A stretch of DNA of 64,000 bases, taken from positions 1-64,000 of the forward strand of contig CAIVZM010000002.1 of NCBI GenBank assembly GCA_903910385.1. The letters run 5' to 3'. Below, piece by piece: positions 1-64,000 of this stretch. A program made the translations under genes and the position numbers. The notes under the pieces are model-generated. The model was not told the DNA's origin, searched no databases, and saw only the letters and a program-made list of their open reading frames with translations. Source of the DNA: an uncultured Armatimonadota bacterium. GTDB lineage: Bacteria; Armatimonadota; Armatimonadia; Armatimonadales; Armatimonadaceae. Position 1 is the first letter of the stretch. Each line of letters starts with the position of its first letter.

Positions 1-778
1 CGCCATGATCCGCCGCCCAGATAATGCCATTGGCGACCCCAAAATCAGAACCGCTTCCGTCCGCCCCGAGAACTTTGATTGGCATGATCTTGATGAAGCT
101 CTGGGCATCGGAATTCAGAGGGTTCCAACCAGCGACCCCGGCGATGCCGATTTCATTGTTAACGCTCGCCGCCGCGATTCCCGCGCAATGTGTTCCATGA
201 AAATGATCGTCATTCGCATTGTCAGAGTCGTTCACGGCGTTGTAGCCGATAACCTTGTCGCTGGAGTCCCGGAGCAATTTATCGGTTAAATCGGGGTGGT
301 TATAGTCCACACCCGTATCTGCGATAGCGATAATTGTCTGTTCTTTCGGTTTCCAGATATCCCACGCCATATCCGCTTTGATGATTTGAGGTCCATACTG
401 AAGCGTGGCATAGGAGGGGTCATTCGGAGGGGTGCAGGCGTTCAAAACGCCGTTTTGCTCAACGTAAGCGACCTGGGGATTCAGGCGTAGAGCATTCATC
501 GCTGTCTGCATCGACACCCCTTCATGCAATTTTACGCGTGTCACCCCTAATTGCGATATTTGTCCGAACGCTTCGCCATAGGGGAAATCTTTTAAAACCG
601 GTAATCGCTCCGAACGTTTTTCCGTGGCAGTCGGCGTTGAGCGCAACCTTACCAGCAGTTCGCCTTTAATGAAATCAGCCTGTTGAGCGAATACTGACGA
701 AATCGACGTCAATATTATGAGAACGGTCGCCAATAGATAAATAGCAACTCGTCTGGATAAAAAGGAGACTAGCTTCAT
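1..778 (-). CDS. Subtilisin-like (S8) serine protease, N-terminal part
   Basis: This secreted peptidase is cut by the left edge of the window; about 259 residues are visible. A signal peptide with a hydrophobic core ends near residue 31 (SSVFA-QQ). It is followed by an inhibitor-like propeptide (about 40-115) with the phrase VAYVEQN, common in fervidolysin/thermitase-type proteases. The S8 catalytic Asp is D154 in IADTGVDYNHPDL and the catalytic His is H194 in HGTHCAGIAA. The catalytic Ser would lie beyond the edge. The start is set by AGAAGGG about 8 bases before the ATG at 778. Family assignment is firm; the substrate is unknown. The gene is divergent from the PEP-CTERM gene. Confidence 0.93.
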   Translation of the reverse strand, partial: MKLVSFLSRRVAIYLLATVLIILTSISSVFAQQADFIKGELLVRLRSTPTATEKRSERLPVLKDFPYGEAFGQISQLGVTRVKLHEGVSMQTAMNALRLNPQVAYVEQNGVLNACTPPNDPSYATLQYGPQIIKADMAWDIWKPKEQTIIAIADTGVDYNHPDLTDKLLRDSSDKVIGYNAVNDSDNANDDHFHGTHCAGIAAASVNNEIGIAGVAGWNPLNSDAQSFIKIMPIKVLGADGSGSDFGVANGIIWAADHG

Positions 779-993
779 AACGAATCCCTTCTGAGAACGA
801 CAAATCATCTGCGGGTCTTTACTCCTCTGTCAGGCTTCGATGCTTTGCATTGGAAGCGGCTCACGCCCGGTCGTCTCGCAAACACCATTCACCGAAAACC
901 TGTTGATTACCTTCTGTATTCGTTTCAGGATTACTGGAGAGATTTTTACCGAATCATAATTTGGCGCCTTACTGTCTTTGCATATTTCTGGAG

Positions 994-999
994 TATGAT
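994..999 (+). promoter_or_regulatory. TATGAT -10-like box, leaderless start candidate
   Basis: TATGAT lies 6 bases before the ATG at 1006, with no Shine-Dalgarno between them. It is one of a set of TANNAT boxes at the same distance from starts elsewhere in the window. Confidence 0.4.
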
Positions 1000-1005
1000 T
1001 AGACC

Positions 1006-1782
1006 ATGGATATTCGCTATTATTCACTAAGACAAAGCCAAGTCTCTCTTCTGTGGCGACTGATAATTCTTCTGTATATTGCGAGCATTCTGCCCCTGCA
1101 AGCGCAATGTCAGGTTCTCTATAACGGAAGCCTTAACACCTTTCCGGCGTCTCAGGGATGGACAAGCGTTTCTTTTGCTTCATCTTCCTCTCTATCGTCA
1201 GGTTCGGTAATTTTCGATTCTACCTTTTCGGGCAATAACGGGCTTGGTGGCTTTTCACGGAACGATCATATTCTGAATATTAATGATGGCTATACTCTGA
1301 CGCTGGAAATGCAGATTCTGTCTGAATCACATTTCTCGACGGATCGCGCTGGCATTTCGTTCATCGCTCTGAGTAGCGATTTGAGGGGTGTAGAGTTAGG
1401 ATTCTGGGCAGACGAGGTTTGGGCGCAAAATGACACTCCGACACTGTTCAAGCATGGTGAAGGCGCCGTCATCAACACCATCTCAAAACAGCATATGTAT
1501 ACCATTCAATTTTCCAGCAGCGGTTATCATGTCTTCGCCGATGGAAATGCGATCCCGATTTTAAATGGAGCATTGAGAAACTATTCCGCTTTCGGAACGC
1601 CGTACAATATCCCCAATTTCCTGTTCATCGGCGATAACACCCGGTCGGCGCAGGGAAGATTCGCCCTATCCTCCTTAACCTTGAGCGCATCTGCGCCGGA
1701 ACCATCCGTCCTCGGACTATTGATCCCGGCGCTTGGCATGATAGGAATTTCAGGATTCTTATCAGGGCGTCGGCGTTTTTAG
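1006..1782 (+). CDS. PEP-CTERM sorting-domain surface protein
   Basis: A 258-residue exported protein of unknown function. It has an N-terminal hydrophobic segment (about residues 17-35, ending QAQCQ). The roughly 190-residue middle part is rich in Ser, Gly and Asn and predicted beta-rich, resembling concanavalin-like folds of secreted proteins, though I cannot prove that. The C-terminus is a typical PEP-CTERM tripartite signal: APEPS, a hydrophobic helix, then GRRRF. PEP-CTERM proteins are processed by exosortase (EpsH family) and are usual in diderm exopolysaccharide producers; no exosortase is in this window. The last 21 bases overlap the end of the convergent DUF3472 gene. Confidence 0.85.
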   Translation: MDIRYYSLRQSQVSLLWRLIILLYIASILPLQAQCQVLYNGSLNTFPASQGWTSVSFASSSSLSSGSVIFDSTFSGNNGLGGFSRNDHILNINDGYTLTLEMQILSESHFSTDRAGISFIALSSDLRGVELGFWADEVWAQNDTPTLFKHGEGAVINTISKQHMYTIQFSSSGYHVFADGNAIPILNGALRNYSAFGTPYNIPNFLFIGDNTRSAQGRFALSSLTLSASAPEPSVLGLLIPALGMIGISGFLSGRRRF

Positions 1783-3093
1783 CTTTTCCATTAAGGACAC
1801 AGGAATATCGACAGGCGGGCCATCCTTTGTGGTCGGTCGTGTAAACTGCTGACCGTAGGTTGCTGTACCGGTCAGGAATCCGCCATTTTCCAGATAGAAA
1901 CGATCTTTTAAAACGCCTCCCGACCAGTCATGACGCACCAGAGGCTCATTACGAGCGGTATGTGTGAATCGGGCGACGGTCAATTCCTGCCATTTACCAT
2001 TAACATCCAGAGCAAACTGCCGGGAGAACTCCGCTAGACGCTGTTTCTGCCCGTAATCGCCGCCGAAGACTTCGTTGAACGAATAGAGACCGTTGAGATA
2101 AGCGCCATCTCTGGGAGCCCGGAAAGAAGCGATCAAGTCCCACCGCTTTTTCTCCGGGAAGTAAAAGTAGCCGGAGTATACAGTTGTCTTACCTTCTGGT
2201 CGCGCTGTGACGAGAAATTTCTGGGGCTGACCCGTTTTCCAGGCATAAACAAGATGGCTATGCCCACCCGTTCCTTCATTGCCAAAGCTGTCAGTAAAAA
2301 CCCCGTCGCCTTTGGCGAGTAGTTGTACCCGGTCTTCCAAAGGCACTTTATTTCTATCGACCGACTCATTCCCTGCATCCCAGACGCTGAAGATAATTCG
2401 GCGTTCATGAGGACCATTTACCTGAATGCCGAAGTAACCCCTTCGAAATCCGAGTGCGCAGTAGTAGGTGTGGATGGGATCCGCCGTCGCGGTCACTTCA
2501 GCATAAGCGGCAATCGCTGCGAACTTATCTGGCAAAGGGTATCCGAGATGGACGGAAGCCGGAGAGCGCCAGCGGGATCGATTGAAGTTCGCCGATTCCA
2601 TATCTTTACCGGACAAGCTCAGAGCAACGGGCGATCCAAAAGTCGCTCCGGACTTTCTGACTCCGGATAACGCAAACCGCCAGTAACCCGGTTGAGGAGT
2701 CGTAAACTCGCCAAAATCTACCGAAATATTCTGACTACCACCTCTTATCGTCCGTATTGCCGTCGGTAACTTTATTGCTTTAGCGTTCGGCATCTTCTGT
2801 CCCGAGACGGATAACCGTAACTCAACGCTTTCGCCGGGTGGCAATTGCAGCATGAGATTCGCATGGATTACGCACGGAGTCTTTAAATCTCCATACCAGA
2901 CGATTTCCTGACGGTTGGATGTCCAGTTTTTCACCGGTGCGTTTTCTTCAAACTCTACTCCTGACGCCTCCGGTTCCTCATAAGCGCAGTGAGCGGGAAG
3001 GGCAAGCGCCGGTTCCGTAGACTGCGCGACTGCCGCGTGTGTACAGGCGAGCGTTGAAGTAAGCAGGATCGCCAGAGACAGGACTTTTTTCAT
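1762..3093 (-). CDS. Secreted DUF3472 family protein
   Basis: A 443-residue protein with a signal peptide (MKKVLSLAILLTSTLACTHA; cleavage near residue 23 at AVAQ). An N-terminal beta-domain (about 40-165) looks like the DUF5077 module that normally precedes DUF3472. The DUF3472 core (about 180-370) shows its usual phrases: SVHLGYPLPDKF, TYYCALGFRRGYFGIQVN, IIFSVWDAG and GTGGHSHLVYAWKTG. The function of DUF3472 is unknown; it occurs in secreted, probably carbohydrate-related proteins. The gene is a single transcription unit that runs into the 3' end of the PEP-CTERM gene, overlapping it by 21 bases tail to tail. Confidence 0.85.
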   Translation of the reverse strand: MKKVLSLAILLTSTLACTHAAVAQSTEPALALPAHCAYEEPEASGVEFEENAPVKNWTSNRQEIVWYGDLKTPCVIHANLMLQLPPGESVELRLSVSGQKMPNAKAIKLPTAIRTIRGGSQNISVDFGEFTTPQPGYWRFALSGVRKSGATFGSPVALSLSGKDMESANFNRSRWRSPASVHLGYPLPDKFAAIAAYAEVTATADPIHTYYCALGFRRGYFGIQVNGPHERRIIFSVWDAGNESVDRNKVPLEDRVQLLAKGDGVFTDSFGNEGTGGHSHLVYAWKTGQPQKFLVTARPEGKTTVYSGYFYFPEKKRWDLIASFRAPRDGAYLNGLYSFNEVFGGDYGQKQRLAEFSRQFALDVNGKWQELTVARFTHTARNEPLVRHDWSGGVLKDRFYLENGGFLTGTATYGQQFTRPTTKDGPPVDIPVSLMEKLKTPTP

Positions 3094-3149
3094 AGGAATA
3101 CAATCGTTGTAAACGGCAAAATATTCCTTCCTGTATTAATACGAAACTA

Positions 3150-3178
3150 TTGTCGTGTATTATAAATCGTGATAATAT
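3150..3178 (+). promoter_or_regulatory. Possible icd promoter
   Basis: TTGTCG (3150-3155) and TAATAT (3173-3178) are 17 bases apart upstream of icd. Each matches 4 of 6 consensus bases. TCGTG recurs at 3153, 3167 and 3178 across this stretch, so a bound regulator is possible. Confidence 0.3.
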
Positions 3179-3208
3179 CGTGTGGTGATTCATAAGTCCG
3201 GAAACAGG

Positions 3209-3230
3209 ACAATATCTGGACAATATCTGG
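3209..3230 (+). repeat. Two tandem 11-bp repeats in icd leader
   Basis: The unit ACAATATCTGG occurs twice head to tail (3209-3219, 3220-3230). It ends in the GGAAGG ribosome site of icd. The short tandem array in the 5' leader could be an operator, a translational control element or chance. Confidence 0.75.
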
Positions 3231-3241
3231 AAGGCGCTATT

Positions 3242-4738
3242 ATGGACAGTGGAAATGGCTTGAAGACCCCGATTACGGTTGCGTATGGCGACGGAATCGG
3301 TCCGGAAATTATGTCAGCGGCGCTGCGAGTCCTCACGGAGGCAGGCGCACGAGTGGAATTCGAAACTATCGAGATTGGCAAGGCGGTCTACGAACGCGGC
3401 TTCAGTTCGGGCATCGAACCCGCTTCCTGGGAATCGTTGCGAAGAACGAAAGTCTTTTTGAAAGGTCCAATCACGACGCCACAGGGTGGAGGATTCAAAA
3501 GCCTCAATGTAACCATCCGAAAGTCTCTCGGTTTGTATGCCAATGTACGACCCTGCGTCGCTTACGCTCCTTTTATCAAGACCGCACATCCGCAGATGAA
3601 TGTGGTGATTGTCCGGGAGAATGAAGAAGACCTCTACGCAGGTATTGAGCACCGCCAGACCGATGAGGTGATGCAATGCCTCAAACTGATCACGCGACCC
3701 GGTTGCGAAAGAATCGTTCGCTACGGATTCGAGTACGCTCGGAGTAACCAGCGGAAAAAAGTCACCTGCATGACCAAAGACAATATTATGAAACTGACTG
3801 ACGGTCTCTTTCATCGAGTATTTGATGAAATCGGAAGGGAGTACCCCGATATCACGCAGGAACACCAGATTATCGATATCGGCGCCGCTCGACTCGCCGA
3901 TACTCCTGAAAGGTTCGATGTCATCGTAACCACCAACCTGTATGGCGATATTATCTCCGATATTGCGGCGCAGGTCGCCGGATCGGTTGGGATCGCTCCC
4001 TCCGCCAATATCGGAGCGTCAGGCGCGATGTTCGAAGCAATTCATGGCTCCGCCCCCGATATTGCCGGAAAAGATATCGCGAACCCGTCCGGCATCCTGC
4101 TGGCGGCAGTTATGATGCTGGCGCATATCGGGCAGAGCGATATGGCGCAAAAAATTCATAACGCATGGTTGAAGACCGTCGAAGACGGCATCCATCCCGC
4201 CGATATCTATGGAGAAGCGAGCGTTTGTCGCGCAGGAACGCAGGAATTTGCGGACGCCGTCATTGCGCGATTGGGTCAGGAACCGCAAACGTTGAACCCG
4301 GTGACATACCATACCGGCATCGAAGGCGCCGAACCTAAAATAGCGGATATCATCGCCCTCGATCATACGGCACGCGAGGCAAAACCTGCAAAGAAAGCGA
4401 AGAAGGACTTGGTGGGCGTCGATGTGTTCCTGCACTGGTCGGACGGTACGCCTGAAAAACTTGGGGGACTGCTACAGAGTATCCCAATCGACTCGCTCAA
4501 ACTTGAAATGATCACGAATCGTGGTGTCAAGGTGTTCCCCAACGGTCTTCCCGAAACTTTTTGTACTGACCACTGGCGCTGTCGGTTCAAGGCGACGACG
4601 ACTGACGGCACGATTTGCCACAGCGATATTCTGACGATTCTCGCCCGAATTACCGGTATTGGTCTCGACTTTATCAAGCACGAGTCCCTCTGTAATTTCG
4701 ATGGTGAACCCGGATATGCCATGGGGCAGGGGCAATAA
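3242..4738 (+). CDS. icd: NADP-dependent isocitrate dehydrogenase
   Basis: Oxidatively decarboxylates isocitrate to 2-oxoglutarate in the TCA cycle, in the cytoplasm. From the ATG at 3242 (behind GGAAGG) the product is 498 residues, close to the long Thermus-type enzyme. The catalytic beta-decarboxylating dehydrogenase domain (about 1-345) shows AYGDGIGPEI, the substrate motif SLNVTIRKSLGLYANVRP, ENEEDLYAGIEH, TTNLYGDIISD and the coenzyme motif IHGSAPDIAGKDIANP. It is followed by the extra C-terminal domain of about 140 residues typical of this subtype (GVDVFLHWSDGTPEKLGG to the end). The frame is open 60 bases further upstream, but that start (GTG) has no ribosome site. NADP use is inferred from the subtype. 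Confidence 0.95.
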   Translation: MDSGNGLKTPITVAYGDGIGPEIMSAALRVLTEAGARVEFETIEIGKAVYERGFSSGIEPASWESLRRTKVFLKGPITTPQGGGFKSLNVTIRKSLGLYANVRPCVAYAPFIKTAHPQMNVVIVRENEEDLYAGIEHRQTDEVMQCLKLITRPGCERIVRYGFEYARSNQRKKVTCMTKDNIMKLTDGLFHRVFDEIGREYPDITQEHQIIDIGAARLADTPERFDVIVTTNLYGDIISDIAAQVAGSVGIAPSANIGASGAMFEAIHGSAPDIAGKDIANPSGILLAAVMMLAHIGQSDMAQKIHNAWLKTVEDGIHPADIYGEASVCRAGTQEFADAVIARLGQEPQTLNPVTYHTGIEGAEPKIADIIALDHTAREAKPAKKAKKDLVGVDVFLHWSDGTPEKLGGLLQSIPIDSLKLEMITNRGVKVFPNGLPETFCTDHWRCRFKATTTDGTICHSDILTILARITGIGLDFIKHESLCNFDGEPGYAMGQGQ

Positions 4739-4747
4739 AACGATAAA

Positions 4748-4783
4748 GCCGCAGGGAGTAAAAACTCCCTGTGGCGATTTTAT
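4748..4783. terminator. Hairpin terminator between icd and serS
   Basis: An 11-bp stem (4748-4758 with 4765-4775, one G-T pair) with a 6-base A-rich loop, followed by GATTTTATG. It lies between the convergent ends of icd and serS and could work in both directions. Confidence 0.75.
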
Positions 4784-4798
4784 GATGTTCTTTGGAGA

Positions 4799-6076
4799 TC
4801 AGGCGGTCAACTTCTCCAAACCGCCGAGGTGGGGACGCAAAGCCTCCGGTATGGTGACGCTTCCATCTTCCTGCTGGTGCGTTTCCAGAAGCGCGGCGAC
4901 GACTCGCGGAAGCGCCGTTCCCGATGCATTCAACAGATGCGGGAACTCCGGCTTCGCGTTCGTTTCCCGACGGAAGCGTATGTTGCCTCTCCGTGCCTGA
5001 AAATCAGTGCAGTTCGATGCGGAGGAAACTTCCAGCCATTTACCGATTCCCGGCGACCAGACTTCGACATCGTAGGTCTTCGCGGACGCAAATGAGATAT
5101 CGCCAGCCGCCAGTTGCAAAATACGATACGGCAATTGCAGAAGTTCGAGAGTTTTGCAGACTTCGTGCGTCATTTCCTCCAGCGCTTCGTACGAAGATTC
5201 CGGAGCTACGAAGCGGAAAATCTCCACCTTATCGAACTGATGGATTCTTTGAAGACCGCGGGTATCTTTACCAGCGGCTCCTGCTTCACGACGCCAGCAG
5301 GGGGTATAAGCGACATACTTCAGGGGAAGCGGATTAGGATCCATCAGTTCATCACGATGGATATTGACCAGAGCAGGCTCCGCTGTCGGCAGTAAAAATA
5401 GATCGTCTTCCGAATCGTGATACATCTCGGGAGTAAACTTGACGATATGACCGGAAGCGGTCATTGAGTCGCGGTTCAGAACATATGGGACGCCGACCTC
5501 ACGATAGCCATGCTTCAGAGTATGTAAATCCAGCATGAAATTGATGAGGGCGCGTTCGAGTCTTGCTCCGAGACCACTGTAGAGAACGAACCCGCCGCCG
5601 GAAAGCTTGACGCCACGTTCAAAATCGATCATGCGTAAGGATTCTGCAATTTCCCAGTGCGGCTTCGGCGTAAATCCGAAAACCCTCGGATCGTAGGGCC
5701 AGGGACGGATAATGGTGGCATCCTCCTCGCCGCCCGCTTGGACAGTGTCATGCGGAAGATTCGGCAACTTAAAAAGGATGGCTTCCTGGCGAGCGTCCAA
5801 ACTGCGCACGATTTCTTCCGTCTGCTGAAACTGCGCCTTCAGGGCAGAGGAACGCTCAAGGATTTCGCTGGCGTCGCCACCCGATTTCTTTGCAACGGCG
5901 ATTTGCGGCCCCAGTTTATTCTGTTCTGCGCGTAACGACTCCATTTCGGTCTGTCGTTTGCGTCGCTCCTCATCGATGGAGAGCAGTTCATCAATCAGGG
6001 CAGGGTCTTCTCGGCGTTTGGCAAGGGCTTCCTTGACCTTTTCCGGTTCGGCGCGTATCAGTCGAATATCCAGCAT
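4799..6076 (-). CDS. serS: Seryl-tRNA synthetase
   Basis: Charges tRNA-Ser (class II aminoacyl-tRNA synthetase, cytoplasm). The product is 425 residues from the ATG at 6076, the usual length. The N-terminal coiled-coil arm (about 30-105) binds the tRNA long variable arm. The catalytic core shows motif 2 (YTPCWRREAGAAGKDTRGLQRIHQF) and motif 3 (NASGTALPRVVAALLETHQ). The start is chosen because LDIRLIRAEPEKV is the conserved SerS N-terminus; the open frame extends 41 codons further upstream but that part is not SerS-like. The gene is convergent with icd and divergent from the acidic protein gene. Confidence 0.97.
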   Translation of the reverse strand: MLDIRLIRAEPEKVKEALAKRREDPALIDELLSIDEERRKRQTEMESLRAEQNKLGPQIAVAKKSGGDASEILERSSALKAQFQQTEEIVRSLDARQEAILFKLPNLPHDTVQAGGEEDATIIRPWPYDPRVFGFTPKPHWEIAESLRMIDFERGVKLSGGGFVLYSGLGARLERALINFMLDLHTLKHGYREVGVPYVLNRDSMTASGHIVKFTPEMYHDSEDDLFLLPTAEPALVNIHRDELMDPNPLPLKYVAYTPCWRREAGAAGKDTRGLQRIHQFDKVEIFRFVAPESSYEALEEMTHEVCKTLELLQLPYRILQLAAGDISFASAKTYDVEVWSPGIGKWLEVSSASNCTDFQARRGNIRFRRETNAKPEFPHLLNASGTALPRVVAALLETHQQEDGSVTIPEALRPHLGGLEKLTA

Positions 6077-6084
6077 GATATTAG

Positions 6085-6093
6085 ATGGTAGCA
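6085..6093 (-). promoter_or_regulatory. Extended -10-like box before serS
   Basis: Read on the minus strand, TGC-TACCAT lies 8 bases before the serS ATG with no Shine-Dalgarno, consistent with a leaderless message. It also supports the chosen start. Confidence 0.45.
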
Positions 6094-6196
6094 CGGCGCA
6101 ACGATTTACCGCAAGGGCGATAACGGCTAAGCGAAGGAATGTGCGATTCGAAGAAGGAACTATCGAGAAACTAGTTGCTGACAAAAAGCGTAGATT

Positions 6197-6210
6197 CAAA
6201 TACTTATTTG
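6197..6210. repeat. 14-bp palindrome in serS / acidic-protein gap
   Basis: CAAATA-CT-TATTTG lies in the 161-base gap between the divergent serS and the gene starting at 6238. It could be an operator; it is AT-rich and short, so chance is possible. Confidence 0.3.
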
Positions 6211-6237
6211 TAGCTAACTAATAGACAACGACAGGAT

Positions 6238-6747
6238 ATGATCCCAATGGAACCGGATGAAAAGTCTGGCGACCCCCAGGATAATAAGTTTGACCGGGTC
6301 GCGGAAGATAGCGATATTCAGAACGAAATCTTAAAAACAATAGAAGCTAAGGAATCCGCAGAGACGGATCAGGATGACGAAAGCGCCGAACCAGACATTC
6401 AGGCGGCGCTCGCTGCCCTGTTTTATGAGCCTTTTCCACAAAAACCCTTTGCGCTGGTTCCCGAAGGCGGAGAGAAATCTCCCGAAGCCACTGATTATGT
6501 CATTCATAAGGATATCGCAACCGAGCATCAGTGTGTCCTGATTTTTGATTCCATTGTGGACGCTTTTGCAGTCGCAGAAGAATACAAGCAGGAAACGGGA
6601 CGTAAAGCGGAGGCGATAGAGTGTGATGTCTATTCGCTGGAAGAGGATCGTTTCTGGGTGAAGTTTTATCGTTCCAATGGCGCTATCGCAATGATGTCCC
6701 TGCCGGATTATAAGAGCGCGATCCACTTCGACCAACCGTACGAATAA
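6238..6747 (+). CDS. Acidic protein of unknown function
   Basis: I do not recognise this 169-residue protein. The first 60 residues are very acidic and look disordered (many Asp, Glu, Ser, Gln). Residues about 65-169 look folded, with a segment VLIFDSIVDAFAVAEEYKQETG followed by CDVYSLEEDRFWVKFYRSNGAIAMMSLPDYKSAIHF. It has no signal peptide or membrane helix, so it is probably cytoplasmic. A start three codons later is also possible; CAGGA lies close before the first ATG. It stands alone, divergent from serS and about 135 bases before the next gene. Its codon use resembles its neighbours and its frame is clean, so it is probably real. Confidence 0.7.
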   Translation: MIPMEPDEKSGDPQDNKFDRVAEDSDIQNEILKTIEAKESAETDQDDESAEPDIQAALAALFYEPFPQKPFALVPEGGEKSPEATDYVIHKDIATEHQCVLIFDSIVDAFAVAEEYKQETGRKAEAIECDVYSLEEDRFWVKFYRSNGAIAMMSLPDYKSAIHFDQPYE

Positions 6748-6883
6748 ATGCGCCCCTCCTCGGATTCCACCATAATCTCTTGCAAATTGAAGGTTAGAAA
6801 TAGGGTGGGGGTCTAAGGAGGCAATCCCGGTCTTTCCCGATGCGCTGAATCCGTTGACGGGTCGCGCACGCAGGAGGCGTATT

Positions 6884-8107
6884 GTGTCCCGAACTGATCG
6901 TTTTGCCATCCTTACGCCTTCGTTGGCGTTCGTTATCGCGCTTTCTTCCTCATCCGTTTATGCTAATCCGCCTGTAAGCAATGAAAAAATCACCACTGTA
7001 AAAACTACCAGTGCGAAAACTACCAGTGCGAAAACCACAACGGTAACCGGTGCAAAGACGACGCAATCCATGCTGGTAGCATCACTGACAGGGAAGCCGA
7101 CTCGCGCCGTGTCGCCGACAGCAAAATCATCCCTCACGAAATCTTCGGGTAAGCCAGGCGTGGCGATCATCCCTATTCCTGCCACTGTCAGGACGACCGC
7201 CGCTCGCGTCCCCGGATTCAACACTCCCGGCAATGTCGCAGATTGGCGTGTGGCGGCGGTAGAAATCACCGCCGCTGGACGGGGCCGAATCAATTACGAA
7301 GCGGGTGTTATGAAGGCGATTGGTCTGGGCGCGATGGCGCCGCCGACATTGAAGAAAAGCCGCTCGCAGGATATTTTAGACGCCCGTGAAGCGGCGCTCG
7401 CTGATGGTCTACGGGTCTTGAATATTGCGGCATCGCAGGTACGTGTGACGGCGGATACCCGTGTGGCTAATTATATTCTCAAGAGCGACGAAATACGGGT
7501 GCGTGTCGAAGGCGTGGTCAACAACGCAGAAGTTATCGAAGAAAAAATGTTGCCTTCCTCCGGCGTCTACCGTGTGATTGTGATGGCGCGGCTAACCGGC
7601 CCCAATTCGTTGCTGGAAGCGGTTTCTCCCTCGACTCCCGAGAAGGGGGACCCTTCCGAGATTGCCCGGTTGGCGGCGGATACCGCTCCCGTTGTGGAAA
7701 AAACAGCGCCGGCAAAACCGAAAGGCTTCGCACCGGGAGACCCTGCTCCGGGAGGCGCAGAGTATACCGGATTGATTATTGATTGTCGCGGTCTGGATAT
7801 GTCTTCGTGTATGAGTCCGAAAATCTACGATGAAGATGGCGATGAAGTATACGGGACGATGAAAGTCGAACCGGAATATGTCATTGAGACCGGAATCGCA
7901 TCTTTTCCACGATCGATGCAGGAAGCGCGGCGTTCCTCTCGCGTTGGTGACCGACCACTTGTCATCCGAGCGATACGTGTCGCGGATCAGAATCGCTACT
8001 ATGCTGTCATTCCCCGATCTCTGGCAGACAGAGCCCGTGCTGCGAATCAAACATCGCGCTATTTTGAGCGCACCGCAGTTTGCCTGGTGCTGGACCCAAT
8101 TCGTTGA
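6884..8107 (+). CDS. Secreted LPP20/FlgT-like protein of unknown function
   Basis: A 407-residue exported protein. The GTG at 6884 is chosen because a perfect AGGAGG lies 7 bases upstream; the frame is open further back without a ribosome site. A signal peptide (about 1-25, ending SVYA-NPP) is followed by a low-complexity linker with KTTSA repeats, then a folded part. Residues about 160-240 (DAREAALADGLRVLN, VANYILKSDEIRVRVEGVV, GVYRVIVMARL) resemble the N-terminal domain of LPP20/FlgT-type lipoproteins. The C-terminal third begins YTGLIIDCRGLDM, a form often seen after that domain. No flagellar genes are near, so a general envelope role is more likely. The lipobox Cys is missing. Confidence 0.75.
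   Translation: MSRTDRFAILTPSLAFVIALSSSSVYANPPVSNEKITTVKTTSAKTTSAKTTTVTGAKTTQSMLVASLTGKPTRAVSPTAKSSLTKSSGKPGVAIIPIPATVRTTAARVPGFNTPGNVADWRVAAVEITAAGRGRINYEAGVMKAIGLGAMAPPTLKKSRSQDILDAREAALADGLRVLNIAASQVRVTADTRVANYILKSDEIRVRVEGVVNNAEVIEEKMLPSSGVYRVIVMARLTGPNSLLEAVSPSTPEKGDPSEIARLAADTAPVVEKTAPAKPKGFAPGDPAPGGAEYTGLIIDCRGLDMSSCMSPKIYDEDGDEVYGTMKVEPEYVIETGIASFPRSMQEARRSSRVGDRPLVIRAIRVADQNRYYAVIPRSLADRARAANQTSRYFERTAVCLVLDPIR
7001..7038 (+). repeat. 15-bp tandem repeat encoding KTTSA
   Basis: Two exact copies of a 15-base unit (7001-7015, 7016-7030) plus a degenerate third encode KTTSA-KTTSA-KTT in the linker after the signal peptide. A likely site of slippage and length change, always in frame. 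Confidence 0.85.
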
Positions 8108-8155
8108 GAAGATGATTGAAAGAATGAACCGGACGGAGCATAGGTAAGGATACAG

Positions 8156-8226
8156 TTCCGGGACAAAGATTCGAACTTTGATTCACGGCTCCAAAAACCG
8201 TTGTCCTGCCATTGGACGATCCCGGA
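8156..8226 (-). tRNA. tRNA-Gln (anticodon TTG)
   Basis: Read on the minus strand, the 71 bases fold as a full cloverleaf. The acceptor is TCCGGGA with TCCCGGA; the D stem is GTCC/GGAC with a 7-base loop; the anticodon stem is ACGGT/GCCGT (last pair T-G) with loop TTTTGGA, giving anticodon TTG with U33 in place. The T arm is CAAAG-TTCGAAT-CTTTG. The discriminator base is A and CCA is not encoded. It lies between two plus-strand genes as its own unit. Confidence 0.93.
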
Positions 8227-8240
8227 ATACTAACCCCGGC

Positions 8241-8269
8241 ATTATATCTTGACTTCCCGATTTCGCCAA
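8241..8269 (-). promoter_or_regulatory. Promoter of tRNA-Gln
   Basis: On the minus strand TTGGCG (8264-8269) is followed after 17 bases by a perfect TATAAT (8241-8246). The expected start, near 8234, is about 8 bases before the mature tRNA 5' end. Confidence 0.65.
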
Positions 8270-8309
8270 ATGAGAAGAAACACAGAAGAAACATAATAGG
8301 CGGCGATAT

Positions 8310-8318
8310 GCTACAATC
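8310..8318 (+). promoter_or_regulatory. Extended -10 upstream of rhomboid gene
   Basis: TGC-TACAAT, an extended -10 form, lies 18 bases before the ATG at 8337, leaving a very short leader that still holds the GGAAGGAG ribosome site. No clear -35 is visible. Confidence 0.4.
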
Positions 8319-8336
8319 GGGAAGGAGAAGCCGTCT

Positions 8337-9137
8337 ATGATACCCCTTCGGGATGAAAACCCGACCCGAATCACCCCTTATGTGACATGGGGATTGATTA
8401 TATTGAATATTTTTATCTTCCTGTTAGAGGTCAGTGGCGGAATGGTGGAAACCCCTCGCGCCCTGACGGGATGGATGGCAGGATGGACGATGGTTCCAGC
8501 GGAAATAACTCAGGGGCGTGATTACGCTATCAACGGTCCCACGATTCAACCCTTCTATTTGACGATTTTTACCTCCATGTTTCTTCATGGCGGTTGGTTA
8601 CATCTCGGCAGCAATATGCTGTACCTCTTTATCTTCGGCAACAATATCGAAGATGCTCTCGGTCACTTTAAGTACATCGTTTTTTACCTTCTTTCGGGAA
8701 TCGCTGCGGCAGCGTTGCAAATTTTCTGGTCGCCAGATTCAGCAGTACCCATGCTGGGAGCGTCTGGAGCCATCGCAGGGGTTCTCGGCGGCTATCTGAT
8801 GCTTTATCCACGAGCGAACGTGAAGACTCTGGTCATCCTGTTCATCATTATCACCGTGATAAATGTTCCGGCGTATCTCCTGTTAGGATTGTGGATCGTG
8901 GGGCAGTTCTTCTCCCAGTTCACCAACTCCATGGCGGAAATGGCCAATGGAGCGGAACAGGGAGGGGTCGCTTATCTGGCGCATATCGGCGGTTTTATCG
9001 CAGGTATGGTTCTTATCCGTTTGATGGGCGGACGACCGACCCGTCCGCTGGATATGCAGGATAGTCCTTATGCAGAGCGCTATAACACCCCTTATCGTCG
9101 CGGAGATTGGCCAAATTACCGGTTCAAAGCATGGTAA
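8337..9137 (+). CDS. Rhomboid-family intramembrane serine protease
   Basis: Cleaves membrane-protein helices within the bilayer. The 266-residue protein has six or more hydrophobic segments. The catalytic Ser is S143 in the GASGAIAG motif and the catalytic His is H216 in AHIGGF. The L1 loop signature HGGWLHLGSNMLYL is present, along with a WR-type long first loop after TM1 (about 35-75). GGAAGGAG precedes the start. The stop overlaps the likely start of the M48 protease gene by 7 bases (9131), so the two proteases are probably translated together. Substrates are unknown. Confidence 0.95.
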   Translation: MIPLRDENPTRITPYVTWGLIILNIFIFLLEVSGGMVETPRALTGWMAGWTMVPAEITQGRDYAINGPTIQPFYLTIFTSMFLHGGWLHLGSNMLYLFIFGNNIEDALGHFKYIVFYLLSGIAAAALQIFWSPDSAVPMLGASGAIAGVLGGYLMLYPRANVKTLVILFIIITVINVPAYLLLGLWIVGQFFSQFTNSMAEMANGAEQGGVAYLAHIGGFIAGMVLIRLMGGRPTRPLDMQDSPYAERYNTPYRRGDWPNYRFKAW

Positions 9138-10861
9138 TTGTGACGATTGGGAAATATTGGTTCCGTCCGGTTTCCATGAACCTCTTCCTTTGCCTGACAG
9201 TTGTCGTTTTCCTGATCGTTATCGCGTCGCCATCCAGTTTTGCCGGACCTCCGGAACTGGAAATCGAGCGTTTCTTCGGGGAAAAGGTTTCCTGGGCGTT
9301 GCGCGGCAATCAGGGGATTGATACCGATCCCCTCCTGAACAATTGGGTGCGCCGAATCGGAAATGAAGTGGCGGAAGTTTCCCCCCGTCAGGAACTGCCC
9401 TATCGTTTCGTTATTCTGGGGTCTGATGCCGCAAACGCTCTCACCGCGCCGGGCGCGAATATATTCGTCACTCGCGGCCTTCTCGATGCTGTAGATTCCG
9501 ACGATGAACTGGCGGCAGTGTTGGCCCACGAGACAGGGCATGTCACGCAGAAACACGCCAGGGCGCAGATAGAGGAAACCGCCGCCGCATACGGAATTCT
9601 TGCGGGAATCCAGCGAGTCGGCTATCCAAAAGCGGCTCAGCTTGGCTTTTATGTGAATGTCTTACGGACTCTGGATCGAAGCCGTCACATGGAAGAACAG
9701 GCGGATCAGTATGGGCTGAAGGCGACCACGGAAGCGGGATACGATGCGTTGGGCTTCATCCACTTTCTGGATGGGTTCGATTTGCGGCGCCGATCTGATC
9801 TGGAAGATTACTTTTCAACTCATCCCTCGCCTGCATACCGTCTCGAAAAAGCGTCTGAAAGCCCGTATGTGCGGAAGGATAATCCCGGCGAACGGGAAGC
9901 GATTGCGGCATCGTTCGAGGCGAGAGGAATGCCGATTTCTGCGGCGAAAGTTCGCGCCGGAAAAGACCCTCTGACATTACCTCCTGTTTCCCCGTTGCCA
10001 ATATTGCCAGAGTATATTCAGCGAGACCGTGAAAGCGTTCTGAAACGCGAAGCGGAACTGCGCGGCGGCTTAATGAGCGTCTACAAATTGAATCAGGCAA
10101 ACTATGCTTTACGAACAATTCTGCTGGTCAACGGTCAGGCGGATGTTTTCTGGCTGTATTTTGCTTCACGCGCCTTTGCCGTACAGACTCGTTGCGAAGA
10201 CCTGTATTCACGAACGCTCCGTCTGACACGCACCGCGCCGGGAACCTTTGATGCGCTTTCCGGGCAATTCACCCTGGCGCCGGGACCATTGGCGATAGAG
10301 GCGGCTTTGGGACGATCCGAAAGTATACAGGCTCTTGCCCGTGCGCAGGGCAGCCCGACGCCATTACGCCGCGCCGCAACCGCATTGACCATCGTTCTTG
10401 CGGATTTGAACAACCGCTTTTACCGACCAAAAGGTTTTGTACGTTACGCACGCTTTGCGGTCTGGGAAGGGTTGATCCGCTTCGCAGAGTCCGAACTCGC
10501 TCGTGTGGACAAACAGACCGGGCAGGCATGGCGTCTGCTGGCGACTGCACGGATTCGGCGATATCAAACGGCATTGACATTACTTGTACCGCAGGACGAT
10601 ATACAAAAACGCGCTCTCTGGTATGAGCTTGCCTCGAGGCGCTTTGGAATCTGGTTTCCAGTATCTGGACCAACCGGGGAAGCGACTGTACGAGCGGCGC
10701 TGGCGCTGGAAATAAATAAATCAGCCTCGGAACTGACTGCAACTCGTGGCGACACTCTCTGGGCGGATTATGTTCTGACTCAAAAGGGAATCCCAGAAAA
10801 TATCGCAACCGCTTTGCGGATGCTGACTCTGGATGTCGAGCGTGAACTTTCCCTGCCATGA
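9131..10861 (+). CDS. M48-family zinc metalloprotease (BepA/YfgC-like)
   Basis: A 576-residue exported peptidase. An N-terminal hydrophobic stretch (about residues 16-36) serves as signal or anchor. The M48 catalytic domain follows with VLAHETGHVTQKHA (HEXXH) and the third-ligand region EEQADQYGLKATTEAGYD. The order resembles BepA, which degrades or assembles misfolded outer-membrane proteins. The C-terminal half (about 300-576) is helical and unassigned, where BepA has TPR repeats. Possible starts are ATG 9131 (overlapping the rhomboid stop, chosen) or ATG 9176, which begins directly at the signal sequence; neither has a strong ribosome site. A role in envelope quality control is inferred from family and from the beta-barrel gene downstream. 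Confidence 0.9.
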   Translation: MVIVTIGKYWFRPVSMNLFLCLTVVVFLIVIASPSSFAGPPELEIERFFGEKVSWALRGNQGIDTDPLLNNWVRRIGNEVAEVSPRQELPYRFVILGSDAANALTAPGANIFVTRGLLDAVDSDDELAAVLAHETGHVTQKHARAQIEETAAAYGILAGIQRVGYPKAAQLGFYVNVLRTLDRSRHMEEQADQYGLKATTEAGYDALGFIHFLDGFDLRRRSDLEDYFSTHPSPAYRLEKASESPYVRKDNPGEREAIAASFEARGMPISAAKVRAGKDPLTLPPVSPLPILPEYIQRDRESVLKREAELRGGLMSVYKLNQANYALRTILLVNGQADVFWLYFASRAFAVQTRCEDLYSRTLRLTRTAPGTFDALSGQFTLAPGPLAIEAALGRSESIQALARAQGSPTPLRRAATALTIVLADLNNRFYRPKGFVRYARFAVWEGLIRFAESELARVDKQTGQAWRLLATARIRRYQTALTLLVPQDDIQKRALWYELASRRFGIWFPVSGPTGEATVRAALALEINKSASELTATRGDTLWADYVLTQKGIPENIATALRMLTLDVERELSLP

Positions 10862-10945
10862 TCGTGACATTCCGATAAGATAGAACGTTTAAACGCGGCT
10901 TGTGGCGTTACAGTAGTCCCGGGACGATACAGTGCAGGAAAGATA

Positions 10946-13021
10946 GTGCAATTGGAAACGGATGATAAACAAAATAGTCGGAGAGCAGCCCTTTGGCGCG
11001 TGTTTCTCTGGGGTCTGGTACTGGTAGGTCTCGGCGCCTCCCTGTTTGCGGCAGCGAAAAGATGGCAGACCGAGACACGAAATCGGGCGGTGGAAATTGT
11101 ACTCGATTTTGCGGAAGTCCGCGAAATATCGGCAGCGGAAGGGAAGACGACCGCAGACGTTCTCAACCGATTCAAACGTGCAGGAGTTTCCTCTATCGCA
11201 CTTCAGGAGGATACGATTGCTGGTCTGGCGGAGCAACGTCGCATTGAGATACTTTCGACAGGCAGCCTGAATTCCTTTAACATGAGCGTCGCCGGCGCAG
11301 AGACGGTCAAGCGGGTTATGGCGGCCTTGAAGGCGAAGGTTCCGGGCGGATATGCCTCTGACGTTTCCGATCCTATCGCTGTCTTCTTGACGGTAAACGC
11401 TCCCTATACTACCGTACGTTCACTGGGAGTCGGTCTGGAACCACGCAATATTGCTCAGATAAAAAAGGCTGGTCTGCAGGTAGTCGGGCGCGTCACTAAC
11501 TTTAACAGCGCAACGCCGCAAAGTATTCGCTGGACTCTGGAGAATCTCAAGGCTTCCGGGGCGCATTCCGTACTATTCGCGGGAGAAGACGTTCTGGGGT
11601 ACAAAAAATTCCTCTTGTCAGACCCGGAGAAACCATCCGTCCCGTCGACCGCTTCGGTATTGAACGAACTGGGGATGACCGTAGGCATCGTCGAGTTCAC
11701 CAAAATGAAGGGCATGGAAGCGCTGGCGAAGCCGAATGCCGATATCGCGGTGCGACTCCATACCATGACCGGGCCGGAAATGTTCAACGCCGAAATGCCC
11801 TCCGCTTTGCAACGCTTCCTTCTGGCTGCCCGCGAAAGAAATATTCGACAGTTATTCGTCCGAATGTTCATGGCGGAATCTCCTCTTCTGGATACGAATG
11901 CGACATTCATCGAAGATATAGTCAAAGGGTTAGATCGCGGTAATCTGGTTCCGGGTAACGCTCATAGCTTTCAACCGCTGTCGACTCCCCTCTGGAATCG
12001 GGCATTGATCGGCATTGGCGTCGGATCCGCATTCCTGCTTTTAGTTACGGGAATCTTGGGTAGAGTCCGGGGCATTACGGGGTTTTTATTGGCAGTTATC
12101 GCTGTGATGCTGGTTACCCTTCCCTGTCTCTCGGGGACGCTGGGCGTCAAATTATCGGCGTTCGCCGCAGGTTGCATCTATCCTTCGCTTGCCCTGCTGT
12201 GCACAGACTGGCTTCGCCCCCGACATCAAAGCCGCGCCCCGATCTTACTTGCTCTCGGCAGGTTTTTCGTGATCTGTGCGATCACAGGATTGGGAATTGC
12301 GTCGATTGTCGGTCTCCTGGCAGATCGCCTGTTTTTAATCAAAGCGGATGAGTTTGCGGGTATCAAAGCGGCGCAGGTTGTCCCGCTGATTCTGGTTTTT
12401 CTTGTTGTGGGTTTGAACTGGCGGGCAGATATCTACCGCACCTTTGGTCAGGCGACGGAGAATTTGCGCCGTCGTGCATTGGACTTTATCGCTCAACCCA
12501 TTGTTTACTGGCAACTTCTGGCTTTAGTAGCAGGGCTAGTCTTATTTATTCTGATGCTAGATCGCTCTGGTAATGACTCTGGAGTCGGCGTCTCGGTGTA
12601 CGAACTCAAACTACGCGCCATTCTGGATCGTTTTCTATATGCCCGTCCACGGTTCAAAGAATTTCTCATAGGGCATCCTGCTCTGTTGTTGTCCCTGATT
12701 TTTGGGGTTACAGGGCGTCGGCAGTGGGCGATACCGCTTTTTATCATTGGCGCTGTCGGGCAGATTTCTTTGTTGAACACCTTCTGCCATTTGCATACGC
12801 CATTGCTGGTAGGTCTCTGGCGCGCCGGACTGGGAATCGGCTTTGGAATCCTGATCGGTCTGGTATTTTACGCGTTGATCGCATTGTTCACCCGACCAGG
12901 TAAACCTTCGTCAGTCACTCCTTTATTGGGAAATAGCGCTCTACGTGGTCGACCGAACGAAGGCGCTGGCGTATCCACCGACCCGATTGATGCAGAAAAA
13001 ACGGAAGCGGGGAGGAATTGA
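10946..13021 (+). CDS. DUF5693 family multi-pass membrane protein
   Basis: A 691-residue membrane protein starting at GTG 10946 behind AGGAAAG. It has one N-terminal helix (about 15-35), then a roughly 300-residue extracytoplasmic domain (FKRAGVSSIALQEDTIAGL, FAGEDVLGYKK, MFMAESPLLDTNATFIEDIVKGL), then nine or so helices in the C-terminal half. This layout matches DUF5693, whose function is not known. The family often sits next to CsaB polysaccharide pyruvyl transferases, as here: the csaB start lies 3 bases after this stop. A role in building or exporting a pyruvylated surface polymer is inferred from that pairing only. Confidence 0.85.
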   Translation: MQLETDDKQNSRRAALWRVFLWGLVLVGLGASLFAAAKRWQTETRNRAVEIVLDFAEVREISAAEGKTTADVLNRFKRAGVSSIALQEDTIAGLAEQRRIEILSTGSLNSFNMSVAGAETVKRVMAALKAKVPGGYASDVSDPIAVFLTVNAPYTTVRSLGVGLEPRNIAQIKKAGLQVVGRVTNFNSATPQSIRWTLENLKASGAHSVLFAGEDVLGYKKFLLSDPEKPSVPSTASVLNELGMTVGIVEFTKMKGMEALAKPNADIAVRLHTMTGPEMFNAEMPSALQRFLLAARERNIRQLFVRMFMAESPLLDTNATFIEDIVKGLDRGNLVPGNAHSFQPLSTPLWNRALIGIGVGSAFLLLVTGILGRVRGITGFLLAVIAVMLVTLPCLSGTLGVKLSAFAAGCIYPSLALLCTDWLRPRHQSRAPILLALGRFFVICAITGLGIASIVGLLADRLFLIKADEFAGIKAAQVVPLILVFLVVGLNWRADIYRTFGQATENLRRRALDFIAQPIVYWQLLALVAGLVLFILMLDRSGNDSGVGVSVYELKLRAILDRFLYARPRFKEFLIGHPALLLSLIFGVTGRRQWAIPLFIIGAVGQISLLNTFCHLHTPLLVGLWRAGLGIGFGILIGLVFYALIALFTRPGKPSSVTPLLGNSALRGRPNEGAGVSTDPIDAEKTEAGRN

Positions 13022-13023
13022 AC

Positions 13024-14082
13024 ATGCCCGCGAGAGTGCGAGTCGCCGCCCTCGGCTATTACGGTTTTGGGAATCTGGGGGATGAGGCAGTGCTTGCAGG
13101 TATCCGAACCACTCTGGACGAAGTCTTCCCTTCGGATTTTACCGTTCTGACGGCGAACGCCACCGAATCATCACGATTACATCCCGGTACAGGCACAGCG
13201 GAACGATGGAATCTACGCAGTATGGGAAAGACGCTTCAAGGCACAGACCTTTTCATTTTGGGCGGCGGATCATTGTTACAGGATGCCACAAGCATCAAGT
13301 CAATTCTCTGGTATGCTATCGCCGCCCGGATTGCCCGACGTCACTCTCGCAAGGTTCTTTGGTGGGGGCAGGGCATTGGCCCGTTGAACTCTCCAGCGTC
13401 CCGTCTGCTAACCCGAATGATCGCGCATCAGGCGGATGCCATTACTGTCCGTGATAGCGCCTCCGCCACACTTTTGAAGGAAATCGGCGTTCGTGGGTCT
13501 ATATCTATAGTCGCTGACCCTGCCTTTGCTTTGAAGCCCGCTACGGAACCAGATTCATTCCAGACTCGTCCCAAACCGGAAACTATCATGGCATTACGTC
13601 CCTGGCGCGAGGATGCGGGGGTCATATCCGCATTTTCGGCGACATTCGGCGGAAAAAAAGAGATAACGGGGCTGCCAATGCATCTTCCCGGCGATCAGGA
13701 ATTTATGAATCGGATTTTTGGAACCTCTTTTTATCAGACGGACTGGCGCTTGGGTGGGATGACCGTGGAACGAACCCTGGGAATCATAGCTTGCGCTCAG
13801 TTGACGGTGGCAATGCGCCTACATGCCTTAATCTTTGCCGCCCGGTGCGGAATTCCCTTTTTGGCGGTTTCCTATGATCAAAAAGTGAATGCTCTGGCAC
13901 ACGCCGCTGGTCAGGATGACGCCCTTATTTCTGTGAAGGAACTGACTGCAGAAAGATTGACGTCTGCACTGGATCGGGTTCAGAATACGACGGCGAAACG
14001 TCGCGAGCGCTTGTCCAATTTTGCCTTGGCACAGGGAGAGCTTGCGCGCATTCCGGCTCGAATCGCTGCTGGACTGGTTTGA
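13024..14082 (+). CDS. csaB: Polysaccharide pyruvyl transferase CsaB
   Basis: Transfers pyruvate from phosphoenolpyruvate to cell-wall polysaccharide, forming the ketal group that S-layer (SLH) proteins bind. The product is 352 residues from ATG 13024, with GGAGG 8 bases upstream. Family marks are ALGYYGFGNLGDEAVLAGI at the N-terminus, LGGGSLLQDATS, WWGQGIGPL, ITVRDSASATLLKEIGV, VADPAFAL and MRLHALIFAARCGIPFLAVSYDQKV. No SLH-domain protein is in this window, so the user of the modification lies elsewhere. It is tightly linked to the DUF5693 gene and is followed after 24 bases by the giant beta-barrel gene. Confidence 0.93.
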   Translation: MPARVRVAALGYYGFGNLGDEAVLAGIRTTLDEVFPSDFTVLTANATESSRLHPGTGTAERWNLRSMGKTLQGTDLFILGGGSLLQDATSIKSILWYAIAARIARRHSRKVLWWGQGIGPLNSPASRLLTRMIAHQADAITVRDSASATLLKEIGVRGSISIVADPAFALKPATEPDSFQTRPKPETIMALRPWREDAGVISAFSATFGGKKEITGLPMHLPGDQEFMNRIFGTSFYQTDWRLGGMTVERTLGIIACAQLTVAMRLHALIFAARCGIPFLAVSYDQKVNALAHAAGQDDALISVKELTAERLTSALDRVQNTTAKRRERLSNFALAQGELARIPARIAAGLV

Positions 14083-14106
14083 GTAGAACCGTGGGAATGA
14101 TTTAGC

Positions 14107-17100
14107 GTGACGGATTTCGACGTGCAAAATAATCTTAATGAATGCCCGTTTTTCTCCCGGCGTAGTGTGGCATTGCCGCTCTCCGTTCTCACGCTGGCAT
14201 TAGTGGCGTCCACCGGGAACGCCCAGACCCCACCGACGGAACCTATCGTCCAACCGTCTGTCATAGTTCCGAAACAGGAGATGCCACCAGTCCCGGAGGC
14301 GAAAACCCCTCTCGTTCCTGTTCCTCCCTTTCAGGTTGGTCCGCCTGCGCCACTAGGAAATCCCGAAGCCAGATATCCAACGAACTATCCTCCTGCCTTG
14401 CCTGCGGACGCCTATGTTGTGGAGAAGCCGACCGGCGATCCAGCCAGAGATGATGTCATGGCGAAACCAAAACTCAGCACGGCGGAACGTCTGCTGGGCA
14501 AATGGGGGAAAGGTCTTGTCATAACCGGAAGCGCCGGCCTTAGGATGCAGAATAACTCCGTCGCCGGACAGGGTGATGGGCAACGCTCGTTCTACGACCA
14601 GTACAACAATAACCTGGATTACCGCAGTGCGGGCGCAATGCAGAGCAATGCAGACCTGACTATTCAGGGAAAAGTCTTCAACGCTTTCGATGTCAACGCC
14701 CGACTGAATACCTCCCGCTATGGGAATCGCTTCGATCAGGTTTTCGCATTCAACTACGAAAACAAGGACAAGACTACCAGCGTTAAACTGGGAAATGTCA
14801 ACGCGTCTTTGCCCGGTAACCAGTTCGTCACATTCAGCCGTTCCCTGACCGGCGTCGCCGGAAGCAGGGATTTCGGCAAAGGAAAAATCAAAGGCACGGG
14901 TGTCGCTTCCCTGACGCGATCCCTGACAAAACGGGGTTCGTTTAACGGAAAAGGAATCAGCGGGCCGTACTTCCTGAACGCTTCCTCGCTGGTTGAAGGT
15001 TCTGATAAAGTTCAATTGAACGGTAAAGACCTGATCGCTGGGGCGGATTACCATGTGGACTATCTTTTAGGGCAGATCGACTTCCTGAAAGGTCGCATTA
15101 TTAACCCAGAAGATACGGTCGTTTTTACTTACGAATCGTATGCGCTGAATACTACGCCCGGCCTTTTAACGGGTACGAGATGGGATTTCGCTGACCGAGG
15201 CAATAACTATGGCGTTACCTACCTGCGCCAGAATGCTACCGGGACTCGCGCTACCGATGGCGATGTTACCGAACGTTTTCCCGTCTACGCCGACCTGCGA
15301 TACAAATATCAATTATCTTCCGCTATCAATCCGTTGTATTACAATCAGGTGGTGGTGCGCTGGAACAATCGGACGCTGGTTGAAAATGTAGATTATGTCC
15401 TCAACCGTGAATTGCGTTATTTCCAGCTTTTGACCGCTTCGCTTCCGCCCGACACTTCCCAGACGGGAAATGTCTCTCTTGCCGTTACTTATCGACCGGT
15501 GCGTTCCTATTCGCTTCCCGGTGACCGCGATGTTCTCGGACTGGACGCTCAGTTGAGATTCGCGAAATCAGGGACGGTAGCATTGCAGATGGGAAGTAGC
15601 GGAGGACAGGATCCCACGCAAAAGGGTATCGCAATGGATATATCGGGAGCATGGCAGGCTCCCGGCTCCGGAACGAGAAACCGTTGGGGGATTCGTGCGG
15701 GATTTCGCAATATCGATGACACGTTCTCGACTATCGATTCCACCGCCGCCGCCTTTCTGAGCGCCGAAAGGGGATTGCGGTTCGGCTTCGATTACCAGTT
15801 CGACCCTACGCTGAGTCTGAAAACCAACTTTACTCGTTCCCAAATTGCAAATAAAAACAACACCATAGGATCTACGATAACCACGGGGAAAAGTAGCCTG
15901 AACTGGCAAAGCAATGATAGCTACGATATCGGCATAAATTATAATGCGCCACGGTTACCGGCTATTCGGTTAGAGCGAAGGCAGACGGTTCAGGGTAGCG
16001 GTAGCTCGACCAATCGCTTCGAATCCACAAGCCTTTCGGCGAGCCAGTCTTTCAGTTCGAAATTCACGTTGCGGGGTGAAGTCGCGCAAACATTGTCCAA
16101 AGGGCGGAGCGTTTTTTCCTCTTACTACAACAACTCCGTCTCGACGACAGCCAGCGGTTCCGGCACACTTCTGGATCAAATCCAGAACAACAGTTCCACT
16201 ACAGACTCCCAGTACCTTTCCACCCGGATCGATGCATCGTATATCCCGGTCACCTGGCTGACGCTCGGAGCGAATGTTGGCTACTCCCGCTCGTCTAATG
16301 CTTCTCAATCCGCCTCCAATACGGGAAGCCGGACCGGAAACAATGCCCGTTCCCTTGGGTTCGATGCGACGTTGACCCCTATCCGTGCGATGAGCGTAAC
16401 GCTCAATTTCTCGGAATCGTCCAACGGCCAAAGCCTTTCCAACTTTTATAATCCGAGCGCCGGAAGCGGTTCCATCATCCCCTCCACCACCTCCGGTCAA
16501 CGGACTCGCTCCTCTGCTATGAGTCTCACCTATTCCCCTCTCGATTCGTTGAACCTCAGCGCTGGAATAAGCCAATCTCTGTCCTTGATACCCGGTTATG
16601 ATAATTCCGATAACCTGAGTTATAACTTCACCACAAACTACGTGCCCCGTGACTGGCTCAATATGTCCATGAACTTTTCGGATCAGAAGTATACCTATGT
16701 CGGGGGGCAGGGGGATTCAAGCTCGCGAATTCTGACCGGGACGGTTTCCGTTGGGCCGATCAAACGAGTCAGTACGTCTCTGACATTAAGCCACTCCAAT
16801 TTCGGTTCCGCTCTAACGCCCGTCTCAACTGGAGGCGATTATGGTCTTGGAGGGGTCGGCGGAAGCAATACCACCGGTTACCAGCAATCAGGAAAGAACT
16901 TTTCCGGCCAGTTGAGATTCGACTACAATGTGGGCAGGAATCGATTGATCGTTTCAAAGTACGAATTCATCGATCAGCGTTCACCGTTCTATGATAGTGG
17001 AACGGGAGGAAGTCGCGCCGGAACGGATTTCTATCGTGGGGTAGCCAGCATCGGCTTTGCATTGCCTATTCTGGAAGTTATGTCGTTCAACGTGGACTTC

Positions 17101-17187
17101 AACCTGATCCATCTGAACGACCGTGCCGATTCCAAATATTCCTATCGCGCACGAACGATCACCGCAGACCTCTCTGCTCGATTTTAG
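14107..17187 (+). CDS. Large outer-membrane beta-barrel-like surface protein
   Basis: A 1026-residue exported protein with a GTG start. A signal peptide (about 20-40, ending GNAQ) is followed by a Pro-rich linker (about 41-110) and then some 900 residues of alternating polar and hydrophobic strands rich in Ser, Asn, Thr, Gly and aromatic residues. The chain ends ITADLSARF; a terminal Phe with alternating hydrophobic residues is the usual BAM recognition signal of outer-membrane barrels. I do not recognise a named family. A segment around 290-330 (LVEGSDKVQLNGKDLIAGADYHVDYLLGQI) looks like a small Ig-like or plug insertion seen in some large bacterial surface barrels. Position after csaB suggests a major envelope component. 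Confidence 0.75.
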   Translation: MTDFDVQNNLNECPFFSRRSVALPLSVLTLALVASTGNAQTPPTEPIVQPSVIVPKQEMPPVPEAKTPLVPVPPFQVGPPAPLGNPEARYPTNYPPALPADAYVVEKPTGDPARDDVMAKPKLSTAERLLGKWGKGLVITGSAGLRMQNNSVAGQGDGQRSFYDQYNNNLDYRSAGAMQSNADLTIQGKVFNAFDVNARLNTSRYGNRFDQVFAFNYENKDKTTSVKLGNVNASLPGNQFVTFSRSLTGVAGSRDFGKGKIKGTGVASLTRSLTKRGSFNGKGISGPYFLNASSLVEGSDKVQLNGKDLIAGADYHVDYLLGQIDFLKGRIINPEDTVVFTYESYALNTTPGLLTGTRWDFADRGNNYGVTYLRQNATGTRATDGDVTERFPVYADLRYKYQLSSAINPLYYNQVVVRWNNRTLVENVDYVLNRELRYFQLLTASLPPDTSQTGNVSLAVTYRPVRSYSLPGDRDVLGLDAQLRFAKSGTVALQMGSSGGQDPTQKGIAMDISGAWQAPGSGTRNRWGIRAGFRNIDDTFSTIDSTAAAFLSAERGLRFGFDYQFDPTLSLKTNFTRSQIANKNNTIGSTITTGKSSLNWQSNDSYDIGINYNAPRLPAIRLERRQTVQGSGSSTNRFESTSLSASQSFSSKFTLRGEVAQTLSKGRSVFSSYYNNSVSTTASGSGTLLDQIQNNSSTTDSQYLSTRIDASYIPVTWLTLGANVGYSRSSNASQSASNTGSRTGNNARSLGFDATLTPIRAMSVTLNFSESSNGQSLSNFYNPSAGSGSIIPSTTSGQRTRSSAMSLTYSPLDSLNLSAGISQSLSLIPGYDNSDNLSYNFTTNYVPRDWLNMSMNFSDQKYTYVGGQGDSSSRILTGTVSVGPIKRVSTSLTLSHSNFGSALTPVSTGGDYGLGGVGGSNTTGYQQSGKNFSGQLRFDYNVGRNRLIVSKYEFIDQRSPFYDSGTGGSRAGTDFYRGVASIGFALPILEVMSFNVDFNLIHLNDRADSKYSYRARTITADLSARF

Positions 17188-17202
17188 GATCGAAACGGAT
17201 AA

Positions 17203-17245
17203 GCTTCCTCAGCGCCATCTGGAAAGAAAAGACGCTGAGGGAAGC
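17203..17245. terminator. Hairpin between barrel gene and ROK kinase
   Basis: GCTTCCTCAGCG pairs with CGCTGAGGGAAGC (12 bp with one bulge) around an 18-base loop, between two convergent genes. There is no clear T-run on either side, so efficiency is uncertain. Confidence 0.5.
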
Positions 17246-17255
17246 GAGGTCGGAA

Positions 17256-18248
17256 TCAGGCCGTTTCGATGGCGTCCAGAGCCAGTGAAGCGCCGCCGTA
17301 GATACCGGCATCGTCACCTAATTCCGCAGGGACGATTTTGCAGGATTTCACCAGGGTGGGTATGCCATTGTTCCGGGTGGAACGGCGAATCGGTTCCAGG
17401 ATTAATTCGCCCGCCTGAGCGACTCCGCCGCCGATGACGACCATCTCCGGATTGAGCAGATTGATCATGCTGGCGATTCCGTAGCCGACATACGTCCCCA
17501 CTTCTTCATATACCTCAATCGCAACGGCGTCGCCTTCTGCGGCGGCATCCGCAATAATCTTAGGTGTAAGAAAATGCCAATCCTCCACGCGTTCGTTCAG
17601 GATGGTCTTGCGCCCGTCACACATTTTACGTGCTGCTCGTTCACAGATAGCGGCAATCTGCCCCATGCTTTCCAATGAACCGAACGCCGATGCGCCGCCT
17701 CTTTCGCCTGCCGCGACGATAATATGCCCGATCTCTCCGGCTCCGCCGGTGGCGCCTGTCCACAGTTTGCCATCGAGAATAATCCCGCCGCCGATACCTG
17801 TGCCCAGAGTGACCATGACAATCGTTCGGGAACCACGACCGGCTCCAAAACGAAATTCGCCGAGCGCTGCCACATTGGCGTCATTTCCCATAAAAACGGG
17901 AAGGTTGAGCATCGCTTCGATGGGGGAGGCAAGGCGAACGTTACGCCAGGGGCCGCCCTGTTCGAAAAAATTCGGCGCCCAGAGTACAACGCCATTCTTA
18001 TCATCAATATGTCCGGGTACACCCATGCCGACGCCCGCAACTTCCTCTGGCTTTACGCCAGCGGACTGCATGGCAGTTTGCGCCGCATGGACAATCTGTC
18101 CTGCAGTCTGCGCCATACCTTCGGTCGCAAAGGATGGGGCGCGTCCCGACCCTTTCAAATTACCTTGTTTATCCAGTACGGCGGCTCGTACATTCGTTCC
18201 GCCTAAATCAATCCCCAGTACATAGGGGGCTTCCTTGTTTAATTGCAT
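17256..18248 (-). CDS. ROK-family sugar kinase (glucokinase-like)
   Basis: Probably phosphorylates glucose or a related hexose with ATP in the cytoplasm. The 330-residue product shows the ATP-binding loop LGIDLGGTNVRAAVLD, the sugar-binding and catalytic segment PVFMGNDANVAALGEFRFGAG, the second phosphate motif VTLGTGIGGGIILDG, and EMVVIGGGVAQAG. The usual zinc site CxCGxxGC of ROK proteins is replaced by GGASAFGS directly after GEIGH, so the three Cys ligands are missing. Some ROK kinases lack them, but substrate and activity should be read with caution. The gene is a single minus-strand unit. A weak GGAG lies 12 bases before the start. Confidence 0.88.
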   Translation of the reverse strand: MQLNKEAPYVLGIDLGGTNVRAAVLDKQGNLKGSGRAPSFATEGMAQTAGQIVHAAQTAMQSAGVKPEEVAGVGMGVPGHIDDKNGVVLWAPNFFEQGGPWRNVRLASPIEAMLNLPVFMGNDANVAALGEFRFGAGRGSRTIVMVTLGTGIGGGIILDGKLWTGATGGAGEIGHIIVAAGERGGASAFGSLESMGQIAAICERAARKMCDGRKTILNERVEDWHFLTPKIIADAAAEGDAVAIEVYEEVGTYVGYGIASMINLLNPEMVVIGGGVAQAGELILEPIRRSTRNNGIPTLVKSCKIVPAELGDDAGIYGGASLALDAIETA

Positions 18249-18551
18249 TATCGCGGCTTACTCCACTGCGTTTTTCCCTGCCAGTATAGCGAGGGTTCTG
18301 GCAGAGTGTCAATCCGTTCTGTGTCATCCGTATAATCCTACTATCTCACGAAAGCCCGTTCAGGGTAATCGTATCAGGGATAATTTCATTAATGCTTTTG
18401 CATCAAAGATGGAAATATAAAACCGGAGGAGGCTTCCTCACCCCCTTCAGACAGCATAAACAATGCATAGCCGCCATGAAAAGTATCACACTCCTTGGTT
18501 CTTTCCTCTTCCTGAGCAATTTCCAATCCCGAAGTGCGAAATTGCGTGTCA

Positions 18552-18566
18552 AGTGGAGGTCAGTGG
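18552..18566 (+). promoter_or_regulatory. Distal MraZ-box-like repeat pair
   Basis: AGTGG occurs at 18552-18556 and 18562-18566, exactly 10 bases apart. A weaker AAAGG follows at 18572. The form matches the MraZ operator pattern of short GTGG-type units, one per helical turn. It lies about 220 bases above the proximal cluster. Confidence 0.55.
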
Positions 18567-18739
18567 AGGCGAAAGGTTGTATAGAGAGGATTCACCTCCG
18601 TATTCAATATCCGCTCGCCTCTCATGTTTGGCAAACGTTCGTGCAAACAAAAACACTACATCTTGTAGTCAAACAGCCGTTGACGATCTATATACAGTGG
18701 TATACGAGGGGAAAATTGACGATTTTTATCGGTTTACCA

Positions 18740-18768
18740 TTGACATACGTCTGTGTGGGGGTTACAAT
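18740..18768 (+). promoter_or_regulatory. mraZ (dcw cluster) promoter
   Basis: A perfect TTGACA (18740-18745) and TACAAT (18763-18768) are 17 bases apart, the strongest sigma-70-type promoter in the window. Transcription would start near 18775, inside the first proximal AGTGG repeat. Confidence 0.85.
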
Positions 18769-18774
18769 CGCCTC

Positions 18775-18800
18775 AGTGGTGGCAAGTGGTGACTCAGTGG
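18775..18800 (+). promoter_or_regulatory. Proximal MraZ-box-like triple repeat
   Basis: AGTGG occurs at 18775, 18785 and 18796 (spacing 10 and 11). The first covers the expected transcription start; the last runs into the GTGGAGG ribosome site of mraZ. Bound MraZ would block both transcription start and translation. Confidence 0.75.
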
Positions 18801-18810
18801 AGGCATGTGA

Positions 18811-19242
18811 TTGTTTCGTGGGGCGCATTATCATTCTGTGGATGACAAGGGGAGAGTGATCATCCCTTTGCGCTTTCGTAACGAACTCGGCAACACTTTT
18901 GTAATCACCAAAGGTCTCGACCGATGCTTGTTTGTGTTCCGGGAAGACGCCTTCTCTGAAATGGAAAAGAAGCTTGAGGCGCAGCCAGCGCTCGACAAGC
19001 ACACAATTCGTTTGCAACGATGGTTTTCGGCGGAAGCGTTGGAAACGCAGGTGGACAGTCAGGGGCGCGTCGCGATACCCAGTAACTTGCGGGACTTTGC
19101 CGTCATAGGCGAGGATGTTGTGATCGTGGGAGCAGGCAGCCGAATTGAGATATGGAGTCGGGATGGTTGGGATGCTTTCAATGCAAGCTTGACTGACAGT
19201 GATATCAGCGAATCCGCCGCCGAAGTCGGTCTGGGAAAGTAA
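18811..19242 (+). CDS. mraZ: Transcriptional regulator MraZ
   Basis: DNA-binding regulator at the head of the dcw cluster; in other bacteria it represses its own promoter through short direct repeats. The 143-residue product has two SpoVT/AbrB-like half-domains, each with the family signature: VDDKGRVIIPLRFRNEL (about 9-25) and VDSQGRVAIPSNLRDFA (about 80-97). The start is TTG at 18811, chosen because GTGGAGG lies 7 bases upstream and the protein begins FRGAHYHSVDDKGR as expected. The AGTGG repeats just upstream support autoregulation. rsmH follows after 55 bases. Confidence 0.95.
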   Translation: MFRGAHYHSVDDKGRVIIPLRFRNELGNTFVITKGLDRCLFVFREDAFSEMEKKLEAQPALDKHTIRLQRWFSAEALETQVDSQGRVAIPSNLRDFAVIGEDVVIVGAGSRIEIWSRDGWDAFNASLTDSDISESAAEVGLGK

Positions 19243-19297
19243 ATTGCGTTCCCACCGAACGTCCTGAAGTAATCTGAGAAGTATATTGAGACCCGTT

Positions 19298-20233
19298 ATG
19301 AGCGCATATCACACGCCCGTTATGCTGGTGGAAGTTCTGGAATCGCTTTCGCTGGCGCCGGGACAAACGATTGTCGATGGCACTCTGGGAGGCGGAGGGC
19401 ATTCCCGTCCCATTTGTGACAGGATTGCGCCAGGCGGAATGTTGATCGGGTTGGATCGTGATCAGGATGCGCTGGATGCTGCGACGCTCGCTTTATCCGA
19501 TGTACCCGAGACGGTGGCGGTCAAGTTCGTACGCTCGAACTACGCCGATATCGCTACGGCTTTAAACGGTGTCGGGATCGAAGCTGTAGACGGAGTATTG
19601 CTGGATCTGGGCGTCTCGTCGCATCAGTTGAATACGCCGGAACGCGGTTTCGCATTACGGTATGTCGGTCCGTTAGATATGCGTATGGATGTGTCCTCCG
19701 GTCAGACAGCAGCGGATTTATTGAACACGTTGCCGGAAGCGGAAATCGCTCGCATTCTCTTCGAGTATGGCGAGGAACCGCGAGCCCGCCGTATCGCGGC
19801 GGAAATCGTTCGGCGACGAGCGACGCGACCGCTGATAACGACCGAAGATCTGGTGGACACGCTTCGAGCGACCATGCCTTTTCGGACACGACCCGGTGAG
19901 ATTCACCCGGCGACAAAAACGTTTCAGGCGATACGGATCGCTGTCAATCAGGAACTGGATGCTATTGAAACGGCGTTGAGGGCGGCGACAAACGCATTAA
20001 AACCGGGAGGTCGTCTGGTAGTGATTGCATATCACTCATTGGAAGACCGAATCGTAAAAAATACTATGGCTGAGTTATCCGGCAAACGTGTCGAGACGGA
20101 CTTTCCGTCAACTCCGTTGCCCAAGATCGTGGAAGTAAAAACAAAAAAACCGTTGACGCCAACGGAAGAGGAAATTCGCGCTAATCCACGGGCGCGCAGT
20201 GCAAAAATGAGAGTAGCGGAGAGGAGGCCGTAG
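19298..20233 (+). CDS. rsmH: 16S rRNA (cytosine1402-N4)-methyltransferase
   Basis: Methylates N4 of C1402 in 16S rRNA at the decoding centre using S-adenosylmethionine. The product is 311 residues from ATG 19298; a TTG four codons earlier is a weaker choice. It shows the N-terminal HTPVMLVEVLESL, the SAM motif VDGTLGGGGHS, IGLDRDQDAL, GVLLDLGVSSHQL, GPLDMRMD, TKTFQAIRIAVN and IAYHSLEDRIVK. Its place directly after mraZ is the standard dcw order. Confidence 0.97.
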   Translation: MSAYHTPVMLVEVLESLSLAPGQTIVDGTLGGGGHSRPICDRIAPGGMLIGLDRDQDALDAATLALSDVPETVAVKFVRSNYADIATALNGVGIEAVDGVLLDLGVSSHQLNTPERGFALRYVGPLDMRMDVSSGQTAADLLNTLPEAEIARILFEYGEEPRARRIAAEIVRRRATRPLITTEDLVDTLRATMPFRTRPGEIHPATKTFQAIRIAVNQELDAIETALRAATNALKPGGRLVVIAYHSLEDRIVKNTMAELSGKRVETDFPSTPLPKIVEVKTKKPLTPTEEEIRANPRARSAKMRVAERRP

Positions 20234-20266
20234 TCAGATGTAGACAAAACGGCGGCAACGATCGTA

Positions 20267-20299
20267 GCGAGGAAATACTGGAGGGTTTCCCCGCTTTTA
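20267..20299 (+). terminator. Possible terminator or attenuator after rsmH
   Basis: GCG-A-GGAAA pairs with TTTCC-C-CGC (one mismatch) around a 10-base loop and is followed by TTTTAG. It lies in the 121-base gap before ftsL and may reduce read-through from mraZ-rsmH into the division genes. Confidence 0.45.
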
Positions 20300-20354
20300 G
20301 AGAAATTGTCGTTGTCTATATCTTGACTGCGCCTCTCCTAAAGGGGGAACCGGA

Positions 20355-20885
20355 GTGATCGCGGAGCGGGTCAAAAAAAATAAAACGGCTGTGAATCGGA
20401 CGATTCAAGACCGAGCCAGTCTGTCGCAAAACTGGGAGCCTCCCCGGAAACGACAGACCATGGCATATCGTGGTCCTCTCATTCTTCGAGGAGCCCAGGA
20501 GTTACGCTTTCGCTCGCCAGAAGCGATGGTGGTTCTGTTTGCCTCTTTTTTCGTTTCATTATGTTGTTTCTATGTCAACGCATATGCACGCATTACGTCA
20601 GATGGTATCAATGCCGTTAAAATGGAACGCCTTGCCATAGAGGCGGAAAATGAGACAGAGCGTCTTCAAGCGCAACTCAGCCTGTTGAGCAATGCAGCGC
20701 ATGTCGAAAAACGCGCCAGAGACATGAAGATGATCCCCGGAGCGACGACGGGGCGGCTCCTTTCTCCAATCAATCCCAACGCTGTTTTAAACCCTGAAAC
20801 GACAGGCGGGATCAAGGAAAGTCCCGCATTGACCACTCCAGTAAAGGACGGTAGTCAAGATATAGCGCCGGAGGCGACTCCCTGA
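20355..20885 (+). CDS. ftsL: FtsL-like cell division protein
   Basis: A 176-residue bitopic membrane protein in the ftsL position between rsmH and ftsI. It has a basic cytoplasmic tail (1-53), one membrane helix (about 56-77) and then a short coiled coil (about 88-125, MERLAIEAENETERLQAQLSLL) ending ARDMKMIPG, the usual shape of FtsL/DivIC septal proteins. A Pro/Thr-rich tail of about 40 residues follows, longer than usual. The GTG start lies behind a run of G's (AAGGGGGAAC). Sequence identity in this family is always low, so the call rests on topology and context. It probably partners FtsQ and recruits FtsW/FtsI. Confidence 0.8.
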   Translation: MIAERVKKNKTAVNRTIQDRASLSQNWEPPRKRQTMAYRGPLILRGAQELRFRSPEAMVVLFASFFVSLCCFYVNAYARITSDGINAVKMERLAIEAENETERLQAQLSLLSNAAHVEKRARDMKMIPGATTGRLLSPINPNAVLNPETTGGIKESPALTTPVKDGSQDIAPEATP

Positions 20886-20886
20886 C

Positions 20887-22857
20887 ATGGCGACAACACG
20901 TCCCCGTCCGCGTGCTACCTTCCGTGAAAGTACACCGCCTGTTCTGTCTCGACGTGAACCCGTAGCGTTACGAACCACGCCACCCTCCTCCCGTGCCGGA
21001 GCCAAACCGTCGGCAAAGACCAGAGCGGTTGCGAAAGTTCGCAAAGAGGGCTTCGATATAACAACGGACGCCGCCACTATTTCGGCGCGTATTCTTCCGC
21101 TTTGCACGATAACTGGTGTATTGTTTCTTGCACTCGTCTGCCGGTTGGGCTATCTTCAGGTAGTCAAACATGGAGAATTTGTCAAACGCGCCACGGACGC
21201 TCGTGAACGCTTTAAGACACTGCCTGCGCGTCGAGGCGCCCTTTTAGACCGGATGGGAAACATTCTCGTTCAAACGGAACCTACCTGGGATGTTGTTGTA
21301 GACCCTAACATCTGGTTTGCTCAGTCGGATTTGAAAAAGGGAGAAACGCCGGAAGTCTTGCGACAACGAGTGGGATCGGCGCTAACCACCCTTCTACCCG
21401 GTGTCGATGTCATGGGCATCCTCTCCGAACGCGGTTTCGTCAAGGGTAGCACCGGTCGTTTGCGACCTATAGATGTTGCGAAGCGACAGTCCGAAGACAT
21501 CCGTCAAAAAATCAAAGATGCGAACCTGCTGGGGGTTGGGCTTCATCGCAGTGAAAAGCGTGTTGCCATAGATGGCGGTTTAGCCCCGCAAGTTCTGGGC
21601 TTTATCGGTGTGGATGGTAATGGATTGAACGGACTGGAATGGAACCTGGATAGCAAACTGGCAGGGACCGATGGCAGTCTCAACGCGGAGTTCGTCAAAG
21701 GCCGAGCTATTCCGGGGACGGTTAGAACGGATACTCCGCCGCAACATGGGCAGGATACCGTCCTCACTCTGGATGCGGATATCCAGCATATCGTTCAGGA
21801 TTCACTGGGCAAACAATTCGAGAAGACAAAAAGCGATGCTGCCATTGCAGTCGTGATGGATCCGAAAACGGGGGATATCCTCGCCCTTGCGAATTACCCG
21901 ATGGGCGATATCAATGAGCCGAAGAAGAATGCCGAGGAGTGGAGTAACCGAGCCGTTACCGCCATGTACGAACCAGGATCGACCCTGAAAGCAATTACCT
22001 TCGCCGCCGCTTTAGAGGAAAAAGCGATTACGTTGCAATCCGGTTTCGATTGTCCCGGCTTCATGAAAATAGGACGTCAGACGATACATTGTCATGATAA
22101 CGAGCGACACGGATCACAGGATGCCAGTTCCGTTCTCGCCAACTCGTGCAACATCTGTACCGCTCTGATCGCCCGACGACTCTCCAAAGAGAAACTTGGC
22201 GCTTATCTTACGACATTTGGTTTTGGCGATAAATGTAGGTCTGGTCTGCCGGGCGAAGCGAAAGGACAGATTGTTCCTCCCTCTATCTGGTCTGATATTC
22301 GATGGGCGAACGTTTCTTTCGGTCAGGGAATATCTGTCACCGGACTACAACTGGCGTCTGCCTATTGCGCTATCGCTAATGATGGCGTCCGTATGCAACC
22401 CCGGATCATCTATGGGGTAAGATCCGACAGTGGCGAAATCCATCCGGATGCGATTTCCGCTGGTAGACGGGTCGTTTCCGCCCAAACAGCGCGAACATTG
22501 CAACAAATGCTCACAGACGCGATGGAAAAAGGCACCGGAAAACCGGCGCGTCTGGATGGATATTCGGCGGCGGGAAAGACAGGTACCGCGCAATTTGCGG
22601 AGAACGGGCATTACGGTGGCAAGTTTGTCTCCTCGTTTGCTGGTATGGCGCCATCAAAAGACCCGCAACTCGTCATTCTGGTTTCTCTGGTCAACCCTAA
22701 AGGGGAGCATTATGGCGGAACGATGGCGGGGCCGGTTTTCCGTGAAATCGCAGAGAAAACCTTCGCATTACGGCGCATACCTCATGATTTTCCGTCACTG
22801 GCGGAGCGTGTCAAACTCTCGAAGAAGACCGGGAAATTACACTCCGTTCGTGATTAA
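20887..22857 (+). CDS. ftsI: Septal peptidoglycan transpeptidase (PBP3/FtsI type)
   Basis: Class B penicillin-binding protein that cross-links septal peptidoglycan. The 656-residue product has a long basic N-terminal tail, one membrane helix (about 70-92), a pedestal domain and the transpeptidase domain. The three active-site motifs are STLK (catalytic Ser365, in YEPGSTLKA), SCN (S420) and KTG (K564, in AAGKTGTAQ). ftsI and ftsL are one base apart. No PASTA domains are seen, unlike Firmicutes SpoVD. The downstream gap of about 200 bases holds two hairpins. Confidence 0.95.
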   Translation: MATTRPRPRATFRESTPPVLSRREPVALRTTPPSSRAGAKPSAKTRAVAKVRKEGFDITTDAATISARILPLCTITGVLFLALVCRLGYLQVVKHGEFVKRATDARERFKTLPARRGALLDRMGNILVQTEPTWDVVVDPNIWFAQSDLKKGETPEVLRQRVGSALTTLLPGVDVMGILSERGFVKGSTGRLRPIDVAKRQSEDIRQKIKDANLLGVGLHRSEKRVAIDGGLAPQVLGFIGVDGNGLNGLEWNLDSKLAGTDGSLNAEFVKGRAIPGTVRTDTPPQHGQDTVLTLDADIQHIVQDSLGKQFEKTKSDAAIAVVMDPKTGDILALANYPMGDINEPKKNAEEWSNRAVTAMYEPGSTLKAITFAAALEEKAITLQSGFDCPGFMKIGRQTIHCHDNERHGSQDASSVLANSCNICTALIARRLSKEKLGAYLTTFGFGDKCRSGLPGEAKGQIVPPSIWSDIRWANVSFGQGISVTGLQLASAYCAIANDGVRMQPRIIYGVRSDSGEIHPDAISAGRRVVSAQTARTLQQMLTDAMEKGTGKPARLDGYSAAGKTGTAQFAENGHYGGKFVSSFAGMAPSKDPQLVILVSLVNPKGEHYGGTMAGPVFREIAEKTFALRRIPHDFPSLAERVKLSKKTGKLHSVRD

Positions 22858-22909
22858 TGGGAACATTCAATGATGCATTACGCCTTCAGGAAGCGCGATG
22901 CAACACATT

Positions 22910-22988
22910 CCGGGACAGGAGGTCCCCGGTGAAATGTTCGTGGGAAGCGGAGATATAATAACTACGAAGCAGTCCGGAAATACCGGAC
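22910..22988 (+). other. Two hairpins and a TATAAT between ftsI and murE
   Basis: The 202-base gap holds a stem CCGGGAC/GTCCCCGG (22910-22929, one bulge), a TATAAT at 22954-22959 without a good -35, and a perfect 6-bp stem GTCCGG-AAATA-CCGGAC (22972-22988). It could mark an internal promoter or an attenuation point. Confidence 0.35.
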
Positions 22989-23059
22989 GAATCTCTGTCT
23001 ACCGACGATAGAGCTTCGAATTGAGAAAAGCGCCGCTTTTCACCTTAAGAATTCGCGCA

Positions 23060-24565
23060 ATGAACTTTTATACTCTCCAACAACTTGCAGAAGCGATTCC
23101 GGGAGCGACGATCCGGGGTTCGGCGACTATCGCTCCTACAGGTTTGAATTACGACTCCCGGCTTGTGACATCGGGAGACCTATTCGTCGCGATACCGGGC
23201 GAGCGTTTCGACGGTCACGATTTTATTGCTGGAGCAATCGCGACAGGTGCATCATCGGTAGTCATTGAAGCGAATCATGCGTCGAATTTTACCTCTTTGT
23301 CGATTCCACAAATTATTGTGCCGCACGTTCGGTCCGCTCTGGCTCCATTATCCTGTCGCTTTTACGATTCTCCTACACGGGAACTCTATCTGTCAGGCGT
23401 CACCGGTACAAACGGTAAAACTACCACAACCTTGATGATCGATAGCGTCAATCGCGCTGCCGGTGACATTACCGGCGCTATCGGGACTCTGGGAGCGACT
23501 ATCGCGGGCAAATCACTGCCGCACGATAGGACGACGCCGGAAGCCCCGGACTTGCAACGACTTTTTCGTGAAATGCAGCAGGCAGGCGCCACCTCAGCGA
23601 CGATAGAAGTCGCTTCTCATGCTCTGGTGATCGGTCGTACTGAAGGTTGCCTGTTCGATGTTGGCGTATTCACCAACTTGACTCAAGATCATCTGGATTT
23701 CCATATCACGATGGAAGCGTACCGGGACGCTAAAGGAAAGCTGTTTAGGGAATATGCGGATGCGGCGCGGGCGGCAGGGAAAAAATTCACTGCCGTTCTC
23801 AATATTGGCGATGATGCCGGAAAGCATTATTACAAACAGTATAGCGCAAGTTCGTTGCTGACGTACTCGCTCGAGGGCATTGCGGATATTACTCCCGAGA
23901 ATATTATCAAAGCGGTGGATAGCGTCTCTTTCATTGCGAAGACGCCACAGGGAGATATCCCGGTAAAACTGGGATTTGGCGGGACATTCAATATTGCTAA
24001 CGCACTGGCTGCGGTCGGGTATGGAGTGGCTCGCGGACTGTCTTCGCAAGTGATTGCGACTGGATTGGCAAAATGTTCTCCCGTTCCGGGACGATTCCAA
24101 CCCGTGCAGTCCGGACAGGAATTCGCTGTTCTGGTTGATTACGCTCATACCCCCGATGGTATAGAAAATGTGTTGCAGTCGGCGCGACCTCTGACACCCG
24201 GCAAGTTGATCATCGTCTTCGGTTGTGGCGGAAACCGTGACCGAACCAAGCGCCCAAAAATGGGGAAAATCGCGCAGGAACTTGCCGATATTGCCGTAGT
24301 CACCTCCGATAATCCACGCCATGAAGAACCCGAAGAGATAATCGATGAGATATTGAGTGGCATGAAAGGCGACGGAGCGGAGGTATGGCGAGAATCGGAC
24401 AGAAGGGCGGCAATTGCGCTCGCTGTCGGACAGGCGAATCGCGGGGATACAGTTGTGATAGCGGGTAAAGGTCACGAAGACTATCAGATACTGGGCGATA
24501 CTACCATTCATTTTTCGGATGTCGAAGTTGCGGATGAGGAAATACGAAAATGCTTCGGTCAATAA
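23060..24565 (+). CDS. murE: UDP-MurNAc-tripeptide synthetase (meso-DAP adding)
   Basis: Adds the third stem residue to UDP-MurNAc-L-Ala-D-Glu in the cytoplasm. The product is 501 residues from ATG 23060; the frame is open 13 codons earlier but only from here does the sequence look like MurE (LQQLAEAIPGATIRG). The ATP loop is GVTGTNGKTTTT. The motif D-N-P-R (from D417, SDNPRHEEPE) marks enzymes that add meso-diaminopimelate rather than lysine, so the peptidoglycan is predicted to be of the DAP type. It overlaps murF by 16 bases. Confidence 0.97.
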   Translation: MNFYTLQQLAEAIPGATIRGSATIAPTGLNYDSRLVTSGDLFVAIPGERFDGHDFIAGAIATGASSVVIEANHASNFTSLSIPQIIVPHVRSALAPLSCRFYDSPTRELYLSGVTGTNGKTTTTLMIDSVNRAAGDITGAIGTLGATIAGKSLPHDRTTPEAPDLQRLFREMQQAGATSATIEVASHALVIGRTEGCLFDVGVFTNLTQDHLDFHITMEAYRDAKGKLFREYADAARAAGKKFTAVLNIGDDAGKHYYKQYSASSLLTYSLEGIADITPENIIKAVDSVSFIAKTPQGDIPVKLGFGGTFNIANALAAVGYGVARGLSSQVIATGLAKCSPVPGRFQPVQSGQEFAVLVDYAHTPDGIENVLQSARPLTPGKLIIVFGCGGNRDRTKRPKMGKIAQELADIAVVTSDNPRHEEPEEIIDEILSGMKGDGAEVWRESDRRAAIALAVGQANRGDTVVIAGKGHEDYQILGDTTIHFSDVEVADEEIRKCFGQ

Positions 24566-26103
24566 CGCTGGATGAGGTTGTAGAAATCACCGGCGGAGCG
24601 TTGGTGGATGGCCCGGAAATAGGTGATAAATCTGGAGAAGAAATCTGTACCTCTGTATCCACCGATACCCGCACGATTCAGAAAGATGCGCTCTTTGTCG
24701 CTCTGAAAGGGGAGAACTTTGACGCGCACCTCTTTGCGGTCAGCGCTCAGGAAAAGGGCGCATCCGGTCTGGTAGTGGATCGTGCGATGCATCTTTCCGA
24801 GATTCATGTTCCCCATGTGGTTGTCTCGGATACCCTTCACGCTCTGGGAGATATCGCTCGCTACGTCCGGGACGTATTTCAAGGCCCGGTTATAGCCGTC
24901 ACTGGAAGCGTTGGGAAGACGACAACCAAAGAAATTCTTGCGACCCTTCTGGAGACGAATTATGCCGTTTTGAAAAGCGACGCCAATTTCAATAATGAAA
25001 TCGGAGTTCCGCAGTCAATTTTCCAGATGGAACCGACACACACTGCCGCCGTTCTCGAAATGGGGATGCGTGGGGCGGGACAGATCCGTCGTTTGTGCGA
25101 AATCGCCGCGCCAACTATTGGCGTCATCACAAATATCGGTCAATCCCACATCGAACTGCTGGGTTCGCAGGAAAATATCGCTCTGGCGAAAGCGGAATTA
25201 TTCGATATGTTGCCTGCGGAAGACTCGCTTGCGGTGTATCCTGCTACGGACGCGTTCGCCGGGGTTTTGAAATCCCATTACCGGGGTAAGAATACCCTCA
25301 CTGTCGCAGTAGACACCCCGGCAGACGTCCAAGCGACTGATCTTTCTCTACACGATAATGGCTGGCGATTTACCGTCAATTCTCCCTGGGGAACGCAAAA
25401 AATGTTTTTGCCGTCGCCGGGGCGCTTCAATATTCAGAACGCGTTACTTGCCATTGCTGTCGGCGGTCATCTCGGTATATCAATCGATGTCATGGCAAAG
25501 GCGCTGTTGCGGTGGACGCCGCCGCCGATGCGTCTGGAAGCGATTCAGTCGCCGAATGGGATCAGGATCATTTCAGATGCGTATAACGCCGCTCCGGATT
25601 CGATGAAAGGCGCTCTGGAAACGCTGCGCGATACAGTCGCCGGGCCGGGCGGTAAGAAGATCGCCGTTCTGGGCGATATGAAGGAACTGGGGCGTTTCGC
25701 AGATGAGGCGCATACCCTGATCGGACGCGCCCTTGCACAGATTGCGCCGGATATGCTGGTTCTGGTCGGCGAACTGACCAAAAAGACGGCGGCAGGCGCA
25801 CTGGGCGGTGGCTACCCTCTGGAGCATCTGCATCAATTCGAAACGACGGCGGAAGCGGTGCAACTCCTGCCTTTGGTCGTCCAACCCGGCGATGTCGTTC
25901 TGGTGAAAGGCTCAAGGTCGATGGGACTGGAGCGTGTGGTCGAGGCGTTAGGCGGAAAACCGACGGATCAAGGAACGGAATCTTCCCTTCCAACAGGAAA
26001 CGCCCCAGCAGGCGGTGCTATTTCCCTCCCCTCCGACAGGCAAAGTGTATCCTATCTAGAACTGGACGATATGCCACAGACGGCAGGCGAGGATGCACCG
26101 TGA
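24550..26103 (+). CDS. murF: UDP-MurNAc-tripeptide:D-Ala-D-Ala ligase
   Basis: Adds the D-Ala-D-Ala dipeptide, completing the UDP-MurNAc-pentapeptide. The product is 517 residues, a little longer than usual because of a Ser/Pro-rich tail of about 50 residues. Marks are STDTRTIQKDALFVALKGENFDAH at the N-terminus, the ATP loop VTGSVGKTTTKEI, NFNNEIGVPQSIF, EMGMRGAGQI and ISDAYNAAPDSMKGAL. The start lies inside the end of murE and the stop overlaps the mraY start, so the three are translationally coupled. Confidence 0.96.
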   Translation: MLRSITLDEVVEITGGALVDGPEIGDKSGEEICTSVSTDTRTIQKDALFVALKGENFDAHLFAVSAQEKGASGLVVDRAMHLSEIHVPHVVVSDTLHALGDIARYVRDVFQGPVIAVTGSVGKTTTKEILATLLETNYAVLKSDANFNNEIGVPQSIFQMEPTHTAAVLEMGMRGAGQIRRLCEIAAPTIGVITNIGQSHIELLGSQENIALAKAELFDMLPAEDSLAVYPATDAFAGVLKSHYRGKNTLTVAVDTPADVQATDLSLHDNGWRFTVNSPWGTQKMFLPSPGRFNIQNALLAIAVGGHLGISIDVMAKALLRWTPPPMRLEAIQSPNGIRIISDAYNAAPDSMKGALETLRDTVAGPGGKKIAVLGDMKELGRFADEAHTLIGRALAQIAPDMLVLVGELTKKTAAGALGGGYPLEHLHQFETTAEAVQLLPLVVQPGDVVLVKGSRSMGLERVVEALGGKPTDQGTESSLPTGNAPAGGAISLPSDRQSVSYLELDDMPQTAGEDAP

Positions 26104-27113
26104 TGATATCTCCCGCCATCCCATTTTTGATCGCGCTTCTGGTCGCGCTTTTCGCGGGCAAACCGGCTATCAACGCTCTGAAAGCGGGTAAGACGGTACA
26201 ACCGATATCCCCCGACGCACCGGAGAAACACCGACTGAAGCACGGAACGCCGACAATGGGCGGACTGTTCCTGTGCACCGCTGTAGTCATCGGCTGTATT
26301 CCCTTCCTCAGGGAACCGGGCGTTTTGTCCGTGCTTGTCATCTTCCTCGCCGGCGCAGTTATCGGATTTATGGACGATCTGGGAAAAGCGCGTAAGAAGG
26401 AAAACAAGGCGGGGCTCTCCGAGCGGGTTAAGCTGGGCATGCAGTTGCTCGCCTCTGCGATCTTTGTCGGGGCGCTCTACTATGAAACGATGGGACGAAC
26501 GTCCGTCACTACCACAATCTATCCCGGTTTTCCGCTGGACCTCGGTTGGTTTTACTGGCCGCTGGCGTTCCTGTTTGTGGCGTTCTTCGGGAATGCCGTT
26601 AACTTTACGGACGGCCTGGATGGATTGGCGTCCGGCGTCACTGCGATAGTGGCCCTGACCCTTGCCTTACTCGTTTCCTATACCCATGGAACGCCCTACT
26701 TTTACCTTGCTGTCGCCGGGGCATGCGCCGGATTTCTGTACTGGAACGCTTACCCGGCGCGGGTTTTCATGGGCGATACCGGTTCACAGGCTCTGGGGAT
26801 GGGCATGGCTGCCGCAGCGCTAACTTACAAACAGGAAATCCTCTTTCTCATCATCGGAGCGATCTATCTTGCGGAAATCGGTTCTATGATGCTTCAGCGT
26901 TATGTCTTCAAATATCGACGCATCCGCTTTGGAATAGAATATGCGAAAGCGAACCGCGTATTCCTCCGCGCGCCATTGCACCACCACTTCGAAGAACTGG
27001 GCTGGCATGAGACGCAGGTTGTGACGCGATTCTATGTGCTGACGTTGATCGCGGCGGCGATTGGCGTCCTGCTTGCGCCCTACGTCACTTATCTCCTACT
27101 GGAGCGTGGTTGA
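26103..27113 (+). CDS. mraY: Phospho-MurNAc-pentapeptide translocase
   Basis: Integral membrane enzyme that moves phospho-MurNAc-pentapeptide onto undecaprenyl phosphate, making lipid I. The product is 336 residues with about ten membrane helices. Marks are KHGTPTMGGLF, the aspartate pair in GFMDDLGKARKK, NAVNFTDGLDGLASG, FMGDTGSQALG and the HHH motif RAPLHHHFEELGW. The start is ATG 26103, sharing one base with the murF stop; GTG 26100 is an alternative one codon earlier. Confidence 0.97.
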   Translation: MISPAIPFLIALLVALFAGKPAINALKAGKTVQPISPDAPEKHRLKHGTPTMGGLFLCTAVVIGCIPFLREPGVLSVLVIFLAGAVIGFMDDLGKARKKENKAGLSERVKLGMQLLASAIFVGALYYETMGRTSVTTTIYPGFPLDLGWFYWPLAFLFVAFFGNAVNFTDGLDGLASGVTAIVALTLALLVSYTHGTPYFYLAVAGACAGFLYWNAYPARVFMGDTGSQALGMGMAAAALTYKQEILFLIIGAIYLAEIGSMMLQRYVFKYRRIRFGIEYAKANRVFLRAPLHHHFEELGWHETQVVTRFYVLTLIAAAIGVLLAPYVTYLLLERG

Positions 27114-27116
27114 GTC

Positions 27117-28538
27117 ATGATGAATTCGCCCGCCGCTGCGGAATTTCAGGGGAAACGAATCGCAGTCATTGGTCTGGCTGCAACCGGATTGGCGACCGCT
27201 CGCGTTTTACGCGATTGCGGAGCGATTGTCACTGTCTACGATGGAAAGGCAGAGGAGAAGCTGGATGCCGCTCGTGTCGCTGAAGTGCAGTCGATGGAAG
27301 GCGTCCGTTTCGAAGCGGGAAATAATGAGGCTGATTGGACTGCGACCGATCTTATTGTCCCGAGTCCCGGCGTTCCCCGATACGCTCCTGTCCTGACCGG
27401 AGCGGTGAAGCGGGGCATTCCTGTTCTGGGTGAAATCGAAGTCGCTTACCGTCTGGCGCAAGCCCCGATAATGGCAATTACCGGAACAAATGGCAAGACG
27501 ACGACTACAGCATTGGTTGGAGCCATCTGTCGTGAGGCGGGACTGGAAACGTGGGTGGCGGGCAATATCGCTGAGGACGCCGGGAAGCGTCTTCCCTTGA
27601 TTCAGGCAGCTATCGAGGCTCCGGCAAGCGGGGTCATTATCGCAGAAATATCATCATTCCAACTGGAATGGGTCGAGCGATTTCGTCCCAAAATCGCCGC
27701 ATGGCTCAATCTGGCGCCAGATCACATGGATCGTCATCGGGATATGGAAGAGTACGGGCAGGCGAAGACGAATATATTCCGAGCGCAAACCCGTGGCGAT
27801 TTCGCTATTCTTAATGCGGATGATGAATCTGTTATGCGCTTCAGCGAAGGGGTAGGAAGAGGCAGGCGACTCCCTTTTAGCCTTCGTATTCACCCACAGG
27901 CGTTTATTTTCAACGATGGCGAGTATATTCTTCAATGGACGGATTTCGGAAAGCCAGAACTGGGTGCACAGGTCTGGTTGCGTAACGACGAAGTCCCGAT
28001 TCCCGGACAGCATAATGTCGCTAATGTAATGGCGGCGCTGGCAATGACGACCGCTTTCGGGATCGAAGCTCTGGATGCGATGAAGGCGACCCTGGAATTT
28101 AAAGGGGTCGCCCACCGCATGGAATTGGTCGGTGAGGTTTACGGAGTCCAGTACATCAACAACTCCATGTGCACGAACCCGGCAGCGGTAAAAGCGTCGG
28201 CGGAAGCATCCCCTAAACCATTGATCGCTATATCCGGTGGCTTCCATAAAGGCGGCGATCTCTCCGGTATGGCGGAATCGCTGGCGCGAAATGCGAAACG
28301 CGTCATCCTTATCGGGCAGGCGACCGCCGAACTCGCTGATGCGCTCAAAATGCGAGGTTTTTACAATTTCGAGGCAGCAGACTCATTACCGGACGCCGTC
28401 CATCGCGCTACCAAAACAGCTGAGGCGGGTGATACGGTGATGCTGATTCCAGGTTGTGCGAGTTTCGATATGTTCTCAGGATTTGAGGAACGCGGTCAGG
28501 TTTTCCGGGACGCCGTACGGGAAATGACGATTGCGTGA
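27117..28538 (+). CDS. murD: UDP-MurNAc-L-alanine:D-glutamate ligase
   Basis: Adds D-Glu to UDP-MurNAc-L-Ala in the cytoplasm. The 473-residue product shows an N-terminal Rossmann domain (IAVIGLAATGLATARVLRDCGAIVTVYD), the ATP loop ITGTNGKTTTTALV, EISSFQLEW, LNLAPDHMDRH and the C-terminal SFDMFSGFEERG. It begins 3 bases after the mraY stop. A second ATG follows directly. Confidence 0.97.
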   Translation: MMNSPAAAEFQGKRIAVIGLAATGLATARVLRDCGAIVTVYDGKAEEKLDAARVAEVQSMEGVRFEAGNNEADWTATDLIVPSPGVPRYAPVLTGAVKRGIPVLGEIEVAYRLAQAPIMAITGTNGKTTTTALVGAICREAGLETWVAGNIAEDAGKRLPLIQAAIEAPASGVIIAEISSFQLEWVERFRPKIAAWLNLAPDHMDRHRDMEEYGQAKTNIFRAQTRGDFAILNADDESVMRFSEGVGRGRRLPFSLRIHPQAFIFNDGEYILQWTDFGKPELGAQVWLRNDEVPIPGQHNVANVMAALAMTTAFGIEALDAMKATLEFKGVAHRMELVGEVYGVQYINNSMCTNPAAVKASAEASPKPLIAISGGFHKGGDLSGMAESLARNAKRVILIGQATAELADALKMRGFYNFEAADSLPDAVHRATKTAEAGDTVMLIPGCASFDMFSGFEERGQVFRDAVREMTIA

Positions 28539-28565
28539 GTGGATAGAGTAAAGCCGTGATGGATG

Positions 28566-28586
28566 CAGGAAAATGAGGTTTTCCTG
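28566..28586 (+). other. Perfect hairpin between murD and ftsW
   Basis: CAGGAAAA pairs with TTTTCCTG (8 bp) around TGAGG in the 90-base gap between murD and ftsW. No T-run follows on the plus strand. It could be an RNA processing or stability element. Confidence 0.45.
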
Positions 28587-28628
28587 GAATGATTGCTTGT
28601 GCGATAAAGTTTACGGAAGGACGAAACG

Positions 28629-29888
28629 ATGGCAGTAGCGATACGTTATTCAGATATCGGTAACGACAACAGGGAAGAAAAGAATATTGACTGGACGTTG
28701 TTTCTGGTCACTATTCTGTTGCTGTCATTCGGGATCATCATGGTATTCGATGCGTCCTATTCGCACGCTTTTCAGATTCATAATGACAGCGCCTACTGGG
28801 TGAAACGTCAACTGCTGTTCGCGGGAATCGGTCTAGCGGGAATGTTTATTGCGACCAAGATCAGTTTCTGGAAATGGCGCAGCATCGCTGTCGCTTCGAT
28901 GGTGATTTCCGTTATTCTCCTGATTGCCGTACGTTTTATCGGGCATGAAGCGATGGGAGGGCAACGCTGGATCGGTATCGGCTCCTTCAAGTTTCAACCC
29001 TCCGAGTTTGCTAAGTTGACATTGGTGTTTTACGCGGCGCACGTCCTAGCGAACCGCCCGAGGCTTGTTCGGGATTTCTGGAGCGGCGTTCTCCCGTTTC
29101 TTCTGATGCCGTTGATTGCAATCTTTCTGGTGGAACGACAACCAGACCTGGGGACAGCGGTCACAATGCTCCTGACGTTATTCGCTGTTCTTTATGCGGC
29201 AGGAGCAAGGGTAAGATGGCTCATGGCGCTTCTGGCGTTCTTCGCCTGCGCTGCGGCAGCGTTCACATTGCTTCATTCAGGACATAACAATTTCCGTTCT
29301 AACCGTCTAGTCGCTTATCTGGACCCCTTCGCTTATTCTAAGGATGCCGGTTACCAGATGTCTCATAGCCTCACAGCGCTCGGAACCGGCGGTCTATTTG
29401 GTGTCGGTTTCGGAGAATCGCGGGAGAAATTGCTCGGAAATCTTCCCATGCAACGGACGGACTTTATCTTCGCGATTATCGGCGAGGAATTGGGACTAGT
29501 CGGCGCTTTTCTAACGTTGTTCGCTTTCGGGGCCTTGTCGGCAAGAGGATGCCAGATCGCCTACAAAACAAAGGATGCTTTCGGGAAATTGCTGGCGATA
29601 GGGATCACAGCGATCACAACCGTCCCCGCTCTCCTGAATATCGCTGTCGTTACCGGGACAATCCCGACTACCGGAATCCCGTTACCCTTCATCTCCTACG
29701 GTGGTTCCTCCCTTATCTTGACTCTTGTCAGTATCGGTATCCTGTTGAATATTTCCCAGAATGGGGACTATAAGGACGCTCGCCCCAACGCACGACGTGA
29801 ACGCGAGCGTAACGCCTGGTCACAAGATAGTGGAAGGACTGGAAGCGCCATCATCGCCAAGGAGCGATTGAAAGGAACATACAGATGA
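28629..29888 (+). CDS. ftsW: Septal peptidoglycan glycosyltransferase FtsW
   Basis: SEDS-family polymerase that builds septal glycan strands with FtsI. The 419-residue product has about ten membrane helices. Marks are IMVFDASYSHA after TM1, the run GGQRWIGIGSFKFQPSEFAKL with the functional PSE, VERQPDLGTAVTM with the catalytic-site Asp region, YQMSHSLTALGTGGLFGVGFGESREKL, and TGIPLPFISYGGSSL. GGAAGGA lies 7 bases before the ATG. murG normally follows ftsW; here murC does. Confidence 0.96.
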   Translation: MAVAIRYSDIGNDNREEKNIDWTLFLVTILLLSFGIIMVFDASYSHAFQIHNDSAYWVKRQLLFAGIGLAGMFIATKISFWKWRSIAVASMVISVILLIAVRFIGHEAMGGQRWIGIGSFKFQPSEFAKLTLVFYAAHVLANRPRLVRDFWSGVLPFLLMPLIAIFLVERQPDLGTAVTMLLTLFAVLYAAGARVRWLMALLAFFACAAAAFTLLHSGHNNFRSNRLVAYLDPFAYSKDAGYQMSHSLTALGTGGLFGVGFGESREKLLGNLPMQRTDFIFAIIGEELGLVGAFLTLFAFGALSARGCQIAYKTKDAFGKLLAIGITAITTVPALLNIAVVTGTIPTTGIPLPFISYGGSSLILTLVSIGILLNISQNGDYKDARPNARRERERNAWSQDSGRTGSAIIAKERLKGTYR

Positions 29889-29902
29889 CCCTGCAAGCAA
29901 GA

Positions 29903-29908
29903 TACAAT
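29903..29908 (+). promoter_or_regulatory. TACAAT -10-like box before murC
   Basis: TACAAT lies 8 bases before the murC ATG with no ribosome site between. This suggests an internal promoter giving a leaderless murC message in the middle of the dcw cluster. Confidence 0.45.
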
Positions 29909-29916
29909 TACGGCAA

Positions 29917-31404
29917 ATGAAAAAAGAAGAAATTCCCGAATGGCCGCGACCGCTTCCAGAGAATGGGGAGCTCTATTTTGTCGGCGTCGGCGGTGCGGGG
30001 CAGAGCGCCATCGCTTATGTTTTAGCGGAACGAGGACGAAAAGTCTCTGGTTCTGATCCTGGTATATCACTGGCGACAAAGAACCGACTGGAAAGTGTCG
30101 GAGTGACGGTATATCCCACGCATGATGCTTCTCAGGTGGGACAGGCGGTAGCCCTGATTGTCTCGGATGCCATACCGGAGGCGAATCCCGAGGTTCAACT
30201 TGCCCAAGAACGAGATATCCCAATATATCGTCGCCCGGAAGCGCTTGCCTCTCTGGTCAACGCGGGACGCGGGATCGCGATTGCCGGAACCCATGGCAAG
30301 ACCACAACCACCGGAATGGTCGCTTCTATTTTGCTTGCAGCAGACCTTGATCCTACCGTTTTAATCGGGGGCGATCTTCCCGTCATCGGCGGTAATGCAC
30401 GGAGCGGACTCGGAGAGTTTATCGTCGCGGAGTCCTGTGAGGCGTATGACGGATTTCTGTATCTGCATCCGGAAATCGCGGTGATTACCAATATAGAAGC
30501 GGATCACCTGGACTATCACGGTTCGGAAGAAGCGGTTTTCGCCTCCTTTGAGCGTTTCGCTGGGCAGGTGGAAGATGCCGGAGTAATCCTGTTTTGCGGT
30601 GATGATGACGGCGCGAGCGAACTTGCTGGGAATCAGGCTTTTGCGCTGGATCGCACCCGGTTTTCCGTCGAACAGCGCATGTTCATCGCCTATGGCATCG
30701 ATGACGAAACGAATATCGTTTCCGCTACCGACATCAATCTTGCACCTGCCGATAACCCGGGAGGCGTCTCCTTCCGTCTACTGCTTTCGGGGCAGGACTA
30801 TGGCATGATCCGGTTGAAATCGCCGGGGCTGCACAATATTCGAAATGCTCTGGCGGCGGCGGGAGTCGCATGGCTTTTGGAGATTTCGCGGGAAGCGATT
30901 TGCGCTGGGCTAGAAGGATTTGGGGGAACCGGAAGACGTTTCGAACGGATTGGCGAGGTAAATGGGGTTCTGATTGTGGATGATTACGCTCATCATCCTA
31001 CTGAAATCCGTGCGACGCTGGAAGCTGCACGCGCCGCTTACCCGGATCGTCGGCTTGTTGTGGTATTCCAACCCCACCTTCCCTCACGCACCCGTGATTT
31101 CCTGACGGAATTCGCAGATTCCCTATCAGATGGCGCAGATGTCATTTATCTTACAGCGATTTATCTGGCGCGAGAAAAGCCCATAGACGGCGTTTCTTCA
31201 GAATCTATAAAGGAATTGATCCAGCGCAGGAAACCGAGTGTGCCGGTTCGCTACGTTGCGAACAAGGCCGATCTACCCGAGGCGTTGTTACAGGATATTC
31301 GACCTGGCGATCTGGTATTGACGATGGGGGCGGGCGATATTCGGGCAGTCAGCGAAGCTCTGCTCTTCGAACTCAAGCGAAACGCAGATTCTTTACAAGG
31401 ATAA
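29917..31404 (+). CDS. murC: UDP-N-acetylmuramate:L-alanine ligase
   Basis: Adds L-Ala to UDP-MurNAc, the first peptide step, in the cytoplasm. The 495-residue product shows YFVGVGGAGQSAIAYVL and VSGSDPG (N-terminal Rossmann fold), the ATP loop IAGTHGKTTTTGM, ITNIEADHLDYHGS, IVDDYAHHPTEIRATLEAAR and VVFQPHLPSRTRDF. The start is 28 bases after the ftsW stop and lacks a Shine-Dalgarno. The slot between ftsW and murC where murG usually sits is empty. Confidence 0.97.
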   Translation: MKKEEIPEWPRPLPENGELYFVGVGGAGQSAIAYVLAERGRKVSGSDPGISLATKNRLESVGVTVYPTHDASQVGQAVALIVSDAIPEANPEVQLAQERDIPIYRRPEALASLVNAGRGIAIAGTHGKTTTTGMVASILLAADLDPTVLIGGDLPVIGGNARSGLGEFIVAESCEAYDGFLYLHPEIAVITNIEADHLDYHGSEEAVFASFERFAGQVEDAGVILFCGDDDGASELAGNQAFALDRTRFSVEQRMFIAYGIDDETNIVSATDINLAPADNPGGVSFRLLLSGQDYGMIRLKSPGLHNIRNALAAAGVAWLLEISREAICAGLEGFGGTGRRFERIGEVNGVLIVDDYAHHPTEIRATLEAARAAYPDRRLVVVFQPHLPSRTRDFLTEFADSLSDGADVIYLTAIYLAREKPIDGVSSESIKELIQRRKPSVPVRYVANKADLPEALLQDIRPGDLVLTMGAGDIRAVSEALLFELKRNADSLQG

Positions 31405-31408
31405 AAGC

Positions 31409-32362
31409 ATGAAGCAGCAATTGAAAGTGGCGGTATTGATGGGGGGGAAATCTGCGGAACGTGAGGTCTCGCTGGCTACGGGTCGACAGATCGCCTCTGC
31501 GCTGGATAAGGATAAATATGCTGCGACGACCATAGACGTGGATGATTTGCCTCATTTGGCGATTACCCCGTCGGAGGATCGCCCCGATATCGTTTTTATT
31601 GCATTGCACGGACCGGGCGGAGAAGATGGCTCAGTACAGGGATTTCTGGAAACGATTGGGATTCCTTACACGGGTTCCGGCGTTCTGGCATCCGCACTGG
31701 CTATGGATAAAGTAAGGACGAAATACCTCCTGTCCACTGAGTCGATCCAGACCCCACATGGCATGGTCTATGAAAAACGAGATGCTGCGCCGCGCCGTCG
31801 CGCCGGTTCGGAAGTGACGCGCAATCTGGGATTGCCGGTCATCGTGAAACCATCACGGCAGGGGAGCACTTACGGATGCACTGTGGTGCGCGACGAAACG
31901 GAAGTCACTCCCGCATTGACGGAAGCGTTTCGTTATGACACGACGGCTCTCGTAGAGCAACGGATTGTCGGGATTGAGATTACGGTGGCGGCGCTTGGCA
32001 ATGATGACCCGTTCGCCTTACCGGTTATCGAGATCGTTTCTAAAGATGGATTTTTCGACTATGTAGCCAAGTACAGCTCCGGGGAAAGCGGCGCTGTGGA
32101 AATTGTCCCTGCGCGAATCAGTGAAGAACATACGAAGGAAGCGCAGGCAATCGCGCTTCGGTGTCACCGCCTGCTGGGTTGTCGGGGCATGAGCCGCACT
32201 GACATGTTCGTGACAGAGGATGACGAGATTATCACTCTGGAAGTGAATACGATTCCTGGCATGACTCCAACCTCATTGCTACCCAAGGCAGCTGCCGCCG
32301 CCGGGATCGAGTTTCCTGAACTGCTCGATAAACTCATCGAATATGCATTGGAGAAACCTTAA
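31409..32362 (+). CDS. ddl: D-alanine:D-alanine ligase
   Basis: Joins two D-alanines for MurF. The 317-residue product is of the ATP-grasp type and shows VLMGGKSAEREVSLATGRQIA, ALHGPGGEDGSVQGFLE, GSGVLASALAMDK, PVIVKPSRQGSTYG, VEQRIVGIEITVA, CRGMSRTDMF and LEVNTIPGMTPTSLLPKAAA. It starts 4 bases after the murC stop behind AAGGATAA. The order murC-ddl-ftsQ is that of proteobacteria such as E. coli. Confidence 0.97.
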   Translation: MKQQLKVAVLMGGKSAEREVSLATGRQIASALDKDKYAATTIDVDDLPHLAITPSEDRPDIVFIALHGPGGEDGSVQGFLETIGIPYTGSGVLASALAMDKVRTKYLLSTESIQTPHGMVYEKRDAAPRRRAGSEVTRNLGLPVIVKPSRQGSTYGCTVVRDETEVTPALTEAFRYDTTALVEQRIVGIEITVAALGNDDPFALPVIEIVSKDGFFDYVAKYSSGESGAVEIVPARISEEHTKEAQAIALRCHRLLGCRGMSRTDMFVTEDDEIITLEVNTIPGMTPTSLLPKAAAAAGIEFPELLDKLIEYALEKP

Positions 32363-32395
32363 CCTAATCGCGCCGTCCAATAGCGAAAGATATTC

Positions 32396-33481
32396 ATGAG
32401 ATACGACAAATTTATCACACAGAACAAGCGCCCGAATCCGAAGACTCCCCCGGAGCCCGCGCCGCCGCCGCCCGCGCCATCCGCTGGGAGCCGTCCTATG
32501 AGTCCGGTGCAAAGAGCTTATTATGGTATCAATGCCCCTGCACCGGAAAACCCGCAGGTGGTACATCGTCAGGATGCCGCTACGACTCGTGGGCGCAAAG
32601 TTCGCGCCCGTAACCGACGCGCCCGGAAGTTCAATATCTTTCGTATCGCGCTTGGAAGCTTTGCGGTCATTTTGCTCATTGGCAGCGTCTACACGCTTCT
32701 AACGCACCCCATTTTCAATGTGAAGGATGTAGCGGTGGAAGGAAACCGGTCAATCGCCACTGAGACTATACTCAAGCGAGCGGGAACGATGCGCGGCAAG
32801 AATATTGTCCTTCTCAACACGACGCAGATTCAATTATCCCTGCTCAAGGAACCCACGTTTGAGTCTGTGATTGTTTCCCGAACCCCGCCCAACGGAATCA
32901 AAATCGCAGTTCATGAGCGTGAACCCTGGGCAACCGTCAAGACGATAACCATCAAGGGCGTCTCCTATTTCACCATCGACCGTAATTTTGTTCCATTACG
33001 AGGAGCTTCGATCCCGAATAAAGAGCTTCCCTTGATTCGTCTCGATACCCAAAGCCAATCCAATCATGCGGTCATAACATTGGGCAAAGCTCTATCTGTC
33101 GTCAGTCTCAACGAAGCGGCGATTTGTGTGGACTGGGCAAAAAAACAAACAGATTTCCCTCTCGAATCGGTCGTAATTGCCTCTGATGGGAAACTGTGTT
33201 TAAATAGAGTCGGGGGCGCACTGGCGCAGTTGGGTTCGCCGGTAGACTTAGACCGGAAACTCGTTGCGCTGCAACTGATTTTGCAACAGCCGGACGTTCG
33301 AGCGAGAGAGTGGACTTACATCAATCTCTTTGCCTACGACGCTCCGGCGGTTCGTTTCAAGCAGGAAGCAACTCCTGTCGCCTTGTTAGCGGCGAACAAT
33401 ACGAACCACATTCATATCAGCGATAGCGGCGACGCGCCTTCGCCTGCCCGCGGCACTGCGGGTGGAACGGAATTGCCGTGA
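32396..33481 (+). CDS. ftsQ: FtsQ-type cell division protein (POTRA domain)
   Basis: Bitopic septal protein that links FtsL/FtsB to the divisome. The 361-residue product has a long Pro-rich and basic cytoplasmic tail (1-80, including PPEPAPPPPAPS), one membrane helix (about 83-105), then a POTRA domain (FNVKDVAVEGNRSIATETILKRAG, about 108-175) and the FtsQ/DivIB beta domain (about 178-300, with FTIDRNFVPLRG). It is longer than usual at both ends. The ribosome site is weak. Its stop overlaps the start of the DUF881 gene by 4 bases. Confidence 0.92.
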   Translation: MRYDKFITQNKRPNPKTPPEPAPPPPAPSAGSRPMSPVQRAYYGINAPAPENPQVVHRQDAATTRGRKVRARNRRARKFNIFRIALGSFAVILLIGSVYTLLTHPIFNVKDVAVEGNRSIATETILKRAGTMRGKNIVLLNTTQIQLSLLKEPTFESVIVSRTPPNGIKIAVHEREPWATVKTITIKGVSYFTIDRNFVPLRGASIPNKELPLIRLDTQSQSNHAVITLGKALSVVSLNEAAICVDWAKKQTDFPLESVVIASDGKLCLNRVGGALAQLGSPVDLDRKLVALQLILQQPDVRAREWTYINLFAYDAPAVRFKQEATPVALLAANNTNHIHISDSGDAPSPARGTAGGTELP

Positions 33482-34356
33482 GCGTTTTTATTTCCTCGGT
33501 TCGCCATCGTCCTTGGCTTACACAGGTCACCCTGCTTGCAGTCCTTCTGGGCGCCCTCCTTGCCTTATCTTTGAAGACACAAGACCGAATCCGCAGTCAG
33601 CAATTGCCGAATATGCGGATCAGCCAACTTGCCGCCGCCTACGCCGATTTGCGGGATTCCAATCTGGAGCAATCCAAACAGATCGCCGATCTGCGGAAAC
33701 AGTTGACAAAGTATCAACAGGCCGCTTCGGAAGACAACGGGAATGCGAAACTTCTGTCAGCCGACTTGCAAAAGGCGAACTTGCTGGCTGGATTGGTGCC
33801 GGTTTCTGGACAGGGAATTATCGTGACTTTGAAAGATGCGCGAAATCCTCCGCCCAAGCCTGCCGATATGTCGCAGGAAGTCTATATAGAGACATTACGC
33901 CCTTATTTGATCCATGATCAGGACATTCAGGCGGTGATTAACGAACTGCGAGCAGCGGGAGCCGAAGGGATCGCCGTCAATGATCAACGGGTAGTATCTA
34001 CCACCGCCGTTCGATGCGTCGGCCCTACCGTACTGGTGAATAATGTAGCTACTAACGGCTCACCGGTCAAGATAAAAGCGATTGGGGATTCGGACACTCT
34101 CGGCTCATCCCTCATGATGCCAGGCGGGGTCAGTGATCAGTACAAGATCACCGACCCCTCTATGATATCCGTCGACAAAGCTAAAGAAATCATTCTCCCC
34201 GCCTTTGCCGGGGCGACGCCGATTCGATTCGCACAACCGGCGACTGAAGCGAAAGCGGAACAGGCGCAACGCGAATCCGAGAAATCCGCAGCGCAGGCTC
34301 CTGTTCCTACAGAGGACGCCCCCGAAATCAAGAAGTCGCTAGGTAATCGGAATTGA
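33478..34356 (+). CDS. DUF881 family division-cluster protein (YlxW/YlxX-like)
   Basis: A 292-residue bitopic protein: one membrane helix (about 12-32), a coiled coil (about 45-90) and a DUF881 domain (about 100-240; LVPVSGQGIIVTLKDA, LIHDQDIQAVINELRAAGAEGIAVNDQRV). Family members sit beside division genes in Firmicutes, Actinobacteria and others; their role is not established. The C-terminal 50 residues are a charged Ala/Glu-rich tail. The GTG start overlaps the ftsQ stop as GTGA. The order DUF881-sbp-ftsA matches Bacillus subtilis. Confidence 0.88.
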   Translation: MSVFISSVRHRPWLTQVTLLAVLLGALLALSLKTQDRIRSQQLPNMRISQLAAAYADLRDSNLEQSKQIADLRKQLTKYQQAASEDNGNAKLLSADLQKANLLAGLVPVSGQGIIVTLKDARNPPPKPADMSQEVYIETLRPYLIHDQDIQAVINELRAAGAEGIAVNDQRVVSTTAVRCVGPTVLVNNVATNGSPVKIKAIGDSDTLGSSLMMPGGVSDQYKITDPSMISVDKAKEIILPAFAGATPIRFAQPATEAKAEQAQRESEKSAAQAPVPTEDAPEIKKSLGNRN

Positions 34357-34372
34357 AAGGCGGGAAAATACA

Positions 34373-34747
34373 ATGAGCGCTTTACGTAACGCGATCCTTC
34401 CTATCACCGGTCTGACCGCTGGTTTTTGTGCGGTCTATTTCACGCAGGCAACCGTACCGCCTTTCTGGGGGCCGTATTTGAGTCTTGCGGCTCTTGCCGG
34501 ATTAGATTCTATCTGCGGAGGAATACGAGCAGGAATAGAAGGTAAATTCGCCGACGATGTTTTTCTCTCAGGCTTCTTCCTGAATACACTCTTTGCGGCG
34601 GCGCTTGCCTATCTGGGTGACCGGATTGGCGTTGATCTGTTTCTGGCTGCGGTTGTCATGCTCGGCGGCAGGGTGTTTCTCAATCTGTCTCTCATTCGCC
34701 GCTATGTGCTGACTCAGGCTCAATTGATGACAAAGAAGGAAGGATAG
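34373..34747 (+). CDS. sbp: Small basic protein family (DUF1290) membrane protein
   Basis: A 124-residue protein with about four membrane helices, the Sbp/DUF1290 type found just before ftsA in Firmicutes. Visible family features are the phrase YLSLAALAGLDSICGGIRAGIEGKFADDVFLSGFF and the end LIRRYVLTQ. Its role is not known; genetic position suggests the divisome. It begins 16 bases after the DUF881 gene. Confidence 0.88.
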   Translation: MSALRNAILPITGLTAGFCAVYFTQATVPPFWGPYLSLAALAGLDSICGGIRAGIEGKFADDVFLSGFFLNTLFAAALAYLGDRIGVDLFLAAVVMLGGRVFLNLSLIRRYVLTQAQLMTKKEG

Positions 34748-34793
34748 CGAGATTATCCGTTGCCGGTTTCAATATCGGCCAATTCAAAAGTCT

Positions 34794-36026
34794 ATGGCGA
34801 AAGGGGACATTGTAGTCGGTCTGGATATCGGTACGACGAAAATCTGCATTCTTGTCGCTGAAGTGATCAGCGATTCGGGGCAGGTGAATATAATTGGCGT
34901 CGGCGTTTCGCCGTCAACCGGTATCCAGAAAGGCGTAGTCACCGATATCGCCCGGACGGTGCATGCCATCAGTGATGCGACGGAGAAGGCGCAAAGGATG
35001 AGCGGCGCGGAAATTCGCTCAGCGATTGTGGGTGTCACCGGAGAGCATATCTCCTCGATCAATTCCAGAGGCGTCGTCGCCATCACACACCATGAACGCA
35101 AAGTCACCGATGATGATGTGGCGCGTGTGGTGGAAAACTCCAAGATTATCGTCCTGCCTGGCGATCGGGAAATCATTCACGCGATCCCCCGTGGATTCAG
35201 CCTGGATGGTCAGAACGGCATTCGCAGTCCTGTTGGTATGAGCGGGACGCGGCTTGAAGTCGAAACCCATATAGTCACCGGGGCGACCTCCTTTCTGCAA
35301 AACGTTATTACCTGCGTAGAGAAGGCGGGACTCGCGGTCGAGGATATCATACTGGAACCAATTGCGACGGCAGACGCCGTCTTACATGATGATGAACGCG
35401 AAGTGGGAGTCGCTCTGGTTGATATTGGCGGAGGAACCTCCGATCTAGCAGTATTCCGGTCCGGTGACATTTCTTATTCCGCTGTCGTTCCTATCGGCGG
35501 GCGCTATGTCACACGCGATATTGCGGCAGGCCTTAGAGTTACTCTGGAGGAAGCGGAAAGAATCAAGATCGCTCATGGCTGCGCTAAAGCCCGATTGGCG
35601 CACCCCGACGATATGTTCAAATATACCGAACTTGGTACGGAAGAGATCAAGACCGAATCGGCGCGGACGTTGGCGGAAATTATCGAACCGCGCGTCGCCG
35701 AGGGCTTCATGATGCTGAGACAGGAACTTGCTCGTGCGGATCGCGCCGTCATGTTACCGGGCGGGATTGTCCTTTCTGGTGGCGGGGGAATGCTTCGTGG
35801 CGTTCGCGAACTGGCGACGGAAATTACCGGTCTGCCCGCACGAGTAGGTTCTCCTTCTGGTGTCGGCGGGATGGCGGACACTGTCAGCGCCCCGCCCTAT
35901 GCGACTGCGGTCGGTCTGGTGATACGTGGCGGCTTTGCACGGGCGGGAAGTCCGCGACGTGAATCGTCGGACGGCCTCCTTGCCGCCCTTACCGATTGGT
36001 TCCGTAAAGTTGTACTTCGGCGCTAA
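34794..36026 (+). CDS. ftsA: Cell division protein FtsA
   Basis: Actin-like ATPase that tethers FtsZ to the membrane and recruits later division proteins. The 410-residue product shows the phosphate-1 motif VVGLDIGTTKICILVAEV, the SHS2 domain (about 85-165), LVDIGGGTSDLAVF (phosphate-2), GGRYVTRDIA, and LSGGGGMLRGVRELA. The C-terminus ends LTDWFRKVVLRR, the amphipathic membrane-binding helix. ftsZ, which nearly always follows ftsA, does not: the next gene is on the other strand after 17 bases. Confidence 0.97.
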   Translation: MAKGDIVVGLDIGTTKICILVAEVISDSGQVNIIGVGVSPSTGIQKGVVTDIARTVHAISDATEKAQRMSGAEIRSAIVGVTGEHISSINSRGVVAITHHERKVTDDDVARVVENSKIIVLPGDREIIHAIPRGFSLDGQNGIRSPVGMSGTRLEVETHIVTGATSFLQNVITCVEKAGLAVEDIILEPIATADAVLHDDEREVGVALVDIGGGTSDLAVFRSGDISYSAVVPIGGRYVTRDIAAGLRVTLEEAERIKIAHGCAKARLAHPDDMFKYTELGTEEIKTESARTLAEIIEPRVAEGFMMLRQELARADRAVMLPGGIVLSGGGGMLRGVRELATEITGLPARVGSPSGVGGMADTVSAPPYATAVGLVIRGGFARAGSPRRESSDGLLAALTDWFRKVVLRR

Positions 36027-36043
36027 TCAGCGGAGTCGACAAT

Positions 36044-36655
36044 CTACAGAAAGTCCAGCACGTTGACTGCTTGCATCCGGGCGCGTCGCGCCGCTTCCAG
36101 ACCTGCTGGCGCATCTTCGTAAACGATACAATTCTCCGGCGCAACGCCGATTTGTGAAGCCGCTTTCAGGAAGACATCCGGCTCCGGTTTGCCACGTTCC
36201 ACATCGCCGCTACCGACAACGGTCAGGAAGAGGTCGGTGATCCGTAATGTCGCCAGCGTCTCTTCCACCAGTGGACGCATGCCCCCGGACGCCACCGCAA
36301 GCTTAACACCCGCTGCATACAGGCGACGCGCCTCCGCCACAACGGGGAGTATTGGTTGCACTCCAGGAATGAGAAGCCGGTAATTCATTTCTTTCTGGTG
36401 AGCTGTCTCATCGGGATCCATTTCCAACGAGTGTTCTGCATTCAACCGTATAATGATCTCTCGTGCGGTGACGCCGCCCCAGGCATAGAATTGCTCCTCG
36501 GGAAACGGGCATCCAAGCGGGTCTAGCGTTTCTCGCCATGCCATAAAGTGTAAAGGCATCGTATCGGCGAGAGTGCCATCGCAATCAAAAATCGCCCCGA
36601 CGGGCAAGGGATCAACGGGCATTGGTATCAGGGTAAGTGACGGAATTGAGTCCAT
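36044..36655 (-). CDS. HAD-superfamily phosphatase (beta-phosphoglucomutase-like)
   Basis: A 203-residue cytoplasmic HAD hydrolase. It shows motif I AIFDCDGTLADTMPLH with both catalytic Asp residues, a helical cap (about 45-110), motif II VASGGM, motif III KPEPDVFLKAA, and motif IV YEDAPAGLEAARRA. The cap and the DGTLADT form place it with beta-phosphoglucomutase-like sugar phosphatases, but the substrate is unknown. The start at 36655 is preferred over an open frame 17 codons earlier. It runs against ftsA tail to tail and is divergent from the LD-carboxypeptidase. Confidence 0.9.
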   Translation of the reverse strand: MDSIPSLTLIPMPVDPLPVGAIFDCDGTLADTMPLHFMAWRETLDPLGCPFPEEQFYAWGGVTAREIIIRLNAEHSLEMDPDETAHQKEMNYRLLIPGVQPILPVVAEARRLYAAGVKLAVASGGMRPLVEETLATLRITDLFLTVVGSGDVERGKPEPDVFLKAASQIGVAPENCIVYEDAPAGLEAARRARMQAVNVLDFL

Positions 36656-36661
36656 GCTCAC

Positions 36662-36667
36662 ATAGTA
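36662..36667 (-). promoter_or_regulatory. TACTAT -10-like box before HAD gene
   Basis: On the minus strand GGT-TACTAT lies 6 bases before the ATG at 36655 without a Shine-Dalgarno. Confidence 0.4.
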
Positions 36668-36759
36668 ACCTATCGAACAAGGGTCAGGCAACCGTAAAAT
36701 CTGCAATGCTCCGCTGCCGGCTCCGGATTGTTGATGTTGTCATGCTGCACGACATCGGT

Positions 36760-36765
36760 TACTAT
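36760..36765 (+). promoter_or_regulatory. TACTAT -10-like box before LD-carboxypeptidase
   Basis: On the plus strand GGT-TACTAT lies 6 bases before the ATG at 36772, the same sequence and distance as for the divergent HAD gene 117 bases away. Confidence 0.45.
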
Positions 36766-36771
36766 CGGGAT

Positions 36772-37746
36772 ATGAACGCTCCCTTAATCTGGCCCCGTTC
36801 TCTCAAGTCCGCCAATTCTGGAGGAACGGTAGGGCTTTGTTCGCCGTCTGGCCCCTGTCCCTCCGGGACGGTGCAAAGAGCGGTTACCGCTTTGGAGGCT
36901 CGCGGACGTCGCGTTATCGTTGCGCCGCATACCGAAGGCAGATGCGAGGAACTGAATTATCTGGCAGGAACGGATGCGCAAAGAGCGGAAGGGGTAAATT
37001 ATCTTCTCCGGCATCCGGAAGTCGATGCGATCCTTTGCACGCGGGGCGGCTACGGCGCCGGCAGAATTCTTGATCGTCTGGACTACGCGGCATTACGAAA
37101 CTCTCCCCGCCCCTTCATTGGGTATTCTGATATAACCGCCCTTTCGCTGGCGTTTGCGGCTCAATCTGGGGTAATCAGCTTTTCTGGGATCATGGCGACG
37201 GGTAAAACCGATATCGGCGGTGAATCGCCTGATCCGTACAGCGAAGAAAGCTTATGGTTCATTATCGGCGAAGGAGACTTCCCGCGTGCTTTAGCCAGCC
37301 CGGAAGATTCCGTATGGTCAATCCATCGCAGGGGTGAAGGCGGCAGAAGGATCAGCGGACATCTCTACCCTGTCTGTCTGTCCTTACTGATATCGTTGTT
37401 AGGAACGCCTTACATGCCGGATTTGACAGGCGCGGCGCTGGTGATCGAAGATGTGGGGGAGTCGCTGTATCGTATAGATCGAATGTTGACGCAGTTACGC
37501 TTGAGTGGCGTTCTGAATCGTGTCTCCGCCGTTCTTATAGGGACATTCAACGGAACCAATGAAGACAATACGATTCAGGAAAGCTTGCCACAGATGGTGA
37601 TGGATATGACGCCCCAATCCGTCACTGTGGTGTCAGGAGTCGCTTATGGGCATATCGCCCGTCGGTTCACTCTTCCGGTTGGGGCGATGGCGGATATCAA
37701 TATACTTGAGGGAACTTTCACCTTCAGGGGGAATTCCCCCTCATGA
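36772..37746 (+). CDS. LD-carboxypeptidase (S66 family)
   Basis: Cleaves the L-D bond of muropeptides, releasing the terminal D-Ala from tetrapeptides during cell-wall recycling. The product is 324 residues from ATG 36772. Marks are GLCSPSGPCPSGTVQRAVTALEARG, CTRGGYGAGRILDRLDY, the catalytic Ser in FIGYSDITALSLAF, the catalytic Glu in VIEDVGESLYRIDRML, and the catalytic His near SGVAYGHIARRFTLPVG. No signal peptide is seen, consistent with the cytoplasmic LdcA type. It overlaps the next gene by 4 bases (ATGA). Confidence 0.93.
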   Translation: MNAPLIWPRSLKSANSGGTVGLCSPSGPCPSGTVQRAVTALEARGRRVIVAPHTEGRCEELNYLAGTDAQRAEGVNYLLRHPEVDAILCTRGGYGAGRILDRLDYAALRNSPRPFIGYSDITALSLAFAAQSGVISFSGIMATGKTDIGGESPDPYSEESLWFIIGEGDFPRALASPEDSVWSIHRRGEGGRRISGHLYPVCLSLLISLLGTPYMPDLTGAALVIEDVGESLYRIDRMLTQLRLSGVLNRVSAVLIGTFNGTNEDNTIQESLPQMVMDMTPQSVTVVSGVAYGHIARRFTLPVGAMADINILEGTFTFRGNSPS

Positions 37747-38714
37747 AATTTACTGTCATTACACCGACGCTCTCCCTCTCGCCATCGTATGAAGTCGATA
37801 TAGATAATGCTGTCGCAAGGGTGTCGGACTGGCGAAAAGAGATCGGGGACTCTGTATTGACAGGAGAAACTATCGCGCTTCTGAGCGTCGCGGATCAAAC
37901 TATTGCCGTTCCTTCTCCAGTCCCCGGTATTCTGACACGTCGGTACGCCGGCTCTGGTGAACAGGTTGCATCTGGCGAACCGTTAGCTCTCCTTTCGGGC
38001 GTTCCTGTATCGCTTGTCGGGAGCGCAGTGAAGTACCGAATCCCGATAACTCCCCCTGTCAACCCACTCGTACACGATAATTCCTCCGAAATTTACAACT
38101 TCACTTTGCAGGAACGTTCTCTGGCAAGCCACGATGTGAAATCCGTCACCACTGCACCGCCCATTTATACGGTCATTCAGGCGGAAGTCTCGGAAGCGCA
38201 ACGGCTTGCCCATTCCTTTGGCATATCTCTGACCCCCTTTGTGATGCATTGCCTGGCGTCTTCCCTGACCCGGTTTCCTCGTTTTAACGCTTCGGTCATT
38301 TCAGAAAGTGAATTACAACTGCATAGAGGCGTCCATATCGCCTGCTTACAAAGGACATCTGAAGCTCTCTTTGCGCCGGTGATACGGAACTGTGAACGAA
38401 TCAGCTTACTGAGTCTCGCCCGTGAACTTTCGGAACTACGCTTCGCATCCGTTGCAGGGACGCTATCCCCATCGGCGATGCGCGGATCGACCATTTCATT
38501 TTCCGAAGTTAGCGCCCCGGTTCTCTATCAAACAGGAATTCTGCGCTTGCCACAGGCGGCTATCCTGACGCTTTCCGACTCTTCGCCCGGTCAAACCAGG
38601 ATTACGCTTTGCCTGACCCACGACGCCCGTGCCGCCTCACCGGAACTGGCCGCAACGTTTCTGGACGACATTAGACGTAATCTGGAGCGTTGTGAATTTC
38701 TATTCTCCGGTTAA
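37743..38714 (+). CDS. Degenerate E2-like acyltransferase (2-oxo acid dehydrogenase type)
   Basis: A 323-residue protein with the fold plan of dihydrolipoamide acyltransferases (E2): a lipoyl-like domain (about 1-85), a linker, and an E2 catalytic core (about 110-320; GISLTPFVMHCLASSLTRFPRFNAS, FAPVIRNCERISLLSLARELSEL, RLPQAAILTL). Both key sites are lost. The lipoylated Lys of the DKA turn is Gln52 (ADQT), and the catalytic DHRxxDG reads HDARAAS near 293-299. So it is probably not an active E2; no E1 or E3 genes are near. The ATGA overlap with the LD-carboxypeptidase suggests a linked task. Function unknown. Confidence 0.75.
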   Translation: MKFTVITPTLSLSPSYEVDIDNAVARVSDWRKEIGDSVLTGETIALLSVADQTIAVPSPVPGILTRRYAGSGEQVASGEPLALLSGVPVSLVGSAVKYRIPITPPVNPLVHDNSSEIYNFTLQERSLASHDVKSVTTAPPIYTVIQAEVSEAQRLAHSFGISLTPFVMHCLASSLTRFPRFNASVISESELQLHRGVHIACLQRTSEALFAPVIRNCERISLLSLARELSELRFASVAGTLSPSAMRGSTISFSEVSAPVLYQTGILRLPQAAILTLSDSSPGQTRITLCLTHDARAASPELAATFLDDIRRNLERCEFLFSG

Positions 38715-38888
38715 GGCGCTCAAACTTCCCGCAGAAATTCTTCAAGGTGATGTGGTTCAAGATTTCCGCCGGGATATCCGCATCCGGGAAAGAGGAAAAA
38801 CCGTCGCTTTGGAGTAAATTAAACACACTGTTTGAAATTTAGCGATATGTCGCTCCAGCATGGGCTTTACGCCACAGAGGTTGATTGA

Positions 38889-41405
38889 ATGAAAGCCGTC
38901 GTTATGGCGGGCGGGGAGGGAACGCGACTTCGTCCGCTCACTCTAAATCGCCCCAAACCGCTCGTCCCGGTTCTCAATAAGCCCATCGCGCAGCATATTA
39001 TCGAGCATTTACGCCGCGCTGGGATTACCGACATCGTCGTCACGCTTTATTATCTCGCAGAAGAGATTCGTGGTTATTTTGGAGACGGCTCCGACCTTGG
39101 CGTGAACCTGATCTACTCCGTGGAAGACACTCCTCTCGGAACGGCGGGTTCTGTTAAGAAAGCGGAAAAAGTTCTAAAGGATGAGGCTTTTGTGATCGTC
39201 TCAGGTGACGCTCTGACAGACCTCAACGTAGAAAAAGCGTTGGCGTTCCATCGGGCGCGAAATTCTGAGGCGTCCCTGATACTTCAGCATATTGATAATC
39301 CGCTGGAATTTGGCGTCGTCATGACCGAGGAGAACGGGCGCATCGTGCGCTTCATGGAAAAGCCTTCGTGGGGCGAGGTGTTCTCGGATACTGTCAATAC
39401 AGGGATGTATATTCTTGAGCCTTCCGTTTTCGAACTGATGGAACCGAACAAGAACTACGACTGGTCGCAAGATATTTTCCCTCGAATGCTGTCAGAGAAT
39501 CGTCCGCTCTTCGGCTACGTGATGGAAGAATACTGGACAGACGTCGGTTCTCTCGATCAGTATCGTCAGGCTCAGTATGACATGCTCAATGGTTTGACTT
39601 CGCTTCCCATTGAAGGGCGCGTTCGTGACGGCAACATCTATATTGGCGAAGGCACCGAAGTCGATCCTGACGCAATTCTGAAAGGCCCGTTGTTCATAGG
39701 GGCGAACTCGCGCATCAAAGCGGGAGCAGTTATCGAACCGGATACTGTCGTCGGAGACAATGCCATCATTGAAGATGGCGCAACTCTGGAAAAAGCCGTT
39801 TTGTGGGACTCCGTCTATGTAGGTAAGAATGCTAATATCAAGGGATGTACCGTCTGTCACCATTGCACTATCAAGGACAAGGTGGAAATACATGAAGGCG
39901 CGGTCATCGGGGATCGTTGCCACATCGAAAATGGCGCAGTGATTCGCCCCGGCGTGAAATTGTGGCCCGATAAAGTTATCGAAGCCGAAGCGATTGTGAC
40001 GGATAGCCTGATCTGGGGTGCGAAATCGCACTCCACTTTGTTCCGTGGTCTCGGCGTCCCCGGCATCACGAACATCGAATTGACTCCCGAATTCGCCACC
40101 AAACTTGGAGCCAGTCTGGGAGCGTACTTGAAAAAGGGGGCGACTGTTGTTTCCGCCCGTGATGGTCACCCGGCATCACGGATGATCAAACGCGCAATGC
40201 TCTCCGGACTAATGTCGGTAGGTTGTAATGTCATCGATGTTCAGACCCAACCTCTGCCGCTTCTACGTGTGGCGGTACGGAGCAACAATGCCCAGGCGGG
40301 GATCAATGTCCGTGTCGATCCGGAGCATCCGCGAAGCACCGTGGTGGAATTCTTCGATAAACAGGGAATTTATTTGACCAAAAGCGCGGAACGAAAAATC
40401 GAGACTATTTTCTTCCGTGAGGACTACGGCAGGGCGGATATCGATGAGATTGGAGAAATAAACTACGACATTCATTCCCTGGAACAATATCGCGAGCGCT
40501 TCTTCGCCCGAATCAATGAGAAAGATATAGCAAGACGTCGGTTCCGCGTCGTTGTCGATTATGCCTTCGGGAGAATTTCATCCGTTCTGCCGGATTTGCT
40601 AGGGCGACTCAACCTCGATGTTATTGCGCTGAATGCCTATTCGGATCCTGATCGCGCCCCGAAAACACCAGGCGAGCGGGAAGGCTTGATGTACAATCTC
40701 AGTCAGGTCGTCACGACATTGCGATGTGATCTGGGCGTTCAATTCCAGTCCGATGGCGAACGAATCGCCTTGATCGATGAAAAGGGAGAACCGCTTGCCG
40801 GAGCGTTGTTACTGGCGACTATCGCTTCGCTGGTGGCAGAGACTCGCCCGGGAGCGAAGGCGGCGGTTCCGGTAAACGCACCTTCTGTGATCGAGCAGGT
40901 CATGCGCCGAAATGAGGGCGTCGTCCACCGCACCAAGACCGACCCCCGATTCTTGATGACGGTAGCGGCGCATACCGGGGAGAATATAGCGATCGCGGCG
41001 GACATGAATGGTGGGTTTATCTTCCCGGAGTTTCATCCCGCATATGATGGACTGTATGCCTTTGTCAAAACGCTCGAAATGTTGGCGTGGTTACAACGAC
41101 CGCTTTCCGAGTTTGTCAAAGAATTACCACCCATTCATCTGGCTACTCTCACCGTACCCTGTGGTTGGGAAAACAAGGGGAAGGTTATGCGCCGCCTGAC
41201 AGAAGATTCACTCTCGGGCGCGAACAGCGTAAAAGTGGAGTTGATTGATGGAATCAAGTTGACGCAATCCGAAGGCGAATGGGTGCTAATTCTTCCGGAT
41301 GCCGCCGAACCTCTCTTCCACATCTACGCTGAAAGCGCTTCACAGGATGAAGCGATTGCAAACGCTCGAGAATACGTGCGGAAGATCGAAAGTATCATCG
41401 ATTAG
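38889..41405 (+). CDS. Mannose-1-phosphate guanylyltransferase fused to phosphomannomutase-like domain
   Basis: Likely makes GDP-mannose for polysaccharide synthesis. The 838-residue protein has a nucleotidyltransferase domain (about 1-235; MAGGEGTRLRPLTLNRPKPLVPV, VSGDALTDLN, TGMYILEP, YWTDVGSLDQY), a left-handed beta-helix (about 250-370; GDNAIIEDGATLEKAVLW), and a phosphohexomutase-like half (about 385-838; DGHPASRMIKRAMLSGL, FREDYGR). The catalytic TASHNP loop is not seen; at the matching place is NVRVDPEHPRST, so the mutase half is probably inactive, as in other members of this fused family. GAGG precedes the ATG. It stands alone. Confidence 0.9.
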   Translation: MKAVVMAGGEGTRLRPLTLNRPKPLVPVLNKPIAQHIIEHLRRAGITDIVVTLYYLAEEIRGYFGDGSDLGVNLIYSVEDTPLGTAGSVKKAEKVLKDEAFVIVSGDALTDLNVEKALAFHRARNSEASLILQHIDNPLEFGVVMTEENGRIVRFMEKPSWGEVFSDTVNTGMYILEPSVFELMEPNKNYDWSQDIFPRMLSENRPLFGYVMEEYWTDVGSLDQYRQAQYDMLNGLTSLPIEGRVRDGNIYIGEGTEVDPDAILKGPLFIGANSRIKAGAVIEPDTVVGDNAIIEDGATLEKAVLWDSVYVGKNANIKGCTVCHHCTIKDKVEIHEGAVIGDRCHIENGAVIRPGVKLWPDKVIEAEAIVTDSLIWGAKSHSTLFRGLGVPGITNIELTPEFATKLGASLGAYLKKGATVVSARDGHPASRMIKRAMLSGLMSVGCNVIDVQTQPLPLLRVAVRSNNAQAGINVRVDPEHPRSTVVEFFDKQGIYLTKSAERKIETIFFREDYGRADIDEIGEINYDIHSLEQYRERFFARINEKDIARRRFRVVVDYAFGRISSVLPDLLGRLNLDVIALNAYSDPDRAPKTPGEREGLMYNLSQVVTTLRCDLGVQFQSDGERIALIDEKGEPLAGALLLATIASLVAETRPGAKAAVPVNAPSVIEQVMRRNEGVVHRTKTDPRFLMTVAAHTGENIAIAADMNGGFIFPEFHPAYDGLYAFVKTLEMLAWLQRPLSEFVKELPPIHLATLTVPCGWENKGKVMRRLTEDSLSGANSVKVELIDGIKLTQSEGEWVLILPDAAEPLFHIYAESASQDEAIANAREYVRKIESIID

Positions 41406-41436
41406 GCGGGAACGTCAAGGAGTGTTTGATACTCAC

Positions 41437-41472
41437 ACAAAGGGAGAACTCTCACGAAAGTTCTCCCTTTGT
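41437..41472. terminator. Strong hairpin between convergent genes
   Basis: A perfect 14-bp stem (41437-41450 with 41459-41472) with an 8-base loop lies between the fused guanylyltransferase gene and the convergent membrane-protein gene. The ends hold short T- and A-rich runs (CTTTGTCATTT), so it could terminate in both directions. Confidence 0.8.
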
Positions 41473-41523
41473 CATTTCGAATCGCTTTAGCGGCGAACCA
41501 AACATTCAGGAAGGGGCTACCAG

Positions 41524-42369
41524 TTACTCCCAGGGAAGACTCGCAGGGGAGGACGGGCGCTCGGGTTGTTCGCCATCAGGCGTTTCGTCTTTAGGAGACG
41601 CTGGTTTGGCAGACGTCGATCTGTTTTCCGGTTGAGGTTGCACAGGCGGCGCTTCCGCTGTTTGTGCTCCCGGACGTCGTTGAATAGATCCCATATTGAT
41701 CGTTCCCATTTCCCCGGTCGGAGGCGGAGGAGCCTCGACTACTGCCGAAGCGATCACGCTCCCAGGCAGTGACGAAGGGATAGGTCGTGACGTTTGGGTG
41801 GTTGCAGATGTGTTCACGGGACGAGGAACGGCGCGGAAGGGTAGGGCGCAATACAGTTCCACATCTCCCGTTTGAAGATCCAGCAAGGCAGTCACATTAC
41901 CGGGTATTTTTCGGGGCAGAAGACGGTCATCGGCATGAGTAGTTCGATGAGTCAACTCGCCATTTGGCGTGGTGACCTGAAATTTACACATTCTTCCAAA
42001 GCTATTATCGCCTCCCACATTGTCTGCGGATAATACTCTCGCCATAACGGGAACCCCGTTTTCCGCCAGATGCTTTACCCGGGCGATATGACGGTTATTG
42101 AGAGATGGAACAATCAGGACGGCAGTCACCATGCCCAATATGGCGATAGCGATGCCGGTAAAAGTCCAAAGGGAAAGCCCCCGGCTCGCTCCAAATGCAA
42201 GAAGAATGATTCCTGCGATCATCAAACCTGCGCCAATTCCCTGAAAAAGGAGCGAGTTCGGCTTGTTAAGGTCAGGATATCCGGACGGAGCGATACGCCG
42301 TGGCGTCGGCTCCGACAACTCCGGTTCCATCGTCCAACTTTCCTGCACATTCACATCGGCTGCCGCCAT
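41524..42369 (-). CDS. Two-helix membrane protein of unknown function
   Basis: I do not recognise this 281-residue protein. It has a cytoplasmic-type N-terminus (1-40), two adjacent membrane helices (about 42-62 and 66-88), a beta-rich domain of about 75 residues (LAENGVPVMARVLSADNVGGDNSFGRMCKFQV to VELYCALPFRAVP), then a Pro/Ser-rich, disordered tail of about 110 residues. The phrase GVPVMARVLS is like the start of DUF3592-type domains that follow such helices, which is only a weak hint. AGGAAAA precedes the ATG. It lies 27 bases downstream of the response regulator gene, so the two may form one unit. Confidence 0.75.
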   Translation of the reverse strand: MAAADVNVQESWTMEPELSEPTPRRIAPSGYPDLNKPNSLLFQGIGAGLMIAGIILLAFGASRGLSLWTFTGIAIAILGMVTAVLIVPSLNNRHIARVKHLAENGVPVMARVLSADNVGGDNSFGRMCKFQVTTPNGELTHRTTHADDRLLPRKIPGNVTALLDLQTGDVELYCALPFRAVPRPVNTSATTQTSRPIPSSLPGSVIASAVVEAPPPPTGEMGTINMGSIQRRPGAQTAEAPPVQPQPENRSTSAKPASPKDETPDGEQPERPSSPASLPWE

Positions 42370-42396
42370 CGCGTTTTCCTGCCTCGTTTCTCCGGT

Positions 42397-42813
42397 CTAC
42401 TTTGTGACATCTCCAGCCAGAGCGGCCGCGACCGCTTCTGCCAGCTTATCAGGTTCAAAAGGCTTGGTGATATATTGATTAACTCCAATGCCCAGTCCTC
42501 GTTCAATATCTTCATCCTGCGCCTTCGCGGACAGCATAATGATAGGAATCATCGCTAATTTTGGGTCAGCGCGTATTTCCGTCGCTACCTGGAAACCATC
42601 CTTGCGCGGCATCATAACATCCAGTAATACCAGATCAGGGTGAACTTCCCGTATCTTCTGTAATGCCTCTTCACCGTTGGTCGCTGTGATCATAAGATAG
42701 CCGCGCCGCTGCAAAACGAAAGCCATCAGACGAAGTAAAGCCGGTTCGTCATCAGCAACGAGAATTGTCTGCGCGACCGCTTTATCAGGTTTCGCATCGG
42801 AAAGATTTACCAT
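42397..42813 (-). CDS. Single-domain response regulator (CheY-like)
   Basis: A 138-residue receiver domain with no output domain. The acidic pocket is VADDEPA (about 22-28), the phospho-acceptor Asp is in LVLLDVMMPRKDGF (about residue 65), the switch Ser is in IIMLSAKAQ and the conserved Lys is in YITKPFEPDKL. The start at 42813 (GGAGA upstream) is preferred to an open frame 25 codons longer. No histidine kinase gene is near, so it is an orphan regulator working by protein contact. It is flanked by the two-helix membrane protein (downstream) and the TPR protein (upstream), all on the minus strand. Confidence 0.93.
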   Translation of the reverse strand: MVNLSDAKPDKAVAQTILVADDEPALLRLMAFVLQRRGYLMITATNGEEALQKIREVHPDLVLLDVMMPRKDGFQVATEIRADPKLAMIPIIMLSAKAQDEDIERGLGIGVNQYITKPFEPDKLAEAVAAALAGDVTK

Positions 42814-42927
42814 TAAACCGTCTCCATCATACGAGAAAAGGTTCGGGAAATGCAAGCATAAGAGGAGAGAATGAGGCTGCATCACCACAAAGTGACGATT
42901 ACCAGTGAAAGGTGCCTAAACTTAAAT

Positions 42928-43815
42928 TTATTGATATCGGTAATGCCGCCAGCCCGGACGCGGGAGAGTCGTTTCCTCAAAGCGAAGTTGTGCAAGCGTT
43001 GCAATGCCACGTTCTGACAGATAGTAACCCCTACTCGTAATGGCGTAGGAAGGATCTTCTCTCAGGTTCAACCGAAAGGGGATATCTTCCACTGCAAGAG
43101 TGATAATCTGACGTAATTGAAAGGTATCCAGCATTTCAATGGCGGCTCGCGCTTCGTCTGCGGCTTCGCCATCAGCATCCATCTGTAACACACGTTGAAA
43201 TTCGCGTAACGCGGGACCAACCATTCCCTGCTGTTGGAGCAAAACGCCGCGCTTAAAGTGATGCGCGGCGTCATGGGGGTCCAGATTTATCATTTCCTCG
43301 GTGACCTGAAGCGCTTTTTCTATCAGACCACGTTGGAGGTACGCGGCGGAGAGAACATCCCGTGCCGGCAGGGATCGCGGCGCAAGAGACAGGAGTACCT
43401 GGCACTCATGAATCGCTTCTTCCCATCGTCCCACTTCAAGACACATCTCGGCAAGGGCTTCGCGGGGTGCGGTAAGTTGCGGAGTGCGCCGGACGGCGTT
43501 TCTTAAAACCTCTAACGCTTCTGCGGGCCGTCGCGTTTCTCGCAACAATGCCGCAATTCGCAGAGGAACTCTAGTGGAACCGGGAAAACTGGTATTAAGT
43601 CTTCGGAGATGAGCGAGAGCTTTGTCTAATTTGCCGGAGGCGATCAGGGCATCCGCTCGTCGGAGACCGCGTAATTCTCGACCTTCTGGTTCAATGCGTT
43701 TGCGAACGGAATGATGAGACACAGTGGACGATGTCTGAGGCGGGGGGGTATTTTGCAACGATCCCATCGGAACCGTTTCCGGCATTATCATCGTCGGAAT
43801 CGCCTTGGTTGACAC
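42928..43815 (-). CDS. TPR-repeat protein
   Basis: A 295-residue protein with about five tetratricopeptide repeats (residues about 50-210), seen in ALIASGKLDKALAHLRRLNTSFPGS, EMCLEVGRWEEAIHECQVLLSLAP and SAAYLQRGLIEKALQVTEEMINLDP. The first 45 residues look disordered. The last 75 form a separate domain (FRLNLREDPSYAITSRGYYLSERGIATLAQL) that I do not recognise. It has no signal peptide and is probably a cytoplasmic scaffold. A GTG start is used here; ATGs 8 and 10 codons later are alternatives. A strong promoter lies about 95 bases upstream, and the response regulator follows after 114 bases. Confidence 0.85.
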   Translation of the reverse strand: MSTKAIPTMIMPETVPMGSLQNTPPPQTSSTVSHHSVRKRIEPEGRELRGLRRADALIASGKLDKALAHLRRLNTSFPGSTRVPLRIAALLRETRRPAEALEVLRNAVRRTPQLTAPREALAEMCLEVGRWEEAIHECQVLLSLAPRSLPARDVLSAAYLQRGLIEKALQVTEEMINLDPHDAAHHFKRGVLLQQQGMVGPALREFQRVLQMDADGEAADEARAAIEMLDTFQLRQIITLAVEDIPFRLNLREDPSYAITSRGYYLSERGIATLAQLRFEETTLPRPGWRHYRYQ

Positions 43816-43908
43816 GTTGCGCTGCTACGCTCCTCTTTCCGCACCAGAACAGTACTCAGATGTCCGTTGAGTTGCGGTACCGCCCGCTGTTCTTCTCGGC
43901 GCGTCCCT

Positions 43909-43936
43909 ATTATATCATGAGGGGATAAAGTGGCAA
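43909..43936 (-). promoter_or_regulatory. Promoter of TPR protein gene
   Basis: On the minus strand TTGCCA (43931-43936) is followed after 16 bases by TATAAT (43909-43914), with TGA before it giving an extended -10. It would give a leader of about 85 bases. Confidence 0.7.
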
Positions 43937-44027
43937 AGGCAAATAGATAGTAAACAAAAAATCTACTCTTGATATCTACACAGATATGCTCCGAAACTGG
44001 TGGACGCGATCGCTACTCGAAACGAAA

Positions 44028-44055
44028 AGGTCTTCCGCTTTTCAGCGAAAGACCT
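44028..44055 (-). terminator. Hairpin with T-run on the minus strand
   Basis: AGGTCTT/AAGACCT plus CGCT/AGCG (11 pairs, one mismatch) with a 4-base loop. Read on the minus strand it is followed by TTTTCGTTTCG, the form of an intrinsic terminator. No minus-strand gene lies to its right, so it may end antisense or small-RNA transcription from the 44.1-44.4 kb region. Confidence 0.5.
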
Positions 44056-44385
44056 GTTGAATATCTTTTCAATATCTCGTTTTTGATTTTATTTGCTGTA
44101 TTAGGTTTTCTATATGAAATTATTCGTTATTCGGTTGTCTCTATGCAATTGTCCGTATTCTATTCTGCCACTTTAATTATCTCTATTCAGTTGTGCGGCG
44201 CTATTCACTTTTTCGGCAGTTTGTTTGGGAATATGAAGCCAGTGTTTCATAACCCTTCGTAATACAAGACGGCTTATACGGAGCAACTGTTCCCGGTTTT
44301 ATGAAAAGATTTTCGTATATCCCTCCGAATCGTGCGCGGAATGATTTCGGAGGTTACCGTAACGACACATTAAGAAATGGCGTAA

Positions 44386-44394
44386 TGGTAAAAT
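44386..44394 (+). promoter_or_regulatory. Extended -10-like box before glycosyltransferase
   Basis: TGG-TAAAAT lies 8 bases before the ATG at 44403 with no strong ribosome site, a likely leaderless start. Confidence 0.45.
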
Positions 44395-44402
44395 AACAGA
44401 GA

Positions 44403-45236
44403 ATGGAAGACAGAGAAAACAAGGCGAAAAAAGACCTTTCGCTCTCGGTAACAATTCCCGCTTACAATGAAGCGGCGCGGTTGCCGCGCACATTGCACGC
44501 CGCGGTCGAATACCTGGAAAAAAGAGGTTTGCCGTACGAGATTCTGACGGTAGATGACGGTTCACGGGATCAAACGGCGGAAGTGATCCGTCAAACCGCC
44601 TGCGAACTGGCTCCGATGATGACATGGGGAACGATCGAACCGTTAGGATATGATCGAAACCGGGGTAAGGGATACGCGGTTCGTTACGGAATTCTGCGTT
44701 CATCGGGAAACCACATTCTTTTCATGGATGCGGATCTGGCGACTCCCATGGAGGAATTGGAAAAGTTAGAAGCGGCGCTACGCCCGGAATTCCGTATCGA
44801 AGTCGCTATCGGTTCCCGCCCACTTCGTGAATCGCAACTGGTGGTACGCCAACCGCTCCTCCGTGAGGTTGCGGGAAGGGCATTCAATAAAGCGGTACAA
44901 CTATTAGCCACCCGTGGTATCGCCGATACCCAGTGCGGATTCAAACTCTTTACGCATTCCGCAGCCCGGGAAATCTTCTCTCGCTGTACGTTGGATGGTT
45001 TTTCCTTCGATGTGGAAGCCTTGTTTCTTGCACGCCGTCTTGGGTACGATATAGCGGAAGTTCCCGTCCGGTGGGCGCACCAGGAAGGTGCGGCGGCGTT
45101 TGCGACACGGGGAGCTTATTTACGCGCCGGAATCAAAATGCTTCGTGACCTGATTAAAATCCGTCAAACGCATCGGTCAGTGCGTCCTCTCTCTCCCACT
45201 GTCATTGTTCCGAGCCGGACGATTCCGCCCGCATGA
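44403..45236 (+). CDS. Family 2 glycosyltransferase (dolichol-phosphate mannose synthase-like)
   Basis: A 277-residue GT-A enzyme that probably moves a sugar from a nucleotide sugar to polyprenyl phosphate. Marks are SVTIPAYNEAARLPRTLHAAVEYLEK, TVDDGSRDQTAEVI, NRGKGYAVRYGI, FMDADLATPMEEL with the DxD metal motif, and DTQCGFKLFT. The order is that of DPG/DPM synthases. No membrane helices are obvious, so it is probably peripheral. It overlaps the next gene by 4 bases (ATGA). GDP-mannose made by the fused enzyme upstream could be its donor; this is inference. Confidence 0.92.
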   Translation: MEDRENKAKKDLSLSVTIPAYNEAARLPRTLHAAVEYLEKRGLPYEILTVDDGSRDQTAEVIRQTACELAPMMTWGTIEPLGYDRNRGKGYAVRYGILRSSGNHILFMDADLATPMEELEKLEAALRPEFRIEVAIGSRPLRESQLVVRQPLLREVAGRAFNKAVQLLATRGIADTQCGFKLFTHSAAREIFSRCTLDGFSFDVEALFLARRLGYDIAEVPVRWAHQEGAAAFATRGAYLRAGIKMLRDLIKIRQTHRSVRPLSPTVIVPSRTIPPA

Positions 45237-46189
45237 GAGAGCTAATGCCTTCAGAACGGACGCTTTTTACGACGTCTTCCGCTATTGTTGCAGGATTAGG
45301 CGCCGCGCTCGCCTATTATTCTCTTTGCATCGAACCGTATCGCGTTCAATTGACTTTCCCGACTATCGTTGCGCCTAATCTTCCTGAAGCGCTCGAGGGA
45401 GCTACCATCCTGCTCCTGACCGATCCTCATGTCAGTGACTATGGAAAAAGGGAAAGTCTTGCGCTTTCTATCTTGCAGGAGATGGTTCAAAGCTACCCGG
45501 CGCCTGATCTGATGGTCTGGGGCGGCGACTACCTGCTGGGAACTGATTCTGTCATACCCGCGATGCGCTTCGTGAAAGATGCTTCCAGCCTGTTTCCACA
45601 CACCCCGCAGTATGCGATTCTGGGAAATGCAGAGCATAAATTCGGAATAGCCCAACAACGGACATTGCATCAGCAAATGCGCGCAATGGGTCTTCGCCTG
45701 CTGATCAATGCATGGGAACCACTTGTCATTCGCGGTGAATCGATCAATATCATCGGTGTCGATGATCCCTATTATGGTCATGCTGACCTCGTCGAAGCGA
45801 TGAGGGGAGCATCGGTGGGCGAAACATTCACTTTGCTGCTCTCGCACTCTCCCCAACTGGCGGTTCAAGCGGCGCGATTGGGAATCGATTTGATGCTGTC
45901 CGGTCACACGCATGGGGGACAGGTGCGCCTTCCAGTGATCGGCCCCCTCAAAACGCAGAACCCGTTGAGTCGCCGTGTCGATCAGGGGTACTTTGATCGC
46001 GCCAGAATGCAGAAGGCCCTCGGCTTCGATCCGGGGGGCGATATGGCAACCTTTATATCGCGTGGTCTGGGATCCGCGAATGTGCCTCGTATTCGCTCTT
46101 TGACGCCGCGATTTCTGTGCCTGCCGGAGATCGCACTGCTGACATTGTCGCAGCGCCACTCTTTCTCATCAGCGCCTGATTGGCGATAG
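45233..46189 (+). CDS. Calcineurin-like metallophosphoesterase (YkuE type)
   Basis: A 318-residue protein with an N-terminal membrane anchor (about 12-32) and a phosphoesterase domain outside. The metal motifs are TDPHVSD (D64, H66), GGDYLLG (D99), GNAEHKFG (N132), LLSHSP and SGHTHGGQVRLP. The usual GNH(D/E) motif reads GNAEH, so the general-acid His is replaced by Ala133, with a His two places later. YkuE-like proteins act on lipid or cell-wall phosphates. It is translationally coupled to the glycosyltransferase, which suggests a shared lipid-linked sugar substrate. The gene is convergent with hemX. Confidence 0.9.
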   Translation: MRELMPSERTLFTTSSAIVAGLGAALAYYSLCIEPYRVQLTFPTIVAPNLPEALEGATILLLTDPHVSDYGKRESLALSILQEMVQSYPAPDLMVWGGDYLLGTDSVIPAMRFVKDASSLFPHTPQYAILGNAEHKFGIAQQRTLHQQMRAMGLRLLINAWEPLVIRGESINIIGVDDPYYGHADLVEAMRGASVGETFTLLLSHSPQLAVQAARLGIDLMLSGHTHGGQVRLPVIGPLKTQNPLSRRVDQGYFDRARMQKALGFDPGGDMATFISRGLGSANVPRIRSLTPRFLCLPEIALLTLSQRHSFSSAPDWR

Positions 46190-46195
46190 TCTCCT

Positions 46196-47029
46196 TTATC
46201 CGAAGCGATGGGCATTGGACGGAATGAGAAAGAGCAACAAGCATAACGGAAGTCCTGCCAGAAGAATTCCTGCAGTACGGACCGGCGTCCAGTTCAACAC
46301 CAGTCGGGCGATCAAATAAACTCCGTAGATTAACCACACCATGAAGGCGAGAAGCGTTTTGGGGTCGGTAAGCCATCCTTCGGGAAGCCCGCCGCGAACG
46401 GCAGGCGTCAGTCCCGCAAGAATACCCAGCGTCAGAAGCGGGAATCCGATAGAGACCAGCGTGAATGCGGTTGATTCGATCAGTCGAAGAGAAGGAAGAC
46501 GATCCAGCCACTTCAACCCATTCTTCGATTTCAGTATTCGATGCTCGATCAGGTAAAACGCCGCACAACAGAAAGCAAGCACAAAGGCGGCAATAGAAGC
46601 GATAATGGCGGTTATATGCAGAGAAATCACGTTAGAGGCAAGAAGTTCCTCGTGATGGTCTGCCACGTTTGCTCCCGGCGCATGGTGTCCGCCCAGAGCA
46701 GCGCCGAGTAAAACCAGAAGAAAGGAAAGACCAAGTGCGAATGGGCCAGCAACTGACAGTTTCCAGAATGCTTCAGTAATCAGAAAGGCTATCGCCAGAC
46801 TCCAGGCAAGCAACGAAAGAGATTCCGCCGGCGATGTGAAGGGCGCTCGGTGCAGTTCCATGCAACGAAGACCGATGGCAGCGAAATGGCACAATGCTCC
46901 TCCGATTCCAGCGATCCTACCTATCGTCAGCAACAGGGGACGTCGCAGTAACAGGTTCGCCGCCAGCAACGCTGCGCCAGCGAGATACAAAATGACGGTC
47001 AGAGTCAAACATAGACCACTTCCTGTCAT
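46196..47029 (-). CDS. hemX: HemX/CcsA-like cytochrome c assembly-type membrane protein
   Basis: A 277-residue protein with eight membrane helices of the CcmC/CcsA/HemX family. In the third quarter of the protein, ASNVISLHITAIIASIAAFVLAFCCAAFYLIEHR is the family segment with the conserved His. A second His-rich loop (LGGHHAPGANVADHHEE) lies outside, where CcsA proteins have the WWD motif; no WWD motif is seen, which favours HemX over true CcsA. In Bacillus, HemX follows hemA and lowers its level. The gene overlaps the end of hemA by 4 bases, supporting that role here. Confidence 0.85.
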   Translation of the reverse strand: MTGSGLCLTLTVILYLAGAALLAANLLLRRPLLLTIGRIAGIGGALCHFAAIGLRCMELHRAPFTSPAESLSLLAWSLAIAFLITEAFWKLSVAGPFALGLSFLLVLLGAALGGHHAPGANVADHHEELLASNVISLHITAIIASIAAFVLAFCCAAFYLIEHRILKSKNGLKWLDRLPSLRLIESTAFTLVSIGFPLLTLGILAGLTPAVRGGLPEGWLTDPKTLLAFMVWLIYGVYLIARLVLNWTPVRTAGILLAGLPLCLLLFLIPSNAHRFG

Positions 47030-48372
47030 TGTCGTTCTCCAATCGCCTGCATCGAAGCGGGAATTTCGTCCGAAGGTTTAACCTCCTCATTATCCAATCC
47101 GAACAACTCGCGGGCTGCCGCGATTTTCATCGCGGAATCTTCGGCATCTCCTGCGGCATATTCCTTGATCTTGACGGTTGGAGAATGGAGCGTTTTATTC
47201 TCTACCGCTGTCGCAAACGCTTCTATCGCTTTCCAATCTTCCGGTGAAAGGTGAGGAAGACGTTTCTGTAATCGGGTCAGTTCTGATGCAAAAATAGCGC
47301 GTTGCTTCGACCGCAGGGAATTGAGAATAGGCGTTGCTGCTTCACGCGATTTCTGGCGGGCGGTATAGGCGCGGGCTTCCTCATGGATCATTGTCTCCGC
47401 ATGGACAGCGCGACGGCGTCGTTCCGCAAGATCCGATTCAATAAGTTGTTGTAAATCGTCAATATCATACAGGTAAACATCATCCAGTTCACCGACGGAC
47501 GATTCAATATCACGGGGAACGGCGATATCGATCAGGAATAGCGGGTCTCGGCGTCGTCGTTTCTTCAAGACGTTCTCCACCATGACGCGAGTCACAATGG
47601 GATGCGGCGATGAGGTCGATGAAATGACGATGTCCGCTGTCGCTAAAAACTCCGGGAATCGATCGTAATGTATGGCGCGACCGTTTAGCGATTCCGCAAG
47701 CTGTATAGCGCGATCATAAGTGCGATTCGCCACAAGAATAGAAGAAACGCCGAAAGAGGTCAGATGGCGTGCAGTGGTTTCGCTCATGTCGCCTGCGCCA
47801 AGAAGTAACACGGTTCTGCCGGAGCCTGCGCCAAAGATATTTCGCGCCACATCCGCTGCGGCATGACCCACGGAAAACGCACCTCGTCCCAGGTCTAACT
47901 CGGTACGAATCCGCTTGGCGACCCGGAGCGCTTCATGAAAAAGCGAATTGAGATTCGGACCGCAAAGTCCCGCTTCTGTCGCGGTGGCATAGGCTTCCTT
48001 AACCTGTCGCGCTACGTCCGTCTCTCCAAGAATCATGCTGTCCAGACCAGAAGCGACTCTGAACAGATGCTCCGCCGCTTTATGTCCACGCCGTTCATTC
48101 AGGTAAGGGCGTAAGTCGTCGAGATTTCCCTCGCCCCGTGCCGACAGTAAAATTTCTATTAGGGAGTCCGATGAAATCTCCAAAGCCGACGAAACAAACC
48201 ATTCCGTGCGGTTACAGGTGGATATCAGGACGCACTCCGCCTCATTCCTCAGTGCGTCTTTGAAATAGGCTAAAGCCCTTTGCAATGCGCCCGATGATGT
48301 GAAGGCGAGTCGTTCGCGCATTTCTACCGGAGCGCCCGTGCTATGGGAAAGACCGACTACGGTAAGAGGCAT
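47026..48372 (-). CDS. hemA: Glutamyl-tRNA reductase
   Basis: Reduces glutamyl-tRNA to glutamate-1-semialdehyde, the first step of C5-pathway tetrapyrrole synthesis. The 448-residue product shows VVGLSHSTGAPVEMRERLAF, the catalytic Cys53 in ISTCNRTE, RVASGLDSMILGETDVARQVKEAY, the NADPH loop VLLLGAGDMSETTARHL, DIVISSTSSPHPI and FLIDIAVPRDIE. It overlaps the upstream precorrin-2 dehydrogenase gene by 16 bases and hemX downstream by 4, making a tight three-gene unit. The other early heme genes (hemB, hemC, hemD, hemL) are not in the window. Confidence 0.97.
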   Translation of the reverse strand: MPLTVVGLSHSTGAPVEMRERLAFTSSGALQRALAYFKDALRNEAECVLISTCNRTEWFVSSALEISSDSLIEILLSARGEGNLDDLRPYLNERRGHKAAEHLFRVASGLDSMILGETDVARQVKEAYATATEAGLCGPNLNSLFHEALRVAKRIRTELDLGRGAFSVGHAAADVARNIFGAGSGRTVLLLGAGDMSETTARHLTSFGVSSILVANRTYDRAIQLAESLNGRAIHYDRFPEFLATADIVISSTSSPHPIVTRVMVENVLKKRRRRDPLFLIDIAVPRDIESSVGELDDVYLYDIDDLQQLIESDLAERRRRAVHAETMIHEEARAYTARQKSREAATPILNSLRSKQRAIFASELTRLQKRLPHLSPEDWKAIEAFATAVENKTLHSPTVKIKEYAAGDAEDSAMKIAAARELFGLDNEEVKPSDEIPASMQAIGERQ

Positions 48373-49001
48373 TTCAGCGCCTCCTCTTCCGCAGTATCTT
48401 GCTCACCGGCTTTTATCTTTTCCCGGAGGGAATCCATCGCCACGAGTTTTCGCAACGCATTTGCACGCAGTTCCGGCTCCGGGATTTCATTCTTCGCTCG
48501 TTCGCGCATCTTCCTCAGCAATTCTACGTAATCGATCCATTCTGGCCCAAAATAAAGTTCCATCTCACGACGTAATCGCGCCGTGAGCGCAGGTCCAGCG
48601 CCCCCTGTCGTTAACGCTATTGTCAAATCGCCGCGACGAATAACTGCCATCGTGGAAAAATCGCCGGATTCTTCCAGAGCGTCACCTGCGATATTGACCA
48701 GGGAACCCTGCTCCTGCCCCGCCACCGCCACCGTTGCATTCACTTCTGGAGAGTCCGTTGCGGCGATTACCAGAAACGCATCAGTCAGATGTTGCGGGGC
48801 GAATGCGACAGGACAATACTGCAACACTCCTGCTGTCGCTGCGTTCCTCAATTCCAGTGTCGCTTCCGGCGAGACAACCGTTACCAATGCGCCAGATTCC
48901 GCAAGCGCTAACGCCTTGCGCGTTCCTACCTTACCGCCTCCGATGACGATGCACTTTTTCGAGGAGATATTGAGCGCGACCGGATAAAGCGATGAAGACA
49001 T
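48357..49001 (-). CDS. Precorrin-2 dehydrogenase / sirohydrochlorin ferrochelatase-like
   Basis: A 214-residue NAD-dependent enzyme of siroheme synthesis (Met8p/SirC type, like the N-terminal part of CysG). Marks are YPVALNISSKKCIVIGGGKVGTRKALALAESGA at the N-terminus, FLVIAATDSPEVNATVA, VNIAGD, FSTMAVIRRGDLTIALTTGGAGPALTARLRREME and a helical C-terminal domain. It commonly precedes hemA. It heads the minus-strand unit; a TATAAT lies 10 bases before the ATG. Confidence 0.93.
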   Translation of the reverse strand: MSSSLYPVALNISSKKCIVIGGGKVGTRKALALAESGALVTVVSPEATLELRNAATAGVLQYCPVAFAPQHLTDAFLVIAATDSPEVNATVAVAGQEQGSLVNIAGDALEESGDFSTMAVIRRGDLTIALTTGGAGPALTARLRREMELYFGPEWIDYVELLRKMRERAKNEIPEPELRANALRKLVAMDSLREKIKAGEQDTAEEEALKCLLP

Positions 49002-49011
49002 TTCACTGGAA

Positions 49012-49017
49012 ATTATA
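49012..49017 (-). promoter_or_regulatory. TATAAT before precorrin-2 dehydrogenase gene
   Basis: On the minus strand a perfect TATAAT lies 10 bases before the ATG at 49001, leaving at most a few leader bases. Confidence 0.45.
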
Positions 49018-49022
49018 TCGCT

Positions 49023-49826
49023 TCACAGACGTCCCCCGGTTAATTCCTCTTCGCGTCTGTCTGCCGCCGCTACCAGAGCGCTGGCAAGATCCGCATACCT
49101 CGGAGGAGCGCCGGGGAGGAAGGTAATGTTCAACCTACCAACGATAGGAGCGATCAGACGGTAGCCCAGACGTTCGGAATCGTCCGCATCCATTTGCCAG
49201 CGACGGACGGCGAATCGGCGCAATAGCTCCAGTTCTTCCGTCGTCAAAATGTCGTAAGGGTTATGAAACCCGTTCGGAAGCTGACCGCTAAACTGTGGGG
49301 CGATGCTATCGCGTGAACCGGAATGAATGCCCATCCGGCGATTTTGCTCCTTGATCACGATGGTTCCCCCCGCCAGATCGCCTAGACGTTTATATTGCGA
49401 GTGGAAAAAAGAACTGGCTCCGCCGACGGCATAGAGTAGCGGAAGCGAATCGACGATCCGCAGAAGGTTTCGGGTTGCAATATTGAAAAAGGTGGCAGGA
49501 TATCCGCCATCGCGAACGACTCTGATTTTCAGCGCCCGTTTTCCCGGTGTCTGTCCGTTCCAGATCGATTCGAAGAGTAAAAAATAGCCAAACCAGATAA
49601 GAAAAAGGGATATGAGCGCAATTGCGCCGAGGACGCTTTCCCCGCCCGCAATACCGGATTTACCGCCGAGCGAGGAGGTGATACCTAGTATGATCAACAG
49701 GGCTATAATGAGAATGAGTTGAAGCGTCAAGTCGATCAGATACGCGCCGAAACGAGTACCCAGTCCCGCGAGTTCAAAGCGAAGGGGGACATTCTCTGGT
49801 GTGATGACGGTAACAATCCGAGGCAT
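49023..49826 (-). CDS. RDD family membrane protein
   Basis: A 267-residue integral membrane protein. It shows the RDD signature at LGTRFGAYLIDLTLQLILIIALLI, where Arg and Asp are spaced as usual, and QTPGKRALKIRVVRDGGYPAT with IATRNLLRIVDSLP. Three to four membrane helices lie in residues 25-150. The last 110 residues are cytoplasmic and include a helical segment (YDILTTEELELLRRFAVRRW) often seen in RDD proteins. The function is uncertain; some act as transporters. It is divergent from the SpoIIM-like gene, a pairing often seen in bacterial genomes. Confidence 0.9.
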   Translation of the reverse strand: MPRIVTVITPENVPLRFELAGLGTRFGAYLIDLTLQLILIIALLIILGITSSLGGKSGIAGGESVLGAIALISLFLIWFGYFLLFESIWNGQTPGKRALKIRVVRDGGYPATFFNIATRNLLRIVDSLPLLYAVGGASSFFHSQYKRLGDLAGGTIVIKEQNRRMGIHSGSRDSIAPQFSGQLPNGFHNPYDILTTEELELLRRFAVRRWQMDADDSERLGYRLIAPIVGRLNITFLPGAPPRYADLASALVAAADRREEELTGGRL

Positions 49827-49832
49827 GGATCT

Positions 49833-49838
49833 ATTATA
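49833..49838 (-). promoter_or_regulatory. TATAAT before RDD gene
   Basis: On the minus strand TATAAT lies exactly 6 bases before the ATG at 49826, so the first transcribed base would be at or next to the start codon. Confidence 0.5.
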
Positions 49839-49868
49839 ACCGAAAGCGAGAACGGAAAGTCGTAAATT

Positions 49869-50858
49869 ATGGCAGGAATCACCGAGTTCGTGGAGCGGAG
49901 ACGTTCATCCTGGGAGCGACTCAACGAAATTTTATTACGAGCCGGGAGCAGGGAAGGCGTCAAGCGTCTCTCTCGCGACGATCTCAAAGCGCTTGGCCCA
50001 CTGTACCGTCGCGCATCCGCCGATCTTGCCTATGTTCGACTGCGGGGCGATGATTCGGGAATTACGGAATATCTGAATGAACTGGTGACTCGCGCCCATG
50101 GTCTCCTCTATGCGGATCAGGGACCGGGATGGGCTCGGTTGTGGAAATTTATCGCGGACGGATTACCGCGCCTGATGTATCGGCGACGCGCATATATTTT
50201 TGCCGCCTTCGCCATCTTTACCTTCGGGGGGATTCTGGGAGCGGCGTTGACATACCATGATCCCTCGGTAGGGTCCATCTTTCTGGGAGAACGAGCGAAC
50301 GAGACCACCTTTTACAAAGATTTGCCTAACACACTCAAAGACGGCGAACGTCCCACCTTCGCCGCTGTGCTCATGACTAACAATATCAGGGTCGGATTTC
50401 TGGCGTTCGCTTTCGGGATAGCTGGAGGATTACCGAGTCTTCTGTTGTTGTTTTACAATGGACTTCCTATCGGTTCACTGGCGGTACTGCAGCAAAAGGC
50501 GGGATACAGCGTTGAGCTATGGTCTTTCATTCTGCCGCACGGCATACTGGAACTATTCGCCATTTTTGTCGCAGGGGCGGCAGGAATGATCATCGGTCAC
50601 GCTGTTGTGGCGCCGGGAGAATTGACCCGCCGGGACGCTTTGACGCTCGCTTCTCAGGATGCCGTCCGCTTGATTATGGGGACAGCAGGGATGCTGGTCA
50701 TTGCGGGAATGATCGAGTCTTTCATCAGCCCCACAGCATTGCCACCCGCCGCAAAGTTTGTGTTTGCCGGGTTTATGACACTGGCGCTGGCGGCTTATCT
50801 CAAGCGAGGAAATATAAAAAACGCCGGGGAGCAGGAACGGATTCCTGCTCCCCGGTAA
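49869..50858 (+). CDS. SpoIIM-family (stage II sporulation protein M-like) membrane protein
   Basis: A 329-residue protein with a cytoplasmic helical N-terminus (about 1-95; FVERRRSSWERLNEILLRAG, LYRRASADLAYVR) and five to six membrane helices. The core family phrases are ILTNN-like AVLMTNNIRVGFLAFAFGIAGGLPSLLLLFYNG and FILPHGILELFAIFVAGAAGMIIGHA. The family is widespread in non-sporulating bacteria, where it goes with RDD, MoxR and DUF58 genes; nothing here implies sporulation. The divergent partner is the RDD gene 42 bases away. The last codons lie inside a strong terminator stem. Confidence 0.92.
   Translation: MAGITEFVERRRSSWERLNEILLRAGSREGVKRLSRDDLKALGPLYRRASADLAYVRLRGDDSGITEYLNELVTRAHGLLYADQGPGWARLWKFIADGLPRLMYRRRAYIFAAFAIFTFGGILGAALTYHDPSVGSIFLGERANETTFYKDLPNTLKDGERPTFAAVLMTNNIRVGFLAFAFGIAGGLPSLLLLFYNGLPIGSLAVLQQKAGYSVELWSFILPHGILELFAIFVAGAAGMIIGHAVVAPGELTRRDALTLASQDAVRLIMGTAGMLVIAGMIESFISPTALPPAAKFVFAGFMTLALAAYLKRGNIKNAGEQERIPAPR
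50824..50855. terminator. Perfect 14-bp hairpin inside the end of the SpoIIM-like gene
   Basis: CCGGGGAGCAGGAA pairs exactly with TTCCTGCTCCCCGG around CGGA. The stem encodes the protein's final residues (AGEQERIPAPR) and ends 3 bases before the end of the stop codon. It lies between two convergent genes; TAATGTTTGT follows on the plus strand. Confidence 0.75.
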
Positions 50859-50880
50859 TGTTTGTCAGAGACTTTCCCAC

Positions 50881-51993
50881 TTAACGATTCGCGGGAGGCG
50901 TCGCCGATGCCGTCGGACTCGGCGACGGGAAGAAACGTGTGGTGATGTCGCGGAAAGTAACGACGACGAACAACGTCGCCAGAACCGCAAGACCGCCCAA
51001 CATCACGCGCTCCGTTTGACGCGGCGTCAATTTTCGTCGTCGAATCGCCTCGAGCGCGAACAGCATCAAGTACCCGCCGTCGAGAACCGGAATGGGAAGG
51101 AGATTCGCCAACCCAAGCGAGAGGGAAAGCGAACCGAGAAGTTCCATAGGTGGGCCGAGCCCGCCGATTTCCGCCACTTTCTGTGTCGTGTCAAAAATCG
51201 CTACCGGTCCGGAGACATTATCTTTGATCTCGCCGGATCGGACAAGTCGAGTCATTTGTTGGAACCAGGAACCCGTCGCTTCAGTTCCCAACTGGAAAGA
51301 TTCACCCAGACTCATACGGCGAAAGGGGCTTTTCATGTCGGGGAGTTCCCGAAACGCCACACCGATACGCCCGATTTTCACGCCGCCTTCCGTCTCTTCA
51401 CGAGGCGTCAAGGTCAGATCACGCGTCGAACCATTTTCGCTTTTGAGGGTCATTACCAGAGGTTTGTTCGGCGAATTCCGAATTTCCTCGATGGCGGATT
51501 GCGTATTTGCAGTGCGTTTTCCATTGAGAGCGATGAGCGACTCGCCTGCACGGACGCCCGCCGCCGCCGCCACACTCCCATTGACTACCTGAGCGGCGAC
51601 GATATCTCTCTTAGTCGGCTCCCCTACAGTGACCCCGATCAGGCACAACGTCAACCAGCCAAACAGGAGAGAGAACAACGGCCCGGCAAGAATGACAATG
51701 AATCGCTGATAAAGGGGGCGAGAATTGAACCCGTCCTTTACCGGAGTCGCGTTGTCATTCGCATCCTCCAGTTCCATCCCGGTAATTTTGACAAAACCGC
51801 CCAGCGGAATGGGATGGATGGTGTATTCGGTCTGACCGTCATAGTAGAGGCGAAGCTTTCCCGGGCCGAACCCGAGAGCGAATTCTTCAACCCGCATTCG
51901 AAAGGATCGCGCCGCAAGAAAGTGACCCAATTCATGGAAGAAAACCAGAATTGCGAACACTACCAAAAAGACGAAAATGCCATAGAGGGTCAT
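50881..51993 (-). CDS. rseP: Site-2 membrane metalloprotease RseP
   Basis: M50 intramembrane zinc protease that cleaves membrane-bound regulators and leftover signal peptides. The 370-residue product shows the zinc motif FFHELGHFLAAR (H20, E21, H24) in TM1, GFVKITGM, a PDZ domain (about 125-210, VAAAAGVRAGESLIALNGK), and the third ligand in LLPIPVLDGGYLML. E. coli RseP has two PDZ domains; this shorter form has one, as in Gram-positive RasP-like proteins and many others. It follows dxr after 27 bases, a common order. Confidence 0.95.
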   Translation of the reverse strand: MTLYGIFVFLVVFAILVFFHELGHFLAARSFRMRVEEFALGFGPGKLRLYYDGQTEYTIHPIPLGGFVKITGMELEDANDNATPVKDGFNSRPLYQRFIVILAGPLFSLLFGWLTLCLIGVTVGEPTKRDIVAAQVVNGSVAAAAGVRAGESLIALNGKRTANTQSAIEEIRNSPNKPLVMTLKSENGSTRDLTLTPREETEGGVKIGRIGVAFRELPDMKSPFRRMSLGESFQLGTEATGSWFQQMTRLVRSGEIKDNVSGPVAIFDTTQKVAEIGGLGPPMELLGSLSLSLGLANLLPIPVLDGGYLMLFALEAIRRRKLTPRQTERVMLGGLAVLATLFVVVTFRDITTRFFPSPSPTASATPPANR

Positions 51994-52020
51994 AAGGTGC
52001 TTGTTGTCTCCCGCCGCATA

Positions 52021-53214
52021 TCAAAAAGACGCTGGAATAGCGCCGGTGCTACTTTCGATGTATTTACGCGCCGCAAGGTCTGCAGCTTGAATCGTCTCCA
52101 AATCGGTGGCAGGTTGTGAAGCAATCGTTTCCCGCGCCGCCGCGACCAGACGACAGATATCGGTGAATCCGATACGCCGGTTCAGAAAAGCAGCCACTGC
52201 CGCTTCATTTGCCGCGTTCAAAATCGCCGGGGCGGTTCCTCCCGCAGAATAAGCGTCTCGCGCCAGATTCAACGCCGGAAAACGCTCTGTGTCCGGTTCC
52301 TCGAAACTCAGATTACCGATTTCGGACGGTTTGAAGCGTGGTAGTTCGATATCGTACTTTTCCGGGTGCATCAGAGCGATCTGAATGGGAAGACGCATAT
52401 CGGGCAGTCCCAGTTGCGCCAGAACCGCACCGTCTGTCAATTCCACCAGGGAATGAATCACACTTTGAGGATGCACTACCACGCCGATCTTTTCCTGAGG
52501 AACGTTAAAAAGGTAACAAGCCTCGATAATTTCCAGACCCTTGTTCATCAAGGTTGCAGAATCGATCGTGATCTTCGATCCCATCGACCAGGTAGGGTGC
52601 TTCAAAGCATCCTCGACCGTCGCAGAAGATATACGCTCTTTGTCCCAGGTGCGAAAAGGCCCGCCTGAAGCGGTCAGGTGGAGTCGGGCGATCTGCTCGG
52701 GACGATATCCCTGCAGACACTGGAACAATGCTGAATGCTCCGAGTCTATCGGCAACAGCTCTGCGCCATATTTACGGGCGGTAGTGGTCACCAGTTCCCC
52801 GGCGGCGACAAGAGTTTCTTTAGTCGCCAGACAGATTCGCTTTCCAGCCCGGCACGCCGCCAGAGTCGCTTCCAGAGCGGCAGCGCCAGCCACGGCGACA
52901 ACGACGGTATCTGAATCTGGAGAACCCGCCATTTCTATCATCGCCTGTGGACCGGTAGCGATTTGCGTTTGAAATCCCTGTAAAGCGCCCGTTAGATCCA
53001 TTTCCCGTGTGGCATCAGTAGTGACGACAGAAGAAACGTTAAATTCTCGCGCTTGCCTTGCCAGCAGGGAGACATTGCTTCGTGCCGCCAGACCGACAAC
53101 ACGAATGCGTTTCTGACCAAGTCGCATCGCAACATCGAGCGTTTGCGTTCCAATGGAGCCGGTCGAACCCAGTATGACAACCCGACGCGATTTGCCTTCC
53201 GTATGCGGAAACAT
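52021..53214 (-). CDS. dxr: 1-deoxy-D-xylulose 5-phosphate reductoisomerase
   Basis: Second step of the MEP isoprenoid pathway; converts DXP to MEP with NADPH and a divalent metal. The 397-residue product shows VVILGSTGSIGTQTLDVA (NADPH loop), CLATKETLVAAGEL, the metal-binding LLPIDSEHSALFQCL, LTASGGPF, HPTWSMGSKITIDSATLMNKGLE and VVHPQSVIHSLVEL. With ispE 4 kb away, it shows the organism uses the MEP route, which feeds undecaprenyl phosphate for mraY. Confidence 0.97.
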   Translation of the reverse strand: MFPHTEGKSRRVVILGSTGSIGTQTLDVAMRLGQKRIRVVGLAARSNVSLLARQAREFNVSSVVTTDATREMDLTGALQGFQTQIATGPQAMIEMAGSPDSDTVVVAVAGAAALEATLAACRAGKRICLATKETLVAAGELVTTTARKYGAELLPIDSEHSALFQCLQGYRPEQIARLHLTASGGPFRTWDKERISSATVEDALKHPTWSMGSKITIDSATLMNKGLEIIEACYLFNVPQEKIGVVVHPQSVIHSLVELTDGAVLAQLGLPDMRLPIQIALMHPEKYDIELPRFKPSEIGNLSFEEPDTERFPALNLARDAYSAGGTAPAILNAANEAAVAAFLNRRIGFTDICRLVAAARETIASQPATDLETIQAADLAARKYIESSTGAIPASF

Positions 53215-53220
53215 ATTGCT

Positions 53221-53226
53221 ATTGTA
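53221..53226 (-). promoter_or_regulatory. TACAAT -10-like box before dxr
   Basis: On the minus strand TACAAT lies 6 bases before the dxr ATG with no Shine-Dalgarno. Confidence 0.45.
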
Positions 53227-53363
53227 TCCCGTTCATGCCCTCTTGTCGTAGATGTCGTGGAAAATTCCCCAGTCAACGCAACTTTCCAGCGTCTGTGGCG
53301 TCTCTGATGTCAAATGTTGATTTGGAACGGCTCTTGCGTCGCCCAAAGCAAGGATATGAAAAT

Positions 53364-54881
53364 ATGAAATTGTTTCGCATTGCGGCGATTTTAGTCGTAG
53401 CGATCGCTGCAGGGGTATATGGGTGGCGGCAGTATTCGGCAAAAGTTTCCGCTAAACCGAAAATTGGACGAACGGTCACGGCAAAGAATGGTTCGATTTC
53501 AATCCTCGTATCGGAGACAGGCACTCTGGAACCGGTGACGCAAAATGAAGTCAAGTCCAAGGTGGCGGGTCGTGTGATGAAGATTTTTGTCAAGGAAGGT
53601 GATGAAATCAAGGCGGGCGATCCCATTGCGCTTATCGATCCTATTGAAGTGACAAGAGAAGTCGAACAGATCAAGGCGCAACTCTCCGCCGCACAGGCGG
53701 GTTATGAACAGTCGCGTCAAAACCTGAGCCTGACCATTCGACAAAACGAAATGTCGATCAAGCGCGCGGAAGCAGGTCTGACCGAATCGCAGGCGCGTCT
53801 TGCACAGACGACCGCCCCCAATCGCCGTCAGGACATTGAGCAGCAGGAAGCCGCCGTTCGTCGCGCAGAGTCGACTCTACTCAGATCAAAAGCCCAGTTA
53901 GCGGACTCGGAGCGTAACCTTGCTCGACAAAAAGCTCTTTCATTAAAAGGGTTCGTCGCTCAATCCGCTGTGGATTCCGCTCAGACCAATGTCGAAGTCC
54001 AGAAAGCTGATCTGGCGTCCTCGCAGACCGAACTCGCTTCCACCAAAGAGCGTCTTTCGCTGTTGATGGAAGGAACCCGGAAAGAAGATATCGTCGCCGC
54101 AAAAGCGCAGGTGGAAAGCGCCCGGATTGCTCTTGAGTCGGAGCGAACCAACGCAGCAAACGCACAATTAAGAGCAAGGGATGTAGAGCGTTCTCGTGCT
54201 CAGGTGGAGCAAATCCAGAATCAACTGGCGCAACAGCAAGTCCAGTTAAAGGAAACCAATATCGTCGCGCCTATTTCCGGTCAGGTCATTTCCAAATCGA
54301 TCAATGAAGGCGAACTGGTCGCATCCGCGACCGGAGGATTCGCACAGGGAGCGGTGCTGGTAAAAATCGCCGACCTCTCAAAAATGCAGGTGAAAGTCAA
54401 TATCAACGAAGTGGATGTCGCCCGATTGAAAGTCGGACTTCCTGCAAATATCCGCGTTGATGGTGTCAAGGGGCAGGTCTTCAAGGGAGTCGTCGCCTCG
54501 CTCGCGCCAGCCTCGATAGGGTCGAACTCAACAAGTTCCACCGGCAGTTCGGTCGTGCGTTTTGAAGTAAAGGTCGCGGTCACTACCCCGGATAATCGCC
54601 TCAGACCTGGAATGACTGCCGCCGTTGACATTGTTCTCGACCAGAAGGACAATATTTTGACACTTCCTGCGGAAGCATTGACCGCAGGTGATAAGGTTTC
54701 TTTCGTCACCGGTAATGTTCCGGATGAGGCAACCTCCCAAAAATCGGTAACGGTAGGTTTAAGAAACAATGCTGTCGTGGAAATAGTCTCGGGACTCAAG
54801 GCGGGAGATAAGGTTGAAGTGCCGAAAATAGACGCCAAGGATCGCCGGAAGATAAATTTCGATGGTCCTGACAACAAATAA
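53364..54881 (+). CDS. HlyD/MacA-type periplasmic adaptor protein
   Basis: Membrane fusion protein that links an inner-membrane pump to an outer channel. The 505-residue product from ATG 53364 has an N-terminal helix (about 5-22), a lipoyl-like half-motif (KSKVAGRVMKIFVKEGDEIKAGDPIALIDP), a long coiled-coil hairpin (about 105-275, many Gln and Ala), the second half-motif (VAPISGQVISKSINEGELV) and beta-barrel and membrane-proximal domains. The hairpin is longer than in MacA. The frame extends 43 codons upstream but without signal-like features. No pump ATPase, permease or outer channel gene is adjacent, so the adaptor is an orphan here. Confidence 0.9.
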   Translation: MKLFRIAAILVVAIAAGVYGWRQYSAKVSAKPKIGRTVTAKNGSISILVSETGTLEPVTQNEVKSKVAGRVMKIFVKEGDEIKAGDPIALIDPIEVTREVEQIKAQLSAAQAGYEQSRQNLSLTIRQNEMSIKRAEAGLTESQARLAQTTAPNRRQDIEQQEAAVRRAESTLLRSKAQLADSERNLARQKALSLKGFVAQSAVDSAQTNVEVQKADLASSQTELASTKERLSLLMEGTRKEDIVAAKAQVESARIALESERTNAANAQLRARDVERSRAQVEQIQNQLAQQQVQLKETNIVAPISGQVISKSINEGELVASATGGFAQGAVLVKIADLSKMQVKVNINEVDVARLKVGLPANIRVDGVKGQVFKGVVASLAPASIGSNSTSSTGSSVVRFEVKVAVTTPDNRLRPGMTAAVDIVLDQKDNILTLPAEALTAGDKVSFVTGNVPDEATSQKSVTVGLRNNAVVEIVSGLKAGDKVEVPKIDAKDRRKINFDGPDNK

Positions 54882-54919
54882 ACTCCTGCCATTAGTCATC
54901 ACCTGAAAGTCTCGTCCTG

Positions 54920-54954
54920 CCGTTTTCCATCTTTTCAAAAGAGGTGGGAAACGG
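54920..54954. other. Hairpin between adaptor and epimerase genes
   Basis: CCGTTTTCCATC pairs with GGTGGGAAACGG, extending through an A/T inner stem for about 14 pairs (several G-T). It lies just after the adaptor gene. No clear T-run follows, so it may be a weak terminator or an mRNA stabiliser. Confidence 0.45.
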
Positions 54955-55033
54955 TGTTCCGCTACCTATGCGTCGCCCTGAAGCGCGATTAGATAGATTG
55001 TACAGAGTTTCAAGAGCAAAGAGGGGAGGCGCT

Positions 55034-56149
55034 ATGAAGATTGCCGTGCAACTATTCAATGTCCCGATGCGAAATCCGTATCGTTCTGCGCAACGGGTAA
55101 CCACGATTGCACAAAATGTGCTGGTAACGGTAACGATAGCAAACGGCATTGAGGGATACGGCGAAAGCGCTCCTGCCACCTATGTTACCGGGGAAACGCA
55201 ACAGAGCGTGTATGAAGAAATTCAGCGCATCGCTCCCGCATTGGAAAAGCTGACGCCCGAAGAAGCTCTGAATTTCCTCGAAAACAATAATCTCGGGGCG
55301 GGTACGATCTGCGCTCTGGAAACTGCGATGAGCGATGTCGCAGCAAGAGAAGCGGGCGTACCGCTTTACCAGTACCTGAGACACGCTACATCGACGGAAA
55401 TGCTGGTTCTGGCGCATGCCACCGATTTGTCGTTGCCTATACTACCCCCTGATGAAGCGGCGATCCGAGCGGCGCAAGCGGCTAACGATGGATTCCGCTA
55501 TCTGAAAATCAAGGTGGGAAGCGCCGAGGGAGCGGAGGCGGATCGCGCACGGGTACGCGCTATCGCGGAGGCGGCTCCGAACGCCATTTTGCGTCTCGAT
55601 GGCAATCAGGGTTTTGATGCGGATGGCGCAGCCCGCTTTATCGCCTCCATCACCGATCTATTGCCACGGATTGAACTGTTCGAACAGCCCACGCCCGCCG
55701 CGGATGAAGTGCAACTCGCATTGATCCAGAGTAGGATACCGATTCCCGTCTATGCCGATGAAAGCGTCCACAATGCGGAAGACGCCCGTCGATTCATTGA
55801 AAGCGGAGTTTGCCGTGGCGTCGTGCTCAAACTCGCCAAATCGGGGCTATATGAAACCCGTCGTATTGCAGAAGCGGCGCATCGGGCAGGGGGCGGATGT
55901 CTGTTCGGATGCATGATGGAAACGCGGATCGGAATCAGCGCCGCCCTTCATCTTGTCATAGCTCTCGGCTCCCGTATCGTGCATCGATTGGACCTGGACG
56001 GTCATCTTCTGGTAAATGACGCCTCTCTCATCGACGGGGGCTTGACGCAAAATCGTGACACACTCTACGTTGCAGAAGGCGTTGTGGGACTGGGTCTGCA
56101 TCTGACAGCGCCAAAATCGGAAGTAACGGCTTCTGAGCCTGTGCTATAA
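55034..56149 (+). CDS. Dipeptide epimerase (L-Ala-D/L-Glu type, enolase superfamily)
   Basis: Probably epimerises L-Ala-D-Glu from recycled peptidoglycan to L-Ala-L-Glu. The 371-residue product from ATG 55034 (AGGGGAGG upstream) has the capping domain, then the muconate-lactonizing-type barrel: acid-base Lys in YLKIKVG, metal ligands in LRLDGNQGF, LFEQP and VYADESV, and the second Lys in VVLKLAKSGLYETRRI. The K-x-K and D-x-N/E-x-P/D-E-S pattern fits dipeptide epimerases such as YcjG/YkfB. The C-terminal DxD specificity motif is read at HRLDLDGHLL. It pairs functionally with the LD-carboxypeptidase at 36.8 kb, though not adjacent. Confidence 0.88.
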   Translation: MKIAVQLFNVPMRNPYRSAQRVTTIAQNVLVTVTIANGIEGYGESAPATYVTGETQQSVYEEIQRIAPALEKLTPEEALNFLENNNLGAGTICALETAMSDVAAREAGVPLYQYLRHATSTEMLVLAHATDLSLPILPPDEAAIRAAQAANDGFRYLKIKVGSAEGAEADRARVRAIAEAAPNAILRLDGNQGFDADGAARFIASITDLLPRIELFEQPTPAADEVQLALIQSRIPIPVYADESVHNAEDARRFIESGVCRGVVLKLAKSGLYETRRIAEAAHRAGGGCLFGCMMETRIGISAALHLVIALGSRIVHRLDLDGHLLVNDASLIDGGLTQNRDTLYVAEGVVGLGLHLTAPKSEVTASEPVL

Positions 56150-56150
56150 T
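56145..56150 (+). promoter_or_regulatory. Extended -10 (TGC-TATAAT) before HEXXH gene
   Basis: TGC-TATAAT overlaps the epimerase stop codon and lies 9 bases before the ATG at 56160. No Shine-Dalgarno is present. Confidence 0.55.
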
Positions 56151-56159
56151 AACGCCGTC

Positions 56160-57323
56160 ATGCTTTCGCGTTCATGTTTGCACTCATTTTTCGCTATTCT
56201 TCTTTCATTTTCCCTACTTTCCCTGACCGAGGCGGCTACGCCCCCTCGTGTCGTCTTTGATTTTCGTGAATTGATCACAACGTTGGGGCAGAGCGAAACG
56301 GATCGGTTGCCGGGAGGGTTCGCACTGGCTATTCCAGAAGGGGAAAGTCGAGAATCAGACCCGCGATTCGACCGGAGATATAACCGAATCGCTTACGTAT
56401 ACGGGCCGCATCGGGATGTTAAAGGCATTTTGCTGGGAATGAACGTCCGGGTTCACTACGACAAAGAAGATGAAACGATGGCGTTGCGAACGGCGCGTCT
56501 GGTAGCGCGTTTCTTGCGACTCCACAAAGAAAAGTTCGGTCACGAAGCGGTATTTCCCCGTGGAACGGAAGTCGCGGACATCTGGCTGTCACAGGTTGGG
56601 GGACGAGATGAAACGACGGGAGGGGAAACCTGGAATTCTCATATCTACGTTTATTCCGTTCAGGAAGACAGAACGCCAACGGAATGGGTTCGGACTTTAG
56701 CGCATGAATGGGGACATCTGACGCTACCTGCCGCAAGGGGTTTTTTCGCTCCTGAGAACGATGCCTCCGGTTATCTGGGCGAACGCCTCTTCTTCAAATG
56801 GATGAATATGGAGGGAACTCGTAACGCTGTCGCCGATGGAACGACCCCGGCATTGATCAAGGAGTATTGCGATAAGCAAGTGACCCCTCTGATAGACCGT
56901 TTTCAGGAATCCGGTCCCTCTTCGGCGCTTTTGGGCAAAATGACTGCAGACGGCATGGATTACTATATCGGTATGGCTCTCGCGTTCGATGACGCTTATG
57001 GGCCACGATTGACAGGACAGGCGCTTTTTTCTATTGATGGCGAGTCGCCGGAATATCTGTTGAAATCGATGAAGGAGGCGATCAGTCTCGGTGACCGTTT
57101 GATCGTGCGTCTTCCTGCCTGGACTCCTTTATCGAAAACCAACTACGCAGTTATCGGTAACGCTACCGGCAGTGTACAGGTGTCAAACCGTCCCCCATTC
57201 AGCGTCCGCAAATCAACGCCATTCTCTCTCAACGTGAAACAACCTGGGTGGAAGTCTTTACGCGTAGCCGATGGCGAGGTGACCACCATCATCTTGAGCC
57301 GTAATGGGGGAAGTATTCGTTGA
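56160..57323 (+). CDS. Secreted HEXXH protein, putative zinc metallopeptidase of unknown family
   Basis: I do not recognise a named family for this 387-residue protein. A signal peptide (about 1-25, ending LTEA) is followed by a domain with the zinc-type motif TLAHEWGHLTLP (H182, E183, H186). A Glu in SGYLGERLFF (E208) sits 22 residues after the second His, a plausible third ligand as in gluzincins. Before it comes YVYGPHRDVKGILLGMNVRVHYD and a helix pair; after about residue 320 a small beta domain (PFSVRKSTPFSLNV) ends the protein. It should act outside the cytoplasm. The stop overlaps the ispE start as TTGA. Confidence 0.7.
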   Translation: MLSRSCLHSFFAILLSFSLLSLTEAATPPRVVFDFRELITTLGQSETDRLPGGFALAIPEGESRESDPRFDRRYNRIAYVYGPHRDVKGILLGMNVRVHYDKEDETMALRTARLVARFLRLHKEKFGHEAVFPRGTEVADIWLSQVGGRDETTGGETWNSHIYVYSVQEDRTPTEWVRTLAHEWGHLTLPAARGFFAPENDASGYLGERLFFKWMNMEGTRNAVADGTTPALIKEYCDKQVTPLIDRFQESGPSSALLGKMTADGMDYYIGMALAFDDAYGPRLTGQALFSIDGESPEYLLKSMKEAISLGDRLIVRLPAWTPLSKTNYAVIGNATGSVQVSNRPPFSVRKSTPFSLNVKQPGWKSLRVADGEVTTIILSRNGGSIR

Positions 57324-58243
57324 ATTCGGTCGTAATCAATGCCCCTGTCAAAATCAACCTGACCCTGGACGTGTTTCCGCCGCGTGATGATGGATACCAT
57401 AATCTGGATTCCGTCGTTGCGGTGATGTCCTACCCCTTTGATGAATTGAAAGTTACGGCGCTTCCTGGAAAGCGGGTCGTTCGACTGATCACCAAAGCGA
57501 CAGACATTCCCAGAGACTCCAGTAATCTCGCCGTTCGCGCTGCGGAGATTTTTCTGGAACGGTTCATCCCCGGCGAAGAAGTGACGATCTGGATCAACCT
57601 CGCCAAAAGGTTACCTGTACAGGCGGGATTGGGCGGGGGGAGTAGTGACGCCGCCGCGACTCTGATAGCTTTATCACAAATTTATCCTGATGTGGCGTCA
57701 GAAAGCGCTTTGATGGATGCAGCGGCTTCGATTGGTTCTGATGTGCCGTTGTTTGTCTCGGTCAGAGAATCGGGCAATGGTATTGTGCGATTACAGGGGC
57801 GTGGGGAAATCGTCGAACGCATTTCCCGGTTTCCGGAGATTTTCGGTATTCTTGTCAAGCCAGCGGAAGGCGTCTCAACTGCATCTGCATATGCCGCACT
57901 CGATGCAGTCCCTCATCGCAAGTCAGGAGCGTCCACGATGACGCTCCTGACGGCGATTGAGTCCATGACGGAAGGTGCGGGCCTAACATCGTATCTCACG
58001 AATGACTTCGACTCCGTAATAGCAGACATTGTTCCATCTATAAAATCGATTTTTGTCTACTTAAAAGAAGCTGGAGCGCTGGCTCAGGTTTTATGCGGTA
58101 GCGGCAGTTGCGTCTTTGGTCTTTGTCGGGACTACGCCCATGCGCGTGAGTTGGCGAGAGCTCTAGCAGGGCGATTCGCCTGGGTGAAGATAACATCTAT
58201 GCCAGCCAGCCAGACCAAGATGCCAGGGGAAAACGCTGCATGA
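57320..58243 (+). CDS. ispE: 4-diphosphocytidyl-2-C-methyl-D-erythritol kinase
   Basis: GHMP kinase of the MEP isoprenoid pathway; phosphorylates CDP-methylerythritol with ATP. The 307-residue product shows INAPVKINLTLDVFPPRDDGYHNLDSVV with the catalytic Lys and Asp region, the ATP loop LPVQAGLGGGSSDAAATLIAL, IGSDVPLFV and the C-terminal GSGSCVFGL. The start is TTG at 57320, supported by GGGGGAAG upstream and by the conserved APVKINL spacing. It overlaps genes on both sides by 4 bases. Confidence 0.96.
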   Translation: MNSVVINAPVKINLTLDVFPPRDDGYHNLDSVVAVMSYPFDELKVTALPGKRVVRLITKATDIPRDSSNLAVRAAEIFLERFIPGEEVTIWINLAKRLPVQAGLGGGSSDAAATLIALSQIYPDVASESALMDAAASIGSDVPLFVSVRESGNGIVRLQGRGEIVERISRFPEIFGILVKPAEGVSTASAYAALDAVPHRKSGASTMTLLTAIESMTEGAGLTSYLTNDFDSVIADIVPSIKSIFVYLKEAGALAQVLCGSGSCVFGLCRDYAHARELARALAGRFAWVKITSMPASQTKMPGENAA

Positions 58244-59001
58244 TCGCTCTGATTCTCGCCGGAACCCGACCCGGAACCGTGAACCGTGCACAGACGCTTT
58301 TGTGCGGTCGCCCCATGATAAATTACGTCATTACGGCGTTACGGGGCGAGTCTGGTTCTGCGAGAAGTATCGTGGTGGCAGGTCTGGAAGCGGGCAAGTT
58401 TGAATCTGATGACGTTAAAGTGGTTTCCGGCGGTGCGGACATGGTAGATACGCTCTTAAACAGCGTCGCTACATTGTCGGAAGATACGGGCAGAATTCTG
58501 GTATCCACGGCGGATATACCTTTCCTGACCGCTCCGGCTGTCCGGGATTTTGTGGATCGCGCCAGTCGGTTCCCGGATGCGGATTTCCTGTATTCCGCTG
58601 TCATTGCAGACGTTTGCCGAACGGCATTTCCGGACATGAGGCGAACCACCTTGCGCGTGGCGGAAGGGGAATTCACCGGGGGTAATCTGGTGATGATCTC
58701 CCCTTCGTTCTTGCGGAGGAATGAAGCTACCATACGTGAGGCATGGGCGCAACGGAAGAGCGTTTTCGGACTAGCAAAGATGCTGGGTGCAGAGACGATG
58801 GCGCGATTTCTTTTCTCACGAATCTTTCCTTCCCTTCTTCCGATTTCCTATCTGGAACGAGCCGTCGGAAAAACGTTGGGAGGTGTTTCTGTTGGTCTGA
58901 TTGTTTCACCTTACCCGGAAATCGCCGCTGACTGCGACCGCACGGAAGACATCGTCTATGCAGAGCGCTGGCTGCAGAAAAAAGCGGAGGGAAAGATATG
59001 A
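58240..59001 (+). CDS. Nucleotidyltransferase-fold (MobA-like) protein
   Basis: A 253-residue cytoplasmic protein with the sugar/cofactor nucleotidyltransferase fold: MIALILAGTRP at the N-terminus, RILVSTADIPFLTAPAVRDFV with the metal-binding Asp, GGNLVMISPSFL and a C-terminal segment VSPYPEIAADCDRTEDI that recalls the usual D-x-D-T-P-E-D end of MobA proteins. The Gly-rich loop normally holding Arg and Lys reads LAGTRPGTVNRAQ, so substrate binding may differ. It sits exactly between ispE and gmk with ATGA overlaps; ispD would make sense there but the motifs do not fit IspD. True substrate unknown. Confidence 0.75.
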   Translation: MIALILAGTRPGTVNRAQTLLCGRPMINYVITALRGESGSARSIVVAGLEAGKFESDDVKVVSGGADMVDTLLNSVATLSEDTGRILVSTADIPFLTAPAVRDFVDRASRFPDADFLYSAVIADVCRTAFPDMRRTTLRVAEGEFTGGNLVMISPSFLRRNEATIREAWAQRKSVFGLAKMLGAETMARFLFSRIFPSLLPISYLERAVGKTLGGVSVGLIVSPYPEIAADCDRTEDIVYAERWLQKKAEGKI

Positions 59002-59615
59002 CCCAGTTCGAAAAGGTCTTAAAAGACGCTACCCAACCAAAAAAAGGGCGTCTTTTTGTTGTAAGCGGGCCATCCGGCGTCGGGAAAGATACGGTTCTCG
59101 ACGTTTTCCATCAAGCGCTTCCCGATGTTCAGCAATGTATCACCGTCAGTACAAGATCCATGCGGCCCGGCGAATCGGAAGGACACCCGTATTACTTTCT
59201 TACCGTCGATGAATTCCGTCAGAGGGTAGACAACGACGGTTTCCTTGAATACGCCATGGTAAATGGGAATTTTTATGGCACGCCGCGAGAATGGGTCGAG
59301 GAACGGCGATCTCAGGGGGTAGATGTTCTCCTGAAAATCGACGTGCAGGGCGGGTTGACTGTCCGTACCAAAGACCGAGAAGCGCGCTTGATATTTCTGA
59401 TGCCGCCTTCTGTGGAGGAATTAGAGCGCCGACTGCGGGCGCGATCTACGGAAACGGAAGACCAGATTGCAATACGACTTCTTGATGCACGAAGCGAATT
59501 GCAACAGATTCCAAACTATGATTACGCCGTCTTGAACGATGTCGTCGAAAACGCCGCCGATCAAATTCGCGCGATTGTCCTCGCCGAACGATGTCGGGTA
59601 AGCCACCAGGAATAA
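58998..59615 (+). CDS. gmk: Guanylate kinase
   Basis: Phosphorylates GMP to GDP with ATP. The 205-residue product shows the P-loop VVSGPSGVGKDTVLDVF (Asp where Ser or Thr usually follows GK, with Thr next), the GMP-binding STRSMRPGESEGHPYYFLTVDEF, LEYAMVNGNFYGTPREWVEE and LLKIDVQGGLTVR, followed by the lid Arg residues ELERRLRARSTETEDQIAIRL. It is coupled by ATGA to the preceding gene. rpoZ, which often lies between gmk and coaBC, is not present in the 65-base gap. Confidence 0.96.
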   Translation: MTQFEKVLKDATQPKKGRLFVVSGPSGVGKDTVLDVFHQALPDVQQCITVSTRSMRPGESEGHPYYFLTVDEFRQRVDNDGFLEYAMVNGNFYGTPREWVEERRSQGVDVLLKIDVQGGLTVRTKDREARLIFLMPPSVEELERRLRARSTETEDQIAIRLLDARSELQQIPNYDYAVLNDVVENAADQIRAIVLAERCRVSHQE

Positions 59616-59666
59616 ATAGGGGATTTTCTTACACCTGATAAGTCCTCAAACAAATATACAGTCAGG

Positions 59667-59672
59667 TAAAAT
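59667..59672 (+). promoter_or_regulatory. TAAAAT -10-like box before coaBC
   Basis: TAAAAT lies 8 bases before the ATG at 59681 with no Shine-Dalgarno. Confidence 0.45.
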
Positions 59673-59680
59673 CGAGTTTT

Positions 59681-60904
59681 ATGATATTTAAGGGAAAAAC
59701 GATTGTCCTTGGAGTGGGCGCGTCCATTTCCGCATATAAATCTGCGGATTTATGCTCCAAACTCGCTCAGGAAGGCGCGACCGTCTATCCCATTATTACT
59801 GAATCGGCGCTCAAGTTTGTAGGCGCCGCGACATTCTGGGGGTTGTCCGGGCAACCGGTGTCCACAGGGGTTTTCGAGGAGGCGTTCGGTCCGTCGGAAA
59901 TAGCGCACCTACGTTACGGCGAACTGGCGGATGTGATTGTCATCGCTCCGGCTTCTGCGGATTTGTTAGCGCGACTGGCGGGAGGCTTTTGCGACGATAT
60001 GCTCTCCGCTGTGGTCGTGGCGAATCCGGGCAAGCCGGTGTTGATCGCCCCTGCCATGAATACGCATATGTGGCAAAACCCGGCGACGCAGTGGAATCGA
60101 AGAACCCTCGAAAGACGAGGTTACATCTTCATCGAACCGGGTGTTGGGCGATTGGCGGAGGGAATTGTCGGCGCAGGGCGATTGGCGGAACCGGCGGAAA
60201 TTGTCGAGGTCATTCGTGAAACGCTGTTTCCCCGACGTGATCTGGAAGGGAAGCGCGTCCTCGTGACGGCGGGACCGACACGAGAAGCAATCGACCCGGT
60301 ACGCTACATCACAAATCGGTCGTCTGGAAAGATGGGCTATGCTATTGCGGAAGCGGCGGCGGCGCGTGGAGCTTATGTCACTCTGGTGAGCGGACCGACG
60401 CACTTGCCGCAACCTGCTGGTATCGCTGAGATGTACCGTGTAGGTTCGGCGGCGAATATGGCGGAGGCGGTCTTCGCTCGTTCTGATGCTCAGGATATAA
60501 TCGTCGCCTGTGCGGCGGTTGCGGACTACGCTCCAACGGCGACCGCATTGCAGAAAATTAAAAAATCCGGCGATGCAGATTTCGCTATCGCTCTGACTCC
60601 GACCATCGATATCCTGAAAGAGTTAGGCAGGCGAAAGCGTCCCGGACAAATTCTGATTGGTTTCGCCGCTGAAACCGAAAACATCGCCGCTAACGCGGAA
60701 AAAAAGCTTCACGAAAAGAACCTCGATTTGATTGTCGCCAATGATATTACGAAAGAGGGGGCAGGATTCGACACGGATACCAACATCGTCACTCTCTATC
60801 AAAAGCAAGGAGAGCCGGTGACGTTACCAATCATGTCGAAACGCGCCGTCGCGGATGCGATATGGAACAAGGTCAACGAAAATCTCCTCATGCCAAACAG
60901 ATAG
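59681..60904 (+). CDS. coaBC: Bifunctional phosphopantothenoylcysteine decarboxylase / synthetase
   Basis: Two steps of coenzyme A synthesis. The 407-residue product has the FMN-dependent CoaC half (about 1-185; VLGVGASISAYKSADLCSKL, APASADLLARLAGGFCDDMLSAVV, the APAMNTHMWQNPATQWN motif) and the CTP-dependent CoaB half (about 190-407; VLVTAGPTREAIDPVRYITNRSSGKMGYAIAEAA, VACAAVADYAP, KIKKS, GFAAETENI, LDLIVANDITKEGAGF). Length and order are standard. Confidence 0.97.
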   Translation: MIFKGKTIVLGVGASISAYKSADLCSKLAQEGATVYPIITESALKFVGAATFWGLSGQPVSTGVFEEAFGPSEIAHLRYGELADVIVIAPASADLLARLAGGFCDDMLSAVVVANPGKPVLIAPAMNTHMWQNPATQWNRRTLERRGYIFIEPGVGRLAEGIVGAGRLAEPAEIVEVIRETLFPRRDLEGKRVLVTAGPTREAIDPVRYITNRSSGKMGYAIAEAAAARGAYVTLVSGPTHLPQPAGIAEMYRVGSAANMAEAVFARSDAQDIIVACAAVADYAPTATALQKIKKSGDADFAIALTPTIDILKELGRRKRPGQILIGFAAETENIAANAEKKLHEKNLDLIVANDITKEGAGFDTDTNIVTLYQKQGEPVTLPIMSKRAVADAIWNKVNENLLMPNR

Positions 60905-61042
60905 GATTCATTTATGAACCAGATGGGCTATTGTCGGTTGATGTCAGTCAAATGGTACATGATTTGTAGAGAAATATTATCTCTGTGGGTGTAATCCGCC
61001 ATATCTAACTGTTCGATGACGGGCTTGTTCGACACATGGCGA

Positions 61043-62104
61043 TTATCCCGTAACGGCTCCTACCAACCAGAGTAAACGTGAGACACCGGCATTGGCGATC
61101 AATGTTTTTCGTTCTTCGGAGCGATTGGGAACGATATCCCATTTGGCGAAATACAGATTGTCCTTCGGATCGCGCAGGGTAAGGGCGAAATCGGCGTTCT
61201 TTCGAGCGCGATCCAGTAAGTACGGCTCTTTGATTTCCGTATACAGGTCAAGGAACGCTTCCACGAGATGGTGTGAGAAAAGCGCGTCATCTCGGAAAGC
61301 CTGTGTCTTCGGGTTGACAAAGATAGTCTCGGATGCGCGAGCGATACGCTTCGCTTCGTCCAGATACCATTTGTTGCCAGTAGCGCGGTACAACCCGAGG
61401 TCGGCGCGAAGCGCGAGAGCGGAGTTATAAGTCCACTGCGTCCGTTCGATCTTGCCTTCCAGAGAGATATTATCCCAGTATGCTCCGTTTGGCGCTTGCA
61501 ACGAGCGACTTTCCCATCCCTGGATGCTCTCCGCCCATTCGACATTTTTTCGTTTGTTATCGAAGGCCGATACTTGCAAAGCGGCGACAGCGGAAGGAGC
61601 GTTCGAGCAGGTGTTTTTGCTTTTATGGTCTTGACGCCAGTAAATGCCGCCGCCGAGTTTATCGTCCCAACCGGATAGGACATAACGCAACGTCTCGATT
61701 GCGCGATCCCGGTAACGTCGTTCACGGGTCAGCGCAAAGGCTTCCGCGAAAGTGAGAACCATCCAGGCGTTATCATCATAGTATTTGTCGCTGTTGCCCG
61801 GCGAGGATAGGTATGCGTCGTAGCCCCGGATCGGCGCCCTCGTATCCCAGTAATCGTTCAGACCTTCAAAAAAAGCGATTGCCAGAGGTGCATATTTTCG
61901 TGAATTCGCTCGGATTCCGCCGACCAGAGCGGAAAATTGGACGCCGTTCGCCCACATGAAATCATACGGAAGGGCTTTCTCATCCACCGGAAAAGACGCC
62001 CGGTATTTCCGGGCTTTCGGATCCCAGAAGTTTTCCTGAATCGCGTCGGTGAGGCGCTCGGCCTCTTGCTGATAGTTATTCGCCATGGTTTTACACAAAC
62101 ACAT
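61043..62104 (-). CDS. Glycoside hydrolase, GH76-like
   Basis: A 353-residue alpha-helical (alpha/alpha)6 barrel protein like GH76 endo-alpha-1,6-mannanases and relatives. The paired catalytic Asp motif of GH76 is seen in YYDDNAWMVL (about residues 113-122). Other helix-pair phrases are GGGIYWRQD and RTQWTYNSALALRADLGLYRATG. No signal peptide is visible at either possible start (62104, or 62086 beginning MANNYQQEAERL), so it may act on internal oligosaccharides or be exported in another way. The substrate is unknown. The gene is divergent from the amidohydrolase gene. Confidence 0.85.
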   Translation of the reverse strand: MCLCKTMANNYQQEAERLTDAIQENFWDPKARKYRASFPVDEKALPYDFMWANGVQFSALVGGIRANSRKYAPLAIAFFEGLNDYWDTRAPIRGYDAYLSSPGNSDKYYDDNAWMVLTFAEAFALTRERRYRDRAIETLRYVLSGWDDKLGGGIYWRQDHKSKNTCSNAPSAVAALQVSAFDNKRKNVEWAESIQGWESRSLQAPNGAYWDNISLEGKIERTQWTYNSALALRADLGLYRATGNKWYLDEAKRIARASETIFVNPKTQAFRDDALFSHHLVEAFLDLYTEIKEPYLLDRARKNADFALTLRDPKDNLYFAKWDIVPNRSEERKTLIANAGVSRLLWLVGAVTG

Positions 62105-62203
62105 TCAGCGAAACACCTTTCGTTTCCTCTCAAGAGAATTCTCTTTGAAGGTAACCGCTACCGAATCGGCGAAATGGATAGTGCACGACAGAGTGATGCA
62201 TAC

Positions 62204-63640
62204 ATGAATATGGTAATTAAAAACGGCTTGGTTATCGACGGCACAGGCGCAAGGGGGCGCGTATCTGACATTCGCATCGCAGGCGATACCATCCGCGAGA
62301 TTGGGCGGGATCTATCGCCAAATCCCGGTGAGACCACGGTCGATGCGAAGGGAATGGCGGTGACGCCCGGATTCATCGACACCCACAGCCATGCCAGTGG
62401 TGGATTAATCGACAACCCGGATGCGGAAACGCAAATCCGACAGGGGATTACCACTTCCATCGTGGGACAGGACGGCGATTCCCGTTTTCCCTTGAGCGAC
62501 TTTTTTCGTGAGCTTCTCCGAATACCAGTAACACTCAATATCGCGAGTTTTGTGGGGCATGGGACAATTCGTGGTCATGTTCTGGGTGATGATTACAAAC
62601 GAAAGGCGACCGCGAGCGAGATTCAGAGGATGCGCGTCCTCGTCGCGCAGGAAATGCGTTCGGGAGGATTGGGGTTATCCTCTGGGCTGGAATATGACCC
62701 CGGCATTTACTCCGATACAGCGGAAATAATCGCTCTGGCGGAGGTTGCTGGCGCCATGGGGGGGATTTACATCAGCCATGTACGCGATGAAGAAGACGGA
62801 GCCCTGACATCCTTCCGCGAACTGATCGATATTGCTGAAAAAGGACGACTTCCGGCGCAAATATCGCATATTAAGCTGGCGTCCTCTCCTGTCTGGGGAA
62901 AAGCGGGAGAAGTCTTCCGATTAATGGACGATGCCCGAAAACGAGGACTGGATATCAGCGCAGACATCTATCCGTACCCTTACTGGCAAAGTAGCATCAT
63001 CGTCCTGATAGAAACGCGCGAATGGGACAAGCGCGAACTCTGGGAAAAGGGACTCGCCTCCATCGGCGGGGCTAAAAATGTGTTGCTCTCCTCCTACGAA
63101 CCCGATCCCGAGTGGGTGGGAAAGACGATTGCTGAAATCGCCAAGATGTCGGGGAAAGACCCGGTAACAGTTATTCAGGAAATTGTCGCCAGAACGCATG
63201 GAGAGAAACGCGCCGGGGAATCGGTGGTGGTTACCGCTATGCAGGAACGGGACATCCGCGCTTTCATCGCTCATCCCCGGATTATGTTCTGTACAGATGG
63301 CGGTTTGAGAGGGTCGCATCCTCGCGGTGCAGGCTCCTATCCGCGTATTCTTGGGAAATATGTCCGTGAGGAACGAGTAATCCCGCTGGAAGAAGCCATT
63401 CGCAAATCGACATCGCTTCCCGCTGCACGAATGGGACTCCGCGACAGGGGAACAATCGCGCCGGGCAAAAAGGCGGATATTGTCATTTTCGATCCGAAGA
63501 CGATTCATGACACAGCGACTACCAAAAGTCCGCAGTCTCAACCGGTTGGCCTACTACACGTTATTGTAAATGGGGTTCCGGTTCTGCGCGATAACAAACT
63601 CACCGGAGAACGACCCGGCGCCGTGCTTCGGCGATCATAG
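62204..63640 (+). CDS. N-acyl-D-amino-acid deacylase family amidohydrolase
   Basis: Metal-dependent hydrolase of the D-aminoacylase type; removes acyl groups from N-acyl-D-amino acids or similar. The product is about 478 residues. Marks are VIKNGLVIDGTGARG, the metal His pair in GFIDTHSHAS, GLGLSSGLEYDPGIYSD (Ser where the bridging Cys is often found), YISHVRDEEDG, QISHIKLA, and the catalytic Asp in MFCTDGGLRG. The C-terminus is GTIAPGKKADIVIFDP. ATGs at 62174, 62204 and 62210 are in frame; 62204 fits the family N-terminus best, but no start has a clear ribosome site. The enzyme could recycle D-amino acids from the wall; this is inference. Confidence 0.88.
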   Translation: MNMVIKNGLVIDGTGARGRVSDIRIAGDTIREIGRDLSPNPGETTVDAKGMAVTPGFIDTHSHASGGLIDNPDAETQIRQGITTSIVGQDGDSRFPLSDFFRELLRIPVTLNIASFVGHGTIRGHVLGDDYKRKATASEIQRMRVLVAQEMRSGGLGLSSGLEYDPGIYSDTAEIIALAEVAGAMGGIYISHVRDEEDGALTSFRELIDIAEKGRLPAQISHIKLASSPVWGKAGEVFRLMDDARKRGLDISADIYPYPYWQSSIIVLIETREWDKRELWEKGLASIGGAKNVLLSSYEPDPEWVGKTIAEIAKMSGKDPVTVIQEIVARTHGEKRAGESVVVTAMQERDIRAFIAHPRIMFCTDGGLRGSHPRGAGSYPRILGKYVREERVIPLEEAIRKSTSLPAARMGLRDRGTIAPGKKADIVIFDPKTIHDTATTKSPQSQPVGLLHVIVNGVPVLRDNKLTGERPGAVLRRS

Positions 63641-63738
63641 TCAATCTTGATAGGCGTGAAAAATCTTGAGATTGAACGCTGTCGGCGATTTTGCATGGGA
63701 TCGGCGATCCATTTCACTAAGAGCATGAGGAAACGGAC

Positions 63739-64000
63739 TTGAATCGAAGGCTTTTTGTTTTGCGACTTCCAATAGCTTTCCTACTGGCGCCTGTTTTGCT
63801 GGCGTCCGCCGCATTCGGGCAGGTCAGCGGGGATTCGTTGACTCTGACCATCCTGCATACGAACGATCTGCATGGTCATATCGTACCGTTCGCCTACACG
63901 GAAACGGAACGCAGTAAAGAGGAAAAAGAATCCGTTGGCGGTGCGGCGCGGCGAGCGACCTTGATCCGCCGTTTGAAGAAAGAAATTAAGAATCCGGTCA
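63739..64000 (+). CDS. 5'-nucleotidase/UshA-type phosphoesterase, N-terminal part
   Basis: The right edge of the window cuts this gene; 87 residues are visible. The start is TTG at 63739 with GAGGAAA about 9 bases upstream; the ATG just before (63725) runs into a stop after five codons. A signal peptide (about 1-28, ending SAAFGQ) is followed by LTLTILHTNDLHGHIVPF, the first metal motif (D and H) of the periplasmic 5'-nucleotidase/2',3'-cyclic phosphodiesterase family, and GGAARRATLIRRL, the next conserved helix. It is exported and would release nucleosides and phosphate. Confidence 0.9.
   Translation, partial: MNRRLFVLRLPIAFLLAPVLLASAAFGQVSGDSLTLTILHTNDLHGHIVPFAYTETERSKEEKESVGGAARRATLIRRLKKEIKNPV

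Follow-up and report, generated by a model that had tools for sequence, protein, structure and literature searches.

Upstream of mraZ in the genome of an uncultured bacterium of the Armatimonadaceae, the pentamer AGTGG recurs at 10-11-bp spacing in two separate places, one over the expected start of transcription and the other further upstream. An earlier note on this DNA proposed that both belong to an operator for MraZ itself. Here, we ask whether the two clusters are likely to serve as MraZ sites, what each would contribute, and whether the overlap of one of them with the ribosome site carries regulatory meaning. Throughout, the window is the whole stretch of DNA analysed (64 kb), while genome-wide statistics refer to the 4.47-Mb assembly and derive from pattern searches.

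The mraZ locus and its promoter

The gene downstream of the repeats is mraZ (18811-19242, plus strand), which encodes a 143-aa protein from a TTG start and is identified by PF02381 (E 6.6e-33) and by TIGR00242, with a score exceeding the cut-off. It is the single mraZ copy in the genome, and named records with an MraZ 80-83% identical belong to Armatimonadota/Armatimonadaceae. The protein consists of two AbrB-like halves, matched as two Pfam stretches and each bearing a D-x-x-x-R motif, and R15 and R86, together with the preceding D11 and D82, are invariant in 11 MraZ sequences; solved MraZ structures comprise the 1n0e and 9qlr families. Behind mraZ, the dcw cluster continues with rsmH/mraW (19298-20233, plus strand, probable ATG at 19298; PF01795, TIGR00006), then an ftsL-like open reading frame and then a penicillin-binding protein.

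The predicted mraZ promoter (18740-18768, plus strand) combines a -35 hexamer TTGACA (18740-18745) and a -10 hexamer TACAAT (18763-18768) across a 17-bp spacer, matching at 11 of 12 positions, and both hexamers are identical in four relatives. The +1 used below is the one expected from this promoter, and it would give a leader of 36 nt, in which the Shine-Dalgarno GGAGG (18799-18803, plus strand) lies 7 nt before the TTG start. The sequence ATGTGATTG at 18805-18813 contains, directly 5' of that TTG, an ATG-TGA start-stop that is not conserved in the relatives and is probably due to chance. On the far side of the intergenic region, a ROK kinase gene (17256-18248, minus strand, PF00480) is preceded by a predicted divergent promoter, TTGACA-18-TATACT (18283-18312, minus strand). 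Between the distal repeats and the mraZ promoter there is also a conserved block, GGCAAACGTTCGTGCAAACAAAAACACTACATCTTGTAG (18628-18667), which takes the form GGCAAAC...GAACAAAACACAACATATAG in the relatives, leaves traces in the sister family and is possibly an activator site.

Phased AGTGG repeats

All five plus-strand AGTGG coordinates given in the earlier note (18552, 18562, 18775, 18785 and 18796) are exact; an additional lone copy occurs at 18696. As a word, AGTGG is not enriched (77 occurrences in the window against 75.6 expected), and its phasing alone is unusual, which led us to dismiss the idea that the boxes are merely common words. Over both strands of the 64-kb window, AGTGG pairs 10 or 11 bp apart are confined to 18552/18562, 18775/18785 and 18785/18796. 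When the intergenic region was shuffled 5000 times with its dinucleotides preserved, AGTGG pairs appeared in 0.18% of the shuffles and GTGG triples in 0.06%, with no AGTGG triple in any of them.

The proximal array as a probable mraZ operator

The three units at 18775, 18785 and 18796, spaced by 10 and 11 bp, span 18775-18803 (plus strand) and form a predicted MraZ operator. As proposed earlier, the array starts at the +1 expected after TTGACA-17-TACAAT and ends in the mraZ Shine-Dalgarno, whose GGAGG is made by the third unit (GTGGAGG); measured from the end of the -10, AGTGG begins at 7 nt and GTGG at 8 nt. Scored with a matrix built from relatives only, it is the best triple in the window. 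The array possibly extends, weakly and in phase, through GTGA at 18807 and GTGG at 18818 (18807-18821, plus strand), the latter in mraZ codons 3-4. GTGG likewise occurs at -4 and/or +7 in three relatives (G006, G007 and G002), although the +7 copy falls in the conserved MFRG codons, where protein constraint confounds the extension.

When the mraZ upstream regions of relatives were searched for the same AGTGG phasing, the proximal array proved to be conserved. In the intergenic alignment of five Armatimonadaceae (the window and four relatives, MraZ 80-84% identical), TTGACA, TACAAT and the three GTGG units are constant amid variable flanks, the exception being G003, whose middle unit is ATGG; the aligned consensus of the array is [AG]GTGG.G.C.A[AG]TGG.GACT.[AG]GTGGAGG. 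The sister family (Capsulimonadaceae, f2; Capsulimonas and allies) carries units at -35, -25, -14 and -3 in the same phase, and phased arrays extend to more distant Armatimonadota and to many Bacillota. Counted over nonredundant loci, three or more same-strand GTGG units in helical register lie within 150 bp of mraZ in 25 of 64 cases from Armatimonadota and in 23 of 36 from elsewhere, almost entirely Bacillota. The other 39 of the 64, in a set that contains divergent homologues and second copies, fall below three units, and many of them represent remote lineages. Arrays of opposite orientation (CCAC) within 150 bp of mraZ were found at 0 of the 64 Armatimonadota loci and 0 of the 36 others. 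Distances between GTGG units peak at 10-11, 20-22 and 31-33 bp, and at loci with a recognised promoter the first unit mostly begins 8-13 nt past the -10. An array that starts at the transcription start, past the -10, had been regarded as unusual; it is instead the norm, being the position in E. coli, in B. cenocepacia and at most array-bearing Armatimonadota and Bacillota loci.

As the term is used here, an MraZ operator is a site from which bound MraZ represses the promoter, and it is recognised in sequence as a cluster of three or more direct repeats that have a GTG(G) core about every 10 bp; the cluster adjoins, on the upstream side, an mraZ heading the dcw cluster, sits at the -10/transcription start of the mraZ promoter, and is kept in relatives while its flanks vary. 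The proximal cluster has each of these sequence properties. Because it is conserved in the relatives, in the same phase and place, and shares its layout with E. coli, B. cenocepacia and Mollicutes, we infer with high confidence that the candidate raised in the earlier note is the standard operator through which MraZ would regulate its own gene, and hence also the dcw operon.

Transcription or translation

The last unit of the array doubles as the ribosome site, and control was accordingly suggested to act on translation as well as transcription, either through MraZ or through the repeat in the mRNA. The doubling itself is real in the window, its four close relatives and the sister family, all of which have short leaders; the overlap of the third unit with GGAGG in short-leader species of two families would suit such dual control, as would an array near the ribosome site in some Bacilli MAGs (units at -33, -23 and -13). 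However, in longer leaders the arrays are clear of the ribosome site (-117 to -84 in f5 Armatimonadota, -82 to -42 in Lachnospiraceae, and likewise in E. coli), and across E. coli, f5 Armatimonadota, Lachnospiraceae and G009 the distance to the -10 is constant while that to the Shine-Dalgarno is not. Conservation thus tracks the promoter rather than the Shine-Dalgarno, pointing to control at the level of transcription initiation. Moreover, duplex DNA is the ligand of MraZ/AbrB-type folds, the predicted fold of the leader RNA is no better than those of shuffled sequences (z = 0.39), and an Rfam search of the leader returned no match; RNA-based control was discarded on the last two grounds, and an additional layer of translational control is very improbable. 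The overlap probably reflects instead the economy of a 36-nt leader, with the third unit doubling as ribosome site.

Another reading of the G-rich leader, as a regulatory G-quadruplex, follows a proposal for S. aureus, where a G-rich stretch past the mraZ promoter was reported to form a G-quadruplex and called conserved (PMC11796246). The conserved feature, however, is GTGG at helical spacing and in fixed orientation rather than runs of G, and Mollicutes retain only AAAGTG[T/G]; we consider a G-quadruplex element extremely unlikely here. The S. aureus G-quadruplex (PMC11796246) sits where other bacteria have the MraZ operator, and the two may be the same element.

The distal pair

The distal pair AGTGGAGGTCAGTGGAGG (18552-18569, plus strand), a candidate auxiliary MraZ site, lies ~223 bp upstream of the proximal array in the same orientation. 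With a pair-scoring matrix trained only on the relatives' proximal units and applied to both strands of the window, the top three phased pairs all lie at mraZ, two in the proximal array at 26.7 bits each and the distal pair at 25.4 bits, the next best pair away from mraZ reaching 15.4 bits; 2 Mb of simulated background held 0 pairs as good as the distal one. In the 4.47-Mb genome, GTGGWG(4-5)GTGGWG has four matches, of which three are at mraZ and the fourth falls within a coding gene, and the distal pair is one of two operator-like places outside the proximal array. A repeat element was rejected as its source, as 18310-18640 occurs once in the genome.

Same-strand phased boxes are also found in G006 at -267/-257 and in G003 at -269/-259/-249, the latter a full triple of 34.2 bits, and the shuffle probability of any pair in the relatives' distal region is 0.001 to 0.016. 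Together with the score and the empty background, these boxes uphold the view that the distal pair is more than chance. Its conservation is partial: two of the four close relatives have boxes at nearly the same distance, and the other two only decayed traces, their best pairs being weak but in nearly the same place (-269 in G007, -279 in G002). The G002 sequence around this spot aligns to that of the window with a score of 29 against a shuffle maximum of 31, which is only suggestive. Of the five close species, three therefore have clear distal boxes, namely that of the window, G003 and G006; they are missing from most other lineages, with an upstream pair at 1 of 61 Bacillota loci. By the definition given above the pair is not itself a full operator, with two clear units in the window and a triple in G003 only, and no plus-strand promoter-like site at the right distance. 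In the relatives, the distal spot falls within the leader of the divergent ROK kinase gene, and in the window ~280 bp of extra single-copy sequence lies between the pair and that gene. The boxes were kept despite this extra sequence, favouring a role towards mraZ. Judging from sequence, the distal pair is best regarded as a probable auxiliary MraZ site specific to this clade, and we lean towards its having an MraZ-binding role.

How such a site would act can be read in several ways. The earlier note invoked looping by the ring-shaped MraZ, whereby one ring, or two joined rings, would bridge both arrays. MraZ forms rings with spare binding domains, the distal units share the orientation of the proximal array, and the distal-proximal distances (223, 232, 234, 234 and 244 bp), taken modulo 10.5, are confined to an arc of 2 bp. 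This phasing is significant when all five species are taken (p 0.011) but not with the three clear sites only (p 0.14); moreover, the species are related, so that the distances are not independent, and the weak G007 and G002 sites were chosen as the best-scoring pair. Looping is a possibility that we hold as doubtful, and the fuller scheme, in which MraZ represses mraZ both from the proximal array and from an auxiliary one ~220-245 bp further upstream on the same face of the helix, with the ring bridging the two, seems unlikely. To our knowledge, there is no description of MraZ as a looping repressor of this ring-based kind. 

The pair might alternatively control the divergent ROK kinase gene rather than mraZ, given its place in the relatives, a short way downstream of the ROK promoter, and the phased boxes that the ROK leaders of G007 and G003 have on their own strand. 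In the window, however, the predicted ROK promoter is ~240 bp from the distal pair, yet the pair is strong, and the ROK leader has one AGTGG only (18267-18263, minus strand). The distal units also face mraZ, and as none of the 100 loci carries an opposite-orientation array in the 150 bp next to mraZ, units seem to follow the direction of transcription; control of the ROK gene is accordingly unlikely. Finally, the distal element resembles the window's own promoter-to-start region, making an old duplication possible, and the pair could be what is left of a functionless, dying duplicate. Its alignment with the proximal region runs through the -10, the boxes, the Shine-Dalgarno and the TTG (score 37, shuffle maximum 32), and the boxes of G007 and G002 have decayed. 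Neutral decay would nevertheless lose near-perfect boxes such as those of the window and the G003 triple, and a functionless remnant is conceivable rather than likely.

Other MraZ-like sites

GTGG triples elsewhere in the genome number four against two in a reversed-pattern control, a chance level, and were rejected as further MraZ targets; one of these four stray triples is a DnaA-box-like cluster. The extra GTGGWG pair, at C33:90587, was discarded as an operator because it lies inside a coding gene, as was the candidate GTGGACGTCAAGTGGATGCGGGTGG of G004, G010 and G011, the G004 copy of which lies inside a 571-aa reading frame.

Four species of one related genus carry an MraZ-like array of about eight GTGG units (GTGGAGACCAAGTGGTGACAAGTGG...), located at L159:2409-2690 (G008:C222) and at L160, L161 and L162 (G010, G011, G004), with more phased or tandem units on the other strand of the region. 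The array lies between two convergent genes, one for a DnaE2-like polymerase and the other for DNA-alkylation repair. With no gene start behind it, it has the look of a decoy, or of an MraZ site that is not an operator. Tandem copies of GTGGATAACTTGTGGATAA form DnaA-box-like clusters with 11-bp spacing in this genome (L036, C80:6346-6371) and at G005:C1:173431-173489 and G009:C213:16295-16331, perhaps marking a replication origin.

Some relatives (upstream regions L005, L007, L008) have MraZ-like boxes in the ROK kinase leader, exemplified by GTGGAGGCGAGTGGAGG in G007, while the boxes ATGGAGACTCAGTGGAGG upstream of the ROK gene in G010 may be coding. The window's ROK leader (18261-18312, minus strand) retains one AGTGGAG. 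A link between MraZ and this sugar kinase is possible, if weak.

Proposed mechanism and significance

We propose that MraZ would act on transcription initiation from the proximal array. Its ring would lay successive DNA-binding domains on GTGG units one helical turn apart, covering a single face of the helix between roughly +1 and +29, and RNA polymerase would thereby be kept from binding to the mraZ promoter or from escaping it. As an auxiliary site, the distal pair may raise local MraZ occupancy, perhaps with looping.

This reading would extend the MraZ operator, studied mainly in Proteobacteria and Mollicutes, to the poorly studied phylum Armatimonadota. It also yields a rule that can be read from sequence, namely same-strand GTGG at each helical turn from the transcription start, which applies in Armatimonadota, Bacillota and E. 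coli and makes MraZ control easy to test for in uncultured bacteria. If active, the distal site would provide a natural case for whether the MraZ ring bridges two DNA sites; such bridging, if true, would bear on the purpose of the ring shape.

Comparison with known operators

The E. coli K-12 mraZ leader AGTGGGAAATTGTGGGGCAAAGTGGG, taken directly from its sequence, has GTGG at -44, -34 and -24, and thus shares with the window three same-strand GTGG units 10 bp apart downstream of a TTGACA promoter, the first unit following the -10 (TAAACT) by 7 nt. It differs in its AGTGGG-like units and in a Shine-Dalgarno that lies downstream of the array, and it has no distal pair within 234 bp upstream. 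The MraZ boxes of E. coli are an established element (as cited in PMC8475190). In B. cenocepacia, the account of PmraBc in PMC7761207 gives an operator of four 7-nt repeats with 3-nt spacers, past the -10 and over the transcription start, and MraZ was shown to bind the repeat fragment. The repeated GTG units and their position agree with the proximal array and the number of repeats, four, differs; that account describes no distal cluster.

The Mollicutes site, (AAAGTGKN3)3 (Fisunov et al. 2016, as cited in PMC5282649), likewise consists of tandem GTG units with a 10-bp period, but has an A-rich consensus and lacks a GTGGAGG unit doubling as ribosome site. In Bacillota leaders (Lachnospiraceae, Bacilli), GTGG likewise recurs on the same strand every 10/11 bp, with the first unit mostly 11-12 nt past the -10, and many of these leaders are longer; their arrays, too, are predicted. 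Set beside these systems, the locus is of a known kind: its proximal operator is standard, and the distal pair is the only unusual part.
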